Assembly: GCA_017539045.1 (NCBI GenBank)
Contig: JAFYHS010000020.1
Coordinates: 1 to 32,701, forward strand
Origin: Bacteroidales bacterium
GTDB taxonomy: Bacteria > Bacteroidota > Bacteroidia > Bacteroidales > F082
Length of the DNA stretch: 32,701 bases
Direction: 5' to 3'
The translations under genes were made by a program, and so were the position numbers. The notes beneath the pieces were generated by a model. It saw only the letters and a list, made by a program, of their open reading frames with translations. It ran no database searches and was not told the DNA's origin. Shown here piece after piece: positions 1 through 32,701 of this stretch (the stretch's first letter is position 1; each line of letters begins with the position of its first letter).

Positions 1-83
1 GTGCCCCGAACAGGAGTCGAACCTGCACACCTCTCGATATACGCACCTGAAACGTACGCGTCTACCAATTCCGCCATCGGGGC
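1..83 (-). tRNA. tRNA-Leu (anticodon CAG)
   Basis: On the minus strand the sequence begins GCCCCGA at position 83 and closes with TCGGGGC plus discriminator A at position 2, giving a seven-pair acceptor stem. The D arm has the leucine-type pattern GGAATTGGTAGACGC. The anticodon loop reads TTCAGGT, so the anticodon is CAG. A long variable arm and a TTCGA T-loop identify it as a class II leucine tRNA. The window edge cuts just after the discriminator base, so I cannot tell whether CCA is encoded. It lies 10 nt downstream of a second tRNA-Leu and is probably co-transcribed with it. Confidence 0.95.
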
Positions 84-93
84 TTGGTGATTG

Positions 94-177
94 TGCCCAG
101 GACAAGAGTCGAACTTGCATGCCGTAATCGGCACCACCCCCTCAAAGTGGCGTGTCTACCAATTTCACCACCTGGGC
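94..177 (-). tRNA. tRNA-Leu (anticodon GAG)
   Basis: The minus strand begins GCCCAGG at position 177 and ends CCTGGGC plus discriminator A at position 94. The D arm contains AAATTGGTAGACAC. The anticodon loop TTGAGGG gives anticodon GAG, which reads CUC and CUU leucine codons. There is a long class II variable arm and a TTCGA T-loop. The bases after the discriminator are CAA, so CCA is not encoded and must be added after transcription. It is the first gene of a two-tRNA unit transcribed leftwards. Confidence 0.95.
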
Positions 178-190
178 TCAAAATCGGCTG

Positions 191-198
191 CAAAGATA
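191..198 (-). promoter_or_regulatory. Bacteroidota -7 promoter element for the tRNA-Leu pair
   Basis: The minus strand reads TATCTTTG here, an exact match to the Bacteroidota -7 consensus TAnnTTTG, placed 13 nt before the mature 5' end of tRNA-Leu(GAG). No clear -33 TTTG is seen at the expected 19 bp spacing, so the call rests on the -7 box and its position. Confidence 0.6.
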
Positions 199-223
199 CA
201 ACTTTTTTCAATGCTGTAACCAC

Positions 224-255
224 TTTGAGAACTTTTTTGATATTTTTTTTCTTTG
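224..255 (+). promoter_or_regulatory. Probable promoter of the DUF4301 gene
   Basis: TTTG at 224-227 is followed after 20 bp by TTTCTTTG at 248-255, an imperfect match to the Bacteroidota pair TTTG/TAnnTTTG: the TA is replaced by TT. It lies 45 nt before the ATG at 300 and faces away from the tRNA promoter. Confidence 0.4.
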
Positions 256-299
256 CATTACTTAATTTCTTATTTTTGAAGCGTTTAAAAACCACAATT

Positions 300-1811
300 A
301 TGCTTACAGAAAAAGACCTTCAACAGCTTTCAGAAAGAAACATCGCTGAAAATCAAGTAATAAACCAAGTTGCACAGCTGAAAAGAGGCACACAATATGT
401 CCAACTCATGCGCCCTGCCACCCTCGGCGACGGCATCCTGCGCCTCAACGAGGAACAAGTGAACATGATGACCGCCGTCTTCGACGCCGACAAGGAGTTT
501 TACCAATTCACGAAGTTCGTCCCCGCCTCAGGCGCCGCCTCACGTATGTTCAAGGACCTATTCGCCTTCATCGAGACCGGCGAGGACAGCAAATTCACGG
601 AGATCTTCTTCGCCCATATCCATAGCTTCGCCTTCTTCGACGACCTCAACGCCGCCGCGAAACGCCTCTATGGCGCCGACATCGACAGCCTCCTGAAAGA
701 AGGCCGCAAGGTGGACGTCGTGAAAGCCCTGCTCTTGGACGACGGACTGAACTACGGCAAGCTGCCCAAGGCCCTGCTGAAGTTCCACCACTACCCCACT
801 TTCAACCGCCTGGCATTTGAAGAGCACCTCGTGGAAGCCACACACTACGCCACCGACAACGAAGGCGTGGCCAAACTCCACTTCACCGTCTCGCCCGAGC
901 ATGAAGAACCTTTCAAGAAGACCGTCAACGCGCTGAAAGCCGACTACGAGAAGAAATACGGCGTGCGCTACGACATCACCTACTCCTGCCAAAAGCCGTC
1001 CACCGACACGGTGGCCATCGACGCCAACGGCGAGCTGTTCCGCGAGGCTAACGGCAAGATCCTGTTCCGCCCCGGCGGTCACGGCGCACTCATCGAGAAC
1101 CTCAACGACCTCGGCGAGGAGATCGTCTTCATCAAGAACATCGACAACATCGTGCCTGAGACCAAGTCACAGACGACCATCACCTATAAAAAGGTGTTGG
1201 CGGGCCTGCTCCTCCACCTGCAGCAGCGCGCTTTCGATTACCTCGAGATGCTCGACCAAGGCGCCGTCAGCGCCGAAGAGCTCGAAGAAGCCCTCAGATT
1301 CGCCAAGGACGACTTGATGATGGAGATCCCCGACTTCGTCAACGATTATAACGACATCGAAAAGATTGACTACCTCTACAACAAACTCAACCGCCCGATG
1401 CGCATCTGCGGCATGGTGAAAAACGAAGGTGAGCCTGGCGGTGGCCCCTTCTGGGTGAAGAACCTTGACGACGAGGTGTCGCTGCAGATCATCGAGTCCT
1501 CACAAATCAACCACAAGAACGAGGGCCAAGAAGCCATCTTCCAAGGCTCCACCCACTTCAACCCCGTCGACCTGGTGTGCGGCTGCTGGAACTATAAGGG
1601 CGAGGCCTTCTGTCTGACCGACTATGTCGACGCCAACACGGGCTTCATCTCCAACAAGTCGAAAGACGGCCGCGAGCTGAAAGCCCTCGAGCTGCCCGGT
1701 CTCTGGAACGGCGCCATGGCCGACTGGATCACCATCTTCGTCGAAGTGCCCATCGAGACCTTCAACCCGGTGAAGACCGTGAACGACCTGTTGAAACCTA
1801 TGCATAATTGA
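300..1811 (+). CDS. DUF4301 family protein
   Basis: Encodes 503 aa. I recognise the Bacteroidota family DUF4301, whose biochemical role is not established. The conserved signature FVPASGAASRMFK lies at about residues 73-85 and a second glycine-rich motif, RPGGHGAL, at about 256-263. Together with KNIDNI and IESSQINHKN further on, these resemble the loops of UDP-sugar pyrophosphorylase-type nucleotidyltransferases; that resemblance is my inference, not a demonstrated activity. There is no signal peptide or membrane segment, so the protein is probably cytoplasmic. The reading frame stays open upstream to position 84, but that stretch crosses the tRNA-Leu(GAG) gene and the promoter region, so the ATG at 300 is the start. 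The next gene follows after 45 nt with no obvious promoter, so read-through is possible. Confidence 0.85.
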   Translation: MLTEKDLQQLSERNIAENQVINQVAQLKRGTQYVQLMRPATLGDGILRLNEEQVNMMTAVFDADKEFYQFTKFVPASGAASRMFKDLFAFIETGEDSKFTEIFFAHIHSFAFFDDLNAAAKRLYGADIDSLLKEGRKVDVVKALLLDDGLNYGKLPKALLKFHHYPTFNRLAFEEHLVEATHYATDNEGVAKLHFTVSPEHEEPFKKTVNALKADYEKKYGVRYDITYSCQKPSTDTVAIDANGELFREANGKILFRPGGHGALIENLNDLGEEIVFIKNIDNIVPETKSQTTITYKKVLAGLLLHLQQRAFDYLEMLDQGAVSAEELEEALRFAKDDLMMEIPDFVNDYNDIEKIDYLYNKLNRPMRICGMVKNEGEPGGGPFWVKNLDDEVSLQIIESSQINHKNEGQEAIFQGSTHFNPVDLVCGCWNYKGEAFCLTDYVDANTGFISNKSKDGRELKALELPGLWNGAMADWITIFVEVPIETFNPVKTVNDLLKPMHN

Positions 1812-1856
1812 AAACAACAACAACAATAATAGAAAACAATAAAACACAAGAAAGCC

Positions 1857-2177
1857 ATGACACTAAGTAAAGATGAATTTAAGGTAATGGTGATGCTGTA
1901 TGCAGCAAATATCGACGGAAACGTCCAATCGGAAGAAGTGAAAGTGATGCTCAAGAAAACCGACTTCGAAACGGTGGACAAAGTCGAAAGCATGTTTGAC
2001 AAGATGAACGACGCCGAAGTCATTGAATGCATCCGAGAAAACAAACCCCTTTATGTCACCTCCGAAAGCGACCGCTTGGAAATCCTCGCTGACCTTTGTG
2101 CCATCATTGAAGCAGACGAAAATTGCACCGTGATGGAAGAATATATGGTTAGGTCGCTGAGAAGAATTCTTGAATAA
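1857..2177 (+). CDS. TerB-like small helical protein
   Basis: Encodes 106 aa with no signal peptide or membrane segment. The layout matches TerB-like helical bundles: an N-terminal helix ending in AANIDGNVQSEE (about residues 16-27) and a C-terminal acidic segment EADENCTVMEEYM near the end, the paired acidic motifs typical of that fold. TerB-like domains occur in tellurite-resistance and envelope-stress gene clusters, but the exact function here is unknown. It is the first gene of a closely spaced seven-gene run; the MscS-like gene starts 7 nt after its stop. Base composition is less GC-rich than in the DUF4301 gene before it. Assignment to TerB is by pattern and should be treated as moderate. 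Confidence 0.65.
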   Translation: MTLSKDEFKVMVMLYAANIDGNVQSEEVKVMLKKTDFETVDKVESMFDKMNDAEVIECIRENKPLYVTSESDRLEILADLCAIIEADENCTVMEEYMVRSLRRILE

Positions 2178-2184
2178 TACAAAT

Positions 2185-3252
2185 ATGGGTAATAAGAGTA
2201 GAAACTCCGAACCGAGAAGCTTGAATCTCCAAATTTGGCATAAGTCGATAATCTTGTTCACCCTTGTGCTTGCAGCGCTTCTGGTGCCATTATTCTTAGG
2301 GGAGTTCCCGACAATTATCGGCAAGCCTTGGTTCCAGATGTTGGTCGCGACCTTGGTCATGTGCCTTGTCGTCTCGATATGCACCAAATTGACTGACATC
2401 TTCTGCCTTCGCAGGAAAGAGAGCGGCATAACCTGGTGCCAAATCGCCATTCTCGTCGTAATCGGGTTGTGGGTCATTGGCCTGCTAGTCGTCTTCGACA
2501 TCAAGAAAGACTCACGCTATTTTTTGGCCATTGGAATTGTGGGCACCGTGCTCAGTTGGATTTTCCAAGAGACCTTGAAGGGCGTGGTAGCTTTCCTCCA
2601 TGTGCGACTGAACCATTTGCTTAGCATCGACGACTGGATCCAAGTGCCCAAATACAATGTGGATGGCGTGGTGAAACGCATCACGCTGACGACGGTCACC
2701 GTATACAACTGGGACACTACCACATCATCCATCCCCACCAGCGTGCTCCATTCCGACCATTTCATCAACTTACAAAAAATGGCCGAAGACAAGACCTTCG
2801 GCAGGTTGATGAAGAAGATATTCCTTCTCGATACCAGCCAGTTCCACCCCATCAATTCAGAGGAGGTGGAACGTCTGAAAAACAAGGAAGAACTCCAGCA
2901 TTACCTGCCCACGGAAGAGATTCATGAAGGTGCCATCAATGCAAACCTTTATAGGTTGTATATCTATCATTGGCTGATGAACGATCCCGTTGTCTCACAG
3001 ATGCCCCGTTTGATGGTAAGTTGGCAAGAGCAGAAAGAGGCTGGCATGCCTCTGCAAGTATATGTCCACGTCATGAAGGGCGGCTATTCCGCTTTCGAAT
3101 GGCACCAATCAAGGATCACGGAGCATATCGTTGAAGCCTTGGCATGGTTTGGACTGCGTCTATACCAGAGCCCGACAAGTCATGACGTCAGCAATTGCAT
3201 CAACCGCCTATCCAACATAGATGCAACCAACAGGAAGGAGGCCTTATCATGA
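2185..3252 (+). CDS. MscS-family mechanosensitive ion channel (YbdG/MscM type)
   Basis: Encodes 355 aa from the ATG at 2185. An in-frame TTG at 2170 would overlap the previous gene and is less likely. Hydrophobic segments lie at about residues 21-40, 48-67, 86-104 and 112-140. The last leads into the pore-lining MscS segment, with SWIFQETLKGVVAFLHVRL at 124-142. The beta domain follows, with VKRITLTTVTVYNWDTT at 163-179 and SSIPTSVLHSDHFIN at 181-195. This layout matches the YbdG/MscM branch of inner-membrane channels. The C-terminal cytosolic part extends to residue 355. Its stop overlaps the next start (ATGA). Some MscS-superfamily channels are gated by nucleotides; whether this one is cannot be seen. 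Its place beside RyR-domain genes suggests it is an effector, which is inference. Confidence 0.88.
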   Translation: MGNKSRNSEPRSLNLQIWHKSIILFTLVLAALLVPLFLGEFPTIIGKPWFQMLVATLVMCLVVSICTKLTDIFCLRRKESGITWCQIAILVVIGLWVIGLLVVFDIKKDSRYFLAIGIVGTVLSWIFQETLKGVVAFLHVRLNHLLSIDDWIQVPKYNVDGVVKRITLTTVTVYNWDTTTSSIPTSVLHSDHFINLQKMAEDKTFGRLMKKIFLLDTSQFHPINSEEVERLKNKEELQHYLPTEEIHEGAINANLYRLYIYHWLMNDPVVSQMPRLMVSWQEQKEAGMPLQVYVHVMKGGYSAFEWHQSRITEHIVEALAWFGLRLYQSPTSHDVSNCINRLSNIDATNRKEALS

Positions 3253-4361
3253 GCAATCTTATGTGCAAAGAAAAACCTTTTGAGTATTTGACTCGAAAAA
3301 ACGGCGACAAGTTTTCGGCCGATACAATCCATAATTGGTATGTCGCTAGAGCCTATGTACTTGAAAAACTAAAAGACGTCGTAATTGGACAAGGGTCGAA
3401 GCAAAGGCTTCAAGTGGTCATAACCAACGACAGCCCGTTGATGTTGAGCGTAGTCCGACAAGTGGCACTTTCGGCTCATTATGCCAATTTCGACGAGACG
3501 CATCAAAACGGGACCCTCATCACCATAGTGAGCAAGAACAAAGAAATCGTTGAAGAGCTGAAGAAAGAGGAATACCTATGCAACCTCCCCTCCTATTGCA
3601 AACTCTCAGTCAACGGTTCGGAACCGACGAATGCCAACACCTTCGCCGACATTGAGATTTGCGTGGTAGAAGAATGGAGCGGAAACGCTCCTGAGAGCGC
3701 CATCATCATGACGGAAGACGAGGTGAATTCCTTCCTCGGCACAAAAAAGGAGGATGACATCTTTTGCATCGACACCCGAAAAGCGGTCATGACCCATAGG
3801 ATGTATTCTTTGGGGTCGTGGATTGACAACCTACCCGCAGAAGACATCCACGACGCACAACGCTACGCCACGGCGCTCAACGTCTTTCAACGCACCCTCT
3901 TGAGAAAGCCTTTGACCCAATTAGTCGACGATAAGAAATGGACATCAGACTTGACTACGGTTAAAAACGCGCTGTCAAATGTGTATTGCGCCGACTGCTT
4001 TGAATCGAGGGCTGCTGGAGTGGCTCAATATGCCAAGACTCAAGGCATCACCGAAGAAGAAGCATGGGCGGAATGCGTGGAGGCCTTGTCAAAAAGCGAA
4101 CATTCACGTTGGGTGGTCGAAAAACTCATCATGGGCTTCCGACCCCTCAGCGAAAAAGAACGCATGGATATTGAGTGCTTGTTTGGCAAGGAGAGGATTC
4201 AATACCGCAACCAATTGAAGAAAAACGCCCAGGACCCCGTCCATGTCGACCTTTGTTCCTTCGCAAATCTGCGCCGCATCAACCCATTCGACATGAAATA
4301 CGACAGTTTTTTGATGTTGGCCATACCAGGAATTCTCGAAAGGCTGAATATTAACAAATAA
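3249..4361 (+). CDS. Rossmann-like domain plus C-terminal RyR-type domain protein
   Basis: Encodes 370 aa from the ATG at 3249, which overlaps the channel gene's stop by 4 nt. Residues about 52-140 alternate beta and alpha segments (LQVVITND, GTLITIVSKN, ADIEICVVEEW) and look like a Rossmann-type or TrkA-N/SLOG-like fold, but I see no GxGxxG loop. Residues about 275-365 carry an RyR-like pattern: EHSRWVVEKLIMGFRP at 284-299, then HVDLCSFANL at 332-341 and a YD pair at 351-352. These are the positions where RyR domains have NvHd.Wa..r..GW and hP.L..y.eL...yDr. No signal peptide or membrane segment is present. RyR domains in bacteria have been proposed to bind nucleotide-derived ligands. Probable role: cytosolic sensor or regulator for the neighbouring channel (inference). 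Confidence 0.65.
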   Translation: MSNLMCKEKPFEYLTRKNGDKFSADTIHNWYVARAYVLEKLKDVVIGQGSKQRLQVVITNDSPLMLSVVRQVALSAHYANFDETHQNGTLITIVSKNKEIVEELKKEEYLCNLPSYCKLSVNGSEPTNANTFADIEICVVEEWSGNAPESAIIMTEDEVNSFLGTKKEDDIFCIDTRKAVMTHRMYSLGSWIDNLPAEDIHDAQRYATALNVFQRTLLRKPLTQLVDDKKWTSDLTTVKNALSNVYCADCFESRAAGVAQYAKTQGITEEEAWAECVEALSKSEHSRWVVEKLIMGFRPLSEKERMDIECLFGKERIQYRNQLKKNAQDPVHVDLCSFANLRRINPFDMKYDSFLMLAIPGILERLNINK

Positions 4362-4374
4362 ACAACCTAATGGA

Positions 4375-4668
4375 ATGATCCCTCCTGATTATACGCCCCA
4401 GCCCATCGACACCTCCGACATCCAGCTTTCGGAAGAGTTGAAACAACTCATCGAGTTGATTGCCCGCAATGTACACGACACATGGGCACAAAGCCGCTTA
4501 AAAGAAGGTTGGACTTGGGGGCCAACCCTCGATGGTGAGTGCAAGCACCACCCTTGTCTCATCGAATATGACGAGCTGCCCGAGGCCGATAAGGACTATG
4601 ACCGCAACACCTCCATCGCGACCTTGAAGACCATCCTCAAACTAGGCTGGACCATCGAAAAGCAATAG
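4375..4668 (+). CDS. Stand-alone RyR domain protein
   Basis: Encodes 97 aa and consists almost entirely of a prokaryotic RyR (ryanodine receptor repeat) domain. Visible signatures are YTPQPIDTSDIQLSEEL at residues 6-22, NVHDTWAQSRLKEGWTWGP at 32-50, and HPCLIEYDELPEADKDYDR at 59-77, ending in LKTILKLGWTI. The length and motif order match stand-alone bacterial RyR proteins. No signal peptide, so it is cytosolic. It begins 13 nt after the previous gene, which has its own divergent RyR-like C-terminus, so two RyR modules sit side by side. The ligand of bacterial RyR domains is not known to me; nucleotide derivatives have been suggested from genome context. Confidence 0.93.
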   Translation: MIPPDYTPQPIDTSDIQLSEELKQLIELIARNVHDTWAQSRLKEGWTWGPTLDGECKHHPCLIEYDELPEADKDYDRNTSIATLKTILKLGWTIEKQ

Positions 4669-4688
4669 GAAGAACCCATCCATACGTT

Positions 4689-6626
4689 ATGAAGAGACCT
4701 CTACTTTCCTTAGTCCTCACATTGCTGTTTGGTCTTTCGGTATCAGCCCAAACCCAAGTGGGCTACGTAAAGACCAAAGGTCGCATGGAGAATGGCAAAC
4801 TGATCCCAGGGCAAGGCCTGAAAGGGGCAAGGGTCTCATTGCAGGGTCGCACTACCGTTTTGGTGAATTCGGAGAATGGAGCCTTCTCTTTCCCCACACC
4901 GAACCAGCAGTTCCAAATCGACTCGGTGAACAAAAAAGGTTATCAATTGGTCGACGCCACTTCTTGTCCGAGAAAATACGAGCAATCCTCCAATCCAATC
5001 TACATTGTGATGGAAACGCCCGAGCAGCAGCTTCGGGACAAGCTTTCGGCAGAGCGAAAAATCAGACGCAACCTGCAAAAGCAACTGCAAGAAAAAGAAG
5101 ACGAGATCGAAGCATTGAAAGCCCAACAGATAATTAGCGAAGAGGAATACCGGGCGAATCTGAAAAAACTCTACGAGGACCAAGAAAGCAACGAACGGCT
5201 CATTGCCGATATGGCAAAACGCTATTCAGAATTGGATTATGACCAGCTGGACGAGTTCTACCGCCAAGTGTCCTACTACATCGAGAACAGCGAATTGGTA
5301 AAAGCGGATTCTTTGCTGAACACCCGAGGCGATATTACAGAACAAGTGGCGAGCATCAAAAGGCGCGAGGGGGCCTTGCAGAAAGAGAAGGAACTACTAC
5401 AAACCGCCGAAGCCTTCCAGAAAGCGGAAATCGAGGAAGCCGCACGAAGGTGTTACAGTTACTATCAATCATTCAAGTCGAAGCATTTGAATGATACGGC
5501 TGCCTATTATTTGGAACTGAGGACAAGCCTTGATACGACTAACGCAGAATGGCTTGACGAAACAGCAGAGTTTGCTACAGGATATCTTGCCGATTATGGA
5601 AAAGCTATAGAACTCCTCAACAAAGCTCTGAAAATCAGGTTGTCTTCTCTTGGCATGAATAATCCTGCCGTTGCCACAAGCTACAGCAACATCGGCTATG
5701 TGTACAAAAACCTAGGTGACTATGAAAAGGCGATGGAATACAACGACAAGGCTTTGGAAATAAGAATGTCCGTGCTTGGCGAGAACCATCCCGACGTTGC
5801 CGTATGTTATAATAACCTAGGCACATTGTATGCCGACCGGGGCTACCTTGACAAGGCTTTGACATACTTTGAAAAGGCATTGGGAATCTGGAAGTCTGTC
5901 TATGGGGAGCATCATCCTGAAGTCGCAACAAGCTATAGCAATATCGGCGTGTTATACTCAAAACAAGGTAAAGATGAAAAGGCGCTGGAATACTATATGA
6001 AATCTTTAGGGATCAGACTGCCCCTCCTTGGCGAGAACCACCCCAACGTGGCTGTAAGCTACAACAACATCGGGTTTATATATGGAAAAAAAGGAGATTA
6101 TGAGAAGGCTTTAGAGTACTTCGAAAAAGCTTTAAGGATTAGATTGTCCCTCCTTGGCGAGAACCATCCCGACGTGGCTGTAAGCTACAACAATTTCGGC
6201 TTTGTATATGGCAAACAAGGCGACCTTGAGAAGGCTCTAGAAAACCATAACAAAGCCTTGAAAATCAGTTTATCGGTCTTTGGCGAGAATCATCCCGAGG
6301 TGGGTACCAATTATAACAACGTAGGAGTTATTTATTTTAAACAAGGCAACACAGAGAAGGCTTTGGAATACCTCAACAATGCTTTGAAAAACAAGTTATC
6401 CGTCTATGGCGAGAACCATCTCGAGGTGGCAACCAGCTACAATAACATCGGTGCTGTATACATGAATCAAGGTGATTACGATAATGCTTTGAAAGCCTTT
6501 AACAAGGCCTTGAATATCTATGAGTCCATCGCAGGCAAGAGACATCCGTTCACTGTCAGGCAAAAAGAGAGAATCGCCGAAATCCAAGCAAAAATGAAAG
6601 AGCAGGAAAATGAAACAAAAGAATGA
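4689..6626 (+). CDS. Exported TPR protein with carboxypeptidase-regulatory-like domain (paralog 1)
   Basis: Encodes 645 aa. A signal peptide ends near SVSA/QT (residues 20-21). Residues about 22-110 resemble a carboxypeptidase-regulatory-like beta-sandwich (GLKGARVSLQGR, GAFSFPT). Residues about 111-250 are charged and coiled-coil-like and include LIADMAKRYSELDYDQLDEF at 171-190. From about 321 to 614 there are seven consecutive 42-aa TPR units of the kinesin-light-chain type, each opening with a variant of LGENHPDVA and containing YNNIG and EKALEY. The product is probably periplasmic, with the TPRs as a protein-binding surface. It starts 20 nt after the RyR gene and overlaps the next, homologous gene by 17 nt. 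Its coding bases are less GC-rich than those of that paralog, and adjacent TPR units share long identical DNA stretches. Confidence 0.88.
   Translation: MKRPLLSLVLTLLFGLSVSAQTQVGYVKTKGRMENGKLIPGQGLKGARVSLQGRTTVLVNSENGAFSFPTPNQQFQIDSVNKKGYQLVDATSCPRKYEQSSNPIYIVMETPEQQLRDKLSAERKIRRNLQKQLQEKEDEIEALKAQQIISEEEYRANLKKLYEDQESNERLIADMAKRYSELDYDQLDEFYRQVSYYIENSELVKADSLLNTRGDITEQVASIKRREGALQKEKELLQTAEAFQKAEIEEAARRCYSYYQSFKSKHLNDTAAYYLELRTSLDTTNAEWLDETAEFATGYLADYGKAIELLNKALKIRLSSLGMNNPAVATSYSNIGYVYKNLGDYEKAMEYNDKALEIRMSVLGENHPDVAVCYNNLGTLYADRGYLDKALTYFEKALGIWKSVYGEHHPEVATSYSNIGVLYSKQGKDEKALEYYMKSLGIRLPLLGENHPNVAVSYNNIGFIYGKKGDYEKALEYFEKALRIRLSLLGENHPDVAVSYNNFGFVYGKQGDLEKALENHNKALKISLSVFGENHPEVGTNYNNVGVIYFKQGNTEKALEYLNNALKNKLSVYGENHLEVATSYNNIGAVYMNQGDYDNALKAFNKALNIYESIAGKRHPFTVRQKERIAEIQAKMKEQENETKE
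5651..6532 (+). repeat. Tandem 126-bp TPR-coding repeats (about seven units)
   Basis: Seven 42-codon units lie head to tail inside the TPR gene. Most are diverged in DNA, but two adjacent units, beginning around 6024 and 6150, share CTCCTTGGCGAGAACCA and GTGGCTGTAAGCTACAACAA at exactly 126 bp spacing. That points to recent duplication or local gene conversion. Unit boundaries are approximate. Confidence 0.75.
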
Positions 6627-8550
6627 CATAAAAAAACTGCTATTGCTCACAGCAACCATGCTGATGTGCGTTTGGGCCTCCGCCCAAACCCAACAGGGCT
6701 ACGTGAAGACCAAAGGTCGTATGGTGAAAGGCAAACTGGTGCCAGGCCAAGGCCTGAAAGGCGCCACGGTGTCGGTGCAAGGCCGTACCTCCGTGCTGGT
6801 CAATAGCGACGACGGAGCCTTCTCCTTCCCCGTCGCCGAGCCACAGTTCCGCTTGGACTCGGTAAGGAAGAAAGGCTACCAACTGGTCGACATGGACGCT
6901 TGCCCTAAGACTTACAAACGCTCAGGCAACCCGCTCTACATCGTCATGGAGACCCCTGAACAACAGCTCCAAGACAAGCTCAACGCAGAGAAGAAGATAC
7001 GCCGCAACCTACAGAAACAGCTGCAAGACAAGGAGGACGAGATAGAAGCCCTCAAGGAAGAGAACAAAATCACGCTGGAGGAATACCAGAAGTCGCTGCA
7101 GCAGCTCTATGCCGAGCAGGAAAGCAACGAACAGCTCATCGCCGACATGGCGAAACGCTACTCCGAGTTGGACTACGACCAGCTGGATGAATTCTACCGC
7201 CAGGTGTCATACTGCATCGAGAACGGCGAACTGGTGAAGGCCGACTCACTCCTCAACACCCGTGGCGACCTCAGCAAGCAGGTGGAGGAACAGCTGCAAA
7301 AAGGCCAAGCCATCAAGGCGCAAGAAGAACAACTGGGCAAAGCCAAGGCCGTCCATGCCGCCGACCAGGAAGAGCTGGCCCGCCGCTGCTATAGCTTCTA
7401 CGAGACCTTCGCCGCACAGCACATGAACGACACGGCCGCCTATTATCTGGAGCTCCGCGCCGCCTTGGACACAACGAGAATAGAATGGCAGAACGACGCT
7501 GGCACCTTCATCGACGACTACCTTGCCGACTACGACAAAGCCCTCTCCTATTACACTAGGATCTTGGGCATCTCCATGGCACAGCCCGAAATCAACACCA
7601 TGAATCTCATCTCCTCGCTCAACAACATCGGCTACATCCATGCTGAGTTGGGTGACTATGCGAACGCTTCACAATACTACCTCCAAGCCAAGGATATGTC
7701 AGAGGCCGCTTTGGGACACCTCCACCCCCAAACGGCCAACATCTATCTGAACCTGGGCTCCAACTACTCCGCCATGGGCGATTATGACAAAGCGCTGGAC
7801 TATACCAACAACGCCATCGAAATCTACGAACAGACCATGGACCCCAGCGATCCCATCTTGGCCTCCGCCTACAACAACCTAGGCCACTGCTATTCCGAGA
7901 AAGACGAGATAGAGAAGGCATTGGAATACTATTTCAAGTCCTTGGCCATCCGCGTCAAAGCCTATGGGGCAAAGCATCCCGAAGTTTCGTTGAGCTACAA
8001 CAACATAGGCTACTGCTATCTTCAGCTTCTCGATTACACCACTGGTTTGAATTACCTTGAAAAGTCATTGGGAATCAGTGAGGAGGTCCTTGGGAGCAGC
8101 CATCCTACTACGACCTATATGTACAACAACATAGGGTTTTTGTATACCCGTATCGGCGAAAACGAGAAGGGGCTCGAATACTATGAGAAAGCCTTGGAAG
8201 CAAGGAAAAAAGTATTGGGCGAAAACAACGACCATACCGCCGTTTGCTACGACAACATCGGCAATGTATACACTAAGATGGGCGAATACGACAAAGCCTT
8301 GGAAAACAACAGAAAGGCGCTCGAGATCCGTAAGAAGACCCTTGGCGAAGACCATCCCGACCTGGGTTATTCCTATTACAACATCGGCTTCGCCTACGCC
8401 AACCAAGGCAAATACATGGAAGCCCTCGAATATTACAACATGGCATATGAGCTGTTGAAGAAAGGCCTGGGCGAGGAACACAGCGACACGCAATACGCCA
8501 AGCAAAGCATAGAACAAATACAACAGAAGCTAAAAGAAGAGAAACAATGA
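6610..8550 (+). CDS. Exported TPR protein with carboxypeptidase-regulatory-like domain (paralog 2)
   Basis: Encodes 646 aa and has the same architecture as the preceding gene: signal peptide ending near WASA/QT (residues 25-26), carboxypeptidase-regulatory-like domain, charged coiled-coil-like region, and about seven to eight 42-aa TPR units in the C-terminal half. The N-terminal 210 residues are strongly conserved between the paralogs, including LIADMAKRYSELDYDQLDEF, while the TPR halves have diverged. That suggests a shared N-terminal partner and different TPR ligands. Codons here are mostly GC-ending, apart from a more AT-ending patch around 7990-8230. The start lies 17 nt inside the previous gene and the stop overlaps the TIR gene start by 4 nt, so translation is probably coupled. 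Probable location: periplasm. Confidence 0.88.
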   Translation: MKQKNDIKKLLLLTATMLMCVWASAQTQQGYVKTKGRMVKGKLVPGQGLKGATVSVQGRTSVLVNSDDGAFSFPVAEPQFRLDSVRKKGYQLVDMDACPKTYKRSGNPLYIVMETPEQQLQDKLNAEKKIRRNLQKQLQDKEDEIEALKEENKITLEEYQKSLQQLYAEQESNEQLIADMAKRYSELDYDQLDEFYRQVSYCIENGELVKADSLLNTRGDLSKQVEEQLQKGQAIKAQEEQLGKAKAVHAADQEELARRCYSFYETFAAQHMNDTAAYYLELRAALDTTRIEWQNDAGTFIDDYLADYDKALSYYTRILGISMAQPEINTMNLISSLNNIGYIHAELGDYANASQYYLQAKDMSEAALGHLHPQTANIYLNLGSNYSAMGDYDKALDYTNNAIEIYEQTMDPSDPILASAYNNLGHCYSEKDEIEKALEYYFKSLAIRVKAYGAKHPEVSLSYNNIGYCYLQLLDYTTGLNYLEKSLGISEEVLGSSHPTTTYMYNNIGFLYTRIGENEKGLEYYEKALEARKKVLGENNDHTAVCYDNIGNVYTKMGEYDKALENNRKALEIRKKTLGEDHPDLGYSYYNIGFAYANQGKYMEALEYYNMAYELLKKGLGEEHSDTQYAKQSIEQIQQKLKEEKQ

Positions 8551-9677
8551 ACCCACAGTTCAAATACTACGCCTTTATCAGCTACAATGCCAAAGACACG
8601 GCATGGGGTAAAAAACTACAGAAAAAGCTGGAGCACTACAAGTTGCCGACCCAACTTTGCAACGAGCACAACTGGCCAAGGAAACCCATCAAGCCCGTGT
8701 TCTTCGCCCCTACCGACATTCAGCCCGGAGGCCTCTCCAACGAGCTTCAAGAGCGGCTGAAAGCCTCAGAGCATCTCATTGTCATCTGTTCACCCAACTC
8801 GGCCAAGTCGGAATGGGTGGGGCGCGAGATAGAGTATTTCCACAGCCTCGGACGTCCCAACAACATCCATTTCTTTATCGTGGATGGCACGCCTCACAGC
8901 GGCGACCCGGAAACGGAATGCTTCAACCCCGTCATCGACAAGCTTGGGTTGCCTGAGATCCTCGGCGCCAACGTCAACGAGAAGATCTACCGCTGGCAAT
9001 GGCTCAATAGGGAACGCGCCTATGCACAGCTCGTGTCAAAGCTCCTCGGCGTGGAGTTCGACGCCATCTGGCAACGACACAAAAGGCAACTCATCCGAAA
9101 GATGGCTTTATGGGCCATAGGCATCATCGCCGTCATCGCCACCCTGCTTGGTGTGCGCAAAGCCAACCAACCCTTCGACGCCGAAATACGCCTGAGCGAA
9201 GCCTCCATCAACAACCCCATGCTGCCGCCTATCCAAGACGCCATAGTCACGCTGACCCTCGACAATGAAACGAAGAAAGACACCCTGTCGTCGCCCGACG
9301 CAGGCCTGACCTTCAAGAACATCCCCCACCGTTATCTCGACCAACCCATCCATATCACCGTGACCTGTAAGGACTTCCTTGACACTGACACCACCGCCAC
9401 CTTGACGAGAAACACGCTGCTGCAGATCAGACGCGACCCCTCAGTCTATGGCGACATCCATTTCAAACTATGGAACATCAACACCGAAGAGAGCGTCAAC
9501 TCCACCATAGTGAGCATCCAAGGACAGCAAGCACTCTCCGACACCAATGGCATGGTAAAGCTGATGATTCCTTTGGAAAAACAACGCAAGGCCTATAAAA
9601 TCGAAACCGAACTGAATCTGGTCAACGACTCCATCTTCATGCCTTGTGGCGAAGATGATGTGATTCTGGTGCAATGA
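8547..9677 (+). CDS. Membrane-anchored TIR domain protein with extracytoplasmic beta domains
   Basis: Encodes 376 aa. Residues 5 to about 170 form a TIR domain: box 1 YYAFISYNAKD at 7-17, VFFAPTDIQPGG at 51-62, LIVICSPNSAKSEWVGREIEYF at 77-98. E94 sits at the position of the catalytic glutamate of NAD-cleaving TIR enzymes (S-x-W-x-x-x-E pattern). A positively charged stretch (HKRQLIRK) leads into one membrane span at about 186-203, so the TIR side should be cytosolic. Residues about 206-376 look like one or two carboxypeptidase-regulatory/Ig-like beta domains on the periplasmic side, similar in style to the N-termini of the two TPR proteins. It overlaps the preceding TPR gene (ATGA) and ends the seven-gene run. 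TIR domains can make ADP-ribose-type signals or deplete NAD; which applies here is unknown. Confidence 0.88.
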   Translation: MNPQFKYYAFISYNAKDTAWGKKLQKKLEHYKLPTQLCNEHNWPRKPIKPVFFAPTDIQPGGLSNELQERLKASEHLIVICSPNSAKSEWVGREIEYFHSLGRPNNIHFFIVDGTPHSGDPETECFNPVIDKLGLPEILGANVNEKIYRWQWLNRERAYAQLVSKLLGVEFDAIWQRHKRQLIRKMALWAIGIIAVIATLLGVRKANQPFDAEIRLSEASINNPMLPPIQDAIVTLTLDNETKKDTLSSPDAGLTFKNIPHRYLDQPIHITVTCKDFLDTDTTATLTRNTLLQIRRDPSVYGDIHFKLWNINTEESVNSTIVSIQGQQALSDTNGMVKLMIPLEKQRKAYKIETELNLVNDSIFMPCGEDDVILVQ

Positions 9678-11558
9678 TCACCTTTCTTCCTTAAAACGTA
9701 CTATGGCATCGATAATCTCATCGTTATCGTCAGATATGGTGAGAATCATGTTCTTGAAGATGCCACGGTCGCTTAAGTCCTTAAGCAACGTATAGGCAGG
9801 CATATAGTGCGTGTAGTACTCCTTGCCCATGAAAATCATAGGGCTGGCATAGCCCACGCTCTCATAATGGTTCTGCCCAGCGTCTTGGAAGATCTCCTGC
9901 ATGGTACCCGCACTTCCTGGCGTATAGATGATGCCGCCCTTGGCGATGGTGACGATGCCGTCCTCACGCACGCTGTTATCGAAATACTTGGCGATGTCGG
10001 TGGCAAAAGGTGCTGTCGGCTCGTGACCATAATACCATGTCGGGATAGCCAAGCTACGGTATTCGGATTGCAATGGGAAGCGCTCCATCACCTCGAAGGA
10101 ACGACGCAGCCAACCTTCGTCTTTGTAGGTAGCCGAAGGAATGAGCATATCCACAGCCTCGTTCACCTCATCCTCGCTCCTACCCGCCATCCAAGACCCG
10201 AGATGCGTGGCTTCCATGGCTCCTGGGCCACCGCCTGTCACCATCAGCTTCCCCATTTCAGTGAGCTTCTTGCTCAAGAAGACAATCTGGCGATAGCCTG
10301 GCTCAGTACGACTTAAGGCATGGCCACCCATGATGCCGATGACATCCTTCTCGTCGTAAAGGCTCAGCATATTGTATAAGGCATGGCTGATGAAATGGTC
10401 GTGTAATGAGCGTGCCAAGGTCTCACGGACAGCATGGCCTTGTTTACCCTGGTCGATGTAATGCTTATACACCTTGGTATCATAACACGTCTCATAGGTC
10501 GAATCATCATGATAGTCATAGCCATTATATAGGACCTTGTACGTATATAGACCCTTTGGATAGGTTGAAAACGGCTTGCCTAGCTTAGGAATGAATAGGC
10601 TAAGGTCGTCCTTGCCCACCTCTTTCAGCACACGATTGACGATGCCAGCGGCGTCAAGCCCGAACTTGTGCATCAGCGCCGATGCCTGTCCCGACTCACC
10701 AAAGCAGTCGTCCATGCCGATTCGGTACACCCTGATCGGGTGGTTCTCACAGAAAAACTCGGCCACCGCACTACCCAAGCCACCCGCTATCTGATGCTCC
10801 TCAACGGTGAAAATCAAACGTGTGTCATCGGCGGCCTTTTTCAGCATCTCGCCATCCAACGGTTTGATGGTATGCATATTGATGACTCTTGTAGAGATAC
10901 CCATATGCTCAAGCATATGAGCGGCTTCGAGCGACTCCCACACCTCGTGTCCCGTAGCCACCAACGTGATGTCGGTGCCCTCACGCATCAGCTGGGCCTT
11001 TCCTATCTCAAAGTCTTGGTTCTCATCCGTGAAGTCAGGCACCGCCTCACGACCGAAACGGATGTAGACTGGGCCGTCACACTCGAGGATGGCTTTCTCT
11101 GTGGCAATCTTGGCCTGCGTGGCGTCACAAGGCGAGATGACCGTCATGTTAGGCAACACCCGCATGGTAGCAACGTCTTCCAACGCCTGATGCGTGGCTC
11201 CGTCGGGACCCACAGAAACGCCTGCATGGGCGCCACCGATGACAACGTGGACATTGTTGTAGCATACCGAGATACGAATCTGATCGTTGGCGCGATGCGC
11301 AGCAAACACGCCATAAGTGCTAAATACGGGCATCTTGCCACTCAGGGCCAGTCCTGCAGCCGTAGCCACGGCATCCTGTTCGGCAATGCCCATGGAGAAG
11401 AAACGCTCAGGAAATGCGTCAGCGAAGAGGTTCATCCCCACCGAGTTGGTGATGTCGGCCCCCATGCCAACCACCCTTTTGTCTTTCTGAGCCGCAGCAA
11501 GGACACCCTCGCCGAAGCCTGTCTTTGTGGCTTTGTTGCCTTTATTTGTATAGTTCAT
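9678..11558 (-). CDS. Transketolase C-terminal subunit fused to a LOG-type nucleotide 5'-monophosphate phosphoribohydrolase domain
   Basis: Encodes 626 aa in one uninterrupted frame. Residues 1 to about 315 are a transketolase C-terminal subunit, with GIAEQD at 57-62 (the catalytic glutamate loop that binds thiamine diphosphate), AHAGVSVGPDGATHQ at 110-124 and the usual C-terminal domain to GLDAAGIVNRVLKEV. Residues about 385-626 are a LOG/LDC-like Rossmann domain: GGHALSR at 411-417, VTGGGPGAMEA at 440-450 and PGSAGTMQEIF at 547-557, the counterpart of PGGxGTxxE with E555. LOG enzymes split nucleoside monophosphates into base and ribose 5-phosphate, and ribose 5-phosphate is a transketolase substrate. 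The linker is about 320-385. The gene overlaps the N-terminal subunit gene by 17 nt, and its stop directly abuts the stop of the convergent TIR gene. Confidence 0.88.
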   Translation of the reverse strand: MNYTNKGNKATKTGFGEGVLAAAQKDKRVVGMGADITNSVGMNLFADAFPERFFSMGIAEQDAVATAAGLALSGKMPVFSTYGVFAAHRANDQIRISVCYNNVHVVIGGAHAGVSVGPDGATHQALEDVATMRVLPNMTVISPCDATQAKIATEKAILECDGPVYIRFGREAVPDFTDENQDFEIGKAQLMREGTDITLVATGHEVWESLEAAHMLEHMGISTRVINMHTIKPLDGEMLKKAADDTRLIFTVEEHQIAGGLGSAVAEFFCENHPIRVYRIGMDDCFGESGQASALMHKFGLDAAGIVNRVLKEVGKDDLSLFIPKLGKPFSTYPKGLYTYKVLYNGYDYHDDSTYETCYDTKVYKHYIDQGKQGHAVRETLARSLHDHFISHALYNMLSLYDEKDVIGIMGGHALSRTEPGYRQIVFLSKKLTEMGKLMVTGGGPGAMEATHLGSWMAGRSEDEVNEAVDMLIPSATYKDEGWLRRSFEVMERFPLQSEYRSLAIPTWYYGHEPTAPFATDIAKYFDNSVREDGIVTIAKGGIIYTPGSAGTMQEIFQDAGQNHYESVGYASPMIFMGKEYYTHYMPAYTLLKDLSDRGIFKNMILTISDDNDEIIDAIVRFKEER

Positions 11559-12351
11559 TCAAAAACTCCTTTACTTGTTCTTTGCTCGGCACCTTCCCAT
11601 GCCATTGGTTGTTGTCTTCGATGCTCTTCACGCCCTTACCCATGATGGTATCGGCAATGATGACGGTAGGCTTGCTTTTCTCTTGGTCGGCCATGTCAAG
11701 GGCCATCTTGATTTGTCCCATATCGTGACCGTCAATCTCTATCGTATGCCACCCGAAAGCGGCCCATTTGTCGCGCAAGGGATCGATGGCCATCACCTTC
11801 TCGGTGCCGCCATCAATCTGCAAACGGTTGCGGTCGATGATGACACAGAGGTTGTCGACCAGATGGTGAGCCGCCGCCATAGCCGTCTCCCACACACTTC
11901 CCTCCTGCTGCTCGCCATCACCCATGATGCAGAACACACGATTAGACTTGCCGTCCATCTTGGCCGACAAAGCCATGCCCAACGCTACGCCAATCCCTTG
12001 TCCTAAGCTGCCCGAGCAAGTCTCCAAACCAGGCAGGCAGAACACATAACTCGGATGCCCTTGCAAGCGGCTTCCCAACTTACGCAGCGTCAGCATCTCC
12101 TCTTCCGGGAAATAGCCTGCCGCCGCCAAGGTGGCATATAAAACGGGAGCCGTATGCCCTATGGAAAGCACCACCTTATCGCGGTCCTCCCAATCGGGGT
12201 GCTTGGGGTCGTGACGCATATGGTTGAAATACAAAACGGTGAAGATGTCCGCCAAATCGAGGGAGCCGCCCGTATGTCCCGAGCCAGCCTCCGCCAAGGC
12301 GGTCAATATCAATTCGCGGATATGCCGCGCTTTTGCTTCCAAATCTATCAT
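11542..12351 (-). CDS. Transketolase N-terminal subunit
   Basis: Encodes 269 aa, the usual length for the N-terminal half of a split transketolase. It carries GSGHTGGSL at residues 23-31, SIGHTAP at 63-69 and the thiamine-diphosphate motif that starts GDGEQQEGS at 144-152 and ends in IDRNRLQ at 172-178. It should pair with the C-terminal half encoded by the next gene to form one active transketolase of the non-oxidative pentose phosphate pathway. Start and stop both overlap neighbouring genes: 4 nt with the DUF456 gene and 17 nt with the C-terminal subunit, which indicates one transcript with coupled translation. Cytosolic. Confidence 0.93.
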   Translation of the reverse strand: MIDLEAKARHIRELILTALAEAGSGHTGGSLDLADIFTVLYFNHMRHDPKHPDWEDRDKVVLSIGHTAPVLYATLAAAGYFPEEEMLTLRKLGSRLQGHPSYVFCLPGLETCSGSLGQGIGVALGMALSAKMDGKSNRVFCIMGDGEQQEGSVWETAMAAAHHLVDNLCVIIDRNRLQIDGGTEKVMAIDPLRDKWAAFGWHTIEIDGHDMGQIKMALDMADQEKSKPTVIIADTIMGKGVKSIEDNNQWHGKVPSKEQVKEFLNELYK

Positions 12352-12848
12352 AAAATGGCTATTAACTCTTTAACGATGTAATAAATGCACACACAAGCAT
12401 AAATCACTTTGATGCCCGTGCCACATATGAATCCGATAAACGACCCGATGGCCGAACGCCATGCCTTATGGTCGTCGGTACCCGCATTTTTCTCGCCGAT
12501 ATAGGCACCGATAAAGGGGCCCAACAAGATGGCGATAAAGCCGATGGGCATGGCTAAAGTAACCAACAAACCCAGGAAGAGGCCTATGGTACTGCCCCGA
12601 ACACCCGCCTTGGTGCCACCGAAATGCTTCGTTCCCCACACGGGGACGACATAATCCACAGTAAAGACAATAGCACCTATCACACCCATAATGATCAAGA
12701 ACTTGGGCGAGAAACTGACACCTTCGGCAAAAGAAAGCGCCAACAAAGCTAGAAAACTGAACGGTGTTCCGGCAATGCCTGGAACAACCGCTCCGACAAT
12801 ACCAATCAAGGCCAAGATTATGGACAATGCGATGAGAAAATACAGCAT
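12348..12848 (-). CDS. DUF456 family membrane protein
   Basis: Encodes 166 aa, mostly hydrophobic. The DUF456 pattern is visible: an N-terminal span with VGAVVPGIAGTPFSFLALL, a central WGTKHFGGTKAGVRGSTIG followed by LGLLVTLAMP, and a LLGPFIGAYIGE motif near residue 110. About four to five membrane segments. The function of the family is unknown. It is the first gene of the leftward unit with the split transketolase; its stop overlaps the next start by 4 nt. Pairing with transketolase may be only transcriptional. Confidence 0.88.
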   Translation of the reverse strand: MLYFLIALSIILALIGIVGAVVPGIAGTPFSFLALLALSFAEGVSFSPKFLIIMGVIGAIVFTVDYVVPVWGTKHFGGTKAGVRGSTIGLFLGLLVTLAMPIGFIAILLGPFIGAYIGEKNAGTDDHKAWRSAIGSFIGFICGTGIKVIYACVCIYYIVKELIAIL

Positions 12849-12890
12849 GACTTCGTTGATGGATAGTGAGTTTTAACGTCAATTTGCCTG

Positions 12891-12898
12891 CGAAGATA
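12891..12898 (-). promoter_or_regulatory. Possible -7 element for the DUF456-transketolase unit
   Basis: The minus strand reads TATCTTCG, one base off TAnnTTTG, about 43 nt before the DUF456 start. The matching -33 position reads TTTC, a weak match. Confidence 0.35.
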
Positions 12899-12906
12899 GT
12901 AAAAAT

Positions 12907-12937
12907 TTTGTTTTCTGAAAAATCAGCATTACATTTG
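12907..12937 (+). promoter_or_regulatory. Bacteroidota promoter for the PorV-like gene
   Basis: TTTG at 12907-12910 and TACATTTG at 12930-12937 are separated by exactly 19 bp, a textbook match to the -33/-7 consensus. The ATG follows 19 nt downstream at 12957. Confidence 0.85.
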
Positions 12938-12956
12938 CACCATAAAACACTTTAAC

Positions 12957-13781
12957 ATGAAGAAAACTCTACTCCTCATAACCCTAATCCTTTCAACCTC
13001 AACCCTTTTCGCCTACGACCTCATCCATCCTATCGGGGGTCGCGCCGCCGCCATGGGAGGCTCGTCGGTGGCCTCGCAAGGGTTGTGGGCCATGCAGAAC
13101 AATCCTGCTGGGATGGCCAATTTGGAGAAGATCAGCCTCGGCTTGTATTACGAAAACCGCTGGATGCTCCCCGAGACGGCATACAAATGCGGCGCCTTCG
13201 CCCTACCCACCAAATTTGGCACTTTGGGACTTAGCTTCAACCAATTCGGCTCCTCAAAATACAACGAGAACAAATTAGGCCTCGCCTATGCCAAAGACTT
13301 CGGGCGCTACCTTCAAATCGGGCTCCAACTTGACTACCTCATGCTCAAGATTGGCAACGACTACGGCAAATTCAGCGCGCTTACCTTCGAACTGGGCATC
13401 CAGTCGCATGTCACCGACAAACTGACCTTGGGCACCTACGTCTTCAACCCCGTCAGCTTCAGCTTCGAGCAGACCCTCAACCATGAGAAATTACCCATCG
13501 TGATGCGTTTCGGACTGGCCTACCAGTTCACCAAAGACTTCGTCGGACAATGCGAGATCGAGAAAGACACTGAACGCGAAGGTGTCAGCCTGCGGGGCGG
13601 CTTGGAATACGAGGCCGTCAGGAACTTTTACATCCGCGCTGGCGTCCAGACCAACCCGGGCATCCTCAGCTTCGGACTGGGTTATGCCATCAGTTTCGCA
13701 CAGATCAACGTGGCAGCGCAGCTGCACAACGAACTGGGTGCCTCCGTACAAATCGGCATGATCTTCAGCATAGGTAAGTGA
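12957..13781 (+). CDS. PorV/PorQ-like outer-membrane beta-barrel protein
   Basis: Encodes 274 aa with a signal peptide ending near STLFA (about residue 19). The mature N-terminus has IGGRAAAMGGSSVASQG then NNPAGMANLEK, the opening typical of PorV/PorQ/FadL-like outer-membrane proteins of Bacteroidota. The rest alternates short amphipathic strands ending in aromatic residues, and the last strand reads GASVQIGMIFSIGK. PorV-type proteins act in type IX secretion as shuttle or scaffold; PorQ binds cell-surface components. Here it is short and the precise role is open. It is driven by a clear promoter and is followed after 1 nt by the HhH outer-membrane gene, so the two form an operon. Confidence 0.75.
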   Translation: MKKTLLLITLILSTSTLFAYDLIHPIGGRAAAMGGSSVASQGLWAMQNNPAGMANLEKISLGLYYENRWMLPETAYKCGAFALPTKFGTLGLSFNQFGSSKYNENKLGLAYAKDFGRYLQIGLQLDYLMLKIGNDYGKFSALTFELGIQSHVTDKLTLGTYVFNPVSFSFEQTLNHEKLPIVMRFGLAYQFTKDFVGQCEIEKDTEREGVSLRGGLEYEAVRNFYIRAGVQTNPGILSFGLGYAISFAQINVAAQLHNELGASVQIGMIFSIGK

Positions 13782-13782
13782 C

Positions 13783-15951
13783 ATGAAACGTTGGGTCTTC
13801 ATCATATTAGCCTTATCGTTCACCTGGTTTGCCAAGGCGCAAATCGCCATCGATACGCTCAGCGCCGATGCCTTGAACAGTATGCTCATCGAACAGGTGG
13901 AACGCCTGGCCGAAGACGTTGACGATGATGCCGATTACGAAGACCTCTTGGAGAACTATATATTCCTCAGCGAGAATCCCGTCAACCTCAACAGCGACGA
14001 GGTCATGCGTCTGGTGGAACTGCGCCTGCTCAGCGTGTTCCAATACGAAGAACTGCAAAAATACCGCCGTTTCTATGGTGACTTCATGTTCCTCGATGAG
14101 TTGGAGATGGTGGAGGGCTTTGACGAGCAAACGGTGGCCATCATCCGTCCCGTGGTGTGCATCGAGAAAGACCAAAGCAAGGACAAAATCACCTTCAACA
14201 AGATGGCACGTTATGGCAAGCACCAATTGGTAGGCCGTTACGAGCAAGTCCTAGAAAAGCAACAAGGCTACCTACCCATTGACGACTCCTCCCTCCTTGC
14301 CAAACCCAATTCGCGTTACCTCGGCAGTCCTCAGAAATACCAGCTGAAATACACCTATAACTATAGGAACAAGATCAGGGCGGGATTCGTCTTGGAGAAA
14401 GACGCGGGCGAGATGTTCTTCACCGACAAGGTCAGCGACACCATACAGAAACTCTTGGGCAGCCAATACCGTCGAGGCTTCGATTTTGCCGGTTTTCACC
14501 TCTTTGCCAAAGACTTGGGCATCGTGAAAACCGCGGCCTTAGGCGACTACCAAATTGCCTTCGGTCAAGGTTTGACGCTATGGTCGGGAAAGAGCTTTGG
14601 CAAGGCAGGTGCAGGCAGCAGCGTGATGAAACAAGGACGTGGCCTAACAGCGAAAGCCTCGGCTAGTGAGTATGCCTTCATGCGCGGTGCAGCCGTCACA
14701 TTAGGTAAAGGACCCTTTGAGGGGACCGTGTTCTACTCCAACCGCATGATTGACGCCAACGTCAGCGCAGCCGACACCTTGGATAACGAAGCCGAACTCG
14801 TCAGCAGCCTGCAAGAGACAGGCTACCACCGCACCATCGGCGAGCTACAAGACCGCCACGCCATACGACAACAGGTCATCGGCGGACATCTAGCCTACGC
14901 CATCGCCCATTTCGAGGTAGGCTATACAGCCCATCACACCTGGCTCAGCGTACCCCTCGAACTCAAGCCTAGCCATTACAACCAGTTCTACTTCCAAGGA
15001 CAACGCCTCACCAACCAAGGCCTTGACTTCAAATATGTGAAAGGCAAATATGCTGTCTTTGGAGAGGCTTCGATGAGCTATAACAACGACAGCACGGCCC
15101 TTCGACAGGCTCAGGGACCGTTGGCTTTTGCAGGCTTGGTCGGCTTAACCGTCAAGCCGGCTGGCTATCTTAACTTCACCATCCTCTATCGCGACTATGG
15201 CAAGGCCTACCAAAACCTGTTGGGCAACGCCTTCGGCGAAGGCAGCCGCAACCAAGGGCAACGCGGCATCTATCTCGGCCTGGAGGCCGCTCCTGCACCC
15301 TACTGGAACATCCTCGCCTACGCCGACCAGTTCCAATTCACCTGGCTGACCTCGCAAGTCAACGCACCAAGCCGTGGCCACGACTACTACCTGCGCATCA
15401 GCCATAGCTTCAACCGCCGCACGCAAGCCTATCTGCAGTTCCGCTCCAAGACCAAGATGAAGAACTCCACCGACGGCATGGTGTTCAGCCACTACCCCAT
15501 CCTCTACACCAAAAACACCGTTCGTTTCAACATAAACTATCAGATTGGTTGGGATTTACATTGCGCCAACAAGGCTGAATACGCCCACTATCGCAATGAG
15601 GACGGCAACAACGAACATGGTTATTTCCTCTGCCAAGACATCGCCTACAAGCCCGAAAACAAGCCTTTCAGCCTTGCCTTCCGCTATGCCATCTTCGACG
15701 CACAGGACTATAACGCACGCATCTACGCTTACGAAAGCGATGTGCTATACTCATTCAGCGTGCCAGCCCTTTACGGCAAAGGCATGAGGGTGTATCTCTT
15801 AGGGAAGGTGAAACTGTTCAACGCTTTGACCCTCTACGCCCGCATCGGACGCACCATCTACAGCGACCGCAACGAAATCGGCAGCGGCTTGACGATGATT
15901 GAGGGAAACCACAAGACGGATTTGAAAGTCGAGGCGATTTGGAAACTCTAA
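13783..15951 (+). CDS. Helix-hairpin-helix protein with a predicted outer-membrane beta-barrel
   Basis: Encodes 722 aa with a signal peptide ending near WFAKA (about residue 19). Residues about 40-125 hold ComEA-like helix-hairpin-helix repeats (ENPVNLNSDEVMRLVEL, FLDELEMVEGFDEQTVAII). From about 150 to the end the sequence is rich in alternating aromatic strands, as in a large beta-barrel, with GQGLTLWSGKSFGKAG near residues 261-276. Such HhH-barrel proteins are common in Bacteroidota; their function is not established, though DNA binding at the envelope is an obvious guess. It begins 1 nt after the PorV-like gene. Near residues 438-446 the peptide TALRQAQGP is encoded by a REP-like repeat inserted in frame. 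Its stop lies 2 nt from the end of the convergent CotH gene. Confidence 0.78.
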   Translation: MKRWVFIILALSFTWFAKAQIAIDTLSADALNSMLIEQVERLAEDVDDDADYEDLLENYIFLSENPVNLNSDEVMRLVELRLLSVFQYEELQKYRRFYGDFMFLDELEMVEGFDEQTVAIIRPVVCIEKDQSKDKITFNKMARYGKHQLVGRYEQVLEKQQGYLPIDDSSLLAKPNSRYLGSPQKYQLKYTYNYRNKIRAGFVLEKDAGEMFFTDKVSDTIQKLLGSQYRRGFDFAGFHLFAKDLGIVKTAALGDYQIAFGQGLTLWSGKSFGKAGAGSSVMKQGRGLTAKASASEYAFMRGAAVTLGKGPFEGTVFYSNRMIDANVSAADTLDNEAELVSSLQETGYHRTIGELQDRHAIRQQVIGGHLAYAIAHFEVGYTAHHTWLSVPLELKPSHYNQFYFQGQRLTNQGLDFKYVKGKYAVFGEASMSYNNDSTALRQAQGPLAFAGLVGLTVKPAGYLNFTILYRDYGKAYQNLLGNAFGEGSRNQGQRGIYLGLEAAPAPYWNILAYADQFQFTWLTSQVNAPSRGHDYYLRISHSFNRRTQAYLQFRSKTKMKNSTDGMVFSHYPILYTKNTVRFNINYQIGWDLHCANKAEYAHYRNEDGNNEHGYFLCQDIAYKPENKPFSLAFRYAIFDAQDYNARIYAYESDVLYSFSVPALYGKGMRVYLLGKVKLFNALTLYARIGRTIYSDRNEIGSGLTMIEGNHKTDLKVEAIWKL
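15098..15119. repeat. Intragenic REP-like palindromic repeat
   Basis: The element contains CCCTTCGACAGGCTCAGGG, an imperfect palindrome that I recognise as a short dispersed repeat in many bacterial genomes. In this frame it yields the peptide ALRQAQGP. It lies inside the HhH barrel gene without breaking the frame, probably in a surface loop. Confidence 0.6.
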
Positions 15952-15953
15952 GG

Positions 15954-17594
15954 TTATTCCACCACCACCCTATCCACCTGCTGTTGTCCATCCACATGGG
16001 TCACCAAAGTGTAAACGCCATGGCTCAGACCTTGCGTGGAAATGACAAAAGCTTGGGTTGTAGCCGCATTGGAATAGACCTGTCTGCCCGTCATGTCATA
16101 CAACTTAACTGAAGCCTCACAAGGCTCAGCAAAACGGATGTTGATACGGTCTTTGGCAGGGTTCGGGAAGACTTCAACCATTCGAGCCGGCTCTTCGACA
16201 GGCTCAGGTTCCTCGATGCCCCAAGTGCCACAGCCTGCATTGATTTCACCGTCCAAATAGTTGAAGCGGTTGTCCAACCAGTCGCGCATATAGTCCAATT
16301 GGCTTTCGTCGACGCTAAAAGCAGGCCATGCCTCATGCTCGCGCTCGTAGGCACCGCTTTCCACCAAGGCTTCGAATTGGTTTTGGACCATCTCCATGAT
16401 ATGCTCCGTGGTCAGGATGTCGTTACGCAAGGCGTTGTATCTGTCTTTCGCCAAAGCCACAAAGCCATTGTCGTAGCAGTCCTGCGTCAAACGGTCGTAG
16501 AAGCCGTTGCTCTTCAAACCCGCCGTGTTGTTGGTATGACTACCATCGGTGTCCAAACCCCAGATGGCATCCAGATCCCAAGGCAGGTACATATAGGTGC
16601 TCGACTTCTTGTAACGGGCCAAAAACAGGTTGCGGCCCATATTGTCCATGGCCATAATGCTATTGATAAACAAATAGTAATCAATGGCATTGGCTTGGTC
16701 AAACTGCGCGGAATACTGCGAATAGAACACATTGTCGGAGGCATTCATCACAAAGTTGGTGAAATTGTAAAGATGGCTCCAGTTGATGGCCGTGTCGCTC
16801 TCGTTGGGATAAACCCATTCGTAGTTGTCCCAAGTGTCAAGCGTATTGTCGAAACCGGGCAGGCTATCGAACGTTGGAGCACCAGGGCCATTGCCTTTAT
16901 AGAGCAGTCCCCTCAATTCGCCATTGTATTTGCGCAGCCCGAGTTGTTTGCGGTCCATACGCTCCGTCAAGGCATAAACGCCCATATACTCGTCATTGAT
17001 GAACACATCGGCATAGACCATACGAATGCCTGGCAAGGCATCGGGTTCGTTCTCGGCATAAGGCAGTTGGTACATCTCCATCCACAACTCGTTGGCCACC
17101 TTGTCGCGTAGGCGAAGCGGTTGTGCCCACATGGCCTCAAGGTTCCAGTCGTCGTCGCTACGAAGTCCAAGGAAGGTGGTATCAGCCATCTCGACACCCG
17201 TCTCGTCGGCCCAAAGCTCCACACGATAGGATTTCTTGTCGTATTGCTGCGACGAGGTGCCACGGATCTTGAATCCAGCGTGCATCGTAACGACATTGCC
17301 ATCGGCATCTGCCACATTGATAATGCCATGCACAGCAGGCGAGTTGACGATCGGGCCATCGGTGGTGATGGTAATCAAAGGCATCTCGCTACGATAATAA
17401 GTATAGGTTTCTCCTCTGACTTCCAAAGTCTTTTTGTCTGTCTTCTCCAACGACCTTCCAGTAGACACGACAAGTTTTTTCTCGTGGTCAATGCCAAACC
17501 TATTCTTGGCCGTTTGCATATCCTGAGCCAATATCGATCCCGAGAAAAGCCCCAGGAGCATCGCCATAACGAATCTTCTCAAATCCTTTTTCAT
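15954..17594 (-). CDS. Secreted CotH kinase family protein with T9SS C-terminal domain
   Basis: Encodes 546 aa. A signal peptide ends near GSILA (about residue 23). The middle is a CotH-kinase domain: FKIRGTSSQQYDKKSYRVE, an ERMDRKQLGL segment and PWDLDAIWG, the counterpart of the CotH metal-binding PWDxDxxfG motif. The last 77 or so residues, from MVEVFPNPAKDRINI to the end, are a type A T9SS sorting domain, so the product should cross the outer membrane and be attached to the surface or released. CotH kinases phosphorylate proteins in spore coats and in bacterial effectors; a substrate here is unknown. It begins 1 nt after the relA-like gene and is likely co-transcribed. A 16-nt stretch identical to the REP-like core lies in the proline/glutamate-rich linker (16193-16208). 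Confidence 0.9.
   Translation of the reverse strand: MKKDLRRFVMAMLLGLFSGSILAQDMQTAKNRFGIDHEKKLVVSTGRSLEKTDKKTLEVRGETYTYYRSEMPLITITTDGPIVNSPAVHGIINVADADGNVVTMHAGFKIRGTSSQQYDKKSYRVELWADETGVEMADTTFLGLRSDDDWNLEAMWAQPLRLRDKVANELWMEMYQLPYAENEPDALPGIRMVYADVFINDEYMGVYALTERMDRKQLGLRKYNGELRGLLYKGNGPGAPTFDSLPGFDNTLDTWDNYEWVYPNESDTAINWSHLYNFTNFVMNASDNVFYSQYSAQFDQANAIDYYLFINSIMAMDNMGRNLFLARYKKSSTYMYLPWDLDAIWGLDTDGSHTNNTAGLKSNGFYDRLTQDCYDNGFVALAKDRYNALRNDILTTEHIMEMVQNQFEALVESGAYEREHEAWPAFSVDESQLDYMRDWLDNRFNYLDGEINAGCGTWGIEEPEPVEEPARMVEVFPNPAKDRINIRFAEPCEASVKLYDMTGRQVYSNAATTQAFVISTQGLSHGVYTLVTHVDGQQQVDRVVVE
16193..16208. repeat. Second copy of the REP-like core
   Basis: CTTCGACAGGCTCAGG here is identical over 16 bases to the core of the element at 15098-15119. 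It lacks the flanking CC and GG that complete the outer palindrome, and in the CotH gene it encodes part of a Glu/Pro linker. It could be a decayed copy or chance under codon constraint. Confidence 0.4.
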
Positions 17595-17595
17595 T

Positions 17596-19812
17596 TCAAT
17601 CGATTCTAACTACTTCCATAATGCCCTCGATGGCCTTCAGCCTGACAATGAGTTGCTCCAAGGCCTCCACATCAGAGATCTGAAGCACAATCCTGCCTTC
17701 AAAAAAGCCTTCCTTGTCGGAGTTGAGGGCGATATTCTTCATGTTCACCTCCAAGTCTTCGGAGATGACCTTGGTGATTTTTCCGAGCAATCCCATCACA
17801 TCACGGCCATAGATACGGATGGTGGCCTGCGACCCTTGATTCTCAATGCCGTTCCATTTCACGTTGATGATGCGGTAGCCATAACGCTGCTGCATGCTCT
17901 TGGCGTTGGGGCAATTGGTGCGGTGTATGCTGATGGTGCCATCGCTGGTGACAAATCCAAAGACGCGGTCACCAGGAATGGGGTTGCAGCATTTGGCCAA
18001 TTTGTAGGTCACGTTGTCGATGTCCTCGCCGATAGAGAGCGACTCTTCCGCATCGGCAGACTGCTCTTTCTTTGTTGACTCAATCTGCTCAGGCACAGGC
18101 CTTTCCGATTTCTCGGCGCTCTCCCCAAACTTTGAGCTCAAAAAGCGCTTGACGTCAGCAATATCGATTTTCTCAGTGGAGATCTGATGATAGAGCTGTA
18201 GCGAGTTCTCCAGTTTGAACTCCTTCACCAACATGTCGATCACGGTCTCGGAGAACGGCAGCTTCCAGTTCTTCAGTCGGCGCTGCAACATGCCCTTGCC
18301 CAGCTCCGATTCCTTCAGCTCCTCCTCTTTCAGGTAACGCCTGATCTTGTTTTTGGCCTTCTCGGTAACCACCACATTGAGCCAGTCGGCGCGAGGCGAC
18401 TGTTTCTTACTCGTGATGATCTCCACCTTGTCACCATTGGTCAACACATGACGGATGGGCACCATATGCCCGTTGACACGAGCGCCATTGCATGTCTCAC
18501 CCACCTTCGTATGCACTTCGTATGCAAAGTCGAGCACGGTGGAACCGATGGGCAGCTGCTTCAGGTCACCTTCGGGCGTAAAGATGAATATCTTATCAGA
18601 TTTATAGATCTTTCTGTATGAGTTCTCAAATGACACCAGACCTGGATTCTCCAACACCTCGCGCACGTTGAGGAGCCATTCCTCAGAAGTCTGTTTCTCC
18701 CCTTTATAGAGATAGTGGGCCGCCTGACCCGTCTCAGCGATGTCGTCCATACGGGTGGTGCGTATCTGCACCTCAAACCACAACTTATCGTCGTATTTCA
18801 CCGTGGTGTGCAGCGACTCATAACCCGATGCTTTGGGCTTGGTGATCCAGTCGCGAAGACGTTCCGGCATAGGGTCATAGATATTGGTAATGGCTGAATA
18901 CACACTCCAGCAGCACTCCTGCTCGTCTTTCAAGGCGCAGCGGATGATGACACGCGCCGCCATCAGGTCGTAGACTTCCTCAAACGGCACATTCTGGGCA
19001 CGCATCTTGGCATAAATGGAAGGAATGGATTTCAAACGCCACTTCACAGTATAGGCAAACTTAGGTTTACCGTTTCTCTTCGTGCGTTCCAACTCAGCAT
19101 CGATACCCTCCGAGATGCGGGCGATGAACTTTTCGGCGGTCTGCCTACGGGCCTCCTTACTGGCCTCGATCTTGGCCTCAATCTCATGGAAAATCTCAGG
19201 GTTCTCATACAGCATCAGCTTCTCTTCCAGCTCTGCCTTCAGCTTATACAAGCCCAGTCGATGAACGATAGGAATATAGATGTATTTGATCTCATGGAAA
19301 TACTTCGACAACCGGTCGGCATCCACATCGTGTTGGTTGCGCACGTCATACACACGGTGCACAATCTTCAGCAACACCGACCGCATGTCGTCGATCAACG
19401 AGAGGAACAACACCTGGAAGTTATCGGAGTTGTAGGCCACTTTCTCCGTATCCAGCCTCGATATCTCACTGAAATCCTCAAGGATGATAGCCACGGTCTT
19501 ACCGAACTGCTGTTCCAGTTCCTTGAGGCTCACCCCTTCTTTGTAATCAATGCCATGAAGGAACGACGCCACCACGGAGATATAGCCCAAGCCCACCTCG
19601 ATCACGGCGCTGCGGCCCATCTCGATGAGGTGATACATATAAGCCTTGCCCGAAAGCAAATAACGTCCGTCATATTTCTCCAAGCAGAAGCGGAAAGCCT
19701 TGTCAATCAAGGCCAAATGCTCGGGCGCGTTGACGAAAGGATGGATATCGTCAAGCATGCTCTCATAGGCCTGCTGAATGGCCAAAATCTCCAAAGAAGT
19801 GTAACCCGCCAT
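17596..19812 (-). CDS. relA: RelA/SpoT family (p)ppGpp synthetase with degenerate hydrolase domain
   Basis: Encodes 738 aa from the ATG at 19812; the frame stays open upstream only across clpS. Domains in order: HD-type hydrolase (about 20-160), synthetase (about 240-370, with KSIPSIYAKM, DWITKPKASGYESLHTTV, EVQIRTTRMDDIAETGQAAH), TGS (about 405-468, IFIFTPEGDLKQLP), a zinc-finger-like segment (KLAKCCNPIPGDRVFGF) and a C-terminal ACT domain. The hydrolase domain has lost its key residues: the HD pair reads HG (86-87), the downstream ED region reads YKEG, and the LADR motif reads IVHR. The protein is therefore probably a synthesis-only, RelA-like enzyme of the stringent response. Start and clpS stop overlap as TAATG. 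Confidence 0.92.
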   Translation of the reverse strand: MAGYTSLEILAIQQAYESMLDDIHPFVNAPEHLALIDKAFRFCLEKYDGRYLLSGKAYMYHLIEMGRSAVIEVGLGYISVVASFLHGIDYKEGVSLKELEQQFGKTVAIILEDFSEISRLDTEKVAYNSDNFQVLFLSLIDDMRSVLLKIVHRVYDVRNQHDVDADRLSKYFHEIKYIYIPIVHRLGLYKLKAELEEKLMLYENPEIFHEIEAKIEASKEARRQTAEKFIARISEGIDAELERTKRNGKPKFAYTVKWRLKSIPSIYAKMRAQNVPFEEVYDLMAARVIIRCALKDEQECCWSVYSAITNIYDPMPERLRDWITKPKASGYESLHTTVKYDDKLWFEVQIRTTRMDDIAETGQAAHYLYKGEKQTSEEWLLNVREVLENPGLVSFENSYRKIYKSDKIFIFTPEGDLKQLPIGSTVLDFAYEVHTKVGETCNGARVNGHMVPIRHVLTNGDKVEIITSKKQSPRADWLNVVVTEKAKNKIRRYLKEEELKESELGKGMLQRRLKNWKLPFSETVIDMLVKEFKLENSLQLYHQISTEKIDIADVKRFLSSKFGESAEKSERPVPEQIESTKKEQSADAEESLSIGEDIDNVTYKLAKCCNPIPGDRVFGFVTSDGTISIHRTNCPNAKSMQQRYGYRIINVKWNGIENQGSQATIRIYGRDVMGLLGKITKVISEDLEVNMKNIALNSDKEGFFEGRIVLQISDVEALEQLIVRLKAIEGIMEVVRID

Positions 19813-20087
19813 TAGTCCGTTATTTTCACAGTAAGTTGATGGCCAAGGAGGATGTCGTAATAAGGTTTCAACTCCTCGAAACTGCCATGCATGACGGCGC
19901 ATTTGCCTTTGTAATGCGTAATCCAAGCGCAGGTCTCGGCCTGCTCGCGGGTATGATGGCACACCTTCATCAAGGTGTCGATGACATATTCAAACGTGTT
20001 TACGTCGTCGTTGATGAGCAGGAGACTCTTCTCATTCTCTATCAATTCCTCTTCCAGGACATCAACGTTTTCCTGTTCCTTGTTCAT
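19812..20087 (-). CDS. clpS: ClpS, ATP-dependent Clp protease adaptor
   Basis: Encodes 91 aa from the ATG at 20087; an upstream in-frame ATG at 20120 would add 11 residues with no family support. The ClpS fold is visible from LLLINDDVNTFEYVIDTL through HYKGKCAVMHGSFEEL to GHQLTVKITD. ClpS binds the N-domain of ClpA-type unfoldases and delivers N-degron substrates to ClpP. The NDD motif and the following V/I positions that form the N-degron pocket are present. It is the first gene of a leftward unit with relA and the CotH gene, overlapping relA by 1 nt. Confidence 0.93.
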   Translation of the reverse strand: MNKEQENVDVLEEELIENEKSLLLINDDVNTFEYVIDTLMKVCHHTREQAETCAWITHYKGKCAVMHGSFEELKPYYDILLGHQLTVKITD

Positions 20088-20168
20088 TTCAAAACTAAAT
20101 TCGGGGGTAAAAATACACATAATTTCCCAATTGGTGACCGAAAAAGGACACCTTAGTGTTTTTTTTCC

Positions 20169-20176
20169 TACTTTTG
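20169..20176 (+). promoter_or_regulatory. -7 promoter element for the flippase gene
   Basis: TACTTTTG matches TAnnTTTG exactly, 22 nt before the start codon. No TTTG is seen 19 bp upstream, so the -33 box is weak or absent. Confidence 0.55.
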
Positions 20177-20198
20177 CCCTCCGAACAATGATGTCGTA

Positions 20199-21689
20199 AT
20201 GCAGAACCGTTTCATCAAGAATATCATCTTCCTACTGTTTCTCAACCTGTTGGTGAAGCCTTTCTGGATTCTCGGCATCGACCGCGAGGTGCAAAACCTG
20301 CTCGGCGACGCCTCTTACGGCACCTACCAGGCCCTGTTCAACTTCTCCTATCTCTTCTATATCCTACTCGACCTCGGCATCACCAACTTCAACAGCCGTG
20401 CCGTGGCCCAAGACCCAAAGAACCTTTCAAAACACTTCGGAGGGCTCACCGAAATCAAGCTCCTGCTCGGACTGCTCTATGCTGTGGTCATCTTCGTCGT
20501 CGGCTATTTCTGCGGCTACAACGAAGGATTGAAACTCAAGCTGTTGTTCTGGTGCGGCCTTAATCAAGTCCTACTGTCGTTCATCCTCTTTCTCAGGTCA
20601 AACATACAAGGACTGCTGCTGTTCAAGCAAGACAGCATCTTGAGTGTCTTCGACCGCGTGCTGGCCATCGTCATCATGTGTCTCGTGCTGTGGAGCGGCT
20701 GGTTTCCAAGGGAGAAGTTCAACGCCATCTGGTACTTGCAAGCTCAGACTTTGGCTTATTTCTGCACACTCATTTTCGCCCTCACCGTCGTGCTTCGCCA
20801 TGCCGAAAGCATCAGCTTCAAGATCAACACCCAGTTTTTCAAGGAAATCCTCAAGCAAAGCCTGCCTTTTGCCTTGCTGGTCCTCCTGATGAGTGTCTAC
20901 AGCCGCATCGAGCCTGTCCTTCTTGAGCGACTCCTCGACGACAAGGGCGTACAAGCCGGCATCTACAGCCGTGCCTACCGCCTCTTCGACGCGGGCAACA
21001 ATATCTCCAACCTCTTCGCCATCATGCTGCTGCCCATGTTCACGGCCACGTTGAGAAACAAACCGGAGCTGAACAACCTCATCAAGACTTCGTTCAACGT
21101 CATTGTGGCTATGGCCGGCATCGTATTGATCATGTGCGTCTTCTACAACCGCGAAATCATGCAGATGATGTATAGCCCCGAAGAAGCCGAGACCGAAGCC
21201 GCCTACCTGCTGCGCATCGGCCAATATGCCAAGGTGTTCCCGCTATTGATGGGTAGCTTCTTCTGCCTGTCAACGACCTACGTCTTCGGCACATTGCTTA
21301 CCGCCAACGGCAGCCTCAAGCAACTCAACCTCGTGGCAGCGGCTGGCGTGGTCATCAACATCCTGCTCAACCTGATTGTCATCCCACGTTTCAAGTCGGT
21401 AGGCGCCGCCACCACGAGCCTCTGCGTACAAGCCTTGACGGCATTTTTGCAATATCTCCTTGCCAGACGCATCCTCAAGTTCAATATGGGTGGCCGCTAC
21501 TGGTTCCACATCATTCTTTTCATGGTTACGGTCGCATTGGTCACATACTTAGTCAAGTTGCTGAATATCAACTGGATCATCGGTTTTATCATCGCTTTCG
21601 CCGTCAACTGCGGCGCCATTTTCTTCACCCGTCTGGTCAGCCTCAAGGAAATCGTCAGCCTCGTCCTTCCTAAGGAAAAAAAGGGCTAA
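20199..21689 (+). CDS. Polysaccharide flippase (Wzx-like, MOP superfamily)
   Basis: Encodes 496 aa with about 12-14 hydrophobic segments throughout. The N-terminus (NIIFLLFLNLLVKPFWILGID followed by GDASYGTYQALFNFSYLF) and the LDLGITNFNSRAVAQD motif are typical of Bacteroidota Wzx/polysaccharide_synt proteins. It should move lipid-linked oligosaccharide units across the inner membrane. It opens the polysaccharide cluster, followed by two Wzz-type genes and a ligase/polymerase. Two out-of-frame ATGs lie just upstream; the ATG at 20199 is the one that opens this frame. Confidence 0.88.
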   Translation: MQNRFIKNIIFLLFLNLLVKPFWILGIDREVQNLLGDASYGTYQALFNFSYLFYILLDLGITNFNSRAVAQDPKNLSKHFGGLTEIKLLLGLLYAVVIFVVGYFCGYNEGLKLKLLFWCGLNQVLLSFILFLRSNIQGLLLFKQDSILSVFDRVLAIVIMCLVLWSGWFPREKFNAIWYLQAQTLAYFCTLIFALTVVLRHAESISFKINTQFFKEILKQSLPFALLVLLMSVYSRIEPVLLERLLDDKGVQAGIYSRAYRLFDAGNNISNLFAIMLLPMFTATLRNKPELNNLIKTSFNVIVAMAGIVLIMCVFYNREIMQMMYSPEEAETEAAYLLRIGQYAKVFPLLMGSFFCLSTTYVFGTLLTANGSLKQLNLVAAAGVVINILLNLIVIPRFKSVGAATTSLCVQALTAFLQYLLARRILKFNMGGRYWFHIILFMVTVALVTYLVKLLNINWIIGFIIAFAVNCGAIFFTRLVSLKEIVSLVLPKEKKG

Positions 21690-21702
21690 TTTGACTTTTT
21701 TC

Positions 21703-21733
21703 ATTGCCATTTCAAGGGAAATCCCTATTTTTG
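21703..21733 (+). promoter_or_regulatory. Bacteroidota promoter for the first Wzz-type gene
   Basis: ATTG at 21703-21706 and TATTTTTG at 21726-21733 are separated by 19 bp. The ATG lies 22 nt downstream, so the Wzz-ligase part of the cluster can be transcribed independently of the flippase. Confidence 0.7.
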
Positions 21734-21755
21734 GCAACTTATTCTACACATAAAT

Positions 21756-22826
21756 ATGGACGAACAGACACATAACACCTACAGTTCCAAATACTTATGC
21801 AGACTTTTGGTGGAATATAGGAAGCCCATCCTCATCATTCTTGCGTTGGCCGCCCTCTGTGCCATCGTTTTCAGTGCCCCTTTTTTCATCACGCCTCTGT
21901 ATAAGTCCACCACGATCATCTACCCCACCTCCAGCAACTCCATCTCCAAGGTTCTCATCAGCACTACGTATCAGTCGGAGAAAGACATCATGAACTTCGG
22001 CGAGGACGAGCAGACCGAACAGATGCTGCAAGTGTTAAACTCGAATCGTGTGCGCGACAAAGTCATCAGCCGCTTCAACCTGATGGAACACTACAACATC
22101 AAGGCCAACAGCAAATATCCTATCACTAGGCTGAACAAACTCTACGACGCCCGCATCAAGTTCCGCCGCACGGAATATAACGCAGTGAAGATCACCGTCT
22201 TGGACTCCGACGCCGCACTCTCGGCACGTATCGCCAATGAGATCGCCGAAATCTTCGACAGCACCATGAACCAGATGCAAAAGGAAGTCGCCACCGAGGC
22301 CTTCCGCATCGTTGAGCAGGAATATGGCACCCTCGTCGCCGAGATGAACATGCTGGAAGACTCGTTGAACACCTTGCGTAAACTGGGTGTGTTCGACTAT
22401 GAGTCGCAAGTGGAGATGCTCAGCCAGCAGTTGGCTGTCGAATTGGGCAAAGGCAACACGCAAGGCGTCAAGAACATACAAGAACAACTCGACGTGTTGG
22501 CAGATTATGGCGGCGCCTCCTACGCCATCAACGAGCGTTTGGATAACGACCGCTTGCAACTCTCATTGGTCAAGTCGAAATACGAGGAAGCCAAGGTCGA
22601 CGCCACCGAGTTCATCCCGCACAAGTTCGTCGTCACCTCCGCCTTCCAGGCCGAACGCAAGAGCTATCCCGTGCGTTGGATCATCGTGGTGATTACCGTG
22701 TTGAGCACGTTGCTGCTGCTCATCTTCTGCCTCGTGTTCTACGACCGTTCCAATGGCTTTTTTCGCCGCCAGGCCGACAAGGAAGCGGCCTCCAAGGAAA
22801 AAAAGAACCATCTTGGAAAAGAATGA
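21756..22826 (+). CDS. Wzz-type chain-length determinant protein (copy 1)
   Basis: Encodes 356 aa with the polysaccharide co-polymerase layout: a membrane segment near residues 25-45, a long charged periplasmic helical region, and a second membrane segment near 308-332 preceded by ERKSYPVRW. Proline-rich flanks of the membrane spans fit Wzz. No kinase domain is attached, so it resembles the O-antigen or LPS class rather than the capsule tyrosine-kinase class. It sets polymer length with the Wzy-like protein downstream. A homologous copy follows after 55 nt. Confidence 0.88.
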   Translation: MDEQTHNTYSSKYLCRLLVEYRKPILIILALAALCAIVFSAPFFITPLYKSTTIIYPTSSNSISKVLISTTYQSEKDIMNFGEDEQTEQMLQVLNSNRVRDKVISRFNLMEHYNIKANSKYPITRLNKLYDARIKFRRTEYNAVKITVLDSDAALSARIANEIAEIFDSTMNQMQKEVATEAFRIVEQEYGTLVAEMNMLEDSLNTLRKLGVFDYESQVEMLSQQLAVELGKGNTQGVKNIQEQLDVLADYGGASYAINERLDNDRLQLSLVKSKYEEAKVDATEFIPHKFVVTSAFQAERKSYPVRWIIVVITVLSTLLLLIFCLVFYDRSNGFFRRQADKEAASKEKKNHLGKE

Positions 22827-22881
22827 GACTATAACTGCACCTAATATTACATCAACTACTCCGACAACAACAAAACAAATC

Positions 22882-23817
22882 ATGGATAACAATTTCAACA
22901 ACCTTTCACTTGTCCAACTCGTGCTGAAATGGAAATGGCACATCTTGATCATCACAGTGGCGGCAGCCATCTTAGGTGCCATCTTCTCCAGCTCACTGTT
23001 CATTACCCCGCTCTACAAGTCAGAGGCCGTGGCCTATCCCGCCAACATCAGCCCCTACTCCGATGAGAGCGAGACCGAACAGATGCTGCAGATCATCAAC
23101 TCGCAGTCCATCATGGACTCCATCATTGAGAAGTATGACCTGTGGTCGGACTACAAAATCGACAAGAACTACAAGTTCGCCAAGACTTACATGCTCAACG
23201 AGTACCGCAGTAAGATCAAGATCAGCAAGACTCCTTACGAGGCCGTCAGCATCTCGGTGATGGACAAGGACCCCTTTGTGGCCTGCGACATCGCCAAGGA
23301 CATCCTCAACTTCTACGACCAAAAGGTGCATAAACTGCACACCCAGAAAGTCGGTGAAGTGGTAGCCATGTATGAAAGACAGTTGAACGAGAAGCAACGT
23401 AACATCGACTCGCTGAAACAGCTTCTTACCGACTACGGCACGGAATACGGAGTGACCGACTATACCAGCCAAGCACGTGAGGTGACCAAAGGCTACCTGA
23501 GTGGTTCGGCAAAGGCCACCGAGTTGAAAAGCAACTTAGAGCAATACGGTGCCGAGGTGCTCGACCTCCGCACGAAAATCGAAGCCGAGGCCACCACGTA
23601 TGTCAACACCAAGGTTGACTACGAACAGAACTTGCGTTTCTACAACTCCGATCTTACCTATTCCAACATCGTCACCGAGCCTTTCCCGGCCGACAAGAAA
23701 GCCTTCCCGGTGCGTTGGGTAGTCGTGGCCCTCTCCGCCTTAGGCGCCATGCTGCTCTCCATCCTGGTGATCTTCATCATCGAAAACCGCAAGCGTTTCG
23801 TGGCTGAAAGCAAATAA
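22882..23817 (+). CDS. Wzz-type chain-length determinant protein (copy 2)
   Basis: Encodes 311 aa from the ATG at 22882. The open frame reaches back to 22753 through the end of the previous gene, but this start places the first membrane span correctly (HILIITVAAAILGAIF, about residues 20-35). The second span lies near 283-304 after KKAFPVRWVVV. Shared features with the first copy are LFITPLYKS, ETEQMLQ and the AFPVRW/SYPVRW motif before the last span, which indicates duplication. Two different Wzz proteins may give two modal chain lengths or form a mixed complex (inference). The ligase gene starts 3 nt after its stop. Confidence 0.85.
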   Translation: MDNNFNNLSLVQLVLKWKWHILIITVAAAILGAIFSSSLFITPLYKSEAVAYPANISPYSDESETEQMLQIINSQSIMDSIIEKYDLWSDYKIDKNYKFAKTYMLNEYRSKIKISKTPYEAVSISVMDKDPFVACDIAKDILNFYDQKVHKLHTQKVGEVVAMYERQLNEKQRNIDSLKQLLTDYGTEYGVTDYTSQAREVTKGYLSGSAKATELKSNLEQYGAEVLDLRTKIEAEATTYVNTKVDYEQNLRFYNSDLTYSNIVTEPFPADKKAFPVRWVVVALSALGAMLLSILVIFIIENRKRFVAESK

Positions 23818-23820
23818 GTC

Positions 23821-25263
23821 GTGGAGAAAAGAGCAAAAATAGCTTGGCTATATGTCGTCGCGGCCCTTTTCTTGGCCGTGGGACTGTTCCTCGTGGTGAA
23901 GAAGAACACCTACCTCTTCTTTGCCTTGCCCGTCGTTTTGGGCGTGCTCCTGCTCTACATCTTCTCCCTCGACAAGGTTCTATTGCTCACGGCATTCACC
24001 GTGCCGCTTTCAATCAACCTGAAAGCCCTCGAAGCGGGTCTGGCCATCTCCCTGCCCGCCGAGCCTCTGCTGATAGGCATTATGGTGCTTTTCTTCGCCA
24101 AAATGCTATATGACGGCAAATACGACAAACGCATCTCACACCATCCCATCGCCATCGTCATCTATTGCATGTTCGCCTGGATGCTGGTCACCACCATCAC
24201 CAGCGAGATGCCCGTAGTGTCGCTTAAATTCATATTGTCGCGACTCTGGTTTGTCGTCCCTGCCTTCTTCCTCTGTGCCATCCTTTTCAAGAACCCCAAA
24301 AACATCCACTGGTTCATCTGGCTCTATATCGCAGCCCTGTGCATCGTATGTGTTTATACCATCATCCACCATGCGCAGTTTGGCTTCGATGGCGACTCGG
24401 CACACTGGGTGATGACACCTTTCTATAACGACCACACGGCCTATGGCGCTGCCTTGGCCATCTATCTCATCCTGGCATTGACCTATGTCTTCCTGCCTGG
24501 AATAAAGACCTCACGACGCCTTATTATCATCGGTGTGGTAGCGCTCCTGAGTGTCGCCCTGGTATTCTCCAACTGCCGTGCTGCTTGGCTGAGTGTGATC
24601 GCCGCCTTGGCAGTGTTGATTTGCGTGTTGCTGAAGATCAAATTCCGTTGGATCGCCACCGTGGTGGTGGTTTTAGTAGGCCTCTTCTTCGCCTTCCAAA
24701 ACCAAATCATCGACGCTTTGGAGAAGAACAACCAAGACGCCTCTGGCGACCTGGTGGAAAACATACAATCCATCACCAACATCTCCACCGATGCTTCCAA
24801 CCTGGAACGCATCAACCGCTGGCAGTCGGCCTTCCGCCTGTTCAACGAACGTCCTGTGTTTGGTTGGGGCCCCGGCACCTACCAGTTCGTGTATGCCCCC
24901 TACCAGATGTCGAAGGAAAAGACCATCATCAGCACCAACGCCGGCGACGGTGGCAACGCCCACTCCGAATACTTCGGTCCCCTTGCCGAACAAGGCATTG
25001 TGGGTTCTATCCTTGTGTTGATCCTGGTCATCGTCACGGTTTATCATGGCATGAAAGCCTATAAACGTTGCAAAAACAGGCAAGCTAAAACGTTGGTGCT
25101 GGGCGCCACCCTCGCCTTTATCAGCTATTTCGTCCATGGACTCCTCAACAACTTTATGGACACCGACAAACTGGCCGTCCCCGTGTGGAGTCTCGCCGCT
25201 ATGATTGCCGCCGTCGACGTGTATTATGCCGACAAGGAAACGTTTGACGAGGTGAAAGAATAA
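23821..25263 (+). CDS. O-antigen ligase/polymerase family protein (Wzy_C)
   Basis: Encodes 480 aa with a GTG start 3 nt after the previous stop. It has about 11-12 membrane spans. The Wzy_C/WaaL signature is visible in ERINRWQSAFRLFNERPVFG followed by WGPGTYQF, and then NAHSEYFGPLAEQGIVGS, where the histidine belongs to the large periplasmic loop. It either joins O-polysaccharide to lipid A-core or polymerises repeat units; sequence alone does not separate WaaL from Wzy. It closes the surface polysaccharide unit just before a strong terminator. Confidence 0.88.
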   Translation: MEKRAKIAWLYVVAALFLAVGLFLVVKKNTYLFFALPVVLGVLLLYIFSLDKVLLLTAFTVPLSINLKALEAGLAISLPAEPLLIGIMVLFFAKMLYDGKYDKRISHHPIAIVIYCMFAWMLVTTITSEMPVVSLKFILSRLWFVVPAFFLCAILFKNPKNIHWFIWLYIAALCIVCVYTIIHHAQFGFDGDSAHWVMTPFYNDHTAYGAALAIYLILALTYVFLPGIKTSRRLIIIGVVALLSVALVFSNCRAAWLSVIAALAVLICVLLKIKFRWIATVVVVLVGLFFAFQNQIIDALEKNNQDASGDLVENIQSITNISTDASNLERINRWQSAFRLFNERPVFGWGPGTYQFVYAPYQMSKEKTIISTNAGDGGNAHSEYFGPLAEQGIVGSILVLILVIVTVYHGMKAYKRCKNRQAKTLVLGATLAFISYFVHGLLNNFMDTDKLAVPVWSLAAMIAAVDVYYADKETFDEVKE

Positions 25264-25281
25264 AAGCCATCAACAACAAAC

Positions 25282-25315
25282 AAAAAACGCCGTCCAAACT
25301 TGGATGGCGTTTTTT
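25282..25315. terminator. Bidirectional rho-independent terminator
   Basis: The arms 25282-25295 and 25302-25315 form a 14-bp stem: six A-T pairs outside and a GC-rich core of CGCCGTCC with GGATGGCG containing one G-T pair. The loop is six bases. T-runs follow on both strands, so it can end the polysaccharide transcript from the left and the FKBP transcript from the right. Confidence 0.92.
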
Positions 25316-25337
25316 GTTTTCACCGAAAACCTAATGC

Positions 25338-26651
25338 TTACTTGATTTCCACAAGTTCAAGATCGATCTTCAGCGGAGAATAGGCAGGTAAGAGGTCCTC
25401 GTCGATGACGAAGTCGCCAAAAGCCAATGCTGAAGGCGACACCAGCGAGACCTTTGAGCCCTTTGACATGGTCATCACAGCCTCCTCAATGGCGGGCAAC
25501 ATCTCGTTGTTACCGATCTTAAAGGTCACAGGATGTTCATACTCATAGCTCGACTCCAGCAACTCGCCTTTCAAATTGCTCATCACGTAATGCACCGTCA
25601 CCTCATCACCCCATTGGGCAACAGGACCGATACCTTCCTCTTTCCTAATGATGACAAGGCCTGACTCAGTAGGTTGCTCAGTGATGCCATTGGCCTTGAG
25701 GTAATCCTCCATGGTCTTTTGCTCAAGCGACATGAGACGTTTCGCCTCAGCCTCTTTTTGGACTTGCAGCGCCTCCATCTTCTTGTCGTAAGCGGCTTTG
25801 TCCATCACGCTGTTCATCTTCAGCAACACGACCAAAGGGGTATAAGGATCGATGTGACTCTCATAGCCCACGCTATCGAAGGCGAGCTCAGAGGGCAGCA
25901 CAAAACGCATCGTACCGCCTTCGGGCACCATGCCCAAGGCCTCGTTGAAACCAGCGCTGATGAACTCCTCGCCATATTGCATCTCAACAGGCTCGATGCC
26001 GAACGAATGCATGATGGTATCGCCCTTGGGACCGCACATGGTGAAGTCGAAATTGACGTACTCACCCATTTGTGCCGTCCTGCCCTTACCAAGTTGCTCA
26101 AGAACAATCAAGCCCGATTCCGTCACCGTATTCTTCGCGTCTTCACGAAGCGGTGCCAAAAAGTCAAGCTCAGCCTGTCGCAAGCTGTCGAGCAAGACCT
26201 TACGCTCGGCTTCAAGGATTTCATAAGGCTTCACGGAGAGCAGCTTCAGCTCGTAATAGATGGGCTTGCCCGCATATTCCTCAGGCACGTCCATCTGCAG
26301 CATGGTCATAAACACCGAGTCGGACAAGACCGCCAGTTGGGCCGAGTCACCCACATGCATCATCAGCAGACCGTCGACGACGTCGCCTTTGAAATCGGCC
26401 TCTCTGAGCACAAGTGTCATAGGCTCAGTGCCAGCAGTGGTAAACAGCAGCGTGTCGTTGAAGTACTGCGCCATCTCGAAGGTCACCTCGTCCTTCAGGC
26501 GGGGCATGACCTCTTTGTCGTTCTTGTTATAGAACTTCATATAGGCGCCATTCTTCATCTGCTTCAAGCCCGGATAGGGGGACTTGCTGCCACAGGCAAC
26601 GAAGAGCAGGCACGAAACGCCGATGAGGACCGACTTAAGAAGTCTTTTCAT
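25338..26651 (-). CDS. FKBP-like lipoprotein with degenerate isomerase domains
   Basis: Encodes 437 aa from the ATG at 26651, 1 nt after the upstream gene; an upstream ATG at 26669 is less likely because it would misplace the signal. A lipobox LLFVAC gives a lipidated cysteine at about residue 20. After a YPGLKQMKNGAYMKFYN segment shared with the two upstream paralogs there are three FKBP-like units: a cryptic N-terminal one (about 45-140), one at about 190-280 and one at about 345-437. None keeps the full active-site set: GW before the central helix reads AGF or LPA, and FDSS is lost. It is probably a chaperone or binding protein rather than an active isomerase. It is the last gene of the unit, followed by the terminator. 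Confidence 0.82.
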   Translation of the reverse strand: MKRLLKSVLIGVSCLLFVACGSKSPYPGLKQMKNGAYMKFYNKNDKEVMPRLKDEVTFEMAQYFNDTLLFTTAGTEPMTLVLREADFKGDVVDGLLMMHVGDSAQLAVLSDSVFMTMLQMDVPEEYAGKPIYYELKLLSVKPYEILEAERKVLLDSLRQAELDFLAPLREDAKNTVTESGLIVLEQLGKGRTAQMGEYVNFDFTMCGPKGDTIMHSFGIEPVEMQYGEEFISAGFNEALGMVPEGGTMRFVLPSELAFDSVGYESHIDPYTPLVVLLKMNSVMDKAAYDKKMEALQVQKEAEAKRLMSLEQKTMEDYLKANGITEQPTESGLVIIRKEEGIGPVAQWGDEVTVHYVMSNLKGELLESSYEYEHPVTFKIGNNEMLPAIEEAVMTMSKGSKVSLVSPSALAFGDFVIDEDLLPAYSPLKIDLELVEIK

Positions 26652-26652
26652 C

Positions 26653-27561
26653 TTATTCAAAGTCAACAAGTTCTACATCAAAGACCAAGTTGGAGAAAGG
26701 CATAATCTTTTCGCCAGCCTGTCTGTCGCCATAAGCGAGATAGTAAGGGATGTAAAGCACGCCCTTCTCGCCTTTCGACATCATCTGGATGCCTTCGTCC
26801 CAACCCGGGATAACCTGACCGACACCGATCGGGATGCTGATGGGTTCACCTCTCTCGACGGAGGAGTCAAACACGGTACCGTCAAGCAACTTGCCAGTGT
26901 AATGCACCTTCACCATCTTACCCACTTCGGGCTTCTCGCCATTGCCTTCCTGGGTCATCACATAGATGAGGCCCGACTCGGTAGGCTCGGCCGTAATCTT
27001 GTTCTTTGCGAGATATTCAGCCAGTTGCTCGGCAGCGGCAGCCGTCTCTTCAGCATGCTCTTCCTTCATCTTGGCGATTCTCTCATCGGTGGTCTTCTTC
27101 ACCTTGGCAGCCAAATGCTGGGCATACTCGCTCTCAGGATAAAAGTCGTCCAAACGCACATTGAAACGCATCACATCGGTCGATGCAAAGCCTTCAGGCA
27201 ACGTGGGCTGACCCATCAGCTTCATGAAGGTAGAGTCGATGTTGACAATGAAGGAGGCGGAGTCGCCTTTGTGCATCATGGCCAGACCCTCGAAGAGGTC
27301 GCCAGCAAACTGCGATTCCATGAGTTGCATCACATTGTCGGTAACAGGAATGACAACAGCCGTGTCGTTCACAGTGCAGCTGATGCCCACTTCCATCAAG
27401 TCTTGTGGTTGAGGAAGTTCGCCAGCGTTCTGGTTGTAGAACTGATAGTACAATCCGTTCTGAGTCTTTTCATAACCCGGATAAGGGTTCTTCTCGCCAC
27501 AGGCAGTCATGCCGGCAGCAATCATGGCCACAACAGCCATCATCAAGATACTTTTTTTCAT
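26653..27561 (-). CDS. FKBP-type peptidyl-prolyl isomerase lipoprotein
   Basis: Encodes 302 aa. Lipobox AGMTAC gives a lipidated cysteine at about residue 21, then NPYPGYEKTQNGLYYQFYNQ. A cryptic N-terminal FKBP-like unit (about 50-145) includes GDLFEGLAMMHKGDSASF. The C-terminal domain (about 215-302) is a canonical FKBP: VHYTGKLLDGTVFDSS, GQVIPGWDEGIQMM, IPYYLAYG and LVFDVELVDF, so catalytic and pocket residues are kept. A helical linker separates the two. The product should be an active periplasmic or outer-membrane-attached folding enzyme. It is the middle member of a run of related FKBP lipoproteins on one strand. Confidence 0.92.
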   Translation of the reverse strand: MKKSILMMAVVAMIAAGMTACGEKNPYPGYEKTQNGLYYQFYNQNAGELPQPQDLMEVGISCTVNDTAVVIPVTDNVMQLMESQFAGDLFEGLAMMHKGDSASFIVNIDSTFMKLMGQPTLPEGFASTDVMRFNVRLDDFYPESEYAQHLAAKVKKTTDERIAKMKEEHAEETAAAAEQLAEYLAKNKITAEPTESGLIYVMTQEGNGEKPEVGKMVKVHYTGKLLDGTVFDSSVERGEPISIPIGVGQVIPGWDEGIQMMSKGEKGVLYIPYYLAYGDRQAGEKIMPFSNLVFDVELVDFE

Positions 27562-27591
27562 TTTTAGTGGTATTAGATTTAGTTATGATTC

Positions 27592-28902
27592 TTATTGTTT
27601 GTCTATAACATCCAGTAATTCAACGTCGAAAACGAGGTTGGAATAAGGAGGAATATTGCCATAGGTCTCTGTGCCATAGGCCAAGGTGTAGGGCAACACA
27701 AAACGTGCCTTCTCTCCCACTCTCATCATGCCTACGCCTTCTTCCAAACCTTTCAACACCTTGCCTTTGCCATATTCAAATTCATAATAATCACCCAACT
27801 GTTCAGAGTCACCCAGAGGCGAACCGTCAATATAAGTGGCTACAAACTTGATGCGGGCGGTCTGACCCTCCTTGGGCTGAGCGCCTTCCGTGGCCACCGA
27901 CTTATTGAAGAACAGGCCCGAAGCCGTATAGTCAGTGATGTTGTTAGCCTTCAAATACTCGAAGAAAGCCTTCTCCGATTCGGCTTTCATAGCCTGCTTG
28001 GCACGTTCTTTCTCAGCCTGAAGCTCAGCTGCAGTGGTGATATGCAACAGTTTGATGTCATACACCAGGTTGGAATAAGCCGGGATGGAACCCACCGAGT
28101 GTTCGCCGTAAGCCATTTCACAAGGAATGATTGCCTTCACACGCTCGCCAAGATGCATATGTGGCACAATCGCCTCCCAACCAGGGATGGTATAGCCTTC
28201 ACCCAAAACGAAGGAGAACTTGTTAGGGCTGTCGTAAGTGGAACCCACCGACGTACCATCGAGCAACGAAGCAGAAAAATCAAGCTCCACCTTCTCGCCT
28301 TTCTCGGGACAACGGCCCGTTCCTTTCTCCAAAGGGATGATATAGACACCTGATTCGGAAGGGGCTACACTAATGCCGTTCGCAGCAATATAGTCAGCCA
28401 AACTCTTTTTCGAAGCCTCCATCATGCTCTCCTTCATCTTTTCGATGTTGGCTTGGAACTCCTCCTGCGACTGATAGCCCAACAGCTTCACCTCGTAACG
28501 GAAATAATCGTCAGCCTTCAATCCCACAGAGTCAGGATTCTGGTCATAATAATGAATGGCGATGGAATCTGCCTTGATATAGAATGAGGCCGAATCTCCA
28601 ACATGCATCATGGCATAGGCCTCTTGAAGGTCGCCAGCGAAATACTGTGCTTGCAGCTGAGCGAACACCTCTTTGGCCGACTCCTGCCAATCAAAATACA
28701 AGGAATCGTTCAGATAGCAAGCCATCTGCACTTTGAGGAAGTCCGTCAGCTTGGGCTGTTCGGCCTTGGGATCTTGGTTGTAGAATTTGTAGTACAGGCC
28801 ATCAGCTGTTTTCTTGTAACCAGGAAAACGCTGGGTACAGGCCGTCATCAATAGCATTGCCGAAAGGCAAACCATAGCGAAAAATAAAGATTTTCTCTTC
28901 AT
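27592..28902 (-). CDS. FKBP-type lipoprotein with two C-terminal FKBP domains
   Basis: Encodes 436 aa. Lipobox LLMTAC gives a lipidated cysteine at about residue 22, then FPGYKKTADGLYYKFYNQD. A cryptic N-terminal FKBP-like unit (about 50-140) is followed by an FKBP domain at about 200-290 with YTIPGWEAIVPHM, IPCEMAYG and NLVYDIKLLHI, and another at about 345-434 with VLKGLEEGVGMM, LPYTLAYG and NLVFDVELLDV. The first keeps the tryptophan of the pocket, the second has leucine there. Start lies 3 nt after the GldI-like gene. Probably a periplasmic or outer-membrane folding factor. Confidence 0.88.
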   Translation of the reverse strand: MKRKSLFFAMVCLSAMLLMTACTQRFPGYKKTADGLYYKFYNQDPKAEQPKLTDFLKVQMACYLNDSLYFDWQESAKEVFAQLQAQYFAGDLQEAYAMMHVGDSASFYIKADSIAIHYYDQNPDSVGLKADDYFRYEVKLLGYQSQEEFQANIEKMKESMMEASKKSLADYIAANGISVAPSESGVYIIPLEKGTGRCPEKGEKVELDFSASLLDGTSVGSTYDSPNKFSFVLGEGYTIPGWEAIVPHMHLGERVKAIIPCEMAYGEHSVGSIPAYSNLVYDIKLLHITTAAELQAEKERAKQAMKAESEKAFFEYLKANNITDYTASGLFFNKSVATEGAQPKEGQTARIKFVATYIDGSPLGDSEQLGDYYEFEYGKGKVLKGLEEGVGMMRVGEKARFVLPYTLAYGTETYGNIPPYSNLVFDVELLDVIDKQ

Positions 28903-28905
28903 AAC

Positions 28906-29433
28906 TTATTGTATTTCTGTTATTTTTATCGTATATACCAAAGTTGCATATTCAGGGATGCGATTGTCATCGCCATGCAGTCCATAAGCGAGATGATAAG
29001 GGATGATGAGTTTGGCCACATCGCCCTTGTGCAGATAGGTCATGGCTTCGTCGAGGCCCGACTCCACGCCGCCTTCGCCCACCACAAACACCTTGGGACC
29101 TTCGTTCTCTGACGAATAAATAAGGTCTCCAGCAATGGAATGCAGTTCATAGTCCAAAGCTACTCGCTGACCTTTTTGTATCTGTTGCTCCGTACCCTGT
29201 TTGAGGATCTGGTAGCGTAATCCCGTCCCTGTCTTCGTCATCTCCAAACCATGACGTCTCACATAATTCTCAATGTCCTCCTCTTCCTCATTCAACAGGT
29301 AACGGTTGGCCGTCTCCATGCTACTCTTCATATCGCTTTTCGACACGGCGCCAGCAGGTTTCGACGGCTTCTCATTGCAGGAGAAGGTCAAGGCCAACAG
29401 CAATAGTATCAGATATTTACAGTAACTTTTCAT
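28906..29433 (-). CDS. gldI: GldI-like FKBP lipoprotein
   Basis: Encodes 175 aa. Lipobox LALTFSC gives a lipidated cysteine at about residue 19. An N-terminal helical segment (NRYLLNEEEEDIENYVRRHG) precedes a single FKBP domain from about residue 85 (RVALDYELHSIAGDLIYSS, ESGLDEAMTYL, IPYHLAYG, ATLVYTIKITEIQ). Size and layout match GldI of the gliding/T9SS group, a lipoprotein isomerase linked to gliding in Flavobacteria; in non-gliding Bacteroidales its role is less clear. The pocket tryptophan is replaced (VESGL for VIPGW). Its start overlaps the DHH gene stop by 4 nt. Confidence 0.8.
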   Translation of the reverse strand: MKSYCKYLILLLLALTFSCNEKPSKPAGAVSKSDMKSSMETANRYLLNEEEEDIENYVRRHGLEMTKTGTGLRYQILKQGTEQQIQKGQRVALDYELHSIAGDLIYSSENEGPKVFVVGEGGVESGLDEAMTYLHKGDVAKLIIPYHLAYGLHGDDNRIPEYATLVYTIKITEIQ

Positions 29434-30461
29434 TCCGCCTCATTCAACAGTTTTTGGTATTCAGGCAAAACCGATTTCAGCTTTTCCACCGCTTCTTCAA
29501 ACGAGCACGTCAAGGTGCCACCTGCAGCATTAGTGTGGCCGCCTCCCTTAAAGTGTTTGTTGGCCAGTTCGTGCACCGAGAAAGAACCCTTCGACCTGAA
29601 GGAGAACCTAATCTGGTCTTGACGTTCGGTGATAAGCACCGACATCTTGATTTTCTGCATCGAAAGCGGATAATTCACCACGCCTTCGGTATCGCCTGCT
29701 TGATAGTTAAACTTATCCAAATCACTCTTACTCAATGCGATAATAGCAGTAGAATAGGCATCCAACACCTCCATCCTATGGTCAATGGAGAAGCCCAGCA
29801 GACGAAGACGGTTCTCCGACATGGTGTCGTAGACCAACTGGTGTATCATCGTGTAGGGCATGGACTTGCCAACGAGGATGCTACACAACTCCATGGTGCG
29901 CGGATGATAGATGGAATGGGAAAAAGAGCCAGTGTCCGTCATAATGCCCACGAGCAGGTTGGTAGCGATCGACTTCGTAAGATATTCCATGCCATAATGC
30001 AGAATAATCTCAGCCACAATCTCGGAAGCGCTTGACACACAGGTCTCTGAATAAGCGCAATAGAACTGGTCCAATTCAGGATCGCGGTGATGGTCAACCA
30101 AGATACGGGGACAACGGGTTTTACCGATCTCGTTGTGCAAGATGCCACCTCGCGACAAGTTGTTGAAATCCAACATCATGATGCAATCCGCCGCAGCAAT
30201 GGCGTCCTTGGTGCCTTCTGCATCCTGTTCGAAAACCAAGAAATCCTCGGCGCCCGGCATCCAATGCAAGAAACCAGGGAAGTCATTGGCAACCACCATT
30301 TTAACCTTATGGCCTTTGGCCTTCAAAAACTCCGACATGGCCAATACCGACCCAATGGCATCGCCATCAGGATTGACATGGCAGGCCAAGACAAAAAGCT
30401 TAGGCTCCATAAGGATGGCATCAAAGCGATCATAAAAAAGGTTCTGTTGCATAACTTCCAT
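29430..30461 (-). CDS. nrnA: DHH/DHHA1 family phosphoesterase (NrnA-like oligoribonuclease/pAp phosphatase)
   Basis: Encodes 343 aa from the ATG at 30461. The frame is open up to 30497, but that extension crosses the -7 promoter box, so the start is 30461 or the in-frame ATG at 30452. Motifs: CHVNPDGDAIGS at about 27-38, MLDFNNLSR at 96-104, DHH at 123-125 and the DHHA1 signature GGGHTNAAGG at about 306-315. The length is typical for NrnA, which degrades very short RNA and dephosphorylates pAp; c-di-NMP degradation is an alternative for this family. Cytosolic. It is the first gene of the FKBP unit, which is otherwise envelope-directed. Confidence 0.9.
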   Translation of the reverse strand: MEVMQQNLFYDRFDAILMEPKLFVLACHVNPDGDAIGSVLAMSEFLKAKGHKVKMVVANDFPGFLHWMPGAEDFLVFEQDAEGTKDAIAAADCIMMLDFNNLSRGGILHNEIGKTRCPRILVDHHRDPELDQFYCAYSETCVSSASEIVAEIILHYGMEYLTKSIATNLLVGIMTDTGSFSHSIYHPRTMELCSILVGKSMPYTMIHQLVYDTMSENRLRLLGFSIDHRMEVLDAYSTAIIALSKSDLDKFNYQAGDTEGVVNYPLSMQKIKMSVLITERQDQIRFSFRSKGSFSVHELANKHFKGGGHTNAAGGTLTCSFEEAVEKLKSVLPEYQKLLNEAE

Positions 30462-30470
30462 AAAAGTTTG

Positions 30471-30478
30471 CAAAAGTA
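30471..30478 (-). promoter_or_regulatory. -7 promoter element for the DHH-FKBP unit
   Basis: The minus strand reads TACTTTTG, an exact TAnnTTTG match, 9 nt before the ATG at 30461 and 18 nt before the one at 30452. This implies a very short leader and argues against the longer open-frame start. No clear -33 box. Confidence 0.6.
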
Positions 30479-30522
30479 CACAATTTTCTGATTCCACACC
30501 TAATTAATATAAAGGAAAAGAA

Positions 30523-30954
30523 TCAACGAGGCGAGAGGACTTCGAAAGTATTGTCCTTATACACCAGAATCATCTGCTTTATTTCATCTGAATGAGGTAG
30601 TGAAACAGTAGAAATTGCAGCATGATCCTGGTTAAAAATGATGCTGTCAGTTAATTCGGGTTCGTTTTTCTCCTCCTGAGAAGGGAGGGGTGCAGGTTGA
30701 TCTACTGGATGGAGAGGAGCGAAAGGCTCGGAAACCGTCATAGGGCCTCTGCCAAAAATGATCCAATCCAAGGTATACTCAGGAAACGTCTCTTTGAGTT
30801 TTTTGACGAAGTCGAGACTCGGGTTGTTGCGTCCCGATAAGAGGTGAGAAATATTTGAAGGTTGGATGCCTAGTCGGAGAGCAAACTCGGCAGCGGTCAA
30901 ATTTTGCGCTCGGATAATGTGGGCAATTCTGTCTTTCATTTCTGTGTTTTCCAT
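30523..30954 (-). CDS. XRE-family helix-turn-helix protein
   Basis: Encodes 143 aa. The N-terminal 70 residues are a Cro/CI-type HTH: DRIAHIIRAQNLTAAEFALRL, then GIQPSNISHLLSGRNNPSLDFVKKL, ending in LDWIIFGRGPM, a pattern frequent in Bacteroidota regulators. The C-terminal half is proline- and acid-rich with no recognised domain. It stands alone, with its own -7 element upstream next to a long AT-rich gap that may hold its operators. An ATG five codons in (MKDRIAH) is a possible alternative start. Confidence 0.87.
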   Translation of the reverse strand: MENTEMKDRIAHIIRAQNLTAAEFALRLGIQPSNISHLLSGRNNPSLDFVKKLKETFPEYTLDWIIFGRGPMTVSEPFAPLHPVDQPAPLPSQEEKNEPELTDSIIFNQDHAAISTVSLPHSDEIKQMILVYKDNTFEVLSPR

Positions 30955-31000
30955 CTTAGTGTCTCCTTAAAAATTCAGTTTTTACATCAGTTTCGGTTCA

Positions 31001-31008
31001 CAAAAGTA
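31001..31008 (-). promoter_or_regulatory. -7 promoter element for the XRE gene
   Basis: The minus strand reads TACTTTTG, an exact TAnnTTTG match, 46 nt before the XRE start. A TTTG at 31031-31034 lies 22 bp upstream, longer than the usual 19. Confidence 0.55.
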
Positions 31009-31589
31009 AACATTTTCTGATTACAAAACACAAAGCGAAGAAATTTATTTCTGTAAACTCATCAAACAATGCTAACATTTTGAAGTCTTTATTGAATAAT
31101 GCAAATCTATTTATCTATTTTTCAATATTTTGAATTAACATATAAAGCAGTACTATAATTATAGCATAAAACGGCATTCATTTAATATTTTAATTCAAAT
31201 TATATAGTATAATATGCTGATTATTTATTATTTGTATCAAATAATTGACGATTTGTCAAACAAGTAACTTCTTTCAATTATTCACTTGTGTAAAGCGACA
31301 AATTGTATATATGTAAACTATATTGTATATGCTTGATTTATATGTATTTAATAAAACTATGTTTATTTATGTAAATTCAGCAACTACTCAAGATTCACAA
31401 ATCAAAACATCGTGAATTTGGCGTTTTTCCGGCCAAAACGACCCGAAGTTCATTTCAAAAACAAACGCGCTCTAGAGGCCTAAAAAAGCCCTCCTACCCT
31501 CACACGAGAATATCCAGTTCATCATAAAAAAAGTCACTTCTATTTCCCTGTTTTTTTGTCGTGATTTTTACACCTTATTAATATAGTGC

Positions 31590-31620
31590 TTTCTCGGCTT
31601 CAAAAAAAGCCCTATCTTTG
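31590..31620 (+). promoter_or_regulatory. Promoter of the AlbA_2 gene with an inverted repeat in the spacer
   Basis: TATCTTTG at 31613-31620 is an exact -7 match, and TTTC at 31590-31593 sits at the 19-bp spacing for -33. The ATG follows 8 nt after the -7 box, so the leader is very short or absent. GGCTT (31596-31600) and AAGCC (31607-31611) form an inverted repeat in the spacer, a possible operator. Confidence 0.65.
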
Positions 31621-31628
31621 CCGCCTCG

Positions 31629-32282
31629 ATGAAGAAGAAAGACAACCATATCCAGAACCTCATCTCAGAGGGCGAACACCAGATGCTCGATTTCAAGTTT
31701 GAGATCTCGGACAGCAAACGCATTGCCCGATCGCTCGCCGCGTTCGCCAACACCGATGGTGGACGTCTATTGGTAGGCGTGAAGGACAATGGCGCCATTG
31801 CGGGTGTACGTTCCGACGAGGAGATTCACATGATACAGGCGGCTGCCGAGATGTATTGCCAGCCAAAGGTTGAGTATTCTACAGAAGAATGGGAAATCAA
31901 CGGGAAGACTGTGCTCGAGGTCATCATCCCAAAAGACAAGCACAACAAGCACAAGGCACCTGACAACCAAGGCAATTACAAGATCTTCGTCAGGGTCAAA
32001 GACGAGAACCTCGTCGCCGATAGCGTATTATTGAAGGTGTGGAAGTCCGCCAAATTCGCAAGACCCGCCAAGATTGCCTTCACCGATACCGAGGAACTGC
32101 TTCTCCGTCATCTCTCTGAAAACGGTGAGATCACCCTGGCAGAATTCCAGGAAATCGCACATATTAATAAAAGGAGAGCTGAAAAAATCCTCGCCGATTT
32201 CATCATTGTGGGCACTATTGAGCTCATTCAGACCAGCAAAAACACCGTTTTTAGGCTTTCCGAACCCGAAAAAGCCGAATAA
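31629..32282 (+). CDS. AlbA_2 (Schlafen-like) domain protein with C-terminal winged helix
   Basis: Encodes 217 aa. Residues about 12-130 form an AlbA_2 domain: EHQMLDFKFEISDSKRIARS, then AAFANTDGGRLLVGVKDNG with the conserved AfaNt.GG.l.iGV signature, and KIFVRVKDENLVADS. Residues about 150-212 look like a winged helix (TEELLLRHLSENGEITLAEF, INKRRAEKILADFIIVGTIE). AlbA_2 proteins are usually treated as nucleic-acid-binding or ATP-binding regulators; some belong to Schlafen-like nucleases, but I see no evidence for nuclease activity here. It stands alone just before the rRNA operon and is GC-richer than the AT-rich gap on its left. Confidence 0.85.
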   Translation: MKKKDNHIQNLISEGEHQMLDFKFEISDSKRIARSLAAFANTDGGRLLVGVKDNGAIAGVRSDEEIHMIQAAAEMYCQPKVEYSTEEWEINGKTVLEVIIPKDKHNKHKAPDNQGNYKIFVRVKDENLVADSVLLKVWKSAKFARPAKIAFTDTEELLLRHLSENGEITLAEFQEIAHINKRRAEKILADFIIVGTIELIQTSKNTVFRLSEPEKAE

Positions 32283-32604
32283 AACCATCGTTTTTTGGCT
32301 CAAAATACTAAGATTTGAAAATTATATTTTACTGATTATCAAATAAAAATTACATTTTATCAAAAATAATTGAAATTTTTGATTGCCAGTATCTAAAAAG
32401 GTCGTACCTTTGCAATCCGCTTCCTCAAAAAAGAGGGGTTAGACTGAAGGGATACGGAAGCGATAAGTTCTTTGAAAGCTTGAGGCCAGCACAAAAAAAG
32501 TGTCCGAGGCGCCGTTGAGGCGAGCGTCGGACACGGGAATAAGGAACCAAGAGAACGAAAGCGGAACCCGAGATTCAGAATAAGAATTTGAGTACAACAA
32601 TATT
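32283..32604 (+). promoter_or_regulatory. rRNA operon upstream region and leader
   Basis: After an AT-rich upstream stretch, the leader begins near 32419. A first hairpin pairs CGCTTCC (32418-32424) with GGAAGCG (32456-32462). A boxA-like AGTTCTTTGAA follows at about 32466-32476. A second hairpin pairs GTGTCCGA (32500-32507) with TCGGACAC (32527-32534) and holds an inner CGCC/GGCG stem. These are the usual anti-termination and processing elements of an rRNA leader. Confidence 0.7.
32382..32412 (+). promoter_or_regulatory. rRNA operon promoter
   Basis: ATTG at 32382-32385 and TACCTTTG at 32405-32412 are spaced by exactly 19 bp, with an AT-rich stretch upstream. It is the only strong promoter match I see between the AlbA_2 gene and 16S. 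Confidence 0.85.
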
Positions 32605-32701
32605 ACAACGAAGAGTTTGATCCTGGCTCAGGATGAACGCTAGCGGCAGGCCTAATACATGCAAGTCGGACGGTAAATGCCCCTTCGGGGGCATGAGAGT
32701 G
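32605..32701 (+). rRNA. 16S rRNA, 5' end (partial)
   Basis: Contains the universal 5' segment AGAGTTTGATCCTGGCTCAG from about 32612, then the conserved GATGAACGCTAGCGGCAGGC and CTAATACATGCAAGTCG, and the start of variable region V1 with a CCCCTTCGGGG hairpin. The window ends inside V1. The 5' end is placed by alignment with E. coli numbering (G6 at 32610). The pattern fits Bacteroidales; I do not assign a genus from 97 bases. Confidence 0.97.

Follow-up and report, generated by a model that had tools for sequence, protein, structure and literature searches.

Organization of the operon

Seven genes on the + strand occupy positions 1857 to 9677 of the window (the whole stretch of DNA analysed, 32,701 nucleotides from a Bacteroidales bacterium). 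The first of the cassette encodes a TerB-like protein (gene 1; 1857..2177, 106 aa). It is followed by genes for an MscS-type channel (gene 2, P0002; 2185..3252, 355 aa, ATG start), a protein with an RCK/TrkA-like Rossmann domain and a divergent RyR domain (gene 3, P0003; 3249..4361, 370 aa), a stand-alone RyR domain (gene 4, P0004; 4375..4668, 97 aa), two exported-looking TPR proteins (gene 5, 4689..6626, 645 aa; gene 6, 6610..8550, 646 aa), and a TIR protein with a membrane segment and a C-terminal tail (gene 7, P0007; 8547..9677, 376 aa). The joints between consecutive genes are +7, -4, +13, +20, -17, and -4 nt, the three negative values meaning three gene overlaps. The first-pass annotation had described seven genes on one strand with gaps of -17 to +20 and three overlaps, all of which the gene coordinates bear out. 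Since the gene order recurs in other species, among other Bacteroidales MAGs, the arrangement is more than chance.

TerB, TPR, and TIR genes

The domains first assigned to the MscS, RyR, TPR, and TIR genes are recovered, while the TerB match of gene 1 (8.1e-5, 23.3 bits) lies slightly below the Pfam cut-off of 24.4. The copy in the congener G599 scores 25.2 bits against the same cut-off, and the G606 copy has no Pfam TerB match. TerB homologues adjoin RyR-bearing or RCK-channel genes at L115, L116, and L120 and precede the same cassette at L023, though none is found at L024-L030; these occurrences led us to reject the idea that TerB is in the window by accident.

Genes 5 and 6 are tandem paralogues (52% identical). 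Of the earlier description of two exported TPR proteins, the TPR arrays stand (Pfam TPR_12, 1.8e-107 and 3.7e-67); the leaders look signal-peptide-like by eye but fall below the threshold in a hydropathy scan.

P0007 matches TIR_2 (5.3e-11) and ThsB_TIR (3.9e-9), both above the Pfam cut-off. Its TIR domain (residues 1-181) is followed by a single hydrophobic segment (182-206, hydropathy scan) and then the C-terminal tail. The glutamate noted at the catalytic position, E94, is invariant in all nine aligned sequences. PADLOC ThsB models match P0007 over part of its length, and a sequence search of PDB gives weak TLR matches. Judging from its sequence, P0007 is likely an NAD-consuming signal enzyme.

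Channel genes

Gene 2 has the MscS beta domain (PF00924, 1.2e-8; 35.4 bits, cut-off 20.2), three hydrophobic segments in a simple hydropathy scan, and a stretch that by eye resembles a pore helix. Weak YnaI and MSL1-type matches are obtained by sequence search of PDB.

Gene 3 has no Pfam domain above cut-off, RyR included, and the sequence search of PDB gives nothing convincing for it. It is homologous to the C-terminal RCK2+RyR half of the RCK-channel-RyR family (hhalign probability 98.9, E 3.7e-17), with the RCK/TrkA-like Rossmann domain at about residues 46-200 and the divergent RyR domain at about 268-365. An RyR HMM of our own, built from 16 other C-terminal RyRs with the gene-3 family excluded, gives gene 3 a score of 35.2 bits against a shuffle maximum of 8.7 (1,992 of 2,000 shuffles scored). 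The second RyR gene claimed at first is thus a family member by this HMM and by homology to RCK-RyR channels, but not by the Pfam model. Profile comparison alone of gene 3 with the small RyRs is weak (E 0.28); that of the RCK-channel RyRs with the small RyRs gives E 3.1e-4. Pfam finds both TrkA_N and RyR in the related channels L091 and L092. Its RyR match is under cut-off in the channels of L017, L012, L014, L016, and L018 and in the larger L013 protein, and there is none at 0.01 in the L115 channel. For gene 3 and these channels the RyR call rests on our own HMMs and alignments.

The AF2 model of P0003 is poor (mean pLDDT 51.1), with a Rossmann-like N-terminus, and no RCK entry is among the 50 matches listed for it in the structure library. 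In a tree of gene 3 and the channel family, the relatives of gene 3 fall into a single long-branched group, a topology that gives no direction of descent. Gene 3 is a putative channel-gating subunit.

RyR domains and the ligand site

P0004 matches PF02026 (3e-34) with 117.6 bits against a cut-off of 27.4 and has a solved relative, 3nrt. Phage proteins with this domain bind 2'/3'cADPR, and RyDEP both binds and cleaves it via H75, W78, H100, and D117; phage homologues of RyDEP sequester the signal, six of the eight tested having bound and none having cleaved it (PMC13232231). The RyDEP residues correspond, at a constant offset, to H34, W37, H59, and D76 of P0004. All four are kept in 14/14 small RyRs and in 16/16 of a second set, in 18 of 23 channel-type RyRs, and in 8/9 gene-3 proteins (9/9 in a MAFFT alignment). 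The channel RyRs of L066 and L074 have substitutions at these positions. As aligned, both RyR domains of the operon (genes 3 and 4) retain the cADPR-type site residues. Such retention is expected within the RyR family and cannot separate binding from cleavage. Since none of the eight phage homologues cleaved the signal though six bound it, glycosidase or sponge activity is not inferable from the residues present.

The RyR domains might be an off-switch that degrades or soaks up the TIR signal and limits self-damage, the TIR being a toxic NADase and the channel an accessory. P0004 would suit this role, being small and stand-alone with the H/D dyad kept; RyDEP does degrade the signal and its homologues sequester it (PMC13232231), and RyRs 52-58% identical to P0004 are found on viral contigs. 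Many relatives, however, fuse RyR to an RCK-channel-type protein, which is a better fit for a reader, and the channel and its RyR are swapped as a single cassette (see below). We consider the off-switch unlikely as an account of the operon, although P0004 could be one beside gene 3 as the reader.

Chromosomal site

Eight of ten neighbour genes scanned have Pfam matches: DUF4301, transketolase (two), DUF456, CotH, RelA/SpoT, polysaccharide synthesis, and Wzz. These flanks are of housekeeping type rather than known defence genes, and no defence island was found among these neighbours. A LOG-like part adjoins the unit on the opposite strand (9678-11558) and is also present in G603, which is without the unit.

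In G599 (L115) the same chromosomal site has the order DUF4301, TerB, RCK-channel-RyR, three TPR genes, TIR, and transketolase, and its TIR is 96% identical to that of the window. The trio of MscS, RCK/RyR, and RyR genes is replaced by one RCK-channel-RyR gene. By blastn the flanks match at 94% and 89%, and no match of at least 80 bp lies within 2154..4742, the stretch that the ORF map also delimits as swapped. In G603 (L118) the unit is absent, with 21 bases between the DUF4301 end and the downstream flank. Among ten congener regions, the unit or its RCK version is at the site in L115 and L116; L119 and L120 have, a few kb from it, RCK-channel-RyR+TPR or TerB+RyR genes; and none of these was found in the regions L117, L118, L121, L122, L123, and the short L124.

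A TIR-to-RyR-channel pathway could also work in envelope or osmotic homeostasis and not in defence, as an MscS channel, exported-looking TPR proteins, and a fixed site amid housekeeping-type genes would suggest. But patchy presence, a unit-free site, and a cassette swap between close species resemble accessory immune loci, and RyR relatives are present on viral contigs. A homeostatic role is the most doubtful of the alternatives considered.

Gene order and RyR-TIR linkage in Bacteroidales

The gene order of the operon is found again in G003 to the limit of its contig. At eight gene-3 loci, the MscS gene is directly 5' of gene 3 in every case, with an RyR gene and adjoining TPR genes in 3/8 each, TIR on the contig in 2/8, and TerB in 1/8. 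In four of the eight, MscS and gene 3 are alone, directly 5' of transketolase and with no adjoining RyR, TPR, or TIR gene; no P0007-like TIR is seen in three of these four genomes, whose completeness is not given. L024 has TIR and no separate RyR gene. G120 (L017) has the order RCK-channel-RyR, RyR, TIR (58%), TPR, TPR, and G592 has a TPR-TIR-TPR cluster elsewhere in the genome. A fixed seven-gene system was thus rejected; the genes come as modules.

Of 16 RyR genomes, 7 have TIR_2 no farther than 5 kb from RyR (0.09 expected), as do 12 of another 21 (0.23 expected); the expectations assume an even background and independent genomes, both broken by clustered defence loci. Pooled, 19 of the 37 RyR-bearing genomes of the order have RyR and a TIR_2 match no more than 5 kb apart, a count that includes the window's own genome (G000) and G612, from which L023 very probably comes. 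RyR genes have TIR neighbours far oftener than this simple background predicts. Outside the order sample, TIR directly adjoins RCK-channel-RyR in G199, G210, G231, and G413. A phylum-wide sample has RyR in 27/395 genomes; of the 26 besides G000, 20 belong to one genus (AAA-RyR-RyR type) and have no TIR_2 within 5 kb. This sample was kept out of the pooled count because a single genus makes up 20 of its 27 RyR genomes.

These arrangements bear on whether two adjoining units serve separate pathways, MscS and gene 3 (with or without RyR) as an osmotic or nucleotide-sensing channel and TPR with TIR as an NADase system. The TIR-less half of the gene-3 loci and the separate cluster of G592 agree with such a division. 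The overlapping genes, the order shared with G003 as far as its contig extends, the linkage in the order sample, and the direct adjacency in four genomes outside that sample argue against it, and we find two separate pathways improbable, more so than the off-switch.

A proposed TIR/RyR-channel pathway

On balance we think it probable that the genes form a modular signalling operon in which an envelope-linked TIR signal is read by RyR domains that gate a channel. The gene order, the domain identities, the intact residues of the ligand site, the channel swap at one site, and the RyR-TIR linkage are observed; we infer localisation, signal, binding, gating, and an anti-phage role as follows. An envelope event may be sensed by the TPR proteins, which would be periplasmic, together with the TIR protein's tail. 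The TIR domain, predicted to be cytosolic, would use NAD+ to make an isomer of cyclic ADP-ribose or a similar ADP-ribose signal, and the RyR domains of both the gene 3 and gene 4 products would bind it. Gene 3 would represent the RCK/RyR half of a channel, with the MscS protein supplying the pore in trans; by opening or closing the MscS channel, it could change ion flux and halt the cell or an infecting phage. The envelope-to-cytosol model of the first-pass annotation is retained in part, in that its genes co-occur elsewhere, RyR and TIR are linked, the cADPR-type site residues are present, and a channel is tied to RyR; its fixed seven-gene form is given up. The TIR-less MscS+gene 3 loci, the TIR_2-free genus, the poor AF2 model, and the housekeeping flanks were counted against the pathway.

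The apparent pairing of TIR with channel proteins that have the ligand pocket of the animal ryanodine receptor, together with a different channel in the slot of a close relative, points to a bacterial counterpart of ADP-ribose-gated channels. We suggest more tentatively, and short of calling it probable, a prokaryotic cADPR-RyR axis across Bacteroidota, in which TIR-made cyclic ADP-ribose isomers would gate channels via RyR. Whether an RCK-channel-RyR protein or MscS plus a split RCK-RyR subunit, the channel would then be the interchangeable effector part of a TIR immune operon.

Comparison with known systems

From its genes alone the operon appears Thoeris-like: a TIR gene is beside an effector inferred to read an ADP-ribose signal, and P0007 matches ThsB_TIR. 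Unlike in Thoeris, the proposed reader is a channel-linked RyR domain, and the TIR is probably membrane-anchored with exported-looking TPR partners; profile scans of genes 1-6 gave no ThsA-type SIR2-SLOG or macro domain. RCK/TrkA-gated channels, including those of the CASTOR/POLLUX/DMI1 type, are similar in that the channel relatives have RCK/TrkA_N (weak profile match to DMI1 7vm8, E 0.034), but here RyR is C-terminal and the operon has its MscS-type pore on a protein of its own. The TerB-like first gene recalls the Ter (tellurite/stress) systems, but Pfam finds no other Ter family in the seven genes. Burroughs et al. 2015, outside the literature comparison made here, reportedly treats nucleotide-centric systems and may bear on priority.

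RyDEP and the phage RyR proteins (PMC13232231) share the PF02026 domain and the same ligand and catalytic residues, whereas the RyRs of the operon are host-encoded with TIR and a channel and are proposed as readers, not for evasion. The animal ryanodine receptor is likewise a channel-linked protein with an RyR repeat domain, but no pore homology is seen in the operon channel; binding of a cADPR-type signal at the animal RyR domain is left for future studies in PMC13232231. The words Thoeris and ryanodine both occur in two papers, that one and PMC8295901, on axon degeneration. The portions of PMC7016017, PMC8195603, PMC9503650, and PMC7159879 compared contain no description of a bacterial RyR–TIR system.

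If the proposed pathway is correct, a ligand-gated ion channel class is added to TIR signalling, host PF02026 proteins acquire a role in reading ADP-ribose signals, and a small bacterial system becomes available for a direct test of whether RyR senses cyclic ADP-ribose. The congener channel replacement offers ready-made matched pairs for experiment.

Gene layout and genome setting

The unit consists of seven genes on the + strand of the window (1857-9677), in a genome of 2.36 Mb (43 contigs, 81% complete). They encode a TerB-like protein, an MscS-type channel, the gene 3 protein, a small RyR protein (P0004), two TPR proteins, and a TIR protein (P0007). The gaps between them (+7, -4, +13, +20, -17, and -4) confirm the first-pass description of seven same-strand genes spaced by -17 to +20 with three overlaps. 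Two tRNA-Leu genes and a DUF4301 gene (300-1811) are found upstream. Downstream, a transketolase-type gene (9678-11558, - strand) abuts the TIR stop. Its 626 aa product has the C-terminal half of transketolase (to residue 306) followed by about 320 aa with no Pfam match at 1e-5; a PGxxGTxxE motif gives this last part what we take to be a LOG-like look. Only the transketolase part (315 aa) exists in L026-L029, four regions with gene 3 relatives, and L118, from the congener G603, has the LOG-like part without transketolase. Further along, a CotH kinase carrying a Por secretion-system sorting tail is encoded at 15954-17594 (- strand).

Gene 3 as a proposed channel subunit

The first-pass annotation had called TerB, MscS, RyR, TPR, and TIR domains. 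Pfam supports MscS, RyR (gene 4), TPR, and TIR, and TerB falls just below the cut-off. No Pfam family was found for gene 3, and genes 1-4 had no match among PADLOC models at 0.1. In profile comparison, residues 46-365 of gene 3 align with the C-terminal half of the RCK-channel-RyR family (probability 98.9, E 3.7e-17). These are proteins of about 660-840 aa that combine N-terminal membrane segments (by eye) with RCK-type domains and end in an RyR-like domain, which in several members is visible only with HMMs built for this analysis. Slo-like_RCK is above the Pfam cut-off in the L016 and L115 members, and related channels in L091 and L092 have Pfam TrkA_N plus RyR. An HMM from 16 other C-terminal RyRs places the RyR domain of gene 3 at residues 268-365. 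It scores 35.2 bits, whereas none of the 1,992 scored shuffles exceeds 8.7, so the second RyR-type domain proposed earlier is borne out; a wider HMM (30 seeds) gives 29.6 bits against at most 6.7 in 2,000 shuffles. From the profile alignment and the HMM score, gene 3 looks like a subunit made of RCK plus RyR that lacks the pore half. The MscS-type channel gene overlaps gene 3 by four bases, and its protein may supply the pore.

Channel replacement in congeners

In the congener G599, the same DUF4301-transketolase interval contains TerB (82%), an RCK-channel-RyR of 720 aa, three TPR genes (with 97% identity between the last and the second TPR protein of the window, P0006), and a TIR 96% identical to P0007. 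By blastn the flanks are homologous (94% for window 193-2153, 89% for 5662-11539), and weaker TPR matches begin at 4743; nothing of 80 bp or longer matches in 2154-4742. Beside a nearly identical TIR, one slot thus holds the MscS trio in the window and the RCK channel in G599, the strongest sign here that the two do equivalent work. Another congener, G600, has DUF4301, TerB, RyR, and another RCK-channel-RyR before the contig ends. In G603 the unit is absent: 21 bases separate the DUF4301 end from window position 9686. The transketolase part further on (window 10581-12346) is also missing, which means more than one change at this site.

Recurrence in other genomes

Full-length gene 3 is rare: gene 3 was matched in 9 of 198 genomes of the order, at full length in two (G000, which carries the window, and G003). 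A collection scan gave eight loci, every one from a record titled as a Bacteroidales or Bacteroidia MAG; six have RUG names, presumably for rumen uncultured genome. The seven-gene order put forward in the first-pass annotation recurs only in part: MscS directly precedes gene 3 in all eight loci, a RyR gene follows in three, TPRs adjoin in three, two share their contig with a TIR, and one has TerB. L026-L029 have MscS and gene 3 alone, with a TPR-matching ORF in L026 on the opposite strand beyond DUF4301. The genome of L026 (G592) has a TIR with TPR genes on both sides elsewhere; no P0007-like TIR was seen in G593-G595. In G003 one contig ends within TPR2 and another starts with TPR, TPR, and a TIR 73% identical, an arrangement that fits a single operon but is not proof of one. 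The gene order in G120 is RCK-channel-RyR, RyR, TIR, TPR, TPR.

RyR-TIR linkage

In the first sample of the order, RyR was found in 16 and TIR_2 in 76 of 198 genomes. TIR_2 is present in 13 of the 16 RyR genomes (6.1 expected), and in at least seven the two lie no more than 5 kb apart (G000, G020, G022, G028, G120, G146, and G176; 0.09 expected), under a simple null model whose true background would be raised by defence-gene clustering. G003, split over contigs, is excluded from this count, and the G120 TIR position comes from a separate search rather than the sample's TIR_2 listing. The enlarged sample has RyR in 37 of 393 genomes, and the 21 new ones give TIR_2 within 5 kb in 12 (0.23 expected under the same null model). 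Pooled, the order samples give at least 19/37, or at least 17/35 without G000 and G612.

In the phylum sample, RyR was found in 27 of 395 genomes. Besides G000, four of 26 have TIR_2 within 5 kb (G199, G210, G231, whose TIR frame contains a stop, and G413), each time adjoining an RCK-channel-RyR gene. In G286, 6.4 kb separate TIR_2 from an RyR match below the cut-off. No TIR_2 was found within 5 kb in G293 or in 20 genomes of genus g207, where roughly 900 aa proteins carrying two RyR domains are frequent; one such protein, at L074:6169-8859, has an ATPase-like region by eye. Outside these counts, a TIR gene converges on an RCK-channel-RyR gene in G111. A small RyR gene precedes a SIR2+TIR fusion and an nSTAND NTPase at L069:8887-13908.

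RyR ligand-site residues

A 2026 preprint (PMC13232231) reports binding of 2'cADPR and 3'cADPR by phage RyR-domain (PF02026) proteins, as well as cleavage of both by one of these, RyDEP, using H75, W78, H100, and D117. These residues correspond to H34, W37, H59, and D76 of P0004 at a constant offset of 41. All four are invariant in 14/14 small RyRs (16/16 in a larger set) and kept in 18/23 channel-type RyRs and 8/9 gene 3 proteins. The single gene 3 miss is a gap from hmmalign placement; D352 is invariant in a separate gene 3 alignment. The five channel-type misses are other residues (L066, L074) or gaps (L013, L014, and L116, whose channel is truncated by the contig end).

At least four viral contigs (L125-L128, among the nine loci listed) code for RyR proteins that share 52-58% identity with P0004. 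An isochorismatase-family gene is the next ORF on the + strand of L127, a neighbourhood that seems reminiscent of RyDEP's NAD-synthesis setting.

Proposed pathway and relation to known systems

Hydropathy gives P0007 an N-terminal TIR, one membrane segment with basic residues before it, and a C-terminal tail; this layout probably puts the TIR in the cytosol and the tail in the periplasm, where the TPR proteins, which look exported, would also reside. Gene content, order, homology, residues, and replacement are observed here; localization, NAD+ chemistry, ligand, gating, and biological role are our inference. The simplest reading is a pathway from sensor to signal enzyme to reader to channel. 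The TPR proteins and the TIR-protein tail would be the sensor, the TIR would produce the signal by NAD+ chemistry, the RyR domains would read it as their ligand, and the gated channel would be the output.

The unit is like Thoeris in outline but, compared with the SIR2-SLOG and macro kinds of ThsA only, has neither. Because of this, and because it is known from genes alone, it is not filed as Thoeris. In the literature searched, RyR domains joined to TIR signalling were found from the phage side only. An RyR-gated channel effector has a chance of being a new class.

The tail of the TIR protein is also found on other N-termini: a non-TIR domain at L064:5086-6171 and L078:7841-8932, and a peptidase-like one (by eye) at L080:849-2372, all in loci with TPR-matching genes. 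It is perhaps an interchangeable envelope-sensor module. In G107, also outside the linkage counts, a gene with this tail on a different N-terminus adjoins TPR and RyR genes. At L120:9466-10649, in the congener G606, a TerB-like gene adjoins one for a protein of 283 aa that ends in an RyR domain (8.6e-37); the N-terminus of this protein has no Pfam match and by eye looks like a nucleoside-processing enzyme.
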